Shown one piece after another: positions 1 to 64,000 of a stretch of 64,000 nucleotides of DNA. This DNA is from Gammaproteobacteria bacterium (GTDB lineage Bacteria; Pseudomonadota; Gammaproteobacteria; Steroidobacterales; Steroidobacteraceae): contig DAHUYP010000064.1 in the NCBI GenBank assembly GCA_027315105.1, forward strand, positions 1 through 64,000, written 5' to 3'. The notes beneath the pieces are model-generated. The model was not told the origin of the DNA, did not search any database, and saw nothing but the letters and a program-made list of their open reading frames with translations. Made by a program: the position numbers and the translations under genes. The stretch's first letter is position 1, and each line of letters starts with the position of its first letter.

Positions 1-7
1 CAGGCCG

Positions 8-430
8 GTGGCACGGCGCCGCGCGGCGGCGGCACCGCCGGCGGCGGCAGCTGCGGCGGCGATTGCAGCCACGGCGCTCGCGAGCGGCGATACGCAGCTG
101 GTGGCCGCGCCCGCGGCGGACGCTGCGCCCGCAGCCGAGGCGCCGAGCGCCGGCCCGCTGCGATTGGACGCCTCGTTGTCGATACGCGAAGTCGGCGAAC
201 GCGTCCTGCAGCTCAAGGCGTGGCTGGCGGCCGGACGATCGGAGTTGGATGTGAGCAAGCTCGAGACCATCGATACCGCGGGGCTGCAGCTGCTGCTGGC
301 GGCCGCCGCCGCCGCGCAGCGCAGCGGCGCACGGCTCAGACTGATCGGCGGCCAGAGGCTGCTGGCCGGCGCCGCCGGCGCCCTCGGGTTGGCCGAACCG
401 CTGACGGCGGCGGCGGAGATACTCCCATGA
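8..430 (+). CDS. STAS-domain protein of the chemotaxis cluster (5' end uncertain)
   Basis: Small STAS-fold (anti-sigma-factor antagonist-like) protein of 140 residues if started at the GTG at 8. The frame stays open to the window edge and no Shine-Dalgarno is visible, so the true start may lie upstream. Residues 1-48 are an Ala/Pro-rich low-complexity stretch; the STAS domain follows, with the core LDVSKLETIDTAGLQLLL. The Thr of IDTAG occupies the place of the phosphorylated Ser/Thr in SpoIIAA-type proteins. Its stop overlaps the next start (ATGA at 427-430), so the two are translationally coupled. By position it belongs to the che cluster that continues with cheR, cheD and cheB. A role in switching by phosphorylation is inference. 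Confidence 0.75.
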   Translation: MARRRAAAAPPAAAAAAAIAATALASGDTQLVAAPAADAAPAAEAPSAGPLRLDASLSIREVGERVLQLKAWLAAGRSELDVSKLETIDTAGLQLLLAAAAAAQRSGARLRLIGGQRLLAGAAGALGLAEPLTAAAEILP

Positions 431-1014
431 GCGCGCCGGATCGCGCGGCGCGCGCGCAGAGTCCGGACGGCGGGGAAGCCGCCGCCACGGCGAATGTCGC
501 CCTGGCCGCGGAGTTGCGGCGATTCCTCGAGCTCGGAGCGGCGCAACTCGATGCCGCCATGCGCGAGAGCGATGCGCGGGTGGACAAGCTCGCCTGCGCG
601 GTCACGGCCGTGTCGACGGATGCGCGCGAACTGGAAATGCACGTGCGGGCGCTGGACGGCGGCAATGCCGAGGAGGCGCAGCGGGCGCGCCAGCGGATCA
701 AGCAGCTGGCGGACGCGCTCGCCGCGCACGTGCAGGCGACGATCACGTCACTGCAGTTCTACGACAAGCTGATACAGCGCCTGACCCACGTGCGCGACGG
801 ACTCGCGATTCCTTCCGATTCCACGGCCAACGCCGTCGATCCGGCGGGAGCGGACTGGAATTCGATGCTCGAGCAGGTGCGCTCGCGCTACAGCATGGTC
901 GAGGAGCGGGTATTGTTCGACTTCATGATGCGCGGCCTGAGTGCCGATCAGATGCTCAAGGCGCTCACCGGACTGCGTGCATCCGCGTCGCCCGGCGAAC
1001 TCGAAGTGTTCTGA
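427..1014 (+). CDS. Uncharacterised helical chemotaxis-cluster protein, CheZ-like candidate
   Basis: Protein of 195 residues starting at the ATG that overlaps the upstream stop. I do not recognise the family with certainty. Composition and heptad-like spacing suggest a mostly helical protein, with coiled coil over roughly residues 30-115 and no signal peptide or membrane segment. The stretch LQFYDKLIQRL places Asp113 and Gln117 in a D-x3-Q arrangement on a helix, the same spacing as the catalytic Asp and Gln of the CheY-P phosphatase CheZ (E. coli D143/Q147 in FQDLTGQ). Length is close to CheZ (about 214). It lies between a STAS gene and cheR, so a CheY-P phosphatase or scaffold role is plausible, but this rests on a short motif and gene context only. 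Confidence 0.7.
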   Translation: MSAPDRAARAQSPDGGEAAATANVALAAELRRFLELGAAQLDAAMRESDARVDKLACAVTAVSTDARELEMHVRALDGGNAEEAQRARQRIKQLADALAAHVQATITSLQFYDKLIQRLTHVRDGLAIPSDSTANAVDPAGADWNSMLEQVRSRYSMVEERVLFDFMMRGLSADQMLKALTGLRASASPGELEVF

Positions 1015-1024
1015 GCGGCGCCAC

Positions 1025-1894
1025 ATGGCCGGGGAGAAGTCAGCCATGGCCGGGGGGGCAGACGGCTCGCTGGCGCGCGAATACGAGTTCTCGGCCGAGG
1101 ATTTCGAGCGTGTGCGCCGGCTGGTGTACCGGCAGATCGGCATCTCGCTGTCCGATTCCAAGCGCGAGCTGGTGTACGGACGGCTGAGCCGCCGGTTGCG
1201 GGCGCTCGGTCTCGAGAGCTTCGACAGCTATCTGAAGATCGTCGAGGCCGACGGCGCACCGGAGCTGCAGCATTTCTGCAATGCCATCACCACCAACCTG
1301 ACCTCGTTCTTCCGGGAGAATCACCACTTCACCTTTCTCGCCACCGAGTGGCTGCCGGCGCTGGAGGTCAGGGCCGGAGCAACGCGGCGCATCCGCATCT
1401 GGTCGGCCGGCTGTTCCACCGGCGAGGAACCGTATTCGATCGCGATGGTGATCCTCGAGACCCTCGGCGAGCTGCGCGGCTGGGATATCCGCATCCTGGC
1501 CACCGACATCGACAGCAACGTGCTGGGTCAGGCCCGCCGCGGGGTCTACGGGGGCGATCGGCTCGAGAAGGTCGAAGGTGATCGCATCCTGCGCTGGTTC
1601 GAGCGGGCGCCCGCGGGCGACGAGTACATGGTGCGCGATGAGGTCAAGAAGCTCGTGACCTTCAATTCGCTCAATCTGATCGGCGCATGGCCGATGCAAG
1701 GCCCGTTCGACCTGATCTTCTGCCGCAATGTCGTGATCTACTTCGACCGCCAGACGCAACGCCAGGTGATCGGCCGCATGGCGGCGCTGCAGCGTCCGGG
1801 CGATTGCCTGATCCTCGGCCATTCCGAATCGCTGCTCAGCATCAGCGACCAATACCGCCTGGTGGGCAACACCATCCATCGGCGGGTGGTCTGA
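1025..1894 (+). CDS. cheR: Chemotaxis protein methyltransferase CheR
   Basis: S-adenosylmethionine-dependent methyltransferase that methylates glutamates in chemoreceptor signalling helices. 289 residues, like E. coli CheR (286). The N-terminal helical domain covers about 20-85 (TTNLTSFFRE). The SAM-binding region WSAGCSTGEEPYSIAM and the late motif FDLIFCRNVVIYF are intact. An ATG at 1046 is an alternative start and has the better ribosome site (GGGGAG about ten bases before it); the ATG at 1025 is the longer choice. The stop overlaps the cheD start (ATGA at 1892-1896). Its counterpart methylesterase CheB and the deamidase CheD follow directly, and a receptor with a CheR-docking tail is next. 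Confidence 0.96.
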   Translation: MAGEKSAMAGGADGSLAREYEFSAEDFERVRRLVYRQIGISLSDSKRELVYGRLSRRLRALGLESFDSYLKIVEADGAPELQHFCNAITTNLTSFFRENHHFTFLATEWLPALEVRAGATRRIRIWSAGCSTGEEPYSIAMVILETLGELRGWDIRILATDIDSNVLGQARRGVYGGDRLEKVEGDRILRWFERAPAGDEYMVRDEVKKLVTFNSLNLIGAWPMQGPFDLIFCRNVVIYFDRQTQRQVIGRMAALQRPGDCLILGHSESLLSISDQYRLVGNTIHRRVV

Positions 1895-2541
1895 TGGAGC
1901 CGCCGTCCGACGCGCGCGTGGCGACCGACAAGCGTGCCAATGCGCAGCAGTTCAGCCACATTCAGCGCCGCTTCGATGCCCGCATCAACGCCGTGGTGGC
2001 GACCCTGCATCCGGGCGACTATTACGTCGCGCTCGAGGGCGAGGTGATCGGCACCGTGCTCGGCTCCTGCGTCTCGGCCTGCGTGCGCGACAATCGCCTG
2101 GGGATAGGCGGCATGAACCATTTCATGCTGCCGGTGGACCAGTCCGAGGGCACGAGCTCCTGGGGCAGAACGGCGAGCGCGGCCACGCGCTTCGGCAACG
2201 TCGCCATGGAGCGGCTCATCAACGGGCTCCTCAAGCTCGGCGCGCGCCGCAGCGACCTGGAGTTCAAGCTGGTGGGCGGCGGCAAGGTGCTCGAGGCGAT
2301 GACCGATGTCGGCTCGCGCAACATCCAGTTCGTGCGGCAATACGTGCAGGCGGAAGGTTTCAAGGTCGTGGGCGAGGACCTGGGCGACGTCTATCCGCGC
2401 AAGGTGCTGTACGATCCGGCGACCGGCAGCGCGCGCGTGAAGCGCCTGCCGCGCACCGACCGGTTGCTGGTAGCGGACGAGAGACGCTACATGAGCGACA
2501 TCGACCATGCCCCGGTCGGCGGCGAAATCGAGCTGTTCTGA
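1894..2541 (+). CDS. cheD: Chemoreceptor glutamine deamidase CheD
   Basis: Deamidates specific glutamines in chemoreceptors, creating sites for CheR. 215 residues. The CheD core is clear: catalytic Cys59 in TVLGSCVSAC and the catalytic His76 in GGMNHFMLP, with further family blocks GGGKVLEAM and RKVLYDPATG. The first 25 and last 25 residues extend beyond a minimal CheD (about 160) and look flexible. Translation is coupled to cheR by an ATGA overlap; cheB follows after 24 bases. CheD can also interact with CheC-type phosphatases in other bacteria; no CheC is in this window. Confidence 0.95.
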   Translation: MEPPSDARVATDKRANAQQFSHIQRRFDARINAVVATLHPGDYYVALEGEVIGTVLGSCVSACVRDNRLGIGGMNHFMLPVDQSEGTSSWGRTASAATRFGNVAMERLINGLLKLGARRSDLEFKLVGGGKVLEAMTDVGSRNIQFVRQYVQAEGFKVVGEDLGDVYPRKVLYDPATGSARVKRLPRTDRLLVADERRYMSDIDHAPVGGEIELF

Positions 2542-2565
2542 CGGCAGGCAGGGAGGCGCAAGCGT

Positions 2566-3666
2566 ATGGAGCGGTCGATTGCAGACAAGCGCATCAAGGT
2601 GCTGATCATCGACGATTCGGCCCTGGTGCGGGCGTTGCTGACGAAGATCCTCGATGCCGAGCCGGCACTCGAGGTCGTCGGCACCGCGCCCGACGCGTTC
2701 GTGGCGCGCGAGAAGATCAAGGCTCTGAACCCCGACGTGCTGACGCTCGACGTCGAGATGCCGCGCATGGACGGCCTGCAGTTCCTGCGCAACCTGATGC
2801 GCCTGCGGCCCATGCCGGTGGTGATGTGCTCGTCGCTGACCGAACGCGGCGCCGACGTGACGTTGACCGCACTGGAGCTCGGCGCGGTCGACTTCGTGAC
2901 CAAACCCAAGATCGACGTCGCCCATGCGCTCGAGGGCTACGCCGACGAGCTGATCCAGAAGATCAAGGTGGCGGCGGTGGCGCGCGTGCGTGCGCTCGCG
3001 CCGCGCCCGGCGCCGGCCGGTGCGCCGGCGGAGGGCCAGCGGCCCGCGGGCGCGCTGCATTTCCGGACCACCGATCAGATCGTCGCCATCGGCGCCTCGA
3101 CCGGCGGCACCGAGGCGATCCGCGAGGTGCTGTCGCGGCTGCCCGCAGATGCCCCCGGCACCGTCATCACGCAGCACATTCCGCGGGCGTTCAGCGGCCA
3201 GTTCGCGGCCCGCATGGACAGCTGCTCGCAGCTCAGCGTACGCGAGGCCGAGGACGGTGCGCTGATTCAGCCGGGCCTGGCCTTCATCGCCCCCGGCGAT
3301 CGGCATCTGCTGGTCGAGCGCGACGGTGCACGCTACCGCTGCCGGCTGCGCGATAGCGAGCCGGTGAACCGCCACCGGCCGAGCGTGGACGTGCTGTTTC
3401 GCTCCGTGGCCGAGAACGTCGGGGCCAACGCCATGGGTGTGATCCTGACCGGCATGGGCGCCGACGGCGCCCGCGGCCTCAAGCAGATGCGCGATAAGGG
3501 GGCGGTCACGATCGCGCAGGACGAGAAGACCAGCGTGGTCTGGGGGATGCCCGGCGCGTCGGTCGCGCTCGGGGCGGTCGACCACGTCCTGCCGATCGAG
3601 AAGATCGCCGAGGGGCTGGCGCATTTCGCCGAGTCGAAGGAACAGCGACGTGTCGCCGGAAGCTGA
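2566..3666 (+). CDS. cheB: Chemotaxis response regulator protein-glutamate methylesterase CheB
   Basis: Two-domain CheB of 366 residues that removes receptor methyl groups when phosphorylated by CheA. The receiver domain (about 11-130) has the acidic pair IIDDS, phospho-acceptor Asp62 in [12 protein letters not shown] and the conserved Lys of VTKPK. After an Ala/Pro linker (145-165), the methylesterase domain carries the catalytic triad Ser178 (GASTGG), His204 (ITQHIP) and Asp300 (GMGADG), matching the E. coli S164/H190/D286 pattern. The start at 2566 has a good GGAGG nine bases upstream. It ends the STAS-cheR-cheD-cheB transcription unit; the receptor downstream has its own promoter. Confidence 0.97.
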
Positions 3667-3686
3667 ACAAATCCCGGGCGGCGGCA

Positions 3687-3713
3687 TCAAGTTTTGCGCG
3701 CCGCGGCCGAAAC
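3687..3713 (+). promoter_or_regulatory. Sigma-28 (FliA)-type promoter for the chemoreceptor
   Basis: TCAAGTTT at 3687-3694, an 11-base spacer, then GCCGAAAC at 3706-3713. The flagellar sigma-28 consensus is TAAAGTTT-N11-GCCGATAA, so the -35 differs at one base and the -10 keeps GCCGA, with the exact spacer length. Expected transcription start near 3720, leaving about 100 bases of leader before the ATG at 3820. The same segment contains a 7-bp inverted repeat (CAAGTTT/AAACTTG) as a by-product. Confidence 0.65.
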
Positions 3714-3819
3714 TTGCATCAGGACCTGGCCGGATTTCGGCAATTGATCCGCGCGCGTTGCAGCAATGTGACGCAGTTCGCAACTCAGAGTCTGGCAGCA
3801 TCGAGTTGGAGACGTGCCC

Positions 3820-6039
3820 ATGAGCCGTTGGATTCGCAGTCTTAAATTTTCGACCAAGCTGACGGTGATCGTCGTCGCGGCGATGGTGCCCATGGTCGTG
3901 CTGACCGTGCTGTACCTGTCCGAGAAGCAGAAGAACATCGAGGTCGCCGGCCGGCAGCTGGCCGGCCTGCACGCCTACCAGAACCTCGAGGCGATGCTGC
4001 TGCCGATCGGCATGCACGAGATCTGGAGCGCCGCGGCGGCGGCCGGCGAGAGTGTGGGTGACAAGCTGCAGGCTGCCGGCAACGACGTCGAGCGCGCCAT
4101 GAGCCAGCAGGAGGCGATGCACGATGACTACGGCGCGCCTGCGGGCGAGCAGCAGCGGCGCTGGAACGACATCAAATCGGCCTGGAACGCCATCGTATCG
4201 AGCCGGCCGGCGTCGGTGGCCGACGTGGTGCGCGCGCATAGCCAGATGCGGCGCAAGGTGCTCGAGTACCGGGACTACATCGCGACCACCTCGGATCTGG
4301 CGCTCGACAGCGATCCGGTGACCCATTTCCTGATCGACGCCACGGTCATGCAGCTGCCGAATTACGAGAGCTACGTGACCGAGATGCGCTCGCACGCCGC
4401 CAGCGTCGGCGCGGCCGGCAAGTCGAACCCGGCGGATCTCGAGGAGATCGGCCGCACTCAGGCGCTCGCGCAGGGCGCCCTGGAGCAGATCGACGACGAC
4501 ATCCGCCAGGCGGCGGAAGGCGGCGCCGCCGGCGAGGCGGTGCGGGCGAGCGCCGGGCAGATGCTGGGACAGGTCAAGAGCGCATTCGACGGCTTCCGCA
4601 AGTACGTCAAGCAGAGCGTGACCGGCGGCACCGCCGATTCGCTGGATGCGGTGCTGCAGAATGCGGCGCAGCTGACCCCGGCGATCAGCAGCTTTCACGA
4701 CTCGATGCAGCGGGCGACCGAGAAGCAGCTGATGCATTCCGCGGACCGGCTGCGCGGCACGCGCGATCGCATGGTGCTGCTGGTGGCCCTGTCGCTGCTG
4801 GTGGGCGTAGGCTCGATGATCATCGTCACCCTGACCACGGTCGGCGGCATGAATCACGCGGTCACGGTCGTCTCGCGCCTGGCGGAGGGCGACTACACGC
4901 ACGAGATCAAGGTGGACGGCAGCGACGAGCTGGCGCGCATCATGCAGGCGCTCAACGCGATGCAAGGCAAGCTCAGCGGCGTGCTCAGCGGCGTGAAGGA
5001 CAGCGCGGTCACGGTCGCGGCGGCGGCGCGGCAGATCAACGCCGGCACTGCGGATCTGTCCTCGCGCACCGAGCAGCAGGCCGCGAACCTCGAGGAGACC
5101 GCATCTTCGATGGAGGAGATGACTTCGACGGTGAAGCAGAATGCCGATAATGCCAAGCTCGCCAACAAGCTGGCGCAGGACGCCCGCGGCCAGGCCGAGC
5201 ACGGCGGCACGGTCGTGCAGCAGGCCGTGTCGGCGATGGGCGCGATCGACGTGGCCAGCAAGAAGATCGCCGACATCATCTCGGTCATCGACGAGATCGC
5301 GTTCCAGACCAATCTGCTGGCGCTGAACGCGGCGGTCGAAGCGGCGCGCGCCGGCGATCAGGGCCGTGGTTTCGCGGTCGTTGCCAGCGAGGTCCGCAAT
5401 CTCGCGCAGCGCAGCGCCTCGGCGGCGAAGGAGATCAAGGATCTCATTCACGACAGCGTCAGCAAGGTCGAGGAGGGCAGCCGGCTGGTGAGCGAGTCGG
5501 GCCGACACCTCGGCGAGATCGTGGCCTCGGTCAAGAAGGTCAGCGATGTGGTCGGGGAGATCTCCAGCGCCAGCCAGGAGCAGGCGGCGAGCGCCGACGA
5601 GATCAGTCGCGCCGTGATGAAGATGGACGAGGGCACGCAGCAGAATGCCGCCATGGTGGAGCAGGCCAGCGCTGCGGCAGCCTCGATGAACGACCAGGCC
5701 GTACGGCTATCGGAAGTGACGGCATTCTTCAAGCTGCGCGGCGCCGATGGTCGCGGGCCCGGCAACGCGGAATACTTCGGCTCCGGCGCCGTGCAACGAT
5801 CGACGGCACCGGCGTCGCCCACGCCGCCGGCCAAGCCGGCGGCGGCCCCCAAGAGCAACCCCGCGGCGCGCACGGAACGCCGCGCGGCCGCACGGCCGTG
5901 GTCGGCGCCGGGCGCAGCGCCGGCCGCAGCGCCGGCTGCCGCGCCGGCTGCCGCCCCGCGGCCGGCGCTGCGCAAGGAACCCCCGGCCGCGCCGCCGGCG
6001 GCTCCCATGGCCTCGGGCAGCGACTGGAGCGAGTTCTAG
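3820..6039 (+). CDS. Methyl-accepting chemotaxis protein with C-terminal CheR/CheB tether
   Basis: Membrane chemoreceptor of 739 residues; GGAG eight bases upstream supports the ATG at 3820. Topology: cytoplasmic start, TM1 about 13-33, periplasmic helical sensor about 34-315, TM2 about 317-341, HAMP about 342-395, then the cytoplasmic signalling hairpin whose tip [20 protein letters not shown] lies near residues 492-512. From about residue 640 to the end there is a long Ala/Pro-rich flexible linker that finishes in DWSEF. This fits the xWxxF pentapeptide that docks CheR and CheB at the end of high-abundance receptors such as Tar (NWETF). The ligand cannot be predicted from sequence. It probably works with the cheR/cheD/cheB genes just upstream and has its own sigma-28-type promoter. 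Confidence 0.95.
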
Positions 6040-6087
6040 AGGTCCGTGTGCCGCGGCGCAGGAGTCAACGACGGCTGATGCGAAGGG

Positions 6088-6993
6088 ATGATGAGCGTAC
6101 ATAATTCCAATCCGGCAAGTGCTGCGCCGGTGCAGCGTGACGCCAGCATGGAGGCGTTCGAGTTCGTGCGCGAGCTGGCGAGCGCGCTGACGTCGAGCGC
6201 GATCGAGCTGCCGAGCTTTCCGGACGTCGCGGTGCGGGTGCAGAAGGTCCTGTCGGAGGATTCCGCGAACTCGGCGCGCGTGATGCGCGTGCTCGGGGCC
6301 GAGCCGGTGCTGGCGGCCCGCGTGCTGTCGATGGCCAATTCGGCGGCGCTCAACCCGGCGGGCAAATCGGTGGCCGACCTGCGTGCGGCCGTCACCCGCC
6401 TGGGATTCGACGCGCTGCGCTCGGCGGTGATCGGCTTTGCGATGGCGCAGCTGCGCCGGGCCAAGTCGTTCAAAGGCATCGAGCGGCACTTGAACGTGCT
6501 CTGGCAGCACAGCGTGCTGGTCGCGGCACTGTCGTTCGTGGTGGCGCGGCGTAGCGCCAGGATCAGTCCCGATACGGCAATGCTCACCGGCCTGGTGCAT
6601 GGGGTCGGCAAGCTCTACATTCTGACGCACTCGATGCGCCATCCGGTGCTGTTCGGCGACCAGGCGATGTACCAGCGCATCGTGCGCGACTGGCACGGCA
6701 ACATCGCCAAGGCGCTGCTCGAGAGCTGGTATGTGGCCGACGAAATCGTCAACGCGGTGCACAGCTACGAGGACGACGCGCGCGAGCCGCGCGGCGCCGG
6801 CGGCGTGCTGGCCGACGTCCTCGAAGTCGCCGAAGCGCTCTCCATGTACAAGGATTCTGCCGAGCTGATTCGCGCCCGGGTCGAGGGCCGCAAGGCGGCC
6901 GTGCGCCTGGGGCTCGATGCCGACACCTGCCAGGCGCTGGTGACCGAATCGGCCGCGGAACTCGCGGCCCTGCGCGACGCGCTCGGGCATTGA
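6088..6993 (+). CDS. HDOD-domain signalling protein
   Basis: 301-residue protein made of a single HDOD domain (about 35-240), a relative of HD phosphohydrolases usually without catalytic metal ligands. Family features are LPSFPDVAVRVQKVL, the VLSMANSAAL segment and AVTRLGFDALRSAVIG; at the HD position the sequence reads GLVHGVGKL, where the Asp of HD is absent, so hydrolase activity is unlikely. HDOD proteins act as non-enzymatic signalling or scaffold modules in motility and c-di-GMP pathways. Adjacent ATGs at 6088 and 6091 are both possible, behind a weak AAGGG. It follows the receptor by 48 bases and is probably co-transcribed. Confidence 0.88.
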   Translation: MMSVHNSNPASAAPVQRDASMEAFEFVRELASALTSSAIELPSFPDVAVRVQKVLSEDSANSARVMRVLGAEPVLAARVLSMANSAALNPAGKSVADLRAAVTRLGFDALRSAVIGFAMAQLRRAKSFKGIERHLNVLWQHSVLVAALSFVVARRSARISPDTAMLTGLVHGVGKLYILTHSMRHPVLFGDQAMYQRIVRDWHGNIAKALLESWYVADEIVNAVHSYEDDAREPRGAGGVLADVLEVAEALSMYKDSAELIRARVEGRKAAVRLGLDADTCQALVTESAAELAALRDALGH

Positions 6994-7103
6994 CGGCCGC
7001 CGCGGGCCGTCAGGCCGGCGCGCGCCAACTGCGCTCGTGCGCCGCGCTCGCGGCAAGTCGGGTAGGATGGTTCTCCGAGCGGTCCGCGCGCCCGTGGACC
7101 GTG

Positions 7104-7135
7104 CCCCAATACCATCCGGCCCCAATACCATCCGG
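7104..7135 (+). repeat. Perfect 16-bp tandem duplication before the efflux gene
   Basis: CCCCAATACCATCCGG occurs twice with no gap (7104-7119 and 7120-7135), ending one base before the AAGGA ribosome site of the MFS gene at 7149. The duplication lies in the 5' leader or promoter region. Confidence 0.95.
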
Positions 7136-7148
7136 CAAGGACCTGGCG

Positions 7149-8432
7149 ATGCGATTCGAGGCCCCGGGCCCCCGATCCACGTTCATCGGCTTTCGCGAAT
7201 TCCTGGCGCTGACGGCCGCGCTGATGGCGACGCAGGCGCTCGCCGTCGACACCATGCTGCCGGCGCTGCCGACCATCGGCGAAGCCCTGGGGCTGAGCAA
7301 CGCCAATCGCGGCCAGTGGATCGTGACCGCCTACATCGTCGGCGTGGGCATGGGGCAATTGTTCTGGGGCCTGATCTCCGACCGCTTCGGGCGCCGGCCG
7401 GCGCTGTTGAGCGGCCTGGCGGCGTACGCCGCGGCGGCGGTGCTGTCGGGGCTGACGAGCAGCTTTGCGACCCTGCTCTTCTGGCGCCTCGTGCACGGCG
7501 CGTCCGCCGCCAGCATGGTGGTGGCGCGTTCGGTGGTGCGCGACCTGTACTCCGGCCGCCAGATGGCACGCGTGATGTCCCTGACCTTCATCGTGTTCCT
7601 GGTGGTGCCGGTGATGGCTCCGAGCCTCGGCCAGCTGATCCTGTGGCTGGCGCCGTGGCGCTGCATCTTCGTCATCTTCGGTGTGTTTGCGGCCGGCGTG
7701 TGGCTGTGGGTGCTGTTGCGGCTGCCGGAGACGCTGCACCCCGAGTACCGCCTGGCGCTGACGCGGCGGCACATCGTGCATGCCGCCAAGCTGGTGCTGG
7801 GCGAGCGTGCATCGCTGTGCTACACGCTGGCGATGACGGTGATGTTCGGCGCCTTGCTGGCGTACATCGGCATGGTGCAGCAGATATTCGCCGACGTCTT
7901 TCATCGCGCCGCTCTGATGCCGGTCATATTCGCGCTCTGCGCCGCCTCGATGGCCGTCACGTCATTCCTGAATTCCAGGATCGTGGAACGGGTGGGCATG
8001 CGGATCATCTCGCAGGCCGGCCTGCTGGTGTACCTCGGGGCCACCGGGCTGCACGTTCTGGTGGCGCTGTTCGGCTACGAGCGGCTCTGGACCTTCGTGA
8101 TCCTGCAGTCGGCGACCCTGGCCTGCTTTGGCCTGGCGATGTCGAATTTCGGCGCCATGGCGATGGAGCCGGTCGGCTCGGTGGCCGGCATCGGCGCCGC
8201 GCTGCAGGGTTTCGCGACCACCTTCGGCGGTGCGCTGCTCGGCGCCGTCATCGGCCGGGGTTTCCACGGCTCCACGCTGCCGCTGGCGCTGGGCGCCTTC
8301 CTCTGCGGCCTGGCGAGCCTGGCGTTCGTGCTGCTGGCCGAACGCGGGCGCCTGTTTCGGCCGCACCACGCGCGCGACGCCGGACTCGCGGACAGCGGCG
8401 GCGCGAGCCTGAAGCGCCTCGGCGCGCACTAG
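7149..8432 (+). CDS. Bcr/CflA-type MFS drug efflux transporter
   Basis: Twelve-helix major facilitator of 427 residues in the inner membrane, most like the Bcr/CflA drug:H+ antiporters. Diagnostic features are the first helix block QALAVDTMLPALPTIG, the motif A loop GLISDRFGRRPALL between TM2 and TM3, and the motif C-like VPVMAPSLGQLI in TM5. The ATG at 7149 follows AAGGA at good spacing; an open frame further upstream has no usable start. It stands alone, with a glutathione transferase 28 bases downstream in the same direction. Substrate unknown. A 16-bp tandem duplication lies directly upstream and could influence expression. Confidence 0.9.
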   Translation: MRFEAPGPRSTFIGFREFLALTAALMATQALAVDTMLPALPTIGEALGLSNANRGQWIVTAYIVGVGMGQLFWGLISDRFGRRPALLSGLAAYAAAAVLSGLTSSFATLLFWRLVHGASAASMVVARSVVRDLYSGRQMARVMSLTFIVFLVVPVMAPSLGQLILWLAPWRCIFVIFGVFAAGVWLWVLLRLPETLHPEYRLALTRRHIVHAAKLVLGERASLCYTLAMTVMFGALLAYIGMVQQIFADVFHRAALMPVIFALCAASMAVTSFLNSRIVERVGMRIISQAGLLVYLGATGLHVLVALFGYERLWTFVILQSATLACFGLAMSNFGAMAMEPVGSVAGIGAALQGFATTFGGALLGAVIGRGFHGSTLPLALGAFLCGLASLAFVLLAERGRLFRPHHARDAGLADSGGASLKRLGAH

Positions 8433-8460
8433 CGATAACCAGCATGGTACCTTTGCCGCC

Positions 8461-9162
8461 ATGACGGCCATGACCTTGCGGCTCTACGAACTGGCGGGCG
8501 CGCAGAGCGATCGACGATTCAGTCCCTATTGCTGGCGCGTGCGCCTGGCGCTGGCCCACAAGGGCCTGCCGGTCGACACCATCCCATGGCGGTTGACCGA
8601 CAAGCAGGCGATCGCGCCGTCGAGCCAGGAGCGCGTGCCGGTGCTGGTGGACCGCGGCCGCTGGCTGTCGGACTCGTGGGAGATCGCGCAGTACCTGGAG
8701 GCGGCCTATCCGGATGCGCCGTCGCTGTTCGGCGGCGCGGCGGGCCAGGCGCTGAGCCTGCTGCATACCAGGTATGGCGATACGTTGAATGCGGCGATCT
8801 TCCGCTTCGTCGCGCTCGACATCTGGCGGCACCTGCACGAGCAGGACCGCGACTATTTCCGCACCACCCGCGAGCGGCGCGTCGGCATGCCGCTCGAGAC
8901 GCTGGTCGGCGATCGCGACCAGCGCCTGGCCGCGTTTCGCGACAGCCTCGCGCCGCTGCGCCTGACCCTCAAGGCACAGCCGTTCCTGGGCGGGGAGCGG
9001 CCGCTGTATGCCGATTATGCGGTGTTCGGCGCGTTCCAGTGGGCGCGCTGCATCAGCCCGTACGCGCTGCTGGCGGCCGAGGATCCGATCGCGCTCTGGC
9101 GCGCCCGCCTGCTGGACGCGTTCGACGGCCTGGCGCGCGCGGCGCCGGGCTACGATGCGTAG
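8461..9162 (+). CDS. Glutathione S-transferase family protein
   Basis: 233-residue cytosolic GST. The N-terminal thioredoxin-like domain (about 5-85) has FSPYCWRVRLALAHKGL with a Ser-Pro-Tyr-Cys active-site-like stretch and the cis-Pro segment ERVPVLVD followed by SDSWEIAQYLE, which binds the glutathione glutamyl end. The C-terminal all-helical domain covers about 95-230. The SPYC pattern resembles the beta-etherase/LigE-like branch, but the substrate cannot be assigned. An in-frame ATG at 8470 is an equally plausible start. It follows the efflux gene closely, so the pair may form a detoxification unit, and it converges on dnaE2 with four bases between stops. Confidence 0.88.
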   Translation: MTAMTLRLYELAGAQSDRRFSPYCWRVRLALAHKGLPVDTIPWRLTDKQAIAPSSQERVPVLVDRGRWLSDSWEIAQYLEAAYPDAPSLFGGAAGQALSLLHTRYGDTLNAAIFRFVALDIWRHLHEQDRDYFRTTRERRVGMPLETLVGDRDQRLAAFRDSLAPLRLTLKAQPFLGGERPLYADYAVFGAFQWARCISPYALLAAEDPIALWRARLLDAFDGLARAAPGYDA

Positions 9163-9166
9163 GCGG

Positions 9167-12267
<3,101 letters not shown>

Positions 12268-12271
<4 letters not shown>

Positions 12272-13650
12272 ACCCACAGCCCCTGCAGATACCAGCCGCC
12301 GTGGCGCAGATCGTGAAACACCCACAACCTCGCACCATCCGCGCCGCGCGCCACATAGTAATCGCGCGCGGCATCGCCGTCGTCCCACCAGCCGCTTTCG
12401 ATGCGCTCCGGGCCGCTCAGCAGCTCGGGCGCAGCCTCGATGCGCCGCGGGGCCGGCAGCAGCGCACAGGGGCGCATCGGCAGCATCGCCGGCGCGCCGG
12501 CGCCGGCGATCTCGCCGCTCTCGCGGCTCTCGCGCGGCGGCCGATGCCCGTGCCGCGGCGCGACGCAATCCCAGGCGCGCTCCGGCCGGTAATCGGCCCG
12601 GCTCTGCAGGCCCTGGATCCGGCTCTCGCCAAGCCGCGCCCGCAGCCGATCGAGCAGCAACTGCAGCTGCTGCAGCCGTTGCGCATCGCTGCCGAACAGA
12701 TCCGCCTGCACGATGGCCGGGGACGTGAACTCGAGGGCCTGCAGGATCAGCGCGCTCACCGGGGCCTCGAGCAGCGTGCGCTGCAGGCGCTCGCGCGCGA
12801 GCAGCAGGAATTGCGCCGCATCGCGCGCGGGCGCGGACAGACCGATCGTCACGCTGCCGGCAGGATGGCGGCGGTGCTCGAACTCGAGCGTGAAGTGCAG
12901 CACCGAGCAATCGCGGCCGCGAAGATAGCCCTGGAATTCCAGCAGCAGCCGCTGCAGCGGGAACAGCAGCGCGTTCGTATCATGCACCTCGCCGCCGAAC
13001 TCGCAGCGCGCGCGATAGGCCGCAGGCGCACGCCAGGCGGGCCGCGGGTCGCTCGCCGCGCCGCACAGGCGCTGCAGATAAAGGCTGGTCTCGGGTCCGA
13101 AGCGGCGCGCGATCGCGGCAGCAGGCAATGCGAGCACCTGGCCGATGCAACGCAGCCCGGCCGATTGCAATGCGCTCAGAATCGCCTCCGGCAGGGCCAG
13201 CAGCGACAGCGGCAATGGCTCGAGCCGCGCGCGCAGCTGCGGCAGCGTGAACGCGCAGCGCTGCGGCGGGGTGCGCGTGCCGACGGGCGCGTCGACATGC
13301 GTCAGCAAGGCGGCGCCGCTGGGCGAGGGCGCGAGCGCGCAGACATGGCTGTAGCCCAGCAGCGTCAGGCCGGCTTCGAGCTGCGCGAGCAGCGCGGCGT
13401 GGCCGCCGAACAGGGCGCGGCTGGCACCGAGCTCGAGCCAGAGCAACGGCTCATCGGCCAGGTGATAACTGACCAGGCTGGTCCACTGGTAGGCCCAGCC
13501 GGCCAGGCGCTCGATCGCTGCGCGCTCGACGGCGGCACGCTCCATGACGGCGTGCCCGGTGCTGCAATCCGCGGTGCTCGCCGCGCGCTGCGCGACGGCC
13601 GCGAGCGCTTCATGCGCCAGCCGCGGCAAGCGGATGCACAGCCACAGCAT
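12268..13650 (-). CDS. imuB: ImuB, catalytically dead Y-family polymerase homologue
   Basis: 460-residue Y-family polymerase relative that links ImuA and DnaE2 to the sliding clamp. The N-terminus MLWLCIRLPRLAHEAL replaces the usual metal-binding Asp-x-Asp start, as expected for ImuB, which lacks polymerase activity. The middle carries the little-finger-like region. QADLFG at residues 315-320 (12691-12708) fits the beta-clamp binding consensus QxxLF. The C-terminal segment with DYYVARGADGARLWVF is the ImuB tail domain. The start at 13650 lies 41 bases inside the 3' end of imuA; the stop overlaps dnaE2. Confidence 0.93.
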
Positions 13651-14287
13651 CGGCGCTCCTGCAATGCAGCCGCAGACCGGCGCGGCCAGCGCGCGACTTG
13701 TGGATCTCGACCATGACGCCGTCGGCCGCGGCGTGCAGTCGCAGCCGCAAGGCGGCCGGTGAGGCCTCGCGCGCCGCCTCGGGCGGCCGATAAAGAACGC
13801 CGAGGCTGCCGCCGGCCTCGGCCGCGAGCTGCAGGCGGCGCACGTTCCTGTCGACGATATGCGCCGGCCAGCCGAGCACGGCGCCGACCGCCGGGCAGCG
13901 CAGCGCCTGTTCCGCGGCCCACAAGGATTCCTGCAGGCTGCCGGTCTGGATGAGCAGCAGGCGTTCGAGCGGCAAGCCGCGCGCGGCGAGTGCGGGCGCG
14001 TACGGCAGATAGGGCGGGGCGATCCAGGCAATGTAGCGACCGGTGCGCGCCAGCCTCGACAGGGCGGGCATCAACAATGCCAGCTCGCCGATGCCGGCCG
14101 CATCGCTCATCAATTCCGTGACGGCGCCGATGGGCCAGCCGCCCCCCGGCAGGTTGGCATCGAGCTCGGGGAAGCCCGAAGGCGCCGCCGCCGGCGTGCT
14201 GCGCCGGGCAGTCCCGGTGCGGCACAGCTGCGCGAGCTGTTCGAGCAGCGCGCTGCGCTGCGGATCGCCGGCCGCGGGCGCCGTCAC
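13610..14287 (-). CDS. imuA: ImuA, SOS mutasome RecA/SulA-like protein
   Basis: 225-residue ImuA, a RecA-fold relative (sometimes labelled SulA-like) that works with ImuB and DnaE2 in damage-induced mutagenesis. Conserved ImuA features seen: FPELDANLPGGGWPIGAVTEL at the start of the domain, the IAWIAPPYLPYAPAL block, and LLIQTGSLQESLWAAEQAL. The Walker A is degenerate, as in the family. Translation starts at GTG 14287, overlapping the lexA stop (GTGA), and the 3' end overlaps imuB by 41 bases, so all four cassette genes are coupled. Confidence 0.9.
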   Translation of the reverse strand: MTAPAAGDPQRSALLEQLAQLCRTGTARRSTPAAAPSGFPELDANLPGGGWPIGAVTELMSDAAGIGELALLMPALSRLARTGRYIAWIAPPYLPYAPALAARGLPLERLLLIQTGSLQESLWAAEQALRCPAVGAVLGWPAHIVDRNVRRLQLAAEAGGSLGVLYRPPEAAREASPAALRLRLHAAADGVMVEIHKSRAGRAGLRLHCRSADAVAVHPLAAAGA

Positions 14288-14958
14288 ACGAACTCCTCGC
14301 CCCGATGCGGCAGCTGCGTGCGAACGATGCCGACCACCACGCCTTCGATCTGGCAGTCCTCGCGGCGCAGATCGATCTCGAGCGCTGCGAACTCGGGATT
14401 GGCCGGCTCGAGCCGCAGCAGCGCCCCCTGGCGGCGGTAGTACTTGACCGTGGCCTCATCGCCCAGCCGCGCAACCACGATCTGCCCATTCGCGGCCTGC
14501 GGCGTGCGGTGCACGGCGAGGATGTCGCGATGCGCGATGCCGGCATCGCGCATGCTCTGGCCGTGAGCGCGCAGCAGAAAATCGGCGCGCGGACGAAACA
14601 GGGCCGGATCGATCGCGATCCGCTCCTCGAGGTTGCTCAGCGCGAGGGTGGGGACACCCGCCGCCACGCGACCGTAGAGAGGCAGCAGCGCGGGCTCGAT
14701 ACCGGCGGGCGGATCGTGGGGCAGCAGACGAATGCCGCGTGCGACACCGGGCTCGAGCGCCAGGTAACCCTTGCGCTCGAGCGCGCGCAGGTGCTGCTCG
14801 ATGCCTTGGCGGTTGCGCAGGCGCAGTGCCTGTGCCAGATCGGCGCGCGTCGGCGGCCGGCCATGGTGCGCCATGAACTGGCGGATGAGCCGCAGGATCT
14901 GCTGCTGGCGCGGGCTCGGCTGGTGCAGGTTCGATGTACGGGGGGTATCGGATACCAT
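14284..14958 (-). CDS. lexA: LexA repressor heading the imuAB-dnaE2 operon
   Basis: SOS repressor and self-cleaving serine protease, 224 residues from the ATG at 14958. The winged helix (about 15-80) has RPPTRADLAQALRLRNRQGIEQ-type sequence. The cleavage site Ala100-Gly101 (GRVAAGVP), nucleophile Ser135 (GQSM) and general base Lys172 (TVKYY) are all present, so autocleavage on RecA filaments is expected. An in-frame ATG at 15006 would add 16 residues. Neither start has a clear Shine-Dalgarno. A 24-bp palindrome (14951-14974) covers the ATG at 14958, pointing to autoregulation. The sequence at the DNA-contact helix differs from E. coli LexA, consistent with a different operator. There could be a second, global lexA elsewhere in the genome. 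Confidence 0.94.
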   Translation of the reverse strand: MVSDTPRTSNLHQPSPRQQQILRLIRQFMAHHGRPPTRADLAQALRLRNRQGIEQHLRALERKGYLALEPGVARGIRLLPHDPPAGIEPALLPLYGRVAAGVPTLALSNLEERIAIDPALFRPRADFLLRAHGQSMRDAGIAHRDILAVHRTPQAANGQIVVARLGDEATVKYYRRQGALLRLEPANPEFAALEIDLRREDCQIEGVVVGIVRTQLPHRGEEFV

Positions 14959-14974
14959 ACGTTTGTATGGTATC
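14951..14974 (-). promoter_or_regulatory. Candidate LexA operator palindrome at the lexA start
   Basis: GATACCATAC, four bases GTTT, then GTATGGTATC: a perfect 10-bp inverted repeat, overlapping the ATG at 14958. It does not match the E. coli CTGT-N8-ACAG box. The inner ATAC-N4-GTAT is close to GTAC-N4-GTGC, which I recall as the box reported for LexA2 proteins encoded with imuA-imuB-dnaE2 in some pseudomonads and xanthomonads. Function as operator is inference from symmetry and position. Confidence 0.7.
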
Positions 14975-14993
14975 GGTTCACGCGGCGAAAAGC

Positions 14994-15027
14994 AGCCGCC
15001 TGCCATGGAGAGCCGCCTGCCATGGAG
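14994..15027. repeat. Perfect 17-bp tandem duplication in the lexA leader
   Basis: AGCCGCCTGCCATGGAG occurs twice without a gap (14994-15010, 15011-15027). On the minus strand each copy carries CTCCATGG, so the leader of lexA has two ATGs (15006 and 15023) in different frames. An AT-rich island at 15028-15066, unusual in this GC-rich window, follows directly. On the minus strand it contains TTCAAC, 16 bases, TATTTT, a plausible promoter for the SOS operon. Confidence 0.9.
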
Positions 15028-15186
15028 ATAAAAATAGTTTATAAAACAATCTGTTGAAAAATAACCCGGCCTCGATCACCATCAGGCCGCTGACCGCTCA
15101 TCGGTCACGAGTCAGGCGGGGTGTAGCGCGCGCCTTGCGTCGAGAGTGCACGGAAGGCAGCGCTGGACTGGCCATCGGGACCGAGC

Positions 15187-16008
15187 ATGAAACATCAGTC
15201 AGATCGGGGTGGGTCGCGACTTCCGCGGCCGCTGTTTCGTGCGGCGCGCTCGCTGTCCAGAGTGCAATACAACCTGCGCGGCGACATTCATCGGCTGCTG
15301 CACCGGCGCCGCAGGATCGACGACCTGAGGCGGTTCGAGCGCCGCTGGTTCTCCCAGAACGGCGAGGACGGCATCCTGCGGATCATCTTCGAGACGATCG
15401 GCGTGACCAACAGGTTCTGCGTCGAATTCGGCGTCGAGGATGGCCGGCAATGCAATACCCGCTATCTGCTCGAGAAGGCGGGATGGACCGGATTGCGCAT
15501 GGATGGCGCCGACCACGACGCTCGGTTCGGCACGATACGGAAGGAATTCATCACCGCGGAGAACATCTGTGCGCTGTTCGCAAAGTACGCGGTGCCGCGG
15601 GAATTCGACCTGTTGTCGATCGATATCGACGGCAACGACTACTGGGTATGGCGCGCGATCGAGGGCTATGGCCCGCGGGTCGTGGTGATCGAATACAACA
15701 GCTCGCTGCCGCCCGATCAGAGCAGGGTCATCGCCTACGATCCGGCCTTCCAGTGGGATGGCACGAATTATTTCGGCGCCAGCCTGCTCGCGCTGGCCAG
15801 GCTCGGGCGCAGCAAGGGCTATACGCTGGTTGGCTGCGAGAGCCAGGGCGTGAACGCATTCTTCGTGCGAGATGACCTCATCGGCGAGCGCTTCACGGTC
15901 CGATCGGTCGCGGAGCGGTATGCGGCGCCGGGATACGGGGTGGTTCGGGACGGCCGATTCATCGGCCATCGTCCGACGCCGCGGATCGCCGAGATGGTGC
16001 AGGTCTGA
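15187..16008 (+). CDS. FkbM-like SAM-methyltransferase-fold protein, function unknown
   Basis: 273-residue soluble protein, isolated between the SOS operon (divergent) and the c-di-GMP gene (convergent, 43 bases away). The core SQNGEDGILRIIF, FCVEFGVEDGRQCNT and FDLLSIDIDGNDYWVW blocks look like a Rossmann-type FkbM-related methyltransferase: an acidic residue after the first strand (VEFG), then the DIDG loop. The first 30 residues are basic. I know of related uncharacterised proteins near polysaccharide genes, but none is next to it here, so the substrate is unknown. GGGA six bases before the ATG supports this start. Confidence 0.7.
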   Translation: MKHQSDRGGSRLPRPLFRAARSLSRVQYNLRGDIHRLLHRRRRIDDLRRFERRWFSQNGEDGILRIIFETIGVTNRFCVEFGVEDGRQCNTRYLLEKAGWTGLRMDGADHDARFGTIRKEFITAENICALFAKYAVPREFDLLSIDIDGNDYWVWRAIEGYGPRVVVIEYNSSLPPDQSRVIAYDPAFQWDGTNYFGASLLALARLGRSKGYTLVGCESQGVNAFFVRDDLIGERFTVRSVAERYAAPGYGVVRDGRFIGHRPTPRIAEMVQV

Positions 16009-16051
16009 TGCGCTTGCGGCACGCGCTGAGCGCCTGCCGGCGGCTCGATCC

Positions 16052-17803
16052 CTACCGACCGTCGCCGGCAGGTTCGTTCGCCGCGGCGGCGAACGCCGAG
16101 CTCAGGAACCAGGCGTCGATCTGCGCCAGCGGCATGGGCCGGGCATAGAGATAGCCCTGGAACAGGCTCGCGCCGAGCGCCGTGAGCTGGCGGCGCGCCA
16201 GATCGGTCTCGACGCCCTCGATCACCACCTGCATGCCGAAGCTGCGGCCGATGGACAGCGCGGCGGCGATGATGGTCTCGCCGCCCTGGCCGAGGCTCGC
16301 GACGAAGGAGCTGTCGACCTTCATGGTGTCGGCGGGGAAGCGCTGCAGGTAGGCGAGCGAGGAGTAACCGGTGCCGAAGTCGTCGATCGCCACGGCGATG
16401 CCGCGGGTGCGCAGCTGCATCACCAGTGCCAGCACCCGCTCGGCGTCCTGCGAGAACACCGATTCGGTCAGCTCCAGCTCCAGCTCCTGCGGCTGCAGCG
16501 TCGCGGCGCTCAGCGCATCGTCCAGCTCGGTCAGGAAGCCGTCGTGCAGCAGCTGCTGCATGGAGACGTTGACGGCGACGCGCGCGCAATAGCGGCCGGC
16601 GAGCTGGCGGGCCTCGCGGCAGGCGCGGCGCAGGATCCACTGCCCGAGCCGCGGCATGTCGCCGCTCTCCTCGGCCAGCTGGATGAACTGCGACGGCGGT
16701 ATCGATCCCAGGCTCGGGTGCTGCCAGCGCGCCAGCGCCTCGAGCGTGCGCACGCAGCAGGCCTTGCTGTCGATGATCGGCTGGTAGTGCAGATGCAGGG
16801 CGTCGGCTTCGATCGCCTCGCGCAGCGCCACCAGCATCTGATAGCGATATTCGACGCGGTGCGCCCAATCGGCGCGGAACAGGCACGACACGCCGCCGCC
16901 GCGCAGCCTGGCCTGGCGCGCGGCGATGCCGGCGAATTTGATCGCGGTCTGCGCATCCCCGGTGTGCAGCGGCACTCCGGCGATGCCGATGCTGGCGCGT
17001 ATGCGCTGCACGGTGTGCTGCAGCGAGATGGGCACCGCCAGCTGCGCGATCAGGGCATCGGTGCCGGCGAGCACGGCGGTCTCATCGACGAAATCGACCG
17101 GCAGCAGGACCGCGAATTGCTCGTCGCCCCAGCGGCCGATGCCCAGCGCCGCGGGGCAGTGCTCGCGCAGCCGGCGTCCGATCACCTGCAGTACCTGGTC
17201 GCCGGCGGCGTGCCCCTGCACCGCATTGATGTCGCGCAGATTCTCGATGTTGATCATCAGCAGCGCGCAGGCGCGCGACTCGTCGGTGCGGTCGGCCTGG
17301 TCGCAGATCGATTGCAGCATCTCGGTGAAGTGCGTGCGGCTCGCCAGGCCGGTGACCGGATCCTGGCTGACGATCTGCGCGGTCAGCGCCCGGCGCAGAC
17401 CGGTGTTCTCGATGCTGGCCTGGCAGAAGTGTTCGACCGCGGCTTCCACGGCGGCGTGCAGCTCCGGCGGCGGACAGGGCTTGCTCAGGAATTTCAGCAC
17501 CTGCGCCTCGTTGACGGCCGCGATCGCGGCGCGCAGATCGGTCTGACCGGTCAGCAGCACGCGTCCGGCGGCGGGCGCCAGCGTGCGCGCGCGCGCCAGG
17601 AAGGTGGCGCCGTCCATGCGCGGCATGCGCATGTCCGAGACGATGGCAGCGACGTCGCGGTCGCGACGCAGCACCTCCAGGCCCTCCGCGCCGCTGAGCG
17701 CGGTCACGATCTCATAGCGGCGGCCGAGCTGCAGGCTCAGGCCTTCGAGCACCTGCGGCTCGTCATCGACGCAGAGTACCTTGTGGCGGCGATTCTCGGC
17801 CAT
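16052..17803 (-). CDS. Response regulator with degenerate GGDEF and EAL domains (c-di-GMP phosphodiesterase)
   Basis: 583 residues: receiver (about 8-125; Asp57 phospho-acceptor, Lys108 in LSKPC), GGDEF-like domain (about 145-305) and EAL domain (about 320-560). The cyclase is degenerate: the signature reads WGDEQ at 225-229, and the first metal Asp is replaced (NIENLRDIN, Asn185). The EAL side keeps the expected catalytic residues: E355-A-L, Asn of VNVS, Glu of ELTES, DDFGTG, Lys of MKVDSSF, EGVET and the Gln of FQGYLYARP. It should therefore hydrolyse c-di-GMP to pGpG under receiver control. It is third in an operon behind a histidine kinase and a REC-HDOD protein, 24 bases after the latter. 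Confidence 0.93.
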   Translation of the reverse strand: MAENRRHKVLCVDDEPQVLEGLSLQLGRRYEIVTALSGAEGLEVLRRDRDVAAIVSDMRMPRMDGATFLARARTLAPAAGRVLLTGQTDLRAAIAAVNEAQVLKFLSKPCPPPELHAAVEAAVEHFCQASIENTGLRRALTAQIVSQDPVTGLASRTHFTEMLQSICDQADRTDESRACALLMINIENLRDINAVQGHAAGDQVLQVIGRRLREHCPAALGIGRWGDEQFAVLLPVDFVDETAVLAGTDALIAQLAVPISLQHTVQRIRASIGIAGVPLHTGDAQTAIKFAGIAARQARLRGGGVSCLFRADWAHRVEYRYQMLVALREAIEADALHLHYQPIIDSKACCVRTLEALARWQHPSLGSIPPSQFIQLAEESGDMPRLGQWILRRACREARQLAGRYCARVAVNVSMQQLLHDGFLTELDDALSAATLQPQELELELTESVFSQDAERVLALVMQLRTRGIAVAIDDFGTGYSSLAYLQRFPADTMKVDSSFVASLGQGGETIIAAALSIGRSFGMQVVIEGVETDLARRQLTALGASLFQGYLYARPMPLAQIDAWFLSSAFAAAANEPAGDGR

Positions 17804-17827
17804 GGTGCGCGCTCTGCCCGGGCGGCG

Positions 17828-19033
17828 TCATTCAGCCGCAAGCCGTTGCGCCAGCTGCGCATCGGCGTCGGTGTCGATGTTCCAGGCGCGCAGGCAGCGC
17901 ACGACCTCGGGGCGGGCGACGAACGCGGCATCGAGCCGGTCGAGCAGCCTGGCCGGCTGCTCGGCGGTGGCGTCGATGACCGCGTCGGCGACGTGCACGG
18001 CCGCGAGCACCTGCGTCTGCCCGTGTTGCACGTGACTGGGCGTGTGGTGATAGGCCACGGCCTCGATCAGGTCCAGCGGCAGGCCCCAGAGGCCCAGCAG
18101 GTAGGCCCCGACCTGCGGGTGGGCGACGCCGAATAGCTGCGCCTCGACCTCGTGGCAGGGGCGTTGCGAGCTGCGGGCCAGCGCGACCATGCGCTCGAAC
18201 TGCGACGGTGAGCCGAGTGCCAGCACGGCTTCGCCGATGTCGAGCAGCAGCGCCGCGGTGAACGCCTCGTCGGCCTGGCGCGATTCGCGCAGCAGCGTGC
18301 GCGCGAGGCACGCCTTGCGCAGCGAGCGCGCCTGCAGGTCCTGCAGCAGCTTGCCCGCGGCCGGCGAGTCCTCCAGTGCATTGAACACGCGGGCCGACAG
18401 CGCCAGCGACTTGATCATCTCCATGCCGACGTAGGTGACGGCGGCCTGTATCGAGGTGATCGGCGCGCTGCGGCGGAAGAACGCCGAGTTGACGAGCTGC
18501 AGCACCCGGATGCACAGCGAACTGTCCTTGCTCACGATCTGCGTGATGTCGGCGGTGTGCGCATTGGGCTGCGACATCGCGGCCGACAGCGCCTGGAAGG
18601 TCTGCGCCGTCGCCGGCAGCGTGCCGAGCCTGCCGATCAATGCGCGGACGGGCTCGTGCTGCAGGATCGCGCGCAGCGAGCAGGCACGATCGACCACCTC
18701 GCACAGCGCCTCCGCGCTGCAGGGCTTGCTCAGGAACTGATGCGTGACCGCTATGGCGCGCACCATGGCCCCGTCGTCCACGCTGCCGCACAGGCACAGC
18801 CGCACGACGCCCGGGTGGCGATCGCGCACCTCGGCCAGCAACTGCGGCCCGTCCATGATCGGCAGGTCGATATCGGCGACGATGGCGTCGAAGGCCTGCC
18901 GGTCGAGCTCGGCCAGCGCCGCGGCGCCGGTGCCGACAAACACCAGCTGCCACGGCGGCCGCTGCTGCGAGAGACCCCGTCGCAGGCTCTCGCACACCAG
19001 CGGCTCGTCATCCACGAACAGCACCGTTCTCAT
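17828..19033 (-). CDS. Response regulator with HDOD output domain
   Basis: 401 residues: receiver domain (about 3-120; acidic pair VDDE, phospho-acceptor Asp54, Lys of LSKPC) followed by an HDOD domain (about 135-340: LPATAQTFQALSAAM, VLQLVNSAFF, AVTYVGMEMIKSLALS). At the HD position the sequence reads LLDIGEAVL, so hydrolase ligands are incomplete, as usual for HDOD. The AYHHTP segment near 345 is retained. It starts inside the kinase stop (ATGA at 19030-19033) and is followed by the REC-GGDEF-EAL gene. The likely partner is the kinase in the same operon. The output mechanism is unknown. Confidence 0.92.
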   Translation of the reverse strand: MRTVLFVDDEPLVCESLRRGLSQQRPPWQLVFVGTGAAALAELDRQAFDAIVADIDLPIMDGPQLLAEVRDRHPGVVRLCLCGSVDDGAMVRAIAVTHQFLSKPCSAEALCEVVDRACSLRAILQHEPVRALIGRLGTLPATAQTFQALSAAMSQPNAHTADITQIVSKDSSLCIRVLQLVNSAFFRRSAPITSIQAAVTYVGMEMIKSLALSARVFNALEDSPAAGKLLQDLQARSLRKACLARTLLRESRQADEAFTAALLLDIGEAVLALGSPSQFERMVALARSSQRPCHEVEAQLFGVAHPQVGAYLLGLWGLPLDLIEAVAYHHTPSHVQHGQTQVLAAVHVADAVIDATAEQPARLLDRLDAAFVARPEVVRCLRAWNIDTDADAQLAQRLAAE

Positions 19034-21039
19034 GCGGCCTGCTCCGGGGCCTGCTGCAGCGGCTGCTGCGGCGCGCGCTCGCCCTGACAGTCGAGCGGCA
19101 GGCGCACGAAGAACACCGTGCCCTTGCCGACCTCGCTGTGAAAGTCGATGGTGCCGCGGTGGCGCTTGACGATGATGTTGTGCGACAGGGCCAGGCCCTG
19201 GCCGGTGCCGCGGCCGACTTCCTTGGTGGTGAAGAATGGCTCGAAGATCCGATGGCGGATGTCCTCGGCGATGCCGGTGCCGCTATCGGCGACGCTGATC
19301 AGGACGCTGTCGCCGTCGAGCCGCGAGGCGACCGTGATGAGCCCCTTGTGCGCGCTGCCGTCGACCGCTGCGGCGACGGCGTGGGCGGCATTGACCAGCA
19401 GGTTGAGCAGCACCTGGTTGAGCTCGCCGCCGTGGCAACGCACCGCGGGCAGCGGCGACAGGTCGAGCTCGACCTCCGCCACGGGCTTGTATTCGGAGCG
19501 CGCGACCACCAGCGCAATGCGGATCAGGTGATTGAGGTCGACGTCCGCCATCTCGGGACGATCGGGGTAGGCCAGCTCGCGCATCGAGCCGACGATCTCG
19601 GCGACGCGCTGCAGGCCATCGAGCGAACGCTCGATCGCCTTGGGCAGATGCTCGGCCAGATACGGCAGATCGGCGCTGAGCGCCGCGACGCGGTTGGAGT
19701 TCGCGGCATCGGCGGCCGCCATCGAGCGCAGCCCGCCGGTGAGCTGCAGCAGCTCGTGCGCCGCATCGCGGATGAAATGCAGGCTGTCGCTGACGAACTG
19801 GATCGGGGTGTTGATCTCATGCGCGACCCCGGCGGCGAGCTTGCCGACCGACTCCAGCCGCTCGGCAGTGGCCAGCCGGCGCTCCGCTTCCTTGCGCTCG
19901 GTGACATCCAGTTGCACGCCGGCGATGCGCCGCGGCTGGCCGCCGCCGTCGCTCTCGACCGGTCGCCCGCTGCAGTGGATCCAGCGCCACGAGCCGTCCT
20001 TGCAGCGCATGCGCAGCTCGGTGCGAAATCCGCCCGGCGCCGGCTGCGATGGATTGATTACCGCGAGCGCCGGCACCAGGTCGTCGGGGTGCACCAGCGC
20101 CTGCCAGCACTCCAGGCTGGGCTGCATTTCATGCGGCTCATAGCCGAGCATGGTCCACCAGCGATCGTTGACCCAGGACTCCCCGGTGTGCGGATTGAAG
20201 TCCCACAGGCCCAGATTGGCGCTGCTGGCTGCGACCGCGAGCCGGTCCTCGAGCGTGCGCAGCGCCCGGTGCGCATACACGACCTCGGTGACGTCGCGCC
20301 CCTCGGCCAGGATCCACAGCACCGCGCCGTCGTCGTCGAACACCGGCAGCAGCGAGAAGTCGACCATGCGCGCGTCGCGCCCGGGTCCGTGCGGCTGGTA
20401 TTGGAAGCGCACGAATTCACCGCGGCCGGCGCGCTCGATGCCGTCGCGCAGGCGGGCGATCTGCGCCTCCGGCTGCTGTGTCCAGAAGGGTGTCTGCCAC
20501 AGCGGACGGCCGACCGCGGCGTCGAGTGCGATGCCGGCGGATTTGAGCGAGGTGCGATTGGTTTCGAGCAGCACGCCGTCGCGCGAGAGCAGTGCTGCGA
20601 GCTGATAGGTGTAGTCGAACACCGTGCGCAGCCGCTCGAGCCGCTGCTGCAGGCGAAACCGCCCTTCACGATCGATACTGATGTCGAGCAGCACGCCGGC
20701 GACGCGCCGGGCCCTGCCGCTGCGGTCGCGCTCGATGCAGCCGACCTCGAGCAGCCACGCCCAGCTGCCGTCCTGCCGGCGCGCGCGGTATTCGCTCTTG
20801 TAGCCGCAGCCCTCGCCGTCGATGTGACGCGCGCGCGCGGTATGCACCGCGATGCGCTCGTCCGTGTGCAGCAGGCTGTCCCACCACTCGGGGCTTTGCG
20901 GCACGCTGAGCGCGTCATAGCCGAGCATCTGCGCACGCGCCGCGCTCGAGCGCAGCTCGCCGGTGCGTAGATCCAGGCTCCACGCGGCCGGTCCGTCGTG
21001 CTCGCCTGCCGGCGCGGATCGCATTGGCTCGGTGCGCAT
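19030..21039 (-). CDS. Multi-PAS sensor histidine kinase
   Basis: 669-residue soluble kinase without transmembrane segments. Three PAS domains in series (about 10-120, 130-255 and 265-390), each ending in a PAC-like segment ([28 protein letters not shown]). Then the dimerisation/phosphoacceptor region with the H-box [12 protein letters not shown] near residue 412, and a HATPase domain (N box [16 protein letters not shown]1 [10 protein letters not shown] box [10 protein letters not shown]2 [10 protein letters not shown]). It is the first gene of the operon and overlaps the REC-HDOD gene by four bases, so it probably phosphorylates that regulator, the REC-GGDEF-EAL protein, or both. The cytoplasmic signal is unknown; no haem- or flavin-specific PAS motif was recognised. 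Confidence 0.93.
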
Positions 21040-21089
21040 GGGGTTGGTATCGGCCCCGACGGCGCGGACTTAAGCTCCCCGCGGGCACT

Positions 21090-21107
21090 GCAAGTGCCGC
21101 AAGTGCC
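21090..21107. repeat. 9-bp tandem duplication in a divergent promoter region
   Basis: GCAAGTGCC twice in a row, between the divergent histidine kinase (start 21039) and L,D-transpeptidase (21193). The upstream GGCACT also forms a short inverted repeat with AGTGCC. No function is evident. Confidence 0.7.
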
Positions 21108-21192
21108 GAATCAATAACAGGAAACCGGAACTCCGGCTGGCCGCATGCCGTGTTACGCTAAAAGCGTGGAGTGCGTCAGGATTCACAGATTC

Positions 21193-22191
21193 ATGGGTCG
21201 TTATGGTGAATGCGGCGGCCTCGTGGCCGCGTCGATTCGTGCATGGGCGCTTGCGGGGCTGCTGCTCGGCTGCCTGCCGGTGCAGGCGACGGTGTATGTG
21301 CTGCCCAACCCCGACGATGAGGTGGTCGGCGAGGACCAGAGCGTGGAAACGGTCTACGAGGACACCCTGTACGATCTGGCGCGCAGATTCAGTCTCGGTT
21401 CGGAGGAACTGATCCGCGTCAATGCCGGGATCGATCCCTGGCTGCCGGGGGCCGGCAGGCAGATCCTCGTTCCGGGGCGCCATATCCTGCCGCCGGGGCC
21501 GCGCGAGGGCATCGTGGTCAATCTGCCCGAGCACCGCCTCTACTATTATCCGAAGGCGCGGCGCGGCGAGCCGCGCGTCGTGATCACCTATCCGGTCAGC
21601 ATCGGCAAGATGGACTGGCGCACGCCGATCGGCGTGACGCGCGTGATCCAGAAGGAAAAGAATCCGGTCTGGTATCCGCCCGAATCGGTGCGCAAGGAGC
21701 ACGCCGCCGAGGGCGATCCGCTGCCGGCGCGGGTGCCCTCGGGACCGAACAATCCGCTCGGCCTGTTCGCCATGCGGCTGGCAGCCGGCAACGGTACCTA
21801 CATGATCCACGGCACCAACAACCCGATCGCCGTCGGCCTCGCAGTCACGCACGGCTGCATCCGCATGTACCCGGAGGACGTCTCGCAGTTGTTCCCGATG
21901 ATTCCGGTCGGCACGATGGTGCGTCTCATCAATGAGCCGGTGAAGGTCGCCTGGGTCGATGGCCAGCTGCTGCTCGAAGCGCATCCGCCGGTGGATGCCC
22001 AGGGCCAGAGCTTCGAGCCGGACGTGGATCAATTCGCCGATCTGCTGCGCTCGGCGGTCGGCGACAGCACGGTCGCGATCAACTGGGACTATGCGCGCGA
22101 TGTGCTGCGCAAAGCCGACGGCGTGCTGGCCGTGGTCGGCCTCGAGGCGGATCTGTCGGCGCTCAGCGCGGATGAGAGCCCGCAGCCCTAG
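21193..22191 (+). CDS. L,D-transpeptidase (YkuD/ErfK family), exported
   Basis: Periplasmic peptidoglycan-modifying enzyme that forms 3-3 cross-links or attaches lipoprotein to meso-DAP. From the ATG at 21193 (AGGA ten bases upstream) it has 332 residues with a signal peptide (about 1-34, hydrophobic WALAGLLLGCLPVQA). A LysM-like segment (VETVYEDTLYDLARRFSLG, about 51-95) comes next, then the YkuD catalytic domain (about 105-255) with HGTNNP and the catalytic Cys/His motif THGCIRMYPED. An alternative upstream ATG at 21145 would add 16 residues before the signal. The C-terminal 75 residues lie outside the YkuD domain. The YbiS/YcfS-type layout fits gammaproteobacterial enzymes. Confidence 0.93.
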   Translation: MGRYGECGGLVAASIRAWALAGLLLGCLPVQATVYVLPNPDDEVVGEDQSVETVYEDTLYDLARRFSLGSEELIRVNAGIDPWLPGAGRQILVPGRHILPPGPREGIVVNLPEHRLYYYPKARRGEPRVVITYPVSIGKMDWRTPIGVTRVIQKEKNPVWYPPESVRKEHAAEGDPLPARVPSGPNNPLGLFAMRLAAGNGTYMIHGTNNPIAVGLAVTHGCIRMYPEDVSQLFPMIPVGTMVRLINEPVKVAWVDGQLLLEAHPPVDAQGQSFEPDVDQFADLLRSAVGDSTVAINWDYARDVLRKADGVLAVVGLEADLSALSADESPQP

Positions 22192-22215
22192 TCGCGGCGG
22201 CCGCCGGAGCGGCGG

Positions 22216-22998
22216 ATGATGATCACGCTCACCAGTGATTTCGGTGCGCGCGATCCCTACGTCGGGATCATGAAGAGCCGCATCGTGCAGCGTGCGCCGC
22301 TGCTGCCGGTCATCGACCTGACGCATGAGGTCACGGTGTTCGCGCCCGAGGAGGCCGGCTACTGGCTGTATTGCTGCCATCCGCAATTCCCGGCCGGCAC
22401 CGTGCACGTCGCGGTGGTCGATCCGGGGGTCGGCGGTGCGCGCTCGATCGTGGTGCTCGAGGCCGGCGGACAGGTGTTCGTGGCGCCCGACAACGGCCTG
22501 CTGGGCCTGATCGTGCAGAGCTGCGCCGGCGGCCGGGCCTACCGCGTCACCGAGCAGGCGCTGGCGCGGCTGGACATCGCGCCTCGCAGCGCGACCTTTC
22601 ACGGCCGCGACATCTTCGCGCCGCTGGCGGCGGAGCTGGCCTGTGCTCGCATCGAGCCGGCGCAGCTCGGCCCGCCGCATACGCCGCTGCCCGGCCGCCT
22701 GCGGTGCGCCGCGCGACAGAGCGACGGCTCGGTCCTCGGCACGGTGGCCGTCATCGACCGCTATGGCAACGCGCTGACCACCATCACGGCCGCCGCGCTC
22801 GGCGGCTTCGCCGCACCGCAGGTGCGGCTCGACGGGCGCACCCTGCGCCTGGTGCGCACCTACGAGGAGGCGCGGATGCACGAATGCGTCGCGCTGATCA
22901 ACTCCTCCTCGATGCTGGAACTGGCTGCGCGGCAGGCCAGCGCCGCGCAGCAGTTGAACGTCCAGCCCGGCCGGGAGGTCTATGTGGTGGAGGGCTGA
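22216..22998 (+). CDS. SAM hydrolase (DUF62 / SAM hydroxide adenosyltransferase family)
   Basis: 260-residue member of the fluorinase/chlorinase-related family whose common members use water to split S-adenosylmethionine into adenosine and methionine. Conserved parts: ITLTSDFGARDPYVGIMK with the substrate-ribose Asp, DPGVGG, the FVAPDNGLLG block, FHGRDIFAPLAA and late VALINSSSMLELA. No halide-specific loop was recognised. ATG at 22216 or 22219, with GGAG just upstream. It lies 24 bases after the L,D-transpeptidase on the same strand and may be co-transcribed; a functional link is not obvious. Confidence 0.9.
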   Translation: MMITLTSDFGARDPYVGIMKSRIVQRAPLLPVIDLTHEVTVFAPEEAGYWLYCCHPQFPAGTVHVAVVDPGVGGARSIVVLEAGGQVFVAPDNGLLGLIVQSCAGGRAYRVTEQALARLDIAPRSATFHGRDIFAPLAAELACARIEPAQLGPPHTPLPGRLRCAARQSDGSVLGTVAVIDRYGNALTTITAAALGGFAAPQVRLDGRTLRLVRTYEEARMHECVALINSSSMLELAARQASAAQQLNVQPGREVYVVEG

Positions 22999-23037
22999 CG
23001 CGGCGGCTGGGCCTGGCTCTGGTGCGTTGCGAGAAAG

Positions 23038-23065
23038 TTGAACGGCGGCGCAAATCAGCTATAGT
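23038..23065 (+). promoter_or_regulatory. Sigma-70 promoter upstream of the small acidic gene and lysC-lysA
   Basis: TTGAAC (23038-23043), 16 bases, TATAGT (23060-23065). Expected start near 23072, leaving an unusually AT-rich leader of about 65 bases (CTATTTGATTTTTGTAGC region) before the ATG at 23136. Confidence 0.6.
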
Positions 23066-23135
23066 TCGCTGCCTGAAGTGCGCCTTTACGCGTGTAACTA
23101 TTTGATTTTTGTAGCTTTTCTTCAGCGAAAATACG

Positions 23136-23354
23136 ATGTCTGAACGCGATAACGAGAGCTTCGATATAGACGAAGAATTCATCATCGAGTCGGAGGACAG
23201 CACCGACTATGATGGCCTGCTGGCCCGCGTCGACAAGCGCGTGCGCGCGCAGGGCAAGCGCGGCAAGGCGGCCTGGAGCCGGCTCGAAGAAGTGCTGGCC
23301 GACCGCAAGCTCGAGAAAGACCTGCGCGACGTCTTCGACGACGACGACGTCTGA
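23136..23354 (+). CDS. Small acidic protein of unknown function
   Basis: 72 residues with acidic ends (SFDIDEEFIIESED and FDDDDV) around a basic centre (DKRVRAQGKRGKAAWSRLEEVLADRKLEKDL is split here as DKRVRAQGKRGK and RLEEVLADRKLEK). No signal or membrane segment. The arrangement of an acidic start, an Arg/Lys-Gly turn and a final LEE-x2-ADR-x-LE helix resembles small gammaproteobacterial proteins of the PA3496 type, but I cannot confirm this. It has its own leader and promoter and sits 92 bases before the lysC-lysA fusion in the same direction. Codon bias matches its neighbours, so it is probably a real gene. Confidence 0.7.
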   Translation: MSERDNESFDIDEEFIIESEDSTDYDGLLARVDKRVRAQGKRGKAAWSRLEEVLADRKLEKDLRDVFDDDDV

Positions 23355-23446
23355 ACGCGGCTGCCGGGTAGGACGCGGCGGTACTGCCCGGCGGCACCGG
23401 CGCGGTTAGCGCGCCAGGGCGCCGCCTCATTACACACGGATAGTCC

Positions 23447-26047
23447 ATGGCTCCACCTGCCGAGTCTTCCTGGGTCGTGCTCAAGTTCGGCGGCACGAGC
23501 GTCTCGACGCTGCGCAACTGGCGCAACATCGCCGCGGTGGTGCGAGCGCGCCTGGCCACCGGCGCGCGCGTGCTGGTGGTGCACTCCGCCGTCAGCGGTG
23601 TTACCGATCGACTCGAGAAGCTGCTGGCCGCGGCGCTCGACGGCGCGCACGAGCCGGCGCTGCAGGGCATCGAAGAACGCCATCGTGCGCTGGCCGCGGA
23701 GCTGGGCATCGGCGCGAGCGCGCAGCTCGAGGGCTACTTCTCGACGCTGCGTCAGATGGCCTCCGGCATCGCGCTGATGAGCGAAATCAGCGACCGCACG
23801 CGGGCGCGCGTGCTGGCCACCGGCGAGCTGATGGCCACCGAGCTCGGGGCGCGCTTCCTGCAGGCGCAGGGTATCGAGGCGCGCTGGTGGGATGCGCGCA
23901 CGGGATTGTTCGCCGAGCAGCGCGCCGGCGCCGCGGCGCGCGCCAACTATCTGTCGGCGACCTGTGAGTTCGCGCCGGACACGCCGCTGCAGCAGCAACT
24001 GGCCGCCACCGCGGGCGTGATCGTCACCCAGGGATTCATCGCCAGCGATGCCGCCGGCGACACCGTGCTGCTCGGCCGCGGCGGCTCGGACACCTCGGCC
24101 GCCTATTTCGCCGCCAAGCTGCTGGCGCGCGGGCTGGAGATCTGGACCGACGTGCCCGGCATGTTCAGCGCCAATCCGCGCCACACGCCGCAGGCGCGGC
24201 TGCTGCGCTCGCTGCACTACGACGAGGCGCAGGAGATCGCCAGCAGCGGCGCCAAGGTGCTGCATCCGCGCTGCATCCTGCCGGCGAAGTCGCAGCAGAT
24301 CCCGATCGCGGTATATGACACCCAGAGCCCGCAGCTGCCGGGCACGCACATCAGCGCCGACGGCGGCGATGGCGGCGCCCAGGTCAAGGCGGTCTGCATC
24401 AAGAAGGGCATCACGCTGGTGTCGCTCGAGAGCCCCGGCATGTGGCACGAAGTCGGCTTTCTCGCCGACGCGTTCCAGGTGTTCAAGCGCCACGGCCTGT
24501 CGGTGGACCTGGTGTCGACCTCGGAGACCAACGTCACCGTGTCGCTCGATCCGGCGGCCAATTCGCTCGACCGGCAGGTGATCGAGCAGCTGCGCGCCGA
24601 TCTGTCGCAGTTGTGCCGCGCCCAGGTGATCGGCCCGTGTGCCTCCGTGAGCCTGGTGGGACGCAACATCCGCGCGATCCTGCACCAGCTCGGCGAGGCC
24701 TTCGAGCTGTTCGCCGAGCAGCGCGTCTATCTGGTCAGCCAGGCCGCCAACGACCTGAACTTCACCTTCGTGGTCGACGAACAGCAGGGCGATCGGCTGG
24801 TCAACGAGCTGCACGAGCGGCTGATTCGTCCGGTGCGGGCCGGCTCGATCCTCGGTCCCACCTGGCAGGAGCTGTTCGCGCCGGCGGGTACGGCCCCGAC
24901 CCAGGCCGCGCAGCCGAGCTGGTGGCGGCAGCGCCAGTGGCGCGAGCCGCTGCTCGCGCTCGCCGCCAGCCACGAGTGCGCCTACGTCTATGAGCCCGGC
25001 GTGGCGCGCGCCGCCGCCGCGGCGCTCACGGGCCTCAAGGGCGTGGATCGCGTGCTGTACTCCATGAAGGCCAACCCGAATCCGCAGCTGCTGCGCGTGC
25101 TCGCCGCGCAGGGGCTCGGGTTCGAGTGCGTGTCGCGCGGCGAGATCGAGTGCCTGCTCGCGAGCGTGCCGGAGCTGGCGCGCACGCGCATCCTGTTCAC
25201 GCCGAATTTCGCGCCGCGCGAGGAATATGCCTGGGCGCTCGAGCAGCGGATCCAGCTCACGATCGACAACCTCTACATCCTGCGCCAATGGGGCGGGCTG
25301 CTGCGCGGCCACAGCGTGTTCATTCGCATCGATACCGGCACCGGCCGCGGCCACCACCAGCACGTGCGCACCGCCGGCGCGCACGCCAAGTTCGGGGTGC
25401 CGATCGCCGCCATCGATGAAGTCGCGCAGCTGACGCGCCAGCATGGCGTCACGGTGGTCGGCCTGCACGCGCATGCCGGCAGCGGCATCCTCGATGCCGG
25501 CAACTGGGCGGAGGTCGCCGGCACGCTGCTCGGCCTGGCAGCGCGCTTTCCGCAGCTGCGCGTGATCGACGTCGGCGGCGGCCTCGGGGTGCCCGACGCA
25601 CAGCAGGCGGCCGGCGTGGATCTGCAGCAGCTCGACACGGTCTTGCTGGCGGCACGGCAGGGCCGGCCCGAGATCGAGCTGTGGATCGAGCCGGGACGCT
25701 ACCTGGTGGCGGCCGCCGGCGTGCTGCTCGCGCGCGTGACGCAGACCAAGTCCAAGGACGACGTGCACTACATCGGCATCGCGACCGGCATGAACTCGTT
25801 GATCCGCCCGGCGCTCTACGGTGCCTGGCATGAGATCGTGAACCTGACGCGCCTCGAAGAGCCGGCCACCGAGATCGTGAACGTCGTCGGCCCGATCTGC
25901 GAGAGCGCCGACTTTCTCGGCCACGACCGGCTGCTGCCGCCGACGCGCGAAGGCGACGTGCTGCTGATCGCGAACGCCGGGGCCTACGGCCACGCGATGA
26001 GCTCGCGCTATAACCTGCGCGAGCCGGCGGCGGAGTTCCTGCTCTAG
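23447..26047 (+). CDS. lysAC: Bifunctional aspartate kinase / diaminopimelate decarboxylase
   Basis: 866-residue fusion of the first and last dedicated enzymes of lysine synthesis. Residues about 10-465 are a class-specific aspartokinase: KFGGTSVST (ATP/phosphate site), GRGGSDTSA, then two ACT domains (VSLESPGMW; VSLVGRNIR) that probably bind lysine. Residues about 490-866 are a PLP-dependent decarboxylase: Lys541 in YSMKANPNP is the Schiff-base residue, HAHAGSGI and DVGGGLGVP bind PLP, and GPICESADF holds the catalytic Cys region. Fusions of this kind are known from Xanthomonas relatives. Start ATG 23447 has only a weak ribosome site. Channelling is unlikely because the two steps are not consecutive; co-regulation by lysine is the more natural reading (inference). 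Confidence 0.96.
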   Translation: MAPPAESSWVVLKFGGTSVSTLRNWRNIAAVVRARLATGARVLVVHSAVSGVTDRLEKLLAAALDGAHEPALQGIEERHRALAAELGIGASAQLEGYFSTLRQMASGIALMSEISDRTRARVLATGELMATELGARFLQAQGIEARWWDARTGLFAEQRAGAAARANYLSATCEFAPDTPLQQQLAATAGVIVTQGFIASDAAGDTVLLGRGGSDTSAAYFAAKLLARGLEIWTDVPGMFSANPRHTPQARLLRSLHYDEAQEIASSGAKVLHPRCILPAKSQQIPIAVYDTQSPQLPGTHISADGGDGGAQVKAVCIKKGITLVSLESPGMWHEVGFLADAFQVFKRHGLSVDLVSTSETNVTVSLDPAANSLDRQVIEQLRADLSQLCRAQVIGPCASVSLVGRNIRAILHQLGEAFELFAEQRVYLVSQAANDLNFTFVVDEQQGDRLVNELHERLIRPVRAGSILGPTWQELFAPAGTAPTQAAQPSWWRQRQWREPLLALAASHECAYVYEPGVARAAAAALTGLKGVDRVLYSMKANPNPQLLRVLAAQGLGFECVSRGEIECLLASVPELARTRILFTPNFAPREEYAWALEQRIQLTIDNLYILRQWGGLLRGHSVFIRIDTGTGRGHHQHVRTAGAHAKFGVPIAAIDEVAQLTRQHGVTVVGLHAHAGSGILDAGNWAEVAGTLLGLAARFPQLRVIDVGGGLGVPDAQQAAGVDLQQLDTVLLAARQGRPEIELWIEPGRYLVAAAGVLLARVTQTKSKDDVHYIGIATGMNSLIRPALYGAWHEIVNLTRLEEPATEIVNVVGPICESADFLGHDRLLPPTREGDVLLIANAGAYGHAMSSRYNLREPAAEFLL

Positions 26048-26084
26048 CAGCCGCTGCGGGCCCGGGCGGGCGCGGGGCGCGGGG

Positions 26085-26756
26085 CTAGCGGCCGGGGCCG
26101 CCGCGCTCGGCGTGGCGCTGGGCGAGCTCCTCGATCACGGCGGTGAGCGGCAGCGAGCGCGCACGCAGCAGCAGCAGCAGGTGATAGAGCAGATCGGCGC
26201 ACTCGCCGATCAGCGGTGCATCGGCCTCGCTGACCGCCGCGAGCGCGACTTCGAGCCCCTCTTCACCGAGCTTCTGCGCCACCCGGCGTATGCCGCGGGC
26301 ATACAGGCGCGCGGTGTAGCTGCCTTCGGGATGGTCGGCGATGCGCTGATCGATCACCTGCTCGAGCTCGGCCAGAAAGCTCAGCCGCTCGGCGGCGGTG
26401 CGCGCCGCGGGCTCGTCGCCGAAGCAGCTGGCCGACCCGGTGTGGCACACCGCCCCGGCCGGCAGCGCGCTCACCAGCAGCGCATCGGCGTCGCAGTCCA
26501 GCCGCACATCCACGAGCTGCAGGAAATTGCCGGAGGTCTCGCCTTTTTCCCACAGGCGCTGCCTGGAGCGGCTGAAGAACACCACCCGGCCGCGCTCGAG
26601 CGTCGCGCGCAGCGCCTCGCGCGTCATGTAGCCTAGCATCAGCACGCTGCCGCGGCGCGCGTGCTGCACGATGGCCGGCACCAGCCCGCCGAGCTTCTGC
26701 CAGTCGACGCGCTCCAGATCGCCCAGCTGCAGGCCCGTGGCAGGCGGCGTGCTCAT
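26085..26756 (-). CDS. hisI: HisIE: phosphoribosyl-AMP cyclohydrolase / phosphoribosyl-ATP pyrophosphatase
   Basis: Bifunctional enzyme of histidine steps 2 and 3, 223 residues. HisI domain about 18-125: [28 protein letters not shown] and the metal Cys-containing CDADALLV and [11 protein letters not shown]. HisE domain about 130-215: [26 protein letters not shown] split across its helices. Start ATG 26756 overlaps the hisF stop (ATGA). It is the last gene of the his operon; the stop faces lysAC, 38 bases away. No hairpin with a T-run was seen after it. Confidence 0.96.
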
Positions 26757-27520
26757 GGCCGCACCTCGATGCCGTGTGCGCGCAGCTCGCGCTTGAGCGC
26801 CGGTATGGCGATGGCGCCGCTGTGAAACACGCTGGCCGCCAGGGTCGCGTCGACCTGCGCCTCGCGGAACGCACGCTCGAAGTGCTCGATCGTGCCGGCG
26901 CCGCCGGACGCCACCAGCGGCACGCGGCACAGGGCGCGCACGCGCTGCAACTGCGCGATGTCGTAGCCGTGGCGCGTGCCGTCGGAGGCCATGCAGTTGA
27001 GCACGATCTCCCCGGCGCCGCGCTGCTGCACCTCCTGCACCCAGGCCAGGGTATCGCGGCGGCTGTCGCAGGCGCGGGACGGGTCGCCGGTGAGCTGATA
27101 CACCCGATAGCCGTCGTCGGTGGTCTGACTGTCGATGCCGACCACCACGCACTGGGCCCCGAAACGCTCGCTGAGCCGGTCGATCAGCTCCGGGTCGGCG
27201 AGCGCCGGGGAATTCACCGAGATCTTCTCCGCGCCGGCCTGCAGCACCCGCTCCGCATCCGCGACCGAGCGAATGCCGCCGGCGACGCAGAACGGGATGT
27301 CCAGCACGCGCGCCACGCGGCTGACCCAGTCGCGATCGACCGAGCGGCCCTCGGGGCTGGCGGTGATGTCGTAGAACACCAGTTCGTCGGCGCCCTGGTC
27401 GCGATAGCGGGCCGCCAGCTCGAGGATGTCGCCGACCACGCGGTGCTCGCGAAAGCGGACGCCTTTGACGACCTGGCCGTCGCGCACGTCCAGGCAGGGG
27501 ATTATGCGTTTTGCAAGAAT
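26753..27520 (-). CDS. hisF: Imidazole glycerol phosphate synthase subunit HisF (probable ATT start)
   Basis: Cyclase subunit of IGP synthase, a TIM barrel that takes ammonia from HisH. 255 residues (E. coli 258). N-terminus [20 protein letters not shown] aligns with the family start [12 protein letters not shown], and catalytic Asp residues are in CLDVRDG and in VVVGIDSQ. There is no ATG, GTG or TTG at the expected place; codon 1 is ATT at 27518-27520, eight bases after a strong GAGGAG, and no usable start lies upstream in frame. ATT initiation is therefore proposed, as for infC. The first 19 bases overlap the end of hisA, so coupling could help initiation. Confidence 0.93.
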
Positions 27521-28242
27521 GGTCGCAGCTCCTCGATGGCGATGCGCTCTTCGAGCAGGGCCTTGCCGCTGATGGCCGCCGGCAGGCCGAGCGCGGCGAG
27601 CGCGGCGAGGTCGGCACCGTCGCGGATGCCGCCCGAGGCCTGCCAGGCGATCTGCGGGAAGCGCTGCAGCGCCTGCGCGTACAGCGCCAGGTTCGGGCCG
27701 CCGAGTGCGCCGTCGCGCTCGACGTCGGTGCACAGCACGTGCTTGAGGCCGGCCGCGGCGAACGCATCGACGGCATCCCAGAGCGAGAGCGCGGTCTGCT
27801 GCTGCCAGCCGCGGGTGCACAGCCGCGGCACGCCGGCCGCATCGAGCCGCACGTCGAACGCCAGGCAGACGCGCTCGCTGCCGTAGGTGCCCAGCCAGCC
27901 GATCACCTGCTCGCGCCGCTCGACCGCCGCGCTGCCGATGACCACGCGCGCGATGCCGTGCGCGAGCAGATCGTCCACCGTCGCGCCGTCGCGTACGCCG
28001 CCGCCGACCTGCAGCCGCACGGCGCGCTGCGAGGCGAGCTGATGGATCACGCCGCGGTTGCCCAACGTGCCGTCGCGGGCGCCGTCGAGATCGACGATGT
28101 GCAGCCAGCTCGCGCCGAGGCGCTGATAGCGCAGCAGCAGCTCGTGCGGCTCGAACTCATAGCGCGTCTCGGCGGCGAAATCGCCCTTGAGCAGGCGTAC
28201 GCAATGGCCGGCGCGCAGGTCGATCGAGGGTATCAGCAGCAT
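27502..28242 (-). CDS. hisA: HisA: ProFAR isomerase
   Basis: 1-(5-phosphoribosyl)-5-[(5-phosphoribosylamino)methylideneamino]imidazole-4-carboxamide isomerase, 246 residues, a TIM barrel paralogous to HisF. Start [21 protein letters not shown] includes catalytic Asp8; the second catalytic Asp is in [10 protein letters not shown]. Phosphate-binding turns are VGGGVRDG and ASGGIRDG. The ATG at 28242 follows the hisH stop by ten bases, and the 3' end overlaps hisF and supplies its ribosome-binding site. Confidence 0.96.
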
Positions 28243-28252
28243 GCGAGGCCCG

Positions 28253-28870
28253 TCACAGGTCCAGGAAGTTGCGCAGGATGCGCGCCCCGGCCGCGGCCGA
28301 GCGCTCGGGGTGGAACTGCACGCCGCGGAAGTTGTCCCGCCGCACCACCGCCGCCAGCGGCTCGCCATGGCGCGTGGCGGCGAGCGTGCAGGCGTCGACC
28401 GGGGCGGCATAGCCGTGCACGAAGTAGAAGTAATCGCCGGCGCCGATGCCGCGCAGCAGCGGATCCTCGCCGAGCAGCTCGAGCGTGTTCCAGCCCATGT
28501 GCGGCACCGGTCGGGCCGGGCTTGCGTCCAGGCGCCCGACGCGGGCGCCGAGGATGCCGAGGCAGGCGGTGTCACCTTCGGCCGAATGCCGGTACAGCAG
28601 CTGCATGCCGAGGCACACGCCGAGCAGCGGCACGCGCAGCTGCGGAATGAGCCGGTCGAGGCCGGTGCCGCGCAGCCGGCGCATGGCGTCGCCGGCGGCG
28701 CCCACGCCCGGCAGCAGCACGCGCGGCGCCGCGGCGATCACTGCCGGCTGGTCGCTGACGATCGAGCGCGCGCCGAGCCGATCGAGCGCGTACTGCAGCG
28801 ATGCCAGGTTGGCGCCGCCGCTGTCGATGATCGCGACGTCGACGCGCTGCGGGTCGCGCTCGAGGCTCAT
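28253..28870 (-). CDS. hisH: HisH: glutamine amidotransferase subunit of IGP synthase
   Basis: Class I glutaminase of 205 residues that feeds ammonia to HisF. Catalytic Cys in GVCLGMQLL and the His-Glu pair in GVQFHPERS are intact. The oxyanion strand region DSGGANLASLQYAL is typical (HisH DYGxGNL, here with Ser and Ala replacements). The start ATG 28870 lies 13 bases after the hisB stop. A slightly extended N-terminus (about nine residues) precedes the first strand. Confidence 0.96.
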   Translation of the reverse strand: MSLERDPQRVDVAIIDSGGANLASLQYALDRLGARSIVSDQPAVIAAAPRVLLPGVGAAGDAMRRLRGTGLDRLIPQLRVPLLGVCLGMQLLYRHSAEGDTACLGILGARVGRLDASPARPVPHMGWNTLELLGEDPLLRGIGAGDYFYFVHGYAAPVDACTLAATRHGEPLAAVVRRDNFRGVQFHPERSAAAGARILRNFLDL

Positions 28871-28883
28871 CGGGCGCCCGCCC

Positions 28884-29954
28884 TCACAGCGTGCCCTTGG
28901 TGCTCGGCAGATCGTAGCCCGCGCGCTGCAGCGCGGGCCGCAGCGCCCGGCCGACGCCCTTGAAGCAGGCCTCGATCATGTGGTGCGTATTCTCCCCGCG
29001 CACCGTCAGGTGCAACGCCGCACCGAGGGAGTCGGCCAGCGAGCGGAAGAAATGCGGCACCAGCTCGGTCGGCAGCGTGCCGATCTGCTCGCGGCCGAAC
29101 GTGCCCTCGAACACGAAGCAGGCGCGGCCCGAGAGGTCGAGCGCCACCTGCGCGCAGGCTTCATCCATCGGCAGCAGGAAGCCGTAGCGGCCGATGCCGG
29201 CCTTGTCCCCGAGCGCCGCGCGCAGTGCCTCGCCGAGCGCCAGCGCGCAGTCCTCGACGGTGTGATGCTCGTCGATGTGCAGGTCGCCGCGGCACTGCAG
29301 CTGCAGCTGGAAGCCGCCATGCTTGGCGAGCTGCTCGAGCATGTGATCGAAGAAGCCGATGCCGGTCTGGATGCGGCTGGCGGTGCTGCTGTCGAGCTCG
29401 AGCTGCAGCTCGATGTCGGTCTCGCGCGTGGTGCGCCGCAGCTGCGCGCGGCGTGCGAGCAGCGCGCGCGCGATCTGCGGCCAGCGCTCGTGCTCGGCGC
29501 CGCCGCTGCGCACGCGCAGCGCGCGGATGCCGAGGTTGCGCGCAAATTCCACATCGGTGTCGCGATCGCCGACCACGGCGCTGCGTTCGCGGTCGATCGG
29601 CTGGCGCTGCAGGTAGTCGTCCAGCAGCGCAGTGCGCGGCTTGCGGCATGCGCATTGCTCGTGGGCGAAGTGCGGGCAGATGAAGCGCTCGTCGAACTCG
29701 ATGCCCTGCGAGCCGAACAGCTCGAGCACGAAGGCCTGCACCTGCTCGAAGTGCTCGCGCGGATAGTGCGTGCTGCCGAGCCCGTCCTGGTTGCTGACCA
29801 TGACGAAGCGATAGCCGGCGCGCTTGAGCTCGCTGAGTGCGCCGATCACGCCCGGCAGCAGCCGCACCTTGTCGAGCCGGTCGACCTGCTGGTCGGCGGG
29901 CTCCTCGATCAGGGTGCCGTCGCGGTCGATGAACAGGATGGCCGCGGCGCTCAT
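28884..29954 (-). CDS. hisB: HisB: histidinol-phosphatase / imidazoleglycerol-phosphate dehydratase
   Basis: Bifunctional 356-residue enzyme, as in E. coli (355). N-terminal HAD phosphatase (about 1-165): nucleophile motif FIDRDGTLI, zinc-binding Cys/His cluster in CPHFAHEQCACRKP, and GDRDTD. C-terminal IGP dehydratase (about 167-356): manganese-binding histidines in GFFDHMLEQLAKHG, DEHHTVED and GENTHHMIEA. The ATG at 29954 overlaps the hisC stop. The fused form is characteristic of gammaproteobacteria. Confidence 0.97.
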   Translation of the reverse strand: MSAAAILFIDRDGTLIEEPADQQVDRLDKVRLLPGVIGALSELKRAGYRFVMVSNQDGLGSTHYPREHFEQVQAFVLELFGSQGIEFDERFICPHFAHEQCACRKPRTALLDDYLQRQPIDRERSAVVGDRDTDVEFARNLGIRALRVRSGGAEHERWPQIARALLARRAQLRRTTRETDIELQLELDSSTASRIQTGIGFFDHMLEQLAKHGGFQLQLQCRGDLHIDEHHTVEDCALALGEALRAALGDKAGIGRYGFLLPMDEACAQVALDLSGRACFVFEGTFGREQIGTLPTELVPHFFRSLADSLGAALHLTVRGENTHHMIEACFKGVGRALRPALQRAGYDLPSTKGTL

Positions 29955-31006
29955 GACAGGCTCGCGAGCAGCCGATCGTTCTGCTCCGGGCTGCCGACGC
30001 TGATGCGCAGCGCCCGGGTCAGCTGCGGGGCGGCGCGCAGGTCCCGCAGCAGCAGCCCGGCCTGGTGTGCGCGCTGCAGCGCCGCGCCGGCATCCTCGAA
30101 CTCCACCAGCAGGAAGTTGGCGTCGCTGGGCCAGACCGTGACGACGCCGCGCCGTGCGCGCAGCGCGGCGGCGAGGCGCGCGCGCTCGGCGAGCAGGGTC
30201 GCGACCCGCTCGCGCGCCTGCGCGAGCGCGGCCGGCTCGAGCGCCTGGAACACCGCCTCGATGCTCGGCTGCGTGACCGCGTATGGCTGAATGACCTTGC
30301 GCAGCAGCGCGATCACGTCGGGCTGCGCGAGCAGCGCGCCGCAGCGTGCGCCGGCCAGCCCGTGGGCCTTCGACAGCGTGCGCAGGATCACCAGCCCCGG
30401 ATGGTCGTGCAGGCGCGCCGTGAGCGAGGCGGCGGCCGCGAATTCGACGTAGGCTTCGTCCACCACCACCAGCGCCCGGCCTTCGAGATCGCGGGCCAGC
30501 CCCAGGATGGCGGCGCTGTCCAGGCGGTTGCCGGTCGGATTGTTCGGCGAGCACAGGAACACCAGCTTCACCTGCGCGCTGCAGCGCTCGCGCACCGCGG
30601 CGTCATCCAGGGCAAAGCCGCGCGCGCGCAGCAGCGGCACTTCCACCGGCGCTGCGCCCTGGATGCGCGCGGCGACCGCGTACATGCCGAAGGTCGGCGG
30701 GCACAGCAGCACCGCGTCCTGGCCGGCGCGGCAGTAGCTGCGCACCAGCAGGTCGATCGCCTCGTCGCTGCCGCGGCTCGCCAGCAGCATGTCGGACCCG
30801 ACCCCGTACAGACCGGCCAGCGCGGCGGTCAGCTCGTGCGGATGCGGCTCGGGATAGCGGTTGAGGCCGGCGAGGGAGCGGTCGGCGCCGGCGCGCCAGG
30901 GCAGCTCATTCGCATGCAGGCGGATCAGGCCCGGCTCCCAGACGGCATGCTCGTACGCCCTCAGGGCGCGGATCTCGGGCCGCGCGATCTCGGTGAGCCA
31001 GCTCAT
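29951..31006 (-). CDS. hisC: HisC: histidinol-phosphate aminotransferase
   Basis: PLP-dependent aminotransferase (fold type I), 351 residues. Features: ASRGSDEAIDLLVRSY, NNPTGN, VVDEAYVEF, and the PLP lysine in LRTLSKAHGLAGARCG. Converts imidazole-acetol phosphate to histidinol phosphate using glutamate. Overlaps the hisD stop and the hisB start by four bases each. Confidence 0.96.
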   Translation of the reverse strand: MSWLTEIARPEIRALRAYEHAVWEPGLIRLHANELPWRAGADRSLAGLNRYPEPHPHELTAALAGLYGVGSDMLLASRGSDEAIDLLVRSYCRAGQDAVLLCPPTFGMYAVAARIQGAAPVEVPLLRARGFALDDAAVRERCSAQVKLVFLCSPNNPTGNRLDSAAILGLARDLEGRALVVVDEAYVEFAAAASLTARLHDHPGLVILRTLSKAHGLAGARCGALLAQPDVIALLRKVIQPYAVTQPSIEAVFQALEPAALAQARERVATLLAERARLAAALRARRGVVTVWPSDANFLLVEFEDAGAALQRAHQAGLLLRDLRAAPQLTRALRISVGSPEQNDRLLASLS

Positions 31007-32316
31007 GCCGCGCCCTCGCGGCGCACGGCCGCCAGGCGCAGCTCGACCGCGGCCGCGTGCGCATCGAGCCCCTCGAGATGCGCCAGCGTGCAGGCGGTGG
31101 GCCCGAGCTCGCGCAGGCCCGCGGGACTGAGTTCCTGCACCGTCATGCGGCGCGTGAAATCCTGGACCGACAGGCCGCTGTAGGCGCGCGCATAGCCGTA
31201 GGTGGGCAGCACGTGATTGACGCCGGAGCAGTAGTCGCCCATCGCTTCGGGCGACCAGTTGCCGAGGAACACCGAGCCGGCATTGTGGATGCGTTCGAGC
31301 ACCGCGCGCGGCTGCTGCGTCTGGATCAGCAGGTGCTCGGGCGCGTAGTCTTCCGCGAGCGCGATCGCCTGCTCGAGGTCCGCGACGATCAGGATGCGGC
31401 AGCCGCCGAGCGACTGCTGCAGGATCGCGCGCCGCGACAGCGACGTCAGCTGCTCCTGTATCGCCGCGCCGACCGCGCGCGCCAGCGGCGCGCTGGCGGT
31501 GACCAGGATCGCCTGCGCCTGCGGATCGTGCTCGGCCTGTGCCAGCAGGTCGGCGGCGACGAACTCGGCGCGTGCGCTGTCATCGGCGATCACGAGGACC
31601 TCGGAGGGGCCGGCCGGCATGTCGAGCGCGGCGCCGGCCGGATCGGCGGCCACCAGCTGCTTGGCGGCCGTCACCCAGGCGTTTCCGGGTCCGAAGATCT
31701 TCGCCACCTTCGGTACGCTGGCGCTGCCGTAGGCCATCGCCGCGATCGCCTGCGCACCGCCGATCTTGAAGATCTGGTCGACCCCGCAGAGCTGCGCCGC
31801 GACCAGCACGGCGGCATTGGCGCGGCCGTTGCGCTGCGCCGGCGTGCACAGTACGCGCTGCGCGCAGCCGGCGATGCGCGCCGGCACCGCCAGCATGATG
31901 ACCGTGGAGGGCAGCGGCGCGGAACCCGCGGGCACGTACAGCCCGACCGCCGCGAGCGGCCGAATCAGGCGCTCGCAGCGCACCCCCGGCTGCACCTCGA
32001 GCGACACCGCGCCGGCGAGGCCGGTGCGGTGAAAGGCATCGACGTTGGCGATGGCGGTCTCGATGGCCGCGATCTGCCCGGGGGCGAGCTCGGCGCGCGC
32101 GGCCTCGATCTCGGCGCCGTCCACGCGCAGTTCGGCGAGATCGATGCCGTCGAACTCGCGCGTGCAGCGGCGCAGCGCCGCATCGCCCTCGGCCCGCACG
32201 GCATCGATGATCGCCTGCGCCTGCGAGACGGTGCGCGGCTGCAGCGCGGCGCCCGGTCGGGCCAGGGCATTGCGCCGGCCCGGCTCATCGAGGCGTTGCC
32301 AGTCGAGGATCTGCAT
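31003..32316 (-). CDS. hisD: HisD: histidinol dehydrogenase
   Basis: Zinc-dependent NAD+ oxidoreductase of 437 residues that performs the last two steps (histidinol to histidine). Conserved blocks: [22 protein letters not shown] in the nucleotide region, [16 protein letters not shown], and the signature with zinc ligands [10 protein letters not shown]; the late [18 protein letters not shown] segment carries a His ligand and base. The ATG lies four bases after the hisG stop. Confidence 0.97.
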
Positions 32317-32320
32317 GCGC

Positions 32321-33220
32321 CTAGGCCAGCATCTTCTCGACCGGAAGCACGAGCAGGGCGCTCGCGCCGGCCTTCTTGAGCCCCTCGAGCGTCTCCCAGA
32401 ACACGGTCTCGCGGCACACCGCGTGCACCGCGACCCGGTCGGGCGAGCCCTCGAGCGGAATGATGGTCGGGGATTCGCTGCCCGGCAGCAGCCGCCGGAT
32501 CGCGTCCAGTGCCGAGCGCGGCGCGTGCAGCATGATGTACTTGCTTTCCTTGACCTGCTCCACGCCCTCGATCCGCAGCAGCAGGCGCTCGACCCACTCG
32601 TCCTTGGCCGGCGACAGCGCCACCGGCGTGCGAATCAGCACTGCGTGGCTCTGCAGCACGGTCTCGACCTCGCGCAGGTGATTGGCCTGCAGCGTCGAGC
32701 CGGTGGACACCAGGTCGCAGATCAGGTCGGCGCGCCCCAGGCGCGGTGCGATCTCGACCGCGCCGGAGAGCGTGACGATGTCGGCCGTCAGGCCGTGCTG
32801 CTGCAGGTAGCGGCCCAGCAGATGCGGGTAGGTGGTGGCGATGCGCTTGCCCTGCAACGAGCGCGGGCCGTCGTAGGGCTGCTCGGCCGGCACCGCCAGC
32901 GACAGGCGGCAGCGCCCGAAGTCGAGCGTGCGCAGCGCCTCGAAGCGCGCCGGCGCGCCGCGCGCGGCGAGTTGCAGGCGCTTCTCTTCCAGCACGTTGA
33001 GCCCGACCAGCCCGAGGTCGCAGACGTCCTCCTGCACCAGATCCGGAATGTCGTCGTCGCGCACGAACAGCACGTCGAGCGGCATGTTCTCCCCGTACCC
33101 CATGAGCTGGTCCTTGCCGCGCGAGAGCTTCAGGCCGCAGCGCGCGAGCAGATCGAGCGACGGATCGGTGAGCCGCCCCGATTTCTGGACCGCCAGCTTG
33201 ATGCGCGTCTCCTTATCCAT
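32321..33220 (-). CDS. hisG: HisG: ATP phosphoribosyltransferase, long form
   Basis: First committed enzyme of histidine synthesis, 299 residues, the same as E. coli HisG. This is the long hexameric form with its own C-terminal ACT-like regulatory domain (about 225-299) that senses histidine, so no HisZ is needed. The catalytic part includes IKLAVQKSGRLTDPSLDLL and the PRPP loop DLVSTGSTLQAN. The start at 33220 overlaps the upstream regulator stop by eight bases, with GGAG just before it. Confidence 0.97.
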   Translation of the reverse strand: MDKETRIKLAVQKSGRLTDPSLDLLARCGLKLSRGKDQLMGYGENMPLDVLFVRDDDIPDLVQEDVCDLGLVGLNVLEEKRLQLAARGAPARFEALRTLDFGRCRLSLAVPAEQPYDGPRSLQGKRIATTYPHLLGRYLQQHGLTADIVTLSGAVEIAPRLGRADLICDLVSTGSTLQANHLREVETVLQSHAVLIRTPVALSPAKDEWVERLLLRIEGVEQVKESKYIMLHAPRSALDAIRRLLPGSESPTIIPLEGSPDRVAVHAVCRETVFWETLEGLKKAGASALLVLPVEKMLA

Positions 33221-33530
33221 GCTGCGCTCCGTCCACGCGCTGGGCCGCCAGGGCGTAGCCGCCGTTGCCCTGCGCCAGATAGCGCGCCACCCGGCCGATG
33301 GTCGTGATGCTCACCCCGGTCTGCCGATGCACCTCGCGATACGGCAGCCCGCGCCGCAGGCATTCGACCACGGCCCAGCGATCGGCCATCGCCTGCAGCT
33401 CGGCCGGCGTGCACAGATCGCGCAGGAAGGCGCGGCATTCCTCGACGCTGCGCAACGTCAGTATGGCCGCGATCAGGTTGCGCTCGGCGAGCGCTTCCTG
33501 GCGCGCCGACAGTTGCCGATGGGATTTCAT
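33213..33530 (-). CDS. TrpR/YerC-family DNA-binding protein, probable his regulator
   Basis: 105-residue TrpR-superfamily protein. The core LRSVEECRAFLRDLCTPAEL, MADRWAVVECLRRGLPYREV and QTGVSITTIGRVARYL is the YerC/YecD pattern: the last part is the helix-turn-helix (TGVSITTIGRVARYL). The ATG at 33530 is favoured over a longer frame because it matches family length. It is the first gene of the his operon and overlaps hisG, so it probably represses the operon in response to histidine (inference from context; related his-linked TrpR-like genes exist). Candidate operator repeats lie over its own promoter. Confidence 0.88.
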   Translation of the reverse strand: MKSHRQLSARQEALAERNLIAAILTLRSVEECRAFLRDLCTPAELQAMADRWAVVECLRRGLPYREVHRQTGVSITTIGRVARYLAQGNGGYALAAQRVDGAQHG

Positions 33531-33571
33531 GGTGGTTGCGGCAGCAGCTGCTCGAGTCGATGTATTAATGT

Positions 33572-33606
33572 AGTAGCACACTAGCACGATAGTATGGTGC
33601 GCGCAA
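33572..33606 (-). promoter_or_regulatory. his operon promoter with 8-bp operator-like repeats
   Basis: On the minus strand: TTGCGC (33601-33606), 17 bases, TAGTGT (33578-33583). Over the -10 lie two adjacent 8-bp repeats, GTGCTAGT and GTGCTACT (33572-33587). TrpR binds CTAG-centred half-sites at 8-bp steps, so this arrangement is a plausible binding site for the TrpR-like protein encoded by the first gene. Both the promoter and the operator are inference. Confidence 0.5.
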
Positions 33607-33626
33607 GCCGCGCGGCCGCGGGACGC

Positions 33627-33656
33627 TTGACCCGAAGCCGTGCCGGACCCTAGACT
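33627..33656 (+). promoter_or_regulatory. Promoter of the riboswitch-metX-metB unit
   Basis: TTGACC (33627-33632), 18 bases, TAGACT (33651-33656). The predicted start near 33663 falls exactly where the riboswitch fold begins, which supports the call. Confidence 0.6.
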
Positions 33657-33663
33657 GATTGGC

Positions 33664-33776
33664 ACTCATCGAGACCGGCTGAGGGAAAGGCCCTTCGACG
33701 CCGGGGCAACCGTCGGACTTCCGACACGGTGCCAACTCCTGCGGTCCATGGCGACGGTCATGGCCGATAGATGAGG
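33664..33776 (+). ncRNA. SAM riboswitch (SAM-I / S-box clan)
   Basis: The segment has the S-box core AGGGAAAGGCCC, then GCCGGGGCAACC, and later GGTGCCAACTCCTGC. Helices can be drawn by eye: P1 CTCATC (33665-33670) with GATGAG (33770-33775); P2 CCGGC (33675-33679) with GCCGG (33700-33704); P3 CCGTCGG/CCGACACGG hairpin around 33711-33730; and a P4-like hairpin with CCATG/CATGG around 33745-33763. Position upstream of metX-metB fits repression of methionine synthesis when SAM is abundant. About 110 bases remain between the aptamer and the metX start; no clear terminator with a T-run is seen there, so control may be at translation. Confidence 0.85.
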
Positions 33777-33885
33777 GCCTGCAGGCGAGCGCTGTCCCGT
33801 CCGAACGCGGCAGTGCATCGATGGTGCAGGCGTCGGTCCGCAGGAGTGCTCGACGGGCACGGCCATTGGCACTGCGGAGCGATAC

Positions 33886-34950
33886 TTGAGTTCAGTCCCA
33901 CGGCGAAATGATCCCAGCGCCAGCCACGCTGCCGGCGATGATGCGGCGAGCGCCGCCGTGCCGGCGCGGCAGGGCGTCTGGCAACTGCCGCAGCGCCTGA
34001 GCCTGCACCATGGCGGCAGCCTCGAGCGGCCGCGGATCGGCTGGCGGCTGGCCGGAGCGCCCGCCGCGCCCGTGATCGTCGCGCTCGGCGGCATCTCGGC
34101 CCATCGGCGCGTGTTCGACGACGCGCAGCCGCGCGAAGGCTGGTGGCACGAGGTGGCCGGGGCCGGCCGCGCGCTCGACAGCACGCGCCTGCGCATACTG
34201 GGCATCGACTACCTGGGCGGCAGCGGTGAGTCGAGCGGTCCGGTGAGCGGCGGTGTGTTTCCCAGCGTATCGACCTACGACCAGGCACAGGCGCTGTGCG
34301 CGCTGCTCGATCACCTTCGGATCGAGCGCGTGCGCGCGATCGTGGGCGCCTCCTACGGCGGCATGGTGGGGCTCGCCTTCGCCGAGCGCTACCCGGAGCG
34401 GCTCGAGCAGCTGCTGGTCATCAGCGCCGCAGACCGTGCCCATCCGATGGCCACCGCCTGGCGCAGCGTGCAGCGGCACATGGTGCGCTTCGCGCTGTCG
34501 GCCGGGCGCGGTGCCGAGGGCATGGAGGTGGCGCGCGCGCTGGCCATGACGACCTATCGCAGCCCGGAGGAGTTCGCCGCGCGCTTCGGGCACGTGCCGC
34601 GGCAGATGGACGGGCGCTTCGTGTTTCCGGTCGAGGAGTATCTGTTCGCGCGCGGACGGGCCTATGCCGCGCGCTACCTGGCCGAATCCTTCCTGTGCCT
34701 GTCCGAGTCGATCGATCTGCACGCGGTCGACGCCGCGCGCATTGCAACTCCGACCGCGCTCGTGGCGGTGCGTGAAGACCAGCTGGTGCCGCTGGCGGAT
34801 ATGCGGGCCCTGGCCGCCAGGCTGCCACGCGCCCGCCTGCACGAACTGCGCTCCCTCCACGGCCACGATGCCTTCCTGAAGGAAGCCGGCGCGCTGCAGC
34901 CGCTGTTCGAGTCCCTCCATGAGCCACCATCCATGAGCCAGCACCCATGA
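33886..34950 (+). CDS. metX: Homoserine O-acyltransferase MetX
   Basis: Alpha/beta-hydrolase-fold acyltransferase, 354 residues, that activates homoserine with an acetyl or succinyl group. Nucleophile Ser in VGASYGGMVGLAFAERYP; the catalytic Asp is in AVREDQLVPL and the His in SLHGHDAFLKE. Related MetX enzymes of xanthomonads use succinyl-CoA, so acyl specificity is left open. The TTG at 33886 is chosen because GGAG lies six bases before it and no other start is suitable. The gene ends inside a 14-bp tandem repeat, which sets its last residues (PSMSQHP). It is under a SAM riboswitch and followed by metB. Confidence 0.92.
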   Translation: MSSVPRRNDPSASHAAGDDAASAAVPARQGVWQLPQRLSLHHGGSLERPRIGWRLAGAPAAPVIVALGGISAHRRVFDDAQPREGWWHEVAGAGRALDSTRLRILGIDYLGGSGESSGPVSGGVFPSVSTYDQAQALCALLDHLRIERVRAIVGASYGGMVGLAFAERYPERLEQLLVISAADRAHPMATAWRSVQRHMVRFALSAGRGAEGMEVARALAMTTYRSPEEFAARFGHVPRQMDGRFVFPVEEYLFARGRAYAARYLAESFLCLSESIDLHAVDAARIATPTALVAVREDQLVPLADMRALAARLPRARLHELRSLHGHDAFLKEAGALQPLFESLHEPPSMSQHP

Positions 34951-34988
34951 GCCCGCACCCATGAGCCCGCACCCATGAGCCCGCACCC
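34919..34988 (+). repeat. Five-copy 14-bp tandem array of start/stop codons between metX and metB
   Basis: Units start at 34919, 34933, 34947, 34961 and 34975; the metB start at 34989 is the first bases of a sixth. The last three are identical, ATGAGCCCGCACCC; the second differs by one base and the first by a few. Every unit begins ATGA, so it carries both a start and a stop. Because 14 is not a multiple of 3, successive ATGs fall in different frames. The metX stop lies in the third unit (34948-34950). A ribosome in any frame meets a stop within two units. Confidence 0.95.
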
Positions 34989-36152
34989 ATGAGCGATACA
35001 GCCGATCCCGTGACGCGCGCGGTGCGCGCCGGACTCGAGTCCGATGCGATCACCGGCGCGGTCGTGCCGCCGATCCACCTGAGCGCGACCTATGCCTTTC
35101 GCGGCTATGACGACAAGCGCACCTACGACTATTCGCGCTCCGGCAATCCGACGCGCGATCTGCTCGCGGCCGCGCTCGCGGAGCTCGAGGGCGGCGCCGG
35201 CGCGGTGATCACGGCCTCGGGCATGGCGGCCGTGACGCTGAGCACGCAACTGCTGCCGTCGCGCTCGCGCGTGGTGGCGCCGCACGACTGCTACGGCGGC
35301 AGCTATCGCCTGTTCGAGGCGCTCGATCGCCGCGGTGATCTGCAGGTCGAGTTCGTGAATTTCGGCGATGACGCCGCCCTGCGCAGCGCCCTGTCGCAGC
35401 CGACCGCGCTGCTGTGGGTCGAGACGCCGAGCAATCCGCTGCTGCGCCTGACCGACATCGCCGCCGTATCGATGCTCGGCAAGGCGGCCGGGGCGCTGGT
35501 GGCGGTGGACAACACCTTTCTATCGCCGGCCTGGCAGCAGCCGCTGCGCTTCGGCGCCGATCTGGTGGTGCATTCGACCACCAAGTACATCAACGGCCAC
35601 AGCGACGTGGTCGGCGGGGCGGTGATTGCGGCGCGCCCGGAGCTGCATGAGCGGCTGCTGTGGTGGGCGAACTGTCTGGGACTCACGGGCGCCCCGTTCG
35701 ACAGCTTCATGACCCTGCGCGGACTGCGTACGCTGCACGCGCGGCTGGCGATTCACGGGCGCAACGCGCTCGAGCTGGCGAATTGGCTCGCGCGCCAGTC
35801 GCAGGTGACGAAGGTCTTCTATCCGGGTCTGCCGAGCCATCCGGGCCATGAGACGGCGCTGCGGCAACAATCCGGCTTCGGTGCCGTGGTGAGCTTCGAG
35901 CTGGCCGGCGGCATTCCCGCGGTCAAGGCATTCGTCGAGGGCATGAAGTATTTCTCGCTGGCCGAGTCGCTCGGCGGCGTGGAAAGCCTGATCGCGCATC
36001 CGGCCTCGATGACTCATGCGGCCATGCACGAAGCGGCGCGGCGGGCCGCCGGGCTGACCGACGGCTTGCTGCGACTGTCGGTCGGCATCGAGGCGTTCGA
36101 AGACCTGCGCACGGACCTGGCGGCGGGGCTGGCGCGCAGCGCGCAGGTGTGA
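34989..36152 (+). CDS. metB: Cystathionine gamma-synthase / trans-sulfuration PLP enzyme MetB
   Basis: 387-residue Cys/Met-metabolism PLP enzyme. The PLP lysine lies in HSTTKYINGHSDVVGG; other family blocks are YSRSGNPTRDLL, the ITASGMAAVT phosphate-binding turn, and the C-terminal SLGGVESLIAHPASMTH. It joins O-acylhomoserine with cysteine (or sulfide, if an O-acylhomoserine sulfhydrylase). The start at 34989 has no Shine-Dalgarno: the bases before it are CCCGCACCC of the tandem array. Translation probably depends on ribosomes coming from metX. Co-regulated with metX by the SAM riboswitch. Confidence 0.93.
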   Translation: MSDTADPVTRAVRAGLESDAITGAVVPPIHLSATYAFRGYDDKRTYDYSRSGNPTRDLLAAALAELEGGAGAVITASGMAAVTLSTQLLPSRSRVVAPHDCYGGSYRLFEALDRRGDLQVEFVNFGDDAALRSALSQPTALLWVETPSNPLLRLTDIAAVSMLGKAAGALVAVDNTFLSPAWQQPLRFGADLVVHSTTKYINGHSDVVGGAVIAARPELHERLLWWANCLGLTGAPFDSFMTLRGLRTLHARLAIHGRNALELANWLARQSQVTKVFYPGLPSHPGHETALRQQSGFGAVVSFELAGGIPAVKAFVEGMKYFSLAESLGGVESLIAHPASMTHAAMHEAARRAAGLTDGLLRLSVGIEAFEDLRTDLAAGLARSAQV

Positions 36153-36179
36153 TCGGACGCCGGCGCGGGAGGCATCTCA

Positions 36180-36833
36180 ATGGGCGTTCGGCGGCGGCAG
36201 TTCCTCGCCTGCGTGCTCGGCGCCGCGGTGGCGGTGCCTGGGGTCGCCGCTGCGGCGACGGCACCGGATTCGAGCGGCACCGACGCCAGCGCGGCGGCCG
36301 CGGCCAGCGAGCCGGGACGCTGGAAGGCGCACACGTTCGACTTCTGGTTCATGGGGTTCACCGCGACCTATTCCTGCGATGGCCTGGCCGACAAGCTGAA
36401 GCTGCTGCTGCAGCAGGCCGGTGCGAGCAAGGACGTCAAGGTCGTGCCCCTGTGCACGCGCGATTACGGGCGGCCGGACAGCTTCGCCGAGGCCAAGCTC
36501 ACCTTCGCCAGCCTGCAGCCGGTGAGCGCGGGCAGTTCGAGCGGTGCGGGCGCCGCCGAGCCGGTCGTAGCGGGCGTTTGGCGGCACGTGGTGCTCATGC
36601 CGCAGCGGCCGTTGCTGCTGCAGGGCGGGGACTGCGAGCTGGTGGAGCAATTTCGGCAGCGGCTGCTGCCGCTGTTTGCGACCCGCAACCTGCAGGACCA
36701 GGTGAGCTGTGTGCCCTATCAGGACAGCGGCAACCAGTTTCGCCTGAGCTTCGAGGTGTTCGTGGCGGCGGCCGCCGGCGAGCACACGAACGCCGACACG
36801 AACGCGGAGCAGAAGACCGGCCGGACGCCGTGA
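36180..36833 (+). CDS. Exported protein of unknown function
   Basis: 217 residues with a signal peptide (basic MGVRRR, hydrophobic FLACVLGAAVAVPGVAAA, cleavage near residue 25). The mature part begins with an Ala/Ser-rich linker, then a compact domain about 48-205 starting AHTFDFWFMGFTATYSCDG. Mature cysteines at YSCDG, PLCTR, GDCEL and VSCVP could form two disulfides. The tail is Asn/Thr/Glu-rich. I do not recognise the family. It follows metB by 27 bases but probably has an unrelated role. Confidence 0.75.
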   Translation: MGVRRRQFLACVLGAAVAVPGVAAAATAPDSSGTDASAAAAASEPGRWKAHTFDFWFMGFTATYSCDGLADKLKLLLQQAGASKDVKVVPLCTRDYGRPDSFAEAKLTFASLQPVSAGSSSGAGAAEPVVAGVWRHVVLMPQRPLLLQGGDCELVEQFRQRLLPLFATRNLQDQVSCVPYQDSGNQFRLSFEVFVAAAAGEHTNADTNAEQKTGRTP

Positions 36834-36845
36834 GCGCGCCGGCGG

Positions 36846-36875
36846 TTGAATTCCCTTGACCTAAAGCACTAGAAT
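36846..36875 (+). promoter_or_regulatory. Promoter of the rimP-nusA-infB operon
   Basis: TTGAAT (36846-36851), 18 bases, TAGAAT (36870-36875), giving a start near 36882. It is followed by a structured leader and a terminator before rimP. Confidence 0.6.
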
Positions 36876-36894
36876 CCGCCCGCCGGTGGACGGT

Positions 36895-36938
36895 GTTGGT
36901 GTCGGACCAACATGCCGTAAAGCCGCAGATAGTGCGGC
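36895..36938 (+). promoter_or_regulatory. rimP leader: two hairpins before an attenuator
   Basis: Two perfect stems in the untranslated leader: GTTGGT-GTCGG-ACCAAC (36895-36911) and GCCGCA-GATAG-TGCGGC (36922-36938). With the terminator at 36955 they make a short structured transcript of about 100 bases. In E. coli this position holds a tRNA (metY); no tRNA cloverleaf is seen here. It could be an attenuation leader sensing NusA, or a small RNA sharing the operon promoter. Confidence 0.65.
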
Positions 36939-36954
36939 CAAGTGCTTGATTAAG

Positions 36955-36982
36955 AAGCCCCACATGGGGCTTTTCTTTTTTT
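36955..36982 (+). terminator. Rho-independent terminator (attenuator) in the rimP leader
   Basis: AAGCCCC-ACAT-GGGGCTT (36955-36972) is a 7-bp stem with a 4-base loop followed by a T-rich run TTCTTTTTTT. It is the clearest intrinsic terminator in the window and lies between the operon promoter and rimP, so some transcription must read through it. Confidence 0.85.
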
Positions 36983-37030
36983 GGACCAGCGGTAAGTTGA
37001 TGGCGGTTTCGAGCATCAGGCACTTCCAGC

Positions 37031-37492
37031 ATGCCAGCGCCGTTACGCGAGAAGCTGATTGCGCTGACCGAGCCGCTGCTCGGCCAGCTGGGCTACGAGC
37101 TCGTCGACCTGGAATACGCGGCCGGCCGCACGAGCGCGGTACTGCGTTTCTTTATCGATAGGCCGCAGGGGATCGGGCTCGAAGACTGCGAGCGCGCGAG
37201 TCATGAGCTCTCGGCGCTGCTGGATGTCGAGGATCCCGTGCCGACGACCTACACGCTGGAGGTGTCCTCGCCCGGACTGGACCGGGTGCTGCGCACTCCC
37301 GCACATTTTCAGCGCTTCGTCGGGGAACGCATCTGGGTGGAATTGCGGGTCGCCCGTGAGGGACGGCGACGCTACACTGGGCGGCTCAAAGCGCTCGACG
37401 CCGAGGGGATTGAAATGGACGTGGATGGCACCAGCGTAGCGGTGGCATTTGCCGATATCGGCCGCGCGCGGCTGGCGCCGCTGTGGTCCTGA
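37031..37492 (+). CDS. rimP: Ribosome maturation factor RimP
   Basis: Assembly factor for the 30S subunit, 153 residues with the two-domain RimP layout: N-terminal alpha/beta domain (LTEPLLGQLGYELVDLEY, about 8-80) and C-terminal Sm-like barrel (about 85-150). Family signatures VSSPGLDRVL and LEDCERASHELSALLDVED are present. It is the first coding gene of the classic rimP-nusA-infB operon, 18 bases before nusA. Confidence 0.97.
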   Translation: MPAPLREKLIALTEPLLGQLGYELVDLEYAAGRTSAVLRFFIDRPQGIGLEDCERASHELSALLDVEDPVPTTYTLEVSSPGLDRVLRTPAHFQRFVGERIWVELRVAREGRRRYTGRLKALDAEGIEMDVDGTSVAVAFADIGRARLAPLWS

Positions 37493-37510
37493 GGGCTGGA
37501 GGAGCTTTCG

Positions 37511-39007
37511 ATGAACAAAGAGATTCTGATGGTCGTCGATGCCGTCTCGAACGAGAAGGGCGTCGATAAGGAGATCATCTTCGAGGCGCTGGAGGCGGCG
37601 CTGGCTTCGGCTGCCCGAAAGAAGCACGGCGAGGACTGGGACGTGCGCGTCGCGATCAACCGCAAGACCGGCGACTACGAGACCTTCAGGCGCTGGAAGA
37701 CGTTCGCCGACGATTCCACGGAGCTGGAGAATCCGTCCGCCGAGCTGCGGCTCGAGGACGCGCGTGACATCAACCCCGACGCCCAGCCCGGAGCATTCGT
37801 GGAGCAGCCGATGGAGTCGGTGGCGTTCGGCCGCATCGCCGCGCAGCAGGCCAAGCAGGTGATCGTGCAGAAGGTGCGCGAGGCCGAGCGCGCGCAGGTC
37901 GTGGATGCGTACAAGGATCGCATCAGCACGCTGGTCAGCGGCGTGGTCAAGCGCATCGACCGCAACGGCATCTACGTCGATCTCGGCGGCAACGCCGAGG
38001 GCTTCGTGCCGCGCAGCGACATGATCCCGCGCGAGCAGCTCAAGCCGCAGGACCGGGTCAAGGCGTTCCTGCGCGAAGTGCGCGCCGAGCCGCGCGGTCC
38101 GCAGCTGTTCCTGACGCGCACCGCGCCCGAGTTCCTGATCGAGCTGTTCAAGCTCGAAGTGCCGGAGGTCGGACAGGGCCTGATCCAGATCCTGGGCGCC
38201 GCGCGCGACGCGGGCATCCGCGCCAAGATCGCGGTGCGCAGCCAGGATCCGCGCATCGATCCGGTCGGGGCCTGCGTCGGCATGCGCGGCTCGCGCGTGC
38301 AGGCGGTGTCGAACGAGATCGCCGGGGAGCGCGTGGACATCATCCCGTTCGACGACAATGCGGCGCAATTCGTCATCAATGCGATGTCGCCGGCGGAAGT
38401 GCAGTCGATCGTGGTCGATGAGGATTCGCACAGCATGGACATAGCGGTCGCCGAGGACAAACTGTCGCAGGCGATCGGCCGCGGCGGCCAGAACATCCGG
38501 CTCGCCAGCCAGCTCACCGGCTGGGAGCTCAACGTGATGACCGAATCGGATGCCGAGGCCAAGAGCGAGACCGAGGCGCGGGCGCTGGTCGAGACCTTCA
38601 TGAAGCAGCTCGACGTCGATGAGAACGTGGCCAACATCCTGGTGCAGGAGGGCTTCTCGACGGTCGAGGAGGTGGCCTATGTGCCGGCGGCCGAGCTCGC
38701 GGGCATCGAGGAGTTCGACGAGGACATCATCAAGGAGCTGCGCAACCGCGCCCGCGACGTGCTGCTGACGCAGGCGATCGTGAGCGAGGAGACGCTCGAG
38801 CAGTCGATGCCGGCCGACGATCTGCTGACGCTCGACGGCATGCGGCCGGATCTGGCGCTGGCGCTGGCGCGCCGCGGCGTGCGCACGCGCGATGAACTCG
38901 CCGAGCAGGCGATCGACGATATTTCGGATATCGAGGGGCTGTCGCCCGACGAGGCCGGCAGCCTGATCATGAAGGCGCGCGCGCACTGGTTCGAGGCGCA
39001 GCATTGA
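37511..39007 (+). CDS. nusA: Transcription termination/antitermination factor NusA
   Basis: 498 residues: RNA-polymerase-binding N-domain (about 1-130), S1 domain (about 135-200: SGVVKRIDRNGIYVDLGG), KH1 (about 230-280) and KH2 (about 300-345; IGRGGQNIRLASQLTGW), then two acidic helix-hairpin-helix AR repeats (about 365-495) as in E. coli NusA (495). GGAGG ahead of the ATG. It acts in pausing, termination and rRNA antitermination, and often controls its own operon; the leader terminator is a candidate target. Confidence 0.98.
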   Translation: MNKEILMVVDAVSNEKGVDKEIIFEALEAALASAARKKHGEDWDVRVAINRKTGDYETFRRWKTFADDSTELENPSAELRLEDARDINPDAQPGAFVEQPMESVAFGRIAAQQAKQVIVQKVREAERAQVVDAYKDRISTLVSGVVKRIDRNGIYVDLGGNAEGFVPRSDMIPREQLKPQDRVKAFLREVRAEPRGPQLFLTRTAPEFLIELFKLEVPEVGQGLIQILGAARDAGIRAKIAVRSQDPRIDPVGACVGMRGSRVQAVSNEIAGERVDIIPFDDNAAQFVINAMSPAEVQSIVVDEDSHSMDIAVAEDKLSQAIGRGGQNIRLASQLTGWELNVMTESDAEAKSETEARALVETFMKQLDVDENVANILVQEGFSTVEEVAYVPAAELAGIEEFDEDIIKELRNRARDVLLTQAIVSEETLEQSMPADDLLTLDGMRPDLALALARRGVRTRDELAEQAIDDISDIEGLSPDEAGSLIMKARAHWFEAQH

Positions 39008-39052
39008 ATCCCATGCGCAAGAGCGCCCGCGCGCGGCCGCAGGTGAGGACAC

Positions 39053-41578
<2,526 letters not shown>

Positions 41579-41600
41579 CCGGTCGTGGCGAGCGTGATCC

Positions 41601-43034
41601 ATGCACAAGGCCACTGCCCGAAGCTCGCGCATCGCCTCGCAGATGCAGCGTTCGCTCGCAGCGCTGCTGCGCCGCGGGCTCAAGGATCCGCGCGTCGGCA
41701 ACGTCACCGTGACGGCGGTGGAGGTCGCGAACGACCTGGGCCACGCGCGCATCCACGTGCTGCCGTTCGCCGCCGCGCAGCCGCCGGCACAGGTGCTGGA
41801 GGGGCTGCGCAGCGCGGCCGGCTACCTGCGCGGTGAGCTCGCACGCGAGCTCAAGCTGCGCCATGCGCCGCGGCTCGAGTTCGAGCTCGACACCGCCATC
41901 GAGCAGGCGCAGCGGCTGAGCTCGCTGATCGACAGCGCGGTCAGGACCGACCGCGCGCGCGCCGGGCAGGACGGTGGCGGGCAGGACGGCAGCGGGCAGG
42001 ACGGCGGCGGGGGCACCGCGACCTCGAGGGTGAGTAGCCGTCATGGCCCCGCCCGGACGCCTGGCGGGGCCATGACTGCCCCGCGCCCGTGCGGCATCCT
42101 GCTGCTCGACAAGCCGGTCGGACTGTCCTCCAACGCGGCGCTGCAGCGCGTGCGCCGCCTGGGAGCGGGCGTCAAGGCCGGGCACACCGGCAGTCTCGAT
42201 CCGCTCGCGAGCGGCATGCTGCCGATCTGTCTGGGCGAGGCCACGAAGCTGGCGGGCGAGCTGCTCGCGCTGCGCAAGGCCTATCGCTTCGGCGTGCAGC
42301 TCGGCGAGCGCTCGGAGACCGGCGATGCGGAAGGGGCCATCGTCGAGCGCTGTCCGGTACCGCCGCTCACGCCGGCGGCCGTCGAGGCCGTCCTGGGGCG
42401 CTTTTGCGGTGCGCAACAGCAGGTACCGCCGATGTACTCGGCCTTGAAGCGCCAGGGCGAGCCGTTGTATCGCCTGGCGCGGCGGGGCTTGACCGTGGAG
42501 CGCGAGGCGCGCGCGATCGTGATCGACAGCCTGCAGCTGCTGGAACTGGCGCCCGAGCGCCTGGAGCTGCAGGTGCTGTGCTCCAAGGGCACGTACGTGC
42601 GCGTGCTGGCCGAGGATATCGCGCGTGCGCTCGGATCCTGCGGCCGGCTCTACAGCCTGCGGCGCGAATACGTCGAGCCGTTCGCCGGCCAGCGCATGTT
42701 CGGGCTCGAGCAGCTCGAGGCCCTCAGCCAGGCGCGCGAGGCCTGGCCGTTGTTGCCGGCCGACCGCGCCGTGGCGCATTTGCCGGCGCTGCACCTGCAC
42801 GCGGCGGCGGCCGGCGCCCTGCTGCACGGGCGTGTGCTGCCACTCGCGCAGGCGCAGGGCGAGCCGGCCGCCGCCGGCCCGGACGCGGTGACGGCCGCCG
42901 CCGGGGACGGGCGGGGCGAGCAGCGCCTTTGGCGGCTGTACGATGCCGCCGGGCGTTTTCTGGGGCTCGGGCTCAGCGATGCGGCCGGCATGCTGCGGGT
43001 GCGACGGCTCTTCAGCCAGCCGCTCGCCGTGTAA
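41601..43034 (+). CDS. rbfA-truB: RbfA-TruB: 30S-binding factor A fused in frame to tRNA pseudouridine-55 synthase
   Basis: One uninterrupted frame of 477 codons. Residues 1-120 are RbfA (ASQMQRSLAALLRRGLKDPR, VEVANDLGHARIHVLPF, RHAPRLEFELDTAIEQA), a KH-like cold-shock 30S maturation factor. Residues 122-136 are three GQDGG/S repeats, then a linker of about 20 residues, then a full TruB from residue 158: LLLDKPVGLSSN, catalytic Asp in GHTGSLDPLASGMLP, PPMYSALKRQG and LCSKGTYVRVLAEDI. Normally these are separate neighbouring genes. No stop occurs between them, whereas TGA TAG stand in tandem in the +1 frame at 42031-42036. The TruB part may also start at the ATG at 42072, listed separately. 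A sequencing indel cannot be excluded. Confidence 0.8.
   Translation: MHKATARSSRIASQMQRSLAALLRRGLKDPRVGNVTVTAVEVANDLGHARIHVLPFAAAQPPAQVLEGLRSAAGYLRGELARELKLRHAPRLEFELDTAIEQAQRLSSLIDSAVRTDRARAGQDGGGQDGSGQDGGGGTATSRVSSRHGPARTPGGAMTAPRPCGILLLDKPVGLSSNAALQRVRRLGAGVKAGHTGSLDPLASGMLPICLGEATKLAGELLALRKAYRFGVQLGERSETGDAEGAIVERCPVPPLTPAAVEAVLGRFCGAQQQVPPMYSALKRQGEPLYRLARRGLTVEREARAIVIDSLQLLELAPERLELQVLCSKGTYVRVLAEDIARALGSCGRLYSLRREYVEPFAGQRMFGLEQLEALSQAREAWPLLPADRAVAHLPALHLHAAAAGALLHGRVLPLAQAQGEPAAAGPDAVTAAAGDGRGEQRLWRLYDAAGRFLGLGLSDAAGMLRVRRLFSQPLAV
41964..42008 (+). repeat. Three 15-bp repeats in the RbfA-TruB linker
   Basis: Units of GGGCAGGACGGYRGC at 41964, 41979 and 41994 encode GQDGG, GQDGS and GQDGG. 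The unit length is a multiple of three, so copy changes keep the frame and only alter linker length. Confidence 0.9.
42040..42076 (+). promoter_or_regulatory. 14-bp perfect hairpin covering the truB start codon
   Basis: GTCATGGCCCCGCC (42040-42053) pairs perfectly with GGCGGGGCCATGAC (42063-42076) across a 9-base loop. The ATG proposed for separate truB translation (42072-42074) and the GGCGGGG before it lie in the 3' arm, so they would be hidden in the RNA. There is no T-run, so it is not an intrinsic terminator. Confidence 0.85.
42072..43034 (+). CDS. truB: TruB portion: possible separate start of tRNA pseudouridine(55) synthase
   Basis: If truB is also made alone, it would start at the ATG 42072 and have 320 residues, near E. 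coli TruB (314). The enzyme makes pseudouridine 55 in the T-loop of tRNAs; catalytic Asp in GHTGSLDPLASGM, and a PUA-like C-terminal domain (about 245-320). This start has a poor ribosome site (GGCGGGG only two bases away) and is buried in a 14-bp stem. A GTG at 42030 is another in-frame possibility with GAGG directly before it. The frame is shared with rbfA, so the fused product is at least as likely. Confidence 0.6.
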   Translation: MTAPRPCGILLLDKPVGLSSNAALQRVRRLGAGVKAGHTGSLDPLASGMLPICLGEATKLAGELLALRKAYRFGVQLGERSETGDAEGAIVERCPVPPLTPAAVEAVLGRFCGAQQQVPPMYSALKRQGEPLYRLARRGLTVEREARAIVIDSLQLLELAPERLELQVLCSKGTYVRVLAEDIARALGSCGRLYSLRREYVEPFAGQRMFGLEQLEALSQAREAWPLLPADRAVAHLPALHLHAAAAGALLHGRVLPLAQAQGEPAAAGPDAVTAAAGDGRGEQRLWRLYDAAGRFLGLGLSDAAGMLRVRRLFSQPLAV

Positions 43035-43047
43035 CTCCCTGTTCGGC

Positions 43048-43076
43048 TTGAGACAAGCGGGGTCTGCGGTTAGAAT
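43048..43076 (+). promoter_or_regulatory. rpsO promoter
   Basis: TTGAGA (43048-43053), 17 bases, TAGAAT (43071-43076): a near-consensus sigma-70 promoter directly after truB, giving a start near 43083 and a leader of about 48 bases for rpsO. Confidence 0.75.
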
Positions 43077-43130
43077 GCGCGGCCTTCAAAACGACCTACG
43101 ACATCCAGCAGCACAGAGGTTTCCCACGCA

Positions 43131-43400
43131 ATGTCCTTGTCCACGGAACAAAAGAGCGGTGTGGTTGCGCAATACCGCCGCGATCCGCGCGATACCGGAT
43201 CGCCCGAAGTCCAGATCGCGCTGCTGTCCCAACGCATCAACGGTCTGGGGGAACACTTCAGCGCGCACAAGCGCGATCACTCCTCACGCCGCGGTTTGGT
43301 GAAGCTGGTCAACCAGCGTCGCAAATTGCTGGACTATCTGAAGGCCACTCGTCCAGCGAAATACCAGGAGCTGGTGGAGAGCCTAGGCCTCCGCCGCTGA
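43131..43400 (+). CDS. rpsO: 30S ribosomal protein S15
   Basis: 89-residue S15, the standard length, a four-helix primary 16S rRNA-binding protein. Signature [43 protein letters not shown] split over helices 2-4, ending [12 protein letters not shown]. It lies in the conserved truB-rpsO-pnp order with its own promoter. In E. coli S15 represses its own translation through a pseudoknot in the leader; no attempt was made to draw one here. Confidence 0.99.
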
Positions 43401-43409
43401 CGCTCAAAT

Positions 43410-43444
43410 AAGGCCGCGCCCAATCCACCCGGAAGCGCGGCCTT
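43410..43444 (+). terminator. Hairpin between rpsO and pnp
   Basis: AAGGCCGCGC (43410-43419) and GCGCGGCCTT (43435-43444) form a perfect 10-bp stem with a 15-base loop. Only CTACTG follows, so it is a weak intrinsic terminator at best. In E. coli the same place holds the rpsO terminator and an RNase III-processed stem that controls pnp; either use is plausible. Confidence 0.65.
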
Positions 43445-43481
43445 CTACTGTCTGCCCCCCATCATTGCCGAGGATTGAAGC

Positions 43482-45578
<2,097 letters not shown>

Positions 45579-45605
45579 CGGGCGGCCGGCCGCGAGCCCC
45601 GGGCC

Positions 45606-46040
45606 TCAGCTGGGAGCCGCGGCCTTCATCAGCGTGCGGAAGATCTCTTCCTGCGCGCTGTGCCAGCGCTGATAGTTCTGATGGGCGAGGTGCATGGCCG
45701 CCGCCGCCATGTCTTCGGTCGGCGGTTTTTCGCTCAGGAACAGCCGCAGGCTCTGCTCCAGGTAGCTCGAGAGCATGCCCTCGAGTCCGGCGTCGTGGCT
45801 GCGGATCAGTTCGGCCAGGAAATCCTGGCTGAGGATGGTGCCGTTGCGCTGTTCCTGCTCCGAGATGACCTGCAGCAGCACCGGCCGCGTGATGTCCTGC
45901 TGGCTGCGCTTGTCGATGACGCAGAACTCGACCCGTCCGAGTACCAGCCGCCGCACATCATCCAGGGTGATGTACCGACTCTCCACCGTATCGTACAGCC
46001 GGCGGTTGGGGTATTTCTTGATGACCCGTAGATCGCTCAT
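45606..46040 (-). CDS. phaR: Polyhydroxyalkanoate synthesis regulator PhaR
   Basis: 144-residue repressor that senses PHA granules and controls phasin and PHA genes. N-terminal PHB/PHA accumulation DNA-binding domain: VIKKYPNRRLYDT, YITLDDVRRLV and DKRSQQDITRPVLLQVISEQE (shown in parts). The C-terminal half is a helical region (ILSQDFLAELIRSHD) that may bind PHA. The start at 46040 has GAGGG six bases upstream and matches family length; a longer in-frame ATG exists at 46091. No PHA synthase is in the window. Confidence 0.92.
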   Translation of the reverse strand: MSDLRVIKKYPNRRLYDTVESRYITLDDVRRLVLGRVEFCVIDKRSQQDITRPVLLQVISEQEQRNGTILSQDFLAELIRSHDAGLEGMLSSYLEQSLRLFLSEKPPTEDMAAAAMHLAHQNYQRWHSAQEEIFRTLMKAAAPS

Positions 46041-46258
46041 ACGAAGCCCTCGTGTGACCAAGGCCCGTAGACCTTTACGGCCATGCGGCATGGCATACCA
46101 TAGTACAAGCGCCGAAGGAACCCAAATCTATCGGTGTCCGTCCCACAAGCGGCCGCGGGCGGCCGGGAAGGGTGGTCGGAGAGGCGGGGGCAGCGCGCCG
46201 GGACGCGAGCCCGGGGGGCCCGCGCGGGCAGGCGAATTGCGCCGGGGCGGGGCCGGCT

Positions 46259-47122
46259 CTAGCGGTAGCGGTCGTCGCGATCGCCGTACTGGCGCTCGCG
46301 CCGCTCCCGCCGTTCCTGGGCTTCGATCGACAGCGTGGCGACCGGGCGGGCCTCCAGGCGCTTGATGCCGATCTCCTCGCCGGTCTCCAGACAGTAGCCG
46401 TAGCTGCCGTCCTCGATCCGCTTGAGCGCCTCGTCGATCTTGCGGATCAGCTTGCGCTCGCGATCGCGGGTGCGCAGCTCCAGGCTGAATTCCTCTTCCT
46501 GGGTGGCGCGATCATTCGGATCCGGAAAGTTGGCGGCCTCGTCCTTCATGTGCGAGACCGTGCGATCGACCTCTTGCATCAGGTCGCGCTTCCAATTGAG
46601 CAGGATCTGCTGGAAGTGCGCCAGCTGCTCCTTGCTCATGTACTGCTCGCCGCGCTTGGCGACGTACGGTTGGACGTTGCGGGGTCCGGCCAGCAGGCTG
46701 CCCGGTTCCTGGCCCTCGTCCCCTTCCTCGACCTCGGGCAGCGCGCGCGCGCGCGCGCCGATCGTCTTCAGGGACTCTTGGGCCGGCACGACCCTGGCTG
46801 CAGGTGCGGACCTGGCCGCAGGTGCGGACCTGACTGCAGATGCGGACCTGACCGCAGGCGCGAACCTGGCTGCAGGCGGGGTCTTGGCGGCCGGCGCGGT
46901 CCTCGCGGCGGCCGCGGCGTGCGCTACCGGGGCGGCGGCCGCATGATTGCCACGGGTCTCGGATTTCTTCGCTGCTCTGGAGTCCGGCTTGGCCGCGCTG
47001 GCGGCCACTGCCTTGCGGCTCGCCGCGACCGGCTTATGCGGTTCGGCGCGGCGCGGCGCGGGCCGGGCGCTCGGCGCTTTTTTCGGTCTGCTGGCCTTGG
47101 ATGCGGGCTTTTTGCCGGGCAT
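46259..47122 (-). CDS. dksA: DksA-type RNA polymerase-binding factor with long basic N-terminal tail
   Basis: 287 residues, nearly twice E. coli DksA (151). The C-terminal 145 residues are DksA: coiled coil with the acidic tip intact (FPDPNDRATQEEEF, the DxxDRA motif needed in the RNA polymerase secondary channel), then the finger region YGYCLETGEEIGIKRLEARP and LSIEAQE. Only one of the four usual zinc cysteines remains (Thr, Ser and Ala at the other places), a pattern I also associate with alphaproteobacterial-type DksA. Residues 1-140 form an Ala/Lys/Arg/Pro-rich, histone-H1-like tail with five 6-residue repeats. AGGAG seven bases before the ATG supports 47122. It probably mediates ppGpp-linked control; the tail is unexplained. 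Confidence 0.93.
   Translation of the reverse strand: MPGKKPASKASRPKKAPSARPAPRRAEPHKPVAASRKAVAASAAKPDSRAAKKSETRGNHAAAAPVAHAAAAARTAPAAKTPPAARFAPAVRSASAVRSAPAARSAPAARVVPAQESLKTIGARARALPEVEEGDEGQEPGSLLAGPRNVQPYVAKRGEQYMSKEQLAHFQQILLNWKRDLMQEVDRTVSHMKDEAANFPDPNDRATQEEEFSLELRTRDRERKLIRKIDEALKRIEDGSYGYCLETGEEIGIKRLEARPVATLSIEAQERRERRERQYGDRDDRYR
46741..46758. repeat. (GC)9 dinucleotide tract inside dksA
   Basis: Nine GC units encode ARARAL between the tail and the DksA domain. Loss or gain of a single unit would shift the frame and, on the minus strand, leave the tail without the DksA domain. Confidence 0.85.
46790..46879. repeat. Five imperfect 18-bp repeats in the dksA tail
   Basis: Units of the form GGACCTGRCYGCAGGTGC begin at 46790, 46808, 46826, 46844 and 46862. 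On the minus strand they encode six-residue units of the type APAARS/SAVRSA. Unit length keeps the frame, so copy number only changes tail length. Confidence 0.85.
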
Positions 47123-47576
47123 CGACTCGCTCCTGGAGATCACCGGTCGTTTGAGAACGCGCGATTATACCGACGCATGGATCGCTGTACAGTGCCGAAA
47201 ATTCGCTGTGCCGGCGGGATATTACGGCCTGGTGACGGCTCCTGGAGCGGGCCCGCCCGGGGGCCGAGGCGCCTTTTGGTCCTCCGGCATGAAGTCCCGG
47301 GACCATGACGCATGGATCACGGCACGGCACGGTACGGCACGGATCTCATCGCGGCAGGCGTGACGGCACCGGTTCGCAGCCGCGCCCGTTGCGGCTAAAA
47401 TCGAGCTGACGTTGCGATCTGGCATGATCGTCCCGCCGGCAGGGCGCAGCGGCTCGAAAATCAACAATGACGTGGCAACTTCCCGGCCAGCTACGGCAGG
47501 CGCGATCCCCGGCGCACGATACCTCTTTTCCTATCAGTTACTTGCGAAGCAGTGGGTGCGACGCGCCGCTGCAAGC
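47123..47576. other. 454-base gene-free stretch between dksA and cusA, with the dksA promoter
   Basis: Both neighbours are on the minus strand. A perfect TATAAT for dksA lies at 47164-47169 (minus), with a weak -35 near CTGTAC, giving a short leader of about 35 bases. An imperfect 5-bp repeat (ACGGC, nearly five copies) is at 47319-47342, and GACGCATGGATC occurs twice (47172 and 47307). I see no convincing coding region and no terminator after cusA. Confidence 0.6.
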
Positions 47577-50500
47577 TCACGCCGTCGTTGCCGCGGGCGA
47601 ATCGCGCCGCACCTCGGCCCACCATTTCCACAGCACATAGATGGCCGGATAGATCAGCAGCTCCAGCAGCGAGCTCGTGACGATGCCGCCGACCATCGGG
47701 GCGGCGATGCGCTTCATCACGTCGGAGCCGGTGCCGCGCGACCACATGATCGGCAGCAGACCCATCAGGATCGCGAACACGGTCATCATCTTGGGCCGCA
47801 CGCGCTGCACCGCCCCGTCCATGACGGCGTCCTGCAGATCGCTCAGGCCGTGCATGCGCCCCTCGCGCCGCCAGCGGTGATACGCGACATCCAGGTACAA
47901 CAGCATCACCATGCCGGTCTCGGCGTCCACACCGGCCAAGGCGATGATGCCCACCCAGACCGCGACGCTGAGGTGGTAGCCGAGCAGCCACAGCAGCAGG
48001 AACGCGCCGACCAGCGAGAACGGCACGGCGGTCAGTACGATCAGCACCTTGGCGAGCGAACGCGTATTGAGGTAGAGCAGCACGAAGATCAGGGCCAGCG
48101 TGACCGGAATGACGTACCTCAGGCGCTGCGCCGCGCGCTGCATGCCTTCGAACGCACCGCTCCATTCCAGCGTGTAGCCCGCGGGCAGCGGCACCATCTT
48201 CGCAACCGCCTGGCGGGCATCGTGCAGGTAACCGCCGGTGTCGCGGCCCGCGATGTCCACATAGACATAGCCCACCAACTGCGCCGCTTCGCTCCTGATC
48301 GAGCCGGGGCCGTCGGTGAAATGGATCTCGGCCAGCTCCTGCAGCGGCACTTGAGCTCCCGCCGGTGTGGCGACCAGTACGCGTTGCAACCTTGCCAGAT
48401 CGTCCCGCAGCTCGCGCCCGTAACGCACGTTCACCGGGAAGCGCCGGCGGCCTTCGATGGTCTGCGTGACGTTGGCCCCGCCCACGGCCGCCATGATGCT
48501 GTCCTCGACATCCGCCACCGACAGGCCATAGCGGGCGATCGCCTCGCGCCGGATGTCGAAGTCCAGGTAGTAGCCCTGGCTCACGCGCTCGGCGAAGGCG
48601 CTGCGCGTGCCGGGAACGGCATTCAGGGTTGTCTCCACCTGCGAGAGGATCTGCCCGATCACCGTAAGCTCCGGGCCGAACACCTTGACACCGATGGGGG
48701 TGCGTATGCCGGTCGACAGCATGTCGATGCGGCCCTTGATCGGCATGGTCCAGCTGTTGGTGAAGCCGGTCATCTGCGCGCGCAATGTCCGGTCCATCTC
48801 GGCGATCAACCTGTCGGGCGTCAGGCCCGGGCGCCACAGCGCCGCGTTCTTCAGGCTGATGACCGTTTCGACCATTTCGAGCGGCGCGGGGTCGGTGGCG
48901 GTGTCGGCGCGTCCGGCCTTGGCGAATACTCCCGCGACTTCGGGGATTGCCATCAGAATCCGGTCCTGCTCCTGGATCGCGCGCGCCATCGTCTGGATGG
49001 AGGCCCCGGGTAGCGTCGCCGGCATGTAGAGAATCGACTCTTCCCACAGCGGCGGCATGAACTCGCTGCCGAGCCGGTGGTAGATCGGCACGATCGCGGC
49101 GATCGCGAGCAGCGCCATGCCGATCATCGGGTAGCGCAGCTTCAATGCCCAGCGGGCGATGGGTTGGTAGACCCGCTTGAGCAGCCGGTTGAGGGGATTG
49201 CCATCCTCGGACGGGATGCGGCCTCGAATCAACAGCATCATCAGAAACGGGGTGACGGTGATCGACAGCAGCGCCGCGAACAGCATGCTGAGAGACTTGG
49301 TATAGGCGAGCGGCCTGAACAGCCGGCCCTCCTGGTCCTGAAGCGCGAACACCGGCAGGAAACTGACGGTGATGATCAGCAGCGAGAAGAACAACGAGGG
49401 CCCGACTTCCCTCGCGGCGTGGATCAACACTTCCAGGCGCGGGCGTCGCAACGCCGCGGGACTGGCCTGCTCGCGCTCGAGGTGCTTGAGGGAGTTCTCG
49501 ATCATCACGATGGCCGCATCCACCATCGCTCCAATGGCGATCGCGATGCCACCCAGGCTCATGATGTTGCTGCTCAGGCCGAGCCAGTGCATCGCCAGCA
49601 TGGCCATCAGCACCGCCAGCGGCAGGGTGATGATGGCGACCAGGGCGCTGCGCAAATGGAACAGGAAGACCAGGCAAACCAGACTGACGATGAGGCTCTC
49701 CTCGAGCAGTTTCTCGCGCAGGGTCTGCACCGAGTGCCGGATCAGCGCCGAGCGGTCGTAGGTCACCAGCAGCTGCACGCCTGCCGGCAGCGACGGCTGG
49801 ACTTGCTCCCGGATGACCTGCTTGACGCGATTCAGGACGTCGTAGACGCTCTCGCCGAAGCGCACCACGACGATGCCGCCGGCGGCATCACCCATGCCGT
49901 TGACGTCGATCACACCGCGCCGAATGTCCGGTCCGATCTGCACGAAGCCCACGTCCCGCACCAGAACCGGTGTGCCGTCGGGCCCCGCCCCCAAGGCCAC
50001 GGCCTCGATGTCGGCGGCGGTTCGAATGTAGCCTCGGCCGCGCACCATGTATTCCTTGCCGGTGAACTCCAATACCCGTCCGCCGACCTCCTGGTTGCCG
50101 CGGCGAATCTGCTCCACCACCTGGTTGATCGGGATCCTGTAGGCCAGCAGCTTGTTCGGGTCGATGGTGACCTGATACTGCTTGACGAAAGCTCCCACCG
50201 GCGCCACTTCCGCCACCCCGGGCACGGCGCGGATCTGGTACTGGACCTGCCAATCCTGCAGGGTGCGCAGGTCGGCCAGCGAATGCTTCCCCGAGGTGTC
50301 GATCAGGGCGTATTCAAGCGCCCAACCGACGCCGGTCGCATCCGGTCCGAGCCGTGGCGAGACGCCCTGCGGCAGCTTGCCGGCCATGCCGCTGAGGTAC
50401 TCGAGCACGCGGCTGCGCGCCCAGTACAGGTCCGTACCGTCCTCGAAGATGACGTACACCAGGGAGGAGCCGTAGAAGCTGTCGGCCCGCACCGCCTTGA

Positions 50501-50735
50501 CTCTGGGCGCGGACAGCAGCTGTGTGACGATCGGGTAGGTGATCTGATCTTCGATGACGTTCGGACTGCGGTCCTCCCAATCGGTCGCGACGATGACCTG
50601 CACGTCCGAGAGGTCGGGGATCGCATCCAGCGGCGTATGCCATGTCGCCCACAGCCCGCCACCGACGATCGCAAGGCTCAGCAGCAGCACGAAGAAAGGA
50701 TTGCGAGCGCTCCACTCGATGATGCGGGCGATCAT
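47577..50735 (-). CDS. cusA: CusA-type copper/silver RND efflux pump
   Basis: Inner-membrane proton-driven heavy-metal RND transporter of 1052 residues with twelve predicted TM helices and two large periplasmic loops. Methionines expected in the Cu(I)/Ag(I) path of CusA are present in the right contexts: YMPATLPG, PLEMVET and RIDMLSTGI. The proton-relay helix reads GGIAIAIGAMVDAAIVMIEN; the usual second segment is GIIALAGVDAETGMVM. The start overlaps the cusB stop (ATGA at 50732-50735). It works with CusB and the outer-membrane factor encoded upstream. No CusF or CusRS pair is in the window. Confidence 0.94.
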   Translation of the reverse strand: MIARIIEWSARNPFFVLLLSLAIVGGGLWATWHTPLDAIPDLSDVQVIVATDWEDRSPNVIEDQITYPIVTQLLSAPRVKAVRADSFYGSSLVYVIFEDGTDLYWARSRVLEYLSGMAGKLPQGVSPRLGPDATGVGWALEYALIDTSGKHSLADLRTLQDWQVQYQIRAVPGVAEVAPVGAFVKQYQVTIDPNKLLAYRIPINQVVEQIRRGNQEVGGRVLEFTGKEYMVRGRGYIRTAADIEAVALGAGPDGTPVLVRDVGFVQIGPDIRRGVIDVNGMGDAAGGIVVVRFGESVYDVLNRVKQVIREQVQPSLPAGVQLLVTYDRSALIRHSVQTLREKLLEESLIVSLVCLVFLFHLRSALVAIITLPLAVLMAMLAMHWLGLSSNIMSLGGIAIAIGAMVDAAIVMIENSLKHLEREQASPAALRRPRLEVLIHAAREVGPSLFFSLLIITVSFLPVFALQDQEGRLFRPLAYTKSLSMLFAALLSITVTPFLMMLLIRGRIPSEDGNPLNRLLKRVYQPIARWALKLRYPMIGMALLAIAAIVPIYHRLGSEFMPPLWEESILYMPATLPGASIQTMARAIQEQDRILMAIPEVAGVFAKAGRADTATDPAPLEMVETVISLKNAALWRPGLTPDRLIAEMDRTLRAQMTGFTNSWTMPIKGRIDMLSTGIRTPIGVKVFGPELTVIGQILSQVETTLNAVPGTRSAFAERVSQGYYLDFDIRREAIARYGLSVADVEDSIMAAVGGANVTQTIEGRRRFPVNVRYGRELRDDLARLQRVLVATPAGAQVPLQELAEIHFTDGPGSIRSEAAQLVGYVYVDIAGRDTGGYLHDARQAVAKMVPLPAGYTLEWSGAFEGMQRAAQRLRYVIPVTLALIFVLLYLNTRSLAKVLIVLTAVPFSLVGAFLLLWLLGYHLSVAVWVGIIALAGVDAETGMVMLLYLDVAYHRWRREGRMHGLSDLQDAVMDGAVQRVRPKMMTVFAILMGLLPIMWSRGTGSDVMKRIAAPMVGGIVTSSLLELLIYPAIYVLWKWWAEVRRDSPAATTA

Positions 50736-51973
50736 GGTCGCTCTGGGGCGGGCCGCTGGCCGCTCGTCGACCCGGCGTCCATCCCCGGCATGCCCGCCAT
50801 GCCGCCGGCGCCGGCCTCCAGCCGGCTCTCCGAATCGATCAGGAAGTTGGCGGACGTCACCACCGTATCGCCGGCTTGCAGCCCTTCGAGGATCTGGAAG
50901 CGATCCGCGAACCGCACCGGATTGATCTTCACCTGCACCGGCACGAAGCGGTCGGCGGCAACCGCGCGAAAGGCGATGTCACGCTCACCGGTACGAATGA
51001 CGGCCGAGGCGGGAACGGTCAGACCGGTTCCCATCGCGTGCGTGATGGTGACGTCGCCAAACATACCGGGGCGCAATTGGCCCGCGGAATTGCGCAGCTC
51101 AATGCGCACCTGCACGGAGCGCGACCTTTCGTCGACCACCGGATCGATGAACACGACCCTGCCCGTGAGCTGATGCAGCGGCAGCGACGCAAACGACACG
51201 CTGACGGGCATGCCGAGCGCGACATGCGGCAATTCGTACTCGAACACCTTCGCCTGCACCCACACCTTCGACAGATCGGCAACCACGTACAGGTCGTTCT
51301 GGGGCGTGACGTACTGGCCCTCGAACGCCTGCTTTTCCAGCACGGTGCCGGAGAGCGGGCTGCGCAGAGTCAGCGCCTTGCGCGGCTCGCCGCCTTTCTC
51401 GAGCGCATCGATCTCGTCCTTGGGTACGTCCCACAGCTCCAGGCGCCGGCGTGCGGTTCGCACGACGGTCTGCTGGTCCCCGACCTCATCCAGCCCGGAC
51501 CTGGCGGCCTGCAGCGCCGAGAGATATTCGCGTTGCGCCGAAAAGAACGCCGGACTGTAGATCGTGAGCATCGGGTCGCCGGCCCTGACCTTCTGGCCCG
51601 TGAAGGAGACGTAGAGCTTCTCGACCCAGCCTTCGGTCTTCAGGTGGACGTGCGCAATCCTGGTCTCATCGGGCTGCACGATACCGACGGTCCGGATCGT
51701 CATTCGCAGGGCCGTGCGTTCCGCCGTTCCGAGGGTGACGCCGATGCGTTGCTGCACGGCCGGCGAAATGCTGACCGCCGCGTGGTCCGCGGGTGTCGGG
51801 GCGCCGGCCGCGGGGGCGGTGGCCGGCGCCGGCATGTCCATGCCGGGCATCGACATGCCGGGCGGCATGTCCGCCGTCGCGCCCGTCTGAGCGTGAGCAT
51901 GCAGTACGACGCCGAGGGCCGCGGCCGCGGCCAACGCCAATCCAAGCGATCCTCGATATGCGCACGCTGGCAT
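50732..51973 (-). CDS. cusB: CusB-type periplasmic adaptor protein
   Basis: Membrane-fusion protein of 413 residues linking the RND pump to the outer-membrane channel. A signal sequence (about 1-29, LGLALAAAAALGVVLHAHA) is followed by a Met-rich segment MPPGMSMPGMDMP, which fits Cu(I)/Ag(I) capture. Then come barrel-sandwich/lipoyl halves around a helical hairpin (KTEGWVEKLYVSFTGQKV; ALTLRSPLSGTVLEKQAFEG shown in part), and beta-barrel and membrane-proximal domains. A second Met-rich motif, GGMAGMPGMDAG, is at the C-terminus. It is the middle gene of the operon. Confidence 0.93.
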   Translation of the reverse strand: MPACAYRGSLGLALAAAAALGVVLHAHAQTGATADMPPGMSMPGMDMPAPATAPAAGAPTPADHAAVSISPAVQQRIGVTLGTAERTALRMTIRTVGIVQPDETRIAHVHLKTEGWVEKLYVSFTGQKVRAGDPMLTIYSPAFFSAQREYLSALQAARSGLDEVGDQQTVVRTARRRLELWDVPKDEIDALEKGGEPRKALTLRSPLSGTVLEKQAFEGQYVTPQNDLYVVADLSKVWVQAKVFEYELPHVALGMPVSVSFASLPLHQLTGRVVFIDPVVDERSRSVQVRIELRNSAGQLRPGMFGDVTITHAMGTGLTVPASAVIRTGERDIAFRAVAADRFVPVQVKINPVRFADRFQILEGLQAGDTVVTSANFLIDSESRLEAGAGGMAGMPGMDAGSTSGQRPAPERP

Positions 51974-51997
51974 GCAGACTCCTCGGGTACCGTCGGG

Positions 51998-53500
51998 CTA
52001 TCGGGCCGGCGGCGCGGCCGCTCGGACCCGGGCAACCGGCGGTTGGCCCAGCGTCTCGATATCCACACCCGCAAGCGCCTCGAGCTCGGCCAGACGCTGT
52101 TCGCGTTCGACCTGGGATTGGGCCATCGTCCGGCGAACCGTCAGCAACATTCGTTCGCTGTCGATGAGGTCGGCGAAACCGATCGTGCCCGCGGCGTAGG
52201 CATCGCGGGAATTGGCCACCAGCTGCTCGGTGGCCGGCACCACACGCTGGCGGAAGAACCCCGTCCGTCGCTCGGCATCGCGCATCAGATACAGGCTCGC
52301 GACGAAGCCCGCGGCGCGTTCCCGCCGGGTCTGCCGCAGCACGGCCTCCGAGGATCGAGCCATGGACTGCGCTTCATCGATCGCAGCGCGGATCGCCGGT
52401 ACCTTCGTGGGCAGCATCAGCATGGTGCCGAGCGACTGGGAAAGACTGCCGTTGATGCTTCCCGAGGGACTGATATCCGGCAAATACGCCAGCCTCGCGA
52501 GCTCCATGGCGTCCTGGCGTCCGGCCACCTGCTGGGCGAGCGCCGCGAGCTCGGGGTTCTGCGCGACGGCCACGGCAATGAGCCGTGAATCGTCGGCGGC
52601 AACGAGGCGCGGTGCGGGCAGATGCGGCGGCAGTCCCAGCGGCGCATCGGCATCGCGGGCGAGCATCCCATTGAGCGTGCCGCGCAGCGAGCTCGCCTTG
52701 GCCTGCAGGCCCGCCAGGTCGTCTTCCACGGTCCGTGCCTCGATCAGCGCCTTGAGCAGATCCTGCAGCGGACCGCCCGCCTGAGCGCGGTCGGCGGCCG
52801 AGTCCGACAGCAGCTCCAGGAGCTTCAGATTCTCGCGCTCGATGCGAATGAGCTCCTCGGTCAGCGACAGGTCCAGATACGCGGACAGCACCTTGCGCTG
52901 CAGCTCGAATTTGATCGCCCGGAACTTCTCGCCCGCTTCTCGCGCCGCATCCAGCGCGACCTGCCCGGCGGCGCGCACTTTCACCGGCAGCGACAGATCC
53001 ATCGCAGGATCGAAGCCGGCGCCGAAGGTGGTGCGGTTCCAGGATTTCATGCTGCCCGGCGAGAACAGGTAGCTGAAGCTCAGCGCGACGTTGCTGTTGG
53101 GCCAGGTCGCGGCCTGGTCGATGCGCGCCAGCGCCGCCTTCCACTCGAAATAGGCGGACTCCAGTTCGCCGTTGGCGAGGAACGCGCGACTGAGCACGTC
53201 GCGCCAATCCGCTGCCGCTGGAAGCGCCGGCAACTGCCGCGCCTCCAACCTCGGCTCAAAAGGCGGCGCGGCCAGCCGCAGGCTCGCGCGCTGCTGTTGC
53301 GCGCCCTGCGGGGCAAGAACGCAGCCGGCCAGGCCGAGCCCGATCGCCACGCCCACCGCGAGCGCGAGCGCACGGCGAGCCGCGGCCGCACGGGCCCGGC
53401 CGGCCGGCGCTGCGCCAGCGGCAGACTGAAGCACTGGCGACTCGCGCGCGCCAGGGTCGGCGCTCGAGTTGGCTGCAATTGGCGCTGCGCGTACGACCAT
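51998..53500 (-). CDS. cusC: TolC/CusC-type outer-membrane efflux lipoprotein
   Basis: Outer-membrane factor of 500 residues from the ATG at 53500. A lipobox (LGLAGC) sits near residue 59 behind an unusually long, Ala/Arg-rich N-terminus, so the true start may be later (a GTG near 53443) or earlier (ATG 53530 with AGGA upstream). Two repeats of the OEP domain (about 100-290 and 310-490) supply the helical barrel: FYWK-like FEWKAALARIDQAATWPNSN, then the YLFSPG region and the C-terminal DLIDSERMLLTVRRT helix. First gene of the cusCBA operon; the adaptor follows after 24 bases. Confidence 0.9.
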   Translation of the reverse strand: MVVRAAPIAANSSADPGARESPVLQSAAGAAPAGRARAAAARRALALAVGVAIGLGLAGCVLAPQGAQQQRASLRLAAPPFEPRLEARQLPALPAAADWRDVLSRAFLANGELESAYFEWKAALARIDQAATWPNSNVALSFSYLFSPGSMKSWNRTTFGAGFDPAMDLSLPVKVRAAGQVALDAAREAGEKFRAIKFELQRKVLSAYLDLSLTEELIRIERENLKLLELLSDSAADRAQAGGPLQDLLKALIEARTVEDDLAGLQAKASSLRGTLNGMLARDADAPLGLPPHLPAPRLVAADDSRLIAVAVAQNPELAALAQQVAGRQDAMELARLAYLPDISPSGSINGSLSQSLGTMLMLPTKVPAIRAAIDEAQSMARSSEAVLRQTRRERAAGFVASLYLMRDAERRTGFFRQRVVPATEQLVANSRDAYAAGTIGFADLIDSERMLLTVRRTMAQSQVEREQRLAELEALAGVDIETLGQPPVARVRAAAPPAR

Positions 53501-53656
53501 GCCCGCCCTGCGGTGAGAACTTGCCGGCATCTTACTGTCCTGCGGCAGGCAGCGGAATGCGCTCTTCCACCCAGACCCCGTCCGCCGGCGCAATTTGACA
53601 GCCATCCGCGATGCCGACATCTTGACCGGCGCCTGAGCTGCAAACTCGCGGAGCCG

Positions 53657-54019
53657 ATCGCGCAAATCCTGGCCGATATCGTCCTGCTCGCGCACGTGAG
53701 CTTCGTGCTGTTCGTCGTGTGCGGCGGCTTGCTGGCGCTGCGCTGGCGCTGGCTGATCTGGCTGCATCTGCCGGCGGCGCTGTGGGGCGCCGCGATCGAA
53801 TTCGGCGGCTGGATCTGCCCGCTGACGCCACTCGAGAACCGGCTGCGCGCAGCCGCCGGCGAGGGCACCTACGCCGGGGATTTCATCGCCCATTACCTGA
53901 GCGCCGCGCTCTATCCCGCCGGGCTGACGCGCGCCGCGCAGATCGGGCTCGGAGCGCTGGTGGTGGCGCTCAACCTGCTCGCCTACGGGCTGGTGTGGCG
54001 CCGCCGCCGCCGCCGCTAG
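53657..54019 (+). CDS. DUF2784-family membrane protein, start codon unclear
   Basis: About 120 residues with three or four membrane helices: LADIVLLAHVSFVLFVVCGG, LIWLHLPAALWGAAIEFGGW, and a final LGALVVALNLLAYGLVW. The segment GGWICPLTPLENRLR plus FIAHYLSAALYPAGLTRAAQ is the DUF2784 pattern. No ATG, GTG or TTG lies near the expected start. ATC at 53657 or 53666 and CTG at 53669 are candidates; GGAG at 53650 sits upstream. The first standard in-frame start is a GTG far upstream at 53513. Ends in a run of arginines one base before queF stops (convergent). Function unknown. Confidence 0.65.
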   Translation: MAQILADIVLLAHVSFVLFVVCGGLLALRWRWLIWLHLPAALWGAAIEFGGWICPLTPLENRLRAAAGEGTYAGDFIAHYLSAALYPAGLTRAAQIGLGALVVALNLLAYGLVWRRRRRR

Positions 54020-54409
54020 TCAGGGCAGCGTCACGGCCGGCGCCGGGTGCCAGCCGGGCGCGCGGCGCTCGGCGATCACGCTGGTGTAAATGCCGCCTCG
54101 CACGTTGAAGCGCGCGGTCAGGCGCATGAAACGCGGCGCGATCGCGCGCGCCAGATGGTCGATGATCTCGTTGGTGACCGCCTCATGGAAGCTGCCGCGG
54201 CCGCGAAACGACCAGATGTAGAGCTTGAGCGCCTTGAGTTCGATGCACAGGCGGTCGGGCACGTACTCGAGCTCGAGCGTGGCGAAGTCCGGCTGGCCTG
54301 TCTTCGGACACAGACAGGTGAACTCCGGGATGCTCATGCGGATGGTGTAATCCTGCTCGAGGGCCGGATTGGCGAAGGTCTCGATCGCGGTGGATGGCTG
54401 GGTCGGCAT
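54020..54409 (-). CDS. queF: 7-cyano-7-deazaguanine reductase QueF (short form)
   Basis: NADPH-dependent nitrile reductase that makes preQ1 for queuosine. 129 residues, the unimodular type (T-fold). Catalytic Cys in [11 protein letters not shown], substrate Glu region [10 protein letters not shown], and the family motif [13 protein letters not shown] (here Ala instead of the usual Ser). The ATG at 54409 fits typical starts ([17 protein letters not shown]); a GTG at 54442 would extend it by 11 residues. Neither has a clear ribosome site. It is divergent from smc. Confidence 0.93.
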
Positions 54410-54522
54410 CGGCTGGGTCGATCTGCGTCGAAAGCGGGGCACGGATAATCTACACTAGCGCCGCTCCAGAGCGCCAAGCGGTTCGCACCCCGGCACATTC
54501 CGAGGCACACCCCAGGACGTCA

Positions 54523-57500
54523 ATGCGGCTCAACAAGATCAGGCTCGCCGGCTTCAAGTCCTTCGTCGATCCGACGGCCGTGCATTTCCCGGGCAACCTC
54601 ACCGGTGTGGTCGGCCCGAACGGCTGCGGCAAGTCCAACATCATCGACGCGGTGCGCTGGGTCATGGGCGAGCTGTCGGCGCGACACCTGCGCGGGGACT
54701 CGATGGCCGACGTCGTCTTCAATGGCTCGAGCGCCCGCAAGCCGGTCGGCACGGCCTCGGTCGAGCTGATGTTCGACAACAGCGACGGCAAGATCGGCGG
54801 AGCCTACGCCGGCTACAGCGAGATCTCGCTCAAGCGCGCGGTCTCGCGCGACGGCAGCTCGGCCTATTTCATCAACGGCGGGCGTTGCCGGCGCAAGGAC
54901 ATCACGCAGCTGTTCCTCGGTACCGGCCTGGGTTCGCGCAGTTACGCCATCATCGAGCAGGGCATGATCTCGCGCGTGATCGAGGCGCGCCATGACGACA
55001 TGCGCGCGTTCATCGAGGAAGCCGCCGGCATCTCGCTCTACAAGGAGCGGCGGCGCGAGACCGAAATGCGCATCGCCGATACGCGCGAGAACCTGGCGCG
55101 GCTGCAGGACCTGCGCGACGAAGTTGACAAGCAGATCCGCCACCTGCAGCGCCAGGCCAACACCGCCCGGCGCTACCAGGAGCTCAAGGCTCAGGAGCGC
55201 ACCCTGACCGCCGAGCTGCTGGCATTGCGTCTGCGCGAGCTTGACAGCGGCGCCGCGGTGCAGGACGGCACGGTGCGCGAGTGCGAGCTGGCGATGCAGC
55301 AGGCGCTCGCCGAGCAGCGTTCCGCCGAGGCGGCGATCGAGAAGCAGCGCGAGTTCGCAGGCGAGCTCGGTGCGGCGGTGCAGCGCGTGCAGGGGCGCTA
55401 CTACGAGCTCGGGGCGGAGGTCACGCGCACCGAGGAGAACATCCGCTATACGCGCGAGCGACGCGAGCGCGCGCGCACCGAGCTGTCGCAGACCAACGCC
55501 AACCTCGGCACGCTGGCGCAGCAGATCGTGCGCGACGAAGAGCAGCTCGCGAGCCTGCGGGCCGAGCTCGCCGAGCTCGAGCCGCTGGTCGAGGCGCGCC
55601 GCCACAGCGAGCAGCTGGCCGCCTCGGCGCTGGCCGAGGCGGAAGCCGAGCTCGCCGGCTGGCAGCAGCGCTGGGAGACGTTCAACCGCGAGCTCGGCGC
55701 CGCGACGCAGAGCTCGCAGGTGGAGGCGGCGCGCATCGAGCAGCTCGAGAGCCAGCGTCACCGCCTGCAGGCGCAGGCCGACCGCCTGAGCCTGGAGCTC
55801 GAGGCGCTGGCCTCGCAGCAGGCCGAGGCGCCGATCGCAGGCTTGAGCGAACGCGAAGCGGTCTCGCGGGGCGCGGCCGAGACCCTCGGCCGCGAGCTCG
55901 ATGCGGCGCTATCGGAGCTGCAGGCGCTGCGCTCGGCGACCATGCGAACCGACTCCCAGCTCGAGCAGCTGCGGCGCGAGCGCGAGCAGGCGCGTTCGGA
56001 GCTGCTGTCGCTCGAGGCCCTGCAGAAGGCGGCGCTGCGTGAGAAGAACGCGCGCGCCGGCGCCTGGCTGTCGGATCTCGCAGGCGCGGCGGGCAGGCCG
56101 CGCCTGGCGGAGGCGATCGAGGTCGGATCCGGCTGGGAGCGCGCGGTCGAGACCGTCCTCGGTGACTACCTCGAGGCAGTGGGGGTGGATGGGCTCGATG
56201 CGCTCGAGCAGACCCTGCCGGCGCTCGATGCCGGCAGCCTGAGCTTCTACGAGCGCTCGGCGGCGAGCGCCGCGGCGCCGGCGGGAACCCTGGCGGCGCA
56301 GGTCAGCGGACCGCAGGCGGTGCGCGCGCTGCTCGAGCGCGTGCACACCGCACCCTCGCTGGCTGCTGCGTTGCGACAGCGCTCGCAGCTCGCGGCCGGA
56401 GAATCGCTGATCACGGCGGCCGGCGAATGGGTCGGGCGCGACTGGCTGCGCGTCAATCGCGGCGGCGACGTGCATGCCGGAGTGCTGGAACGCGAGCACC
56501 GGCTGAAGGGATTGCGCGAGCGCTGCGCGGCCGCCGACGAGCGCGTGCGCTCGCTCGAGCAGCAGATGGCTGCGCTGCGCGCGCAGGTGAGCGCGGCGGA
56601 ACAGCGCCGCGATGCGGCCCAGACCCATATCCAGAGCGCGCACCGCGAGCATGCCGAGCTGCGCGGCCAACTCGAGGCGCTCAAGGCGCGGCTGGAGGCG
56701 GCGGCGCTGCGGCGCGCGCGCATCGAGGCCGAGCAGGCCGAAGTCGCGCTCGACGCGGCGCGCTCGCAGGAGAGCCTGGCGCGTGCGCGCGCCGCGCATG
56801 AGGGCGCGATGGACGAGCTGGCACGGCTCGACGAGCAGCGCCTCGCGCTCGAGGACGAGCGCGAGCTGCGGCGCGAGCAGGCGGGGAGCGCCCGCCAGCG
56901 TGCCCAGGGCGCGCAGCGCGAGCTGCACGACGGCCTGATCCGCCTCGAGAGCCGGCGCTCGGCCCAGGGCTCGATGGCCGCCGCGCTCAGCCGCATGCTC
57001 GAGCAGCGTGCGGCGCTGCAGGCGCAACGCGCGAGCCTCGAGAGCACGCTGGCCGACGGCGATGCGCCGATCGCGGAGCTGGAAGTGCGGCTGCAGGACC
57101 ATCTGGCGCGGCGCCTGGAGGTCGAGGCCGAGCTGGCAAGTTGGCGCCGGCAGCTCGAGGACTGCGAGCACGAGCTGCATGCGCTCGAGCAGCGGCGGCT
57201 GGCGGCCGAGGAGCGCGTCAACGCGGCGCGCGAGGCGATGGAGCAGGCGCGCCTCGCGGCGCAGGAGTCGCGCGTGCGGCGCGAAGCCCTGCTCGAGCAG
57301 TTCGCGCACACCCGCTGCGAGCTCGAGGCGGTGCTGGCCAATCTGAGCGCCGAGGCGCAGATCGAGGCGTGGGAGCAGCGGCTCACCGAGCTGCGCGGCG
57401 ACATCGAGCGGCTCGGCCAGGTCAATCTGGCCGCGATCGACGAGCTGGCGGAGCAGACCGAGCGCAAGAGCTATCTCGACCGCCAGTTCACCGACGTCAG

Positions 57501-58026
57501 CGATGCGCTCAATACCCTGGATCAGGCGATGCGCAAGATCGATCGCGAGACGCGCACGCGCTTCGACGATACGTTCACGCGCATCAACGCCGGCCTGAAG
57601 GACAAGTTTCCGCGCCTGTTCGGCGGCGGCCATGCCTATCTCGAGCTGGTCGGCGAGGATCCGCTCAGCGCCGGCGTCGCCGTCATGGCGCGGCCGCCGG
57701 GCAAGCGCAACAGCACCATCTCGCAGCTCTCGGGCGGCGAGAAGGCGCTGACGGCCGTGCCGCTGGTGTTCTCGTTCTTCGATCTCAAGCCGGCGCCGTT
57801 CTGCCTGCTCGACGAGGTCGACGCACCGCTCGATGAGCACAACGTCGGCCGCTTTTGCGATATCGTGCGCGAGATGTCCAATCGCGTGCAGTTCATCTTC
57901 ATCACCCACAACAAGGTCACGATGGAGCTCGCCTCGCAGCTCATCGGCGTGACCATGAACGAGCCGGGGGTCTCGCGCCTGGTCGCGGTCGATATCGACG
58001 AGGCCGTGAAGCTCGCAGTGGTCTGA
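54523..58026 (+). CDS. smc: Chromosome segregation protein SMC
   Basis: Condensin ATPase of 1167 residues. N-terminal head with Walker A GPNGCGKSN (31-39), two long coiled coils separated by the hinge (about 500-660), and a C-terminal head with signature LSGGEKALTAVPLVFSFF and Walker B FCLLDEVDAPLDEHN. AGGA six bases before the ATG at 54523. Gammaproteobacteria such as E. coli use MukBEF instead; this lineage keeps SMC, so ScpA and ScpB should be encoded elsewhere. It leads the smc-zipA-ligA row. Confidence 0.98.
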   Translation: MRLNKIRLAGFKSFVDPTAVHFPGNLTGVVGPNGCGKSNIIDAVRWVMGELSARHLRGDSMADVVFNGSSARKPVGTASVELMFDNSDGKIGGAYAGYSEISLKRAVSRDGSSAYFINGGRCRRKDITQLFLGTGLGSRSYAIIEQGMISRVIEARHDDMRAFIEEAAGISLYKERRRETEMRIADTRENLARLQDLRDEVDKQIRHLQRQANTARRYQELKAQERTLTAELLALRLRELDSGAAVQDGTVRECELAMQQALAEQRSAEAAIEKQREFAGELGAAVQRVQGRYYELGAEVTRTEENIRYTRERRERARTELSQTNANLGTLAQQIVRDEEQLASLRAELAELEPLVEARRHSEQLAASALAEAEAELAGWQQRWETFNRELGAATQSSQVEAARIEQLESQRHRLQAQADRLSLELEALASQQAEAPIAGLSEREAVSRGAAETLGRELDAALSELQALRSATMRTDSQLEQLRREREQARSELLSLEALQKAALREKNARAGAWLSDLAGAAGRPRLAEAIEVGSGWERAVETVLGDYLEAVGVDGLDALEQTLPALDAGSLSFYERSAASAAAPAGTLAAQVSGPQAVRALLERVHTAPSLAAALRQRSQLAAGESLITAAGEWVGRDWLRVNRGGDVHAGVLEREHRLKGLRERCAAADERVRSLEQQMAALRAQVSAAEQRRDAAQTHIQSAHREHAELRGQLEALKARLEAAALRRARIEAEQAEVALDAARSQESLARARAAHEGAMDELARLDEQRLALEDERELRREQAGSARQRAQGAQRELHDGLIRLESRRSAQGSMAAALSRMLEQRAALQAQRASLESTLADGDAPIAELEVRLQDHLARRLEVEAELASWRRQLEDCEHELHALEQRRLAAEERVNAAREAMEQARLAAQESRVRREALLEQFAHTRCELEAVLANLSAEAQIEAWEQRLTELRGDIERLGQVNLAAIDELAEQTERKSYLDRQFTDVSDALNTLDQAMRKIDRETRTRFDDTFTRINAGLKDKFPRLFGGGHAYLELVGEDPLSAGVAVMARPPGKRNSTISQLSGGEKALTAVPLVFSFFDLKPAPFCLLDEVDAPLDEHNVGRFCDIVREMSNRVQFIFITHNKVTMELASQLIGVTMNEPGVSRLVAVDIDEAVKLAVV

Positions 58027-60939
<2,913 letters not shown>

Positions 60940-60954
60940 GCGCCACGGCGCGGC

Positions 60955-60982
60955 TGACCGCCCGGCCCGGCGCGGGCGGTCA
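60955..60982. terminator. Hairpin between the convergent ligA and parvulin genes
   Basis: TGACCGCCCG (60955-60964) pairs perfectly with CGGGCGGTCA (60973-60982) over an 8-base loop. It lies midway between the two stop codons and could act in both directions, but no T-run flanks it. Confidence 0.5.
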
Positions 60983-61002
60983 TGCGCCAGGTCCGGATCG
61001 GG

Positions 61003-61821
61003 CTACAGGTTCTTCTGCACCTGGGCGTTCTTGAGCAGATCGTCCTCGTAGGCCTTGAACTTCTTCTGCTCCACGAGCTGCGACACGCGATCCTTGACCT
61101 GTTCGAGCGGCGGCACCGGCGTATCGCGGGTGTCGATCAGCTGGATGACGTGCCAGCCGTACTGCGACTGCACCGGGGTCTGGGTGAACTCGCCCTTCTT
61201 GAGCGTCACCACCGCGTCGGCGAACGGCTTGACCATGTTGGCCGGCGAGAACCATCCCAGGTCTCCACCCTGCTCCTTGGACGAGTCCATCGAGTCCTTC
61301 TTCGCCAGCTGTTCGAAGTTGGCGCCCTTCTTGAGCTGGTCGATGATCTTCTGGGCGGCCTCCTGGGTCGAGACCAGGATATGGCGCGCGTGATACTGCA
61401 TCTTCGGCATGGCCGCGACCTGCGCCTCGTATTCGGCCTTGATCTCGGCATCGGTGGGCTTCTTGTCCGCCAGATAGTGCTGGGCGCCCGCCTGCTGCAG
61501 GATCTGCAGGCGCGAGAGCGCCAGCAGCGGTGCCGTATCGCCGCTCTTGTCGAGCCCTTCCTTGAGGGCCTGCTGCGCGATGAGCTCGCCGCGAACGAGG
61601 TTGTCGAGCAGCTGCTCGCGCTGCTCGACACTCAGCTCGGAAGCGGGCTTGCCGGCGGTGTTCTTGACGTAGTAGTCGAACATCGCGCGGCTGATGGGCG
61701 TGCCGTTGACGGTCGCAACCGTCCCTTCGGCCGACTGCGCGGGGTTCGCGGTCGGCGCGCCCTTGTTGCAGGCAGCGAGCAGCAGCAGCGCCGCAAACGA
61801 AATTCCTTTGACAATATTCAT
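61003..61821 (-). CDS. Parvulin-type peptidyl-prolyl isomerase lipoprotein
   Basis: 272-residue periplasmic folding factor. Signal with lipobox ALLLLAACNKG (lipidated Cys18), SurA/PrsA-like N-terminal helices (about 35-130), and a parvulin domain (about 142-235: MQYHARHILVST, FEQLAKKDSMD, GGDLGWFSPANMV, QSQYGWHVIQLI). Shorter than SurA (428), closest in plan to PrsA or NifM-like single-domain isomerases. Last gene of a yciB-bolA-parvulin row. Confidence 0.93.
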   Translation of the reverse strand: MNIVKGISFAALLLLAACNKGAPTANPAQSAEGTVATVNGTPISRAMFDYYVKNTAGKPASELSVEQREQLLDNLVRGELIAQQALKEGLDKSGDTAPLLALSRLQILQQAGAQHYLADKKPTDAEIKAEYEAQVAAMPKMQYHARHILVSTQEAAQKIIDQLKKGANFEQLAKKDSMDSSKEQGGDLGWFSPANMVKPFADAVVTLKKGEFTQTPVQSQYGWHVIQLIDTRDTPVPPLEQVKDRVSQLVEQKKFKAYEDDLLKNAQVQKNL

Positions 61822-61846
61822 CGTATTTCCCGTAAGGTTGCGTTGA

Positions 61847-62125
61847 TTACTTGGTGAACTCTTCGGGCGTCAGCGTCTGCATCGCCACGGCATGCAATTC
61901 GGTCTCGAACAGGGGCGCGAGGGCCTGGTTCACCAGGCGGTGACGCTGCAGCGGCCCGAGACCGGCGAAGCGTTGAGACACGATCCGCAGCCGAAAGTGC
62001 CCCTTGCCGCCGGCGCTGGCGTGGCCGGCATGCGCGGCGCTGTCATCGTGCACCTCCAGGTGCGACGGCTGCAGGTGCTGCTCCAGCAGGGCCTGGATCT
62101 GCGCTGTGGTCGCGGGCCTGCTCAT
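61847..62125 (-). CDS. BolA-family protein
   Basis: 92-residue BolA-fold protein: IQALLEQHLQPSHLEVHDDSA, then GHFRLRIVSQRFAGLGPLQRHRLVNQAL (in parts), ending LFETELHAVAMQTLTPEEF. A His/Gly-rich insertion (AAHAGHASAGGKGH) lies between the first two elements, where related proteins place metal-binding His. BolA proteins interact with monothiol glutaredoxins in Fe-S handling. The start overlaps the yciB stop (ATGA at 62122-62125). Confidence 0.93.
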   Translation of the reverse strand: MSRPATTAQIQALLEQHLQPSHLEVHDDSAAHAGHASAGGKGHFRLRIVSQRFAGLGPLQRHRLVNQALAPLFETELHAVAMQTLTPEEFTK

Positions 62126-62679
62126 GAGGCGTGGGCGCCGGGATTGTCGGTGCGGGCGGAGAGCCACAGCGCCTGTGCCATCGCAAACAGCGCGAACGCC
62201 GCGCTCAGCCCGAAGACCTTGAAATTGACCCAGGTGCGCTCGCTGGCGGCGTAGGCGACCCAGAGGTTCGCACCGCCCAGCAGCGCGTAGAACAGCACCC
62301 ACAGCCGGTTCAAGCGCAGCCAGGTGGCGCGCGGCAGCGAATCGCTGCGCTCGACCAGCGGCGCGAGCAGCCGCTGCGCCATGGGTATGCGGCCGATCCA
62401 GGCGCTGCCGAGGCTGGCCAGGGCGACGAGCCAGAGAAATATGGTCGGTTTCCACTTCAGGAAGCGCGGGTCGCGCAGGATCAGGGTGGCGCTGCCGAGC
62501 GCGAGCACCAGCAGCGCGCTCATGGCATGCAGCGGCGGGACGCGCCGCAGCCGCACCAGGTCGAGCAGCACCAGGGCTGCCATGGCGACCATCAGCACGG
62601 CCGTTGCGACGTAGATGCCGCCCAGATAATAGGCTACGAGAAACGCCGCCAGCGGCGCGAGATCGAACAGAGCTTGCAT
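62122..62679 (-). CDS. yciB: Inner-membrane septation protein YciB (IspA/IspZ family)
   Basis: 185 residues with five or six membrane helices (FDLAPLAAFLVAYYLGG, VATAVLMVAMAALVLLDLV, then HAMSALLVLALGSATLIL and others). The motif DPRFLKWKPTIFLWL and RTWVNFKVFGL are characteristic of YciB. Affects envelope integrity and septation in enterics. Followed by a BolA-like gene, a common arrangement. Confidence 0.95.
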   Translation of the reverse strand: MQALFDLAPLAAFLVAYYLGGIYVATAVLMVAMAALVLLDLVRLRRVPPLHAMSALLVLALGSATLILRDPRFLKWKPTIFLWLVALASLGSAWIGRIPMAQRLLAPLVERSDSLPRATWLRLNRLWVLFYALLGGANLWVAYAASERTWVNFKVFGLSAAFALFAMAQALWLSARTDNPGAHAS

Positions 62680-62741
62680 CCGTACATCGAGTCGCCTGAT
62701 TGGGCCGCTATGATAGCGAATCTACCCTCCCGGCGCAGGCC

Positions 62742-63386
62742 ATGGCCCAATTCTTCGAGCTGCATCGGCAGAACCCGCAGCCGCGGCTGATCCGGCGCGC
62801 GGCCGAAATCGTGCGCCAGGGCGGGGTCATTGCCTATCCGACCGACTCCTGCTACGCGCTGGGCTGCCACCTCGGCGATGCCGCCGCCCTGGAGCGCGTG
62901 CGGCGCATCCGCGGGGCCGACCGGCACCACCATTTCACGCTGGTGTGCCGCGACCTGCGCGACATCGGGCGCTTCGCGCGCGTCGATACCTGGCAGTTCC
63001 GGCTGCTCAAGGCCGCCACGCCCGGACCGTTCACCTTCCTGCTGCCGGCCACGCGCGAGACGCCACGGCGGCTGCAACACCCCAAACGGCGCACCATTGG
63101 CATTCGCGTGCCGGATCACCCGGTACCGAAGATGCTGCTCACCGAGCTCGGCGAGCCGCTCATGAGCTCCACCCTGCTGCTGCCGGGCGAGCCGTTGCCG
63201 CTGACCGACGCCGACCAGATCCGCGCCCGGCTCGAGCACCAGCTCGACGCCATCCTGGACGGCGGTCATTGCGGCATCGAGCCCACGACCGTGGTCGATC
63301 TGACGGCCTCGCCGCCGGTCGTGATCCGCCAGGGCAAGGGCAGACTTGCCGGCAGCGAGTGGGAAGTGGTCGGGAACCCCGTATAA
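62742..63386 (+). CDS. yciO: YciO/YrdC/Sua5-family putative RNA-binding or carbamoyltransferase-like protein
   Basis: 214 residues matching YciO from the first residues: MAQFFELHRQNPQPRLIRRA, then GGVIAYPTDSCYALGC, NFTL-like HHFTLVCRDL, KRRTIGIRVPDHP and TTVVDLTASPPVVIRQG. Sua5/TsaC paralogues make threonylcarbamoyl-AMP for tRNA t6A; the role of YciO is less clear. The ATG at 62742 is chosen on this alignment. The stop codon is part of the trpS -10 element. Confidence 0.93.
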   Translation: MAQFFELHRQNPQPRLIRRAAEIVRQGGVIAYPTDSCYALGCHLGDAAALERVRRIRGADRHHHFTLVCRDLRDIGRFARVDTWQFRLLKAATPGPFTFLLPATRETPRRLQHPKRRTIGIRVPDHPVPKMLLTELGEPLMSSTLLLPGEPLPLTDADQIRARLEHQLDAILDGGHCGIEPTTVVDLTASPPVVIRQGKGRLAGSEWEVVGNPV

Positions 63387-63387
63387 T
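63382..63387 (+). promoter_or_regulatory. Perfect -10 element for trpS overlapping the yciO stop
   Basis: TATAAT at 63382-63387 contains the yciO TAA. No good -35 lies 16-18 bases upstream. Expected leader of about 45 bases before the trpS ATG at 63440. Confidence 0.55.
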
Positions 63388-63439
63388 CTGCTCTGTACAA
63401 GCTTAGGGCCCGCCGGCCGCGCGGGGAAAACAGAACAGG

Positions 63440-64000
63440 ATGAGTGCCGTTCCCCAAGGCAAGCGTGTGCTCTCCGGCATGCGCCCCACCGGTCAGCTGC
63501 ATCTGGGCAACTTCCACGGCGCACTGCGCAACTGGGTCGAGTTGCAGTATCAGTATGAGTGCTATTTCTTCGTCGCCGATTGGCACGCCCTGACTACCGG
63601 CTACGAGGATACGGCGGGCCTGCCGCAGGCGGTCCACGAGGTGGTGATCGACTGGCTGGCGGCCGGCCTGAATGCGGGCGTGGCGACGCTGTTCGTGCAA
63701 TCGCACGTGCCCGAGCACGCGGAGCTGCACCTGCTGCTGTCGATGATCACGCCGCTCGGCTGGCTCGAGCGCGTGCCGACCTACAAGGACCAGCAGGAGC
63801 AGCTCAAGGACAAGGATCTCGCTACCTACGGCTTCCTGGGCTATCCGCTGCTGCAGAGCGCCGACATCCTGCTCTATCGGCCGGCGTTCGTGCCGGTCGG
63901 GGAGGATCAGGTGGCGCACGTGGAGATCACGCGCGAGATCGCGCGGCGCTTCAATCACCTCTATGGCCGGGAGCCGGATTTCGAGCACAAGGCCGAGCGC
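63440..64000 (+). CDS. trpS: Tryptophanyl-tRNA synthetase, 5' part (cut by window end)
   Basis: First 187 codons, open at the window edge, so 3' partial (complete bacterial TrpRS about 330-430 residues). Class I synthetase: VLSGMRPTGQLHLGNFHGAL holds the HIGH-type signature (HLGN), followed by FVADWHALT, the LLSMITPLGWLERVPTYKDQ helix, and GYPLLQSADILLYRPAFVPVGEDQ, all typical. The KMSKS loop lies beyond the window. AGGA directly precedes the ATG. It attaches tryptophan to tRNA-Trp. Confidence 0.96.
   Translation, partial: MSAVPQGKRVLSGMRPTGQLHLGNFHGALRNWVELQYQYECYFFVADWHALTTGYEDTAGLPQAVHEVVIDWLAAGLNAGVATLFVQSHVPEHAELHLLLSMITPLGWLERVPTYKDQQEQLKDKDLATYGFLGYPLLQSADILLYRPAFVPVGEDQVAHVEITREIARRFNHLYGREPDFEHKAER

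Follow-up and report, generated by a model that had tools for sequence, protein, structure and literature searches.

The window analysed here is a stretch of 64,000 nucleotides whose first base is the contig edge of C60, part of an assembly of 2.79 Mb (91 contigs, 86.7% complete). Its first genes belong to a chemotaxis cluster in the order STAS (cut), X, cheR, cheD, cheB, MCP and HDOD, where X is the gene of a candidate CheT- or CheZ-like phosphatase. The features are the following.

1-430, plus strand: STAS-domain gene (PF13466, 4.5e-10), its 5' end lost at the contig edge
427-1014, plus strand: X, CheT/CheZ-like phosphatase candidate, an open reading frame with an ATG start, 195 aa
754-777, plus strand: Q110-F-Y-D113-K-L-I-Q117, proposed active site of X, from its invariance and its register with CheT
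997-1011, plus strand: ELEVF, C-terminal end of X, proposed docking peptide, from the terminal F of the family
1025-1894, plus strand: cheR (PF01739, 4.8e-61)
1894-2541, plus strand: cheD (PF03975, 8.8e-28), whose product ends GGEIELF
2566-3666, plus strand: cheB (PF01339, 1.2e-65; PF00072, 1.3e-22)
3814-6039, plus strand: chemoreceptor (MCP) gene (PF00015, 2.5e-55), pentapeptide-like tail DWSEF as read from the C-terminus
6088-6993, plus strand: gene for an HDOD-domain protein (PF08668, 2.7e-32), next after the MCP gene

The stop codon of the STAS gene and the start codon of X overlap by 4 nt (ATGA, 427-430), and the ATG of cheR at 1025 lies 10 nt past the stop codon of X. The initial annotation described X as an all-helical-looking protein of 195 residues encoded between a STAS gene and cheR, with Asp113 and Gln117 in LQFYDKLIQRL. 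This description holds: the reading frame and both neighbors are present, the two residues occupy those positions (codons 763-765 and 775-777), and the AlphaFold2 model supports a helical protein. X is a real gene rather than a chance frame, since it has seven relatives and its profile finds matches in 55 of 369 genomes of the class. No meaningful match to X was found in Pfam (hmmscan, E<=1), NCBIfam or the sequences of the PDB. Elsewhere in the window, on the minus strand at 9167-14287, are open reading frames that resemble DnaE2, ImuB and ImuA of a mutagenesis cassette, as judged from their translations.

The seven relatives, which came from genome contigs, share 32-79% identity with X, and the profile of X plus these seven matches the 55 genomes at E<=0.001; relatives of X are common in Gammaproteobacteria. 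Matches of at least 50 bits occur in 38 of the 55 genomes, and every one of them is a stand-alone X by frame length and alignment, while the weaker matches include a second architecture in which the module is fused to a receptor. Gln110, Asp113 and Gln117 are identical in all 52 rows of an alignment that includes X of the window and was gathered with a profile itself containing the motif (loci L008-L038 are short duplicates and are excluded from the counts). These three are the sole fully invariant columns among those filled in at least 40 of the 52 rows, and Asp113 and Gln117 remain identical in 45 of 45 sequences after thinning at 70% identity; the two residues to which the initial annotation drew attention are thus conserved among homologues. 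Other conserved positions are Phe111 (51/52), the terminal Phe195 (50/52) and Trp144 (48/52). Judged from these matches, X belongs to a widespread unnamed protein family. MotW, a pole protein of V. cholerae, was considered as a possible link and dropped, as the accessible text gives it transmembrane and periplasmic domains.

The gene neighborhood of X varies within the family. Of the 22 loci in which X has cheR, cheD or cheA nearby, 19 have cheR as the very next gene (the exceptions are L007, L046 and L063). Genes often found upstream of X encode a STAS protein or a ParA-like protein together with a STAS protein (L044 and L047, with ParA read from sequence), and in L048 X lies directly behind a cheY of the same type as CheY2, the second CheY of the operon described below. 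Many copies of X lie outside che clusters. Some of these solitary copies are near HDOD genes (L059, L080, L087), and in L064, L070 and L072 a solitary X is followed by AlgQ/Rsd-like and CheV-like genes (names read from the sequences for L064, assigned by BLAST cluster for the others).

The remainder of the operon is found on contig C43, which carries the genes for CheY1, CheZ, CheA, CheY2 and CheW and whose final 69 bases match the opening 69 of the window at all but 2 positions. In L001 and L002 a single contig bears the order CheY-CheZ-CheA-CheY-CheW-STAS-X-CheR-CheD-CheB-MCP-HDOD; L004 has the same order up to the MCP gene, L006 spans CheY to X and ends inside cheR, and L003 and L005 start inside cheA. 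CheZ is placed in the X operon because of the overlap between C43 and the window together with these sister genomes. It is the single CheZ match of the genome (PF04344, 4.9e-43), its active-site motif is intact (YQDLSGQ), and the CheZ profile of this clade matches 1KMI at 7.7e-24. The genome also has two H-kinase_dim matches over the cut-off (74.7 bits on C43 and 32.8 bits on C85) and a FliM match. The initial annotation had named a canonical cheZ serving this cluster, beforehand, as evidence against its proposal, and a CheZ with an intact motif is indeed encoded in the operon. The idea of a phosphatase survives this finding solely on account of the two CheYs, from different clades, that the operon encodes. 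A role for X as a stand-in for a missing CheZ was rejected, given that CheZ is in the same operon and genomes with X are enriched for CheZ (31 of 38 have a match, although in G221 just one of 2.8e-4, versus 123 of 331). The other 7 of the 38 have no CheZ match, and some of these assemblies are incomplete.

The receptor-fused architecture accounts for about 25 proteins of roughly 400 aa among the weaker profile matches listed, 15 of which were fetched. All 15 consist of a membrane segment, an MCP signalling domain and then an X-like module, and PF00015 was found in all three that were scanned. Proteins of this kind lie at the following positions.

L081-L083, L085, L086, L089-L098 (e.g. L081:1555-2724) and L179:7971-9209: receptor-fused short chemoreceptors with a CheZ/CheT-like C-terminal module

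The module reads, for example, LQFQDRVSQILSHV ... SYxxxEER ... and ends in [IV]TFF or IELF. QFxDxxxQ is present in 15 of 15 proteins, and the gene directly adjoins cheY in 12 of the 15 loci, with cheA there too in 10. Comparison of X with the receptor-fused family by hhalign (98.6%, E 8e-16) exceeds all 121 shuffled or reversed controls, which indicates that X is related to the C-terminal tail of short chemoreceptors that are usually encoded beside cheY. In a set of 33 modules, termed A2, chosen from the 67 found (20 of 52 X and 13 of 15 receptor-fused, leaving out L091 and L097), the invariant columns are just Q, F, D, Q and the F at the end. As proposed here, the module combines a helix bearing QxxDxxxQ with a C-terminal tail of the form [DE]-hydrophobic-[ED]-x-F, and X and the receptor-fused form also share a [ST]Y[TS]MxxER-like block. 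Those receptor-fused proteins that have a name are annotated solely as methyl-accepting chemotaxis proteins; one is WP_320579541.1 of Pseudomonas sp. HR96, whose gene precedes those for a response regulator, a STAS protein and CheA. A sample of the phylum gave a module match in 150 of 398 genomes, with further frame lengths among the matches listed of about 330-360, 580-640 and 1100-1500 aa. A frame with Q[FY]xDxxx[QNR] is present in 26 of the 29 loci read from this sample, and the remaining three encode very long proteins with LQNIDRVxQRL instead. In L156, L159 and L161, frames of about 1180-1250 aa end in a module of the form LQNIDRVxQRL...RYVMEEER. Within a plasmid collection, two records match the receptor-fused form and none matches X (tblastn with the copy from L053). 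In the accessible text of the literature searched, which covers few subscription journals, neither X nor the receptor-fused module is described as a phosphatase.

CheZ acts on CheY-P through a Gln that positions the attacking water and an Asp that contacts the active-site Lys. The initial annotation proposed that X is a divergent CheY-P phosphatase with a CheZ-type D-x3-Q motif and suggested a profile search against CheZ. That search gave no match above controls: X does not match PF04344 (hmmscan, E<=1), and its score of 18.0 against a CheZ profile is reached by 56 of 100 controls shuffled in heptad blocks and by 3 of 100 shuffled by column, so that direct homology of X and CheZ by profile was rejected as not significant. 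The receptor-fused module by itself (13 sequences) does reach CheZ (35 sequences) with a score of 35.9, 73% and E 3e-5, where the maximum of 301 controls is 31.1, and QFQDRVSQ is placed over DFQDLTGQ with D and Q aligned. The mixed module of 33 rows scores weakly against CheZ (21.0, with shuffles up to 30.7). The core of the proposal, a divergent phosphatase, is strengthened by the invariance of Asp and Gln and by the profile ties of X to the receptor-fused form and to CheT; what does not stand is a place for X among the CheZ proteins, given the missing PF04344 match and a direct score no better than heptad shuffles. By membership X is not CheZ, but it most likely works like CheZ or CheT.

In the AlphaFold2 model of X (mean pLDDT 65, pTM 0.46) two long helices span residues 15-76 and 81-135, there are three further short helices, and Asp113 lies 32 residues past the start (81) of the second helix of the hairpin. 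CheZ is a four-helix-bundle dimer of two hairpins; the single-chain model of X has one predicted hairpin. A model of the clade's CheZ built from four sequences (pLDDT 58) has Asp158 likewise 32 residues into a helical stretch (126-185), although this residue falls in a predicted break at 155-158, and both models are of modest confidence. Searches of PDB folds with the X model returned generic long-helix proteins, with no CheZ among the best 50 matches each. This result is uninformative because the model of the true CheZ barely retrieves 1KMI (rank 37, E 1.1). PDB sequence searches with X alone and with the A2 profile found no relative, and the best rows for A2 were repeat artefacts. It is conceivable that X is a fast-evolving duplicate of cheZ that acts on the same CheY as CheZ does, as the common D-x3-Q spacing, the predicted hairpin and the position of the Asp could suggest. 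Weak matches to NCBIfam CheZ models point the same way (NF008368 in 2 of the 33 module sequences, best E 0.0023, and NF041271 in L151, 0.0086, far below the cut-off). We consider such a duplicate very improbable, however, as X and CheZ are together in one operon, 7 of 38 X genomes are without a CheZ match, there is no direct profile match, and the tails differ (ELEVF in X, VDALLLDLGV in the CheZ of the same genome).

One of the closest described counterparts of X is CheT, for which the primary paper is reportedly that of Agbekudzi et al. 2024. According to the accessible part of a review (PMC12654446), the CheT proteins from S. meliloti and A. fabrum have a DXXXQ motif and a predicted CheZ-like structure, dephosphorylate just one of two CheYs and form a complex with CheR. 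In S. meliloti cheS, cheD and cheT belong to a class F7 cluster without CheZ (PMC8429497, accessible part), and CheS, the described precedent for STAS control, which the initial annotation suggested for X, acts on CheA and CheY1 and not on the phosphatase, according to the same parts of PMC12654446 and PMC8429497. Since cheD is atu0521 and cheT atu0522 in A. fabrum, the reading frame after cheD was taken as the putative CheT in loci drawn from one family of large-genome relatives. A frame with QxxDxxxQ was found in 15 of 17 such loci and 14 were used, L175 being dropped; as the frames were chosen by QxxDxxxQ, presence of the motif on the CheT side is by selection. When the NCBIfam CheT model was applied to three of the putative CheT frames, L167 passed its cut-off (211.5 bits) and L165 and L176 matched below it (58 and 23.9 bits). 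X scores 32.0 against the CheT profile (59%, E 9e-5), above the maximum of 29.1 in 301 controls, with Gln110, Asp113 and Gln117 in register with the CheT motif. The NCBIfam model itself (NF047973) matches neither X of the window (E<=1) nor two other X proteins (E<=0.01), and the relation between X and CheT is one of remote similarity, not membership. CheT and CheZ give no profile match with each other (0.4%).

The two CheYs of the operon are of different types. In a tree of 69 receivers, CheY2, the upstream CheYs of X clusters, the CheY of L048 and the CheYs linked to receptor fusions are on one side (97/92), and the CheZ-linked CheYs, including CheY1 of this clade, form another clan (100/98); the tree has few columns and its support is rough. 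The CheYs were sampled from 29 of 30 CheZ loci (L099-L128) and 11 of 15 receptor-fusion loci, and the labels of L004_5848 (CheY2) and L073_17502 (CheZ-linked) are wrong in the tree, which does not affect its topology. The residue before xxKPF, which corresponds to Tyr106 of E. coli CheY, is Trp in all 28 CheYs on the CheY2 side (7 CheY2, 10 from X clusters and 11 fusion-linked) and Tyr in all 35 CheZ-linked CheYs, while six more receivers from X clusters fit neither type. As the two types fall on separate sides, the operon carries two CheY types along with two candidate phosphatases, and X may be the partner of CheY2. Alternatively, X could be a phosphatase for another receiver, namely CheB-P, CheY1 or, for the solitary copies, a response regulator outside the che systems. 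X does adjoin cheR-cheD-cheB, and its solitary copies are near AlgQ/Rsd-like and CheV-like genes or HDOD genes, but the tree puts on the side of CheY2 both the cheY that directly precedes X in L048 and those upstream in X clusters, and CheY1 has CheZ beside it. We regard another receiver as improbable and favor CheY2 as the substrate.

The C-terminus of X offers a second conserved element. It is Phe in 50 of 52 members and [I/V]ELF in 35 of 52, and ELEVF of the window is the clade's version of the [DE][IV]ELF tail, outside the pattern [IV]x[LF]F. That pattern ends 34 of the 44 X proteins and 12 of the 18 CheDs that score above 60 bits, and in five of the six remaining CheDs ELF or something similar lies one to a few residues short of the end of the frame; none of 1496 open reading frames of at least 150 aa without a che match, shadow frames included, ends in this way. 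When the genome of the window is searched at the DNA level for [DEG][IV]E[LF]F followed by a stop codon, cheD is the sole match. CheD of many X clusters ends in GG[ED]IELF or similar, so the tail is common to these CheDs, X, many CheTs and the receptor-fused form; nothing relevant to a CheD tail was found in the literature searched. Receptors of X clusters mostly end in xWEEF or DWSEF/DWDEF. GWEEF of P. aeruginosa binds CheR2 at 0.52 uM and CheB2 at 93 uM, as given in the accessible part of PMC7698151, and the resemblance of the X tail to such receptor pentapeptides is the reason for proposing, by analogy, that it may be a pentapeptide-like dock. CheR of this clade (window 1025-1894) lacks two residues of the beta-subdomain loop that reads RGxGxxxGxVRV in other X-cluster CheRs, which counts against docking to CheR here and leaves CheY2 or CheB. 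The clade's receptor still ends in DWSEF despite the shortened loop.

The tail also bears on the possibility that X is a non-enzymatic scaffold of the array that joins CheR, CheB and CheD, or CheY2, through its C-terminus, with QxxDxxxQ as a non-catalytic surface. The sharing of the tail with CheD, its similarity to the pentapeptides of the cluster receptors, the binding of GWEEF to CheR2 and CheB2 and the reported binding of CheT to CheR are all consistent with a scaffold. A scaffold alone, however, leaves unexplained why Asp and Gln, beyond the hydrophobic positions, are invariant in 52 of 52 members and why the receptor-fused form is tied in register to the active site of CheZ, and the available description of CheT makes it both a CheR binder and a CheY phosphatase. 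A purely structural role is therefore unlikely, though less so than the action of X on another receiver.

It is probable, from the evidence of sequence comparison and gene order, that X is a CheT-like auxiliary phosphatase for the second response regulator, CheY2. CheA would phosphorylate both CheY1 and CheY2. X would form a hairpin of two long antiparallel helices, the second of which would place Asp113 and Gln117, separated by one turn, against the phospho-Asp site of CheY2. On the model of CheZ, Gln117 would position the attacking water and Asp113 would touch the active-site Lys. By these residues X would clear CheY2-P, and CheZ would clear CheY1-P, the Tyr-type form. The conserved [DE]-hydrophobic-[ED]-x-Phe tail could dock X either to CheR or CheB, in the manner of a receptor pentapeptide, or to CheY, in the manner of the CheZ tail, and would hold X close to the array, while the STAS protein may tune CheA or X. 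If CheZ serves CheY1 and X serves CheY2, one operon would contain two pairs of kinase output and phosphatase.

Outside the E. coli system, the termination of chemosensory signals is poorly understood, and the X family suggests how one operon could separate two CheY outputs. An unannotated family with an invariant D-x3-Q, found in soluble and receptor-fused forms and partitioning with one CheY type, is a directly testable candidate, and it would make a testable class of enzymes out of many proteins annotated as 'hypothetical' or 'methyl-accepting chemotaxis'. A broader proposal, to which we give somewhat less than an even chance, is that throughout Pseudomonadota Trp-type CheYs are usually switched off by this module, whether soluble as in X and CheT or receptor-fused. 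If so, some receptors carry their own CheY phosphatase. The X clusters may belong to chemosensory class F7. F7 clusters of stages 1 and 2 have cheY and only F6 clusters also have cheZ, according to the accessible part of Ortega et al. (PMC7184735), and on the broader proposal the module would be the phosphatase missing from ancestral F7-type clusters, for which cheY and no cheZ is reported.

Among the known systems, CheC, CheX and FliY are auxiliary CheY-P phosphatases of che systems that have an alpha/beta fold and an ExxN motif; they differ from X, which has no Pfam match to their models (hmmscan, E<=1). In CheZ (PF04344, 1KMI) as in X, D-x3-Q lies 32 residues into the second of the two helices of the predicted hairpin, and a terminal Phe is found both in most of the X family and in 30 gammaproteobacterial CheZ sequences (L099-L128), but X ends in PGELEVF and is without the DDLLxxLGF tail helix of CheZ. 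The short chemoreceptors of about 400 aa share with X the QFxDxxxQ motif, in most cases a YTxxEER-like block, and the Phe end, and differ in that their module follows a membrane segment and an MCP signalling domain in the same chain, whereas X is a soluble protein. CheT is like X in its QxxDxxxQ motif, its helical character and its location in a che cluster that also includes STAS and two cheY genes, and 8 of the 14 CheT rows terminate in [LF]F, which recalls the C-terminus of X. The two differ in size (195 aa for X, about 130 aa for CheT) and in position, with X preceding cheR and CheT following cheD, and X coexists with a canonical CheZ, unlike CheT of S. meliloti, whose cluster is without cheZ.
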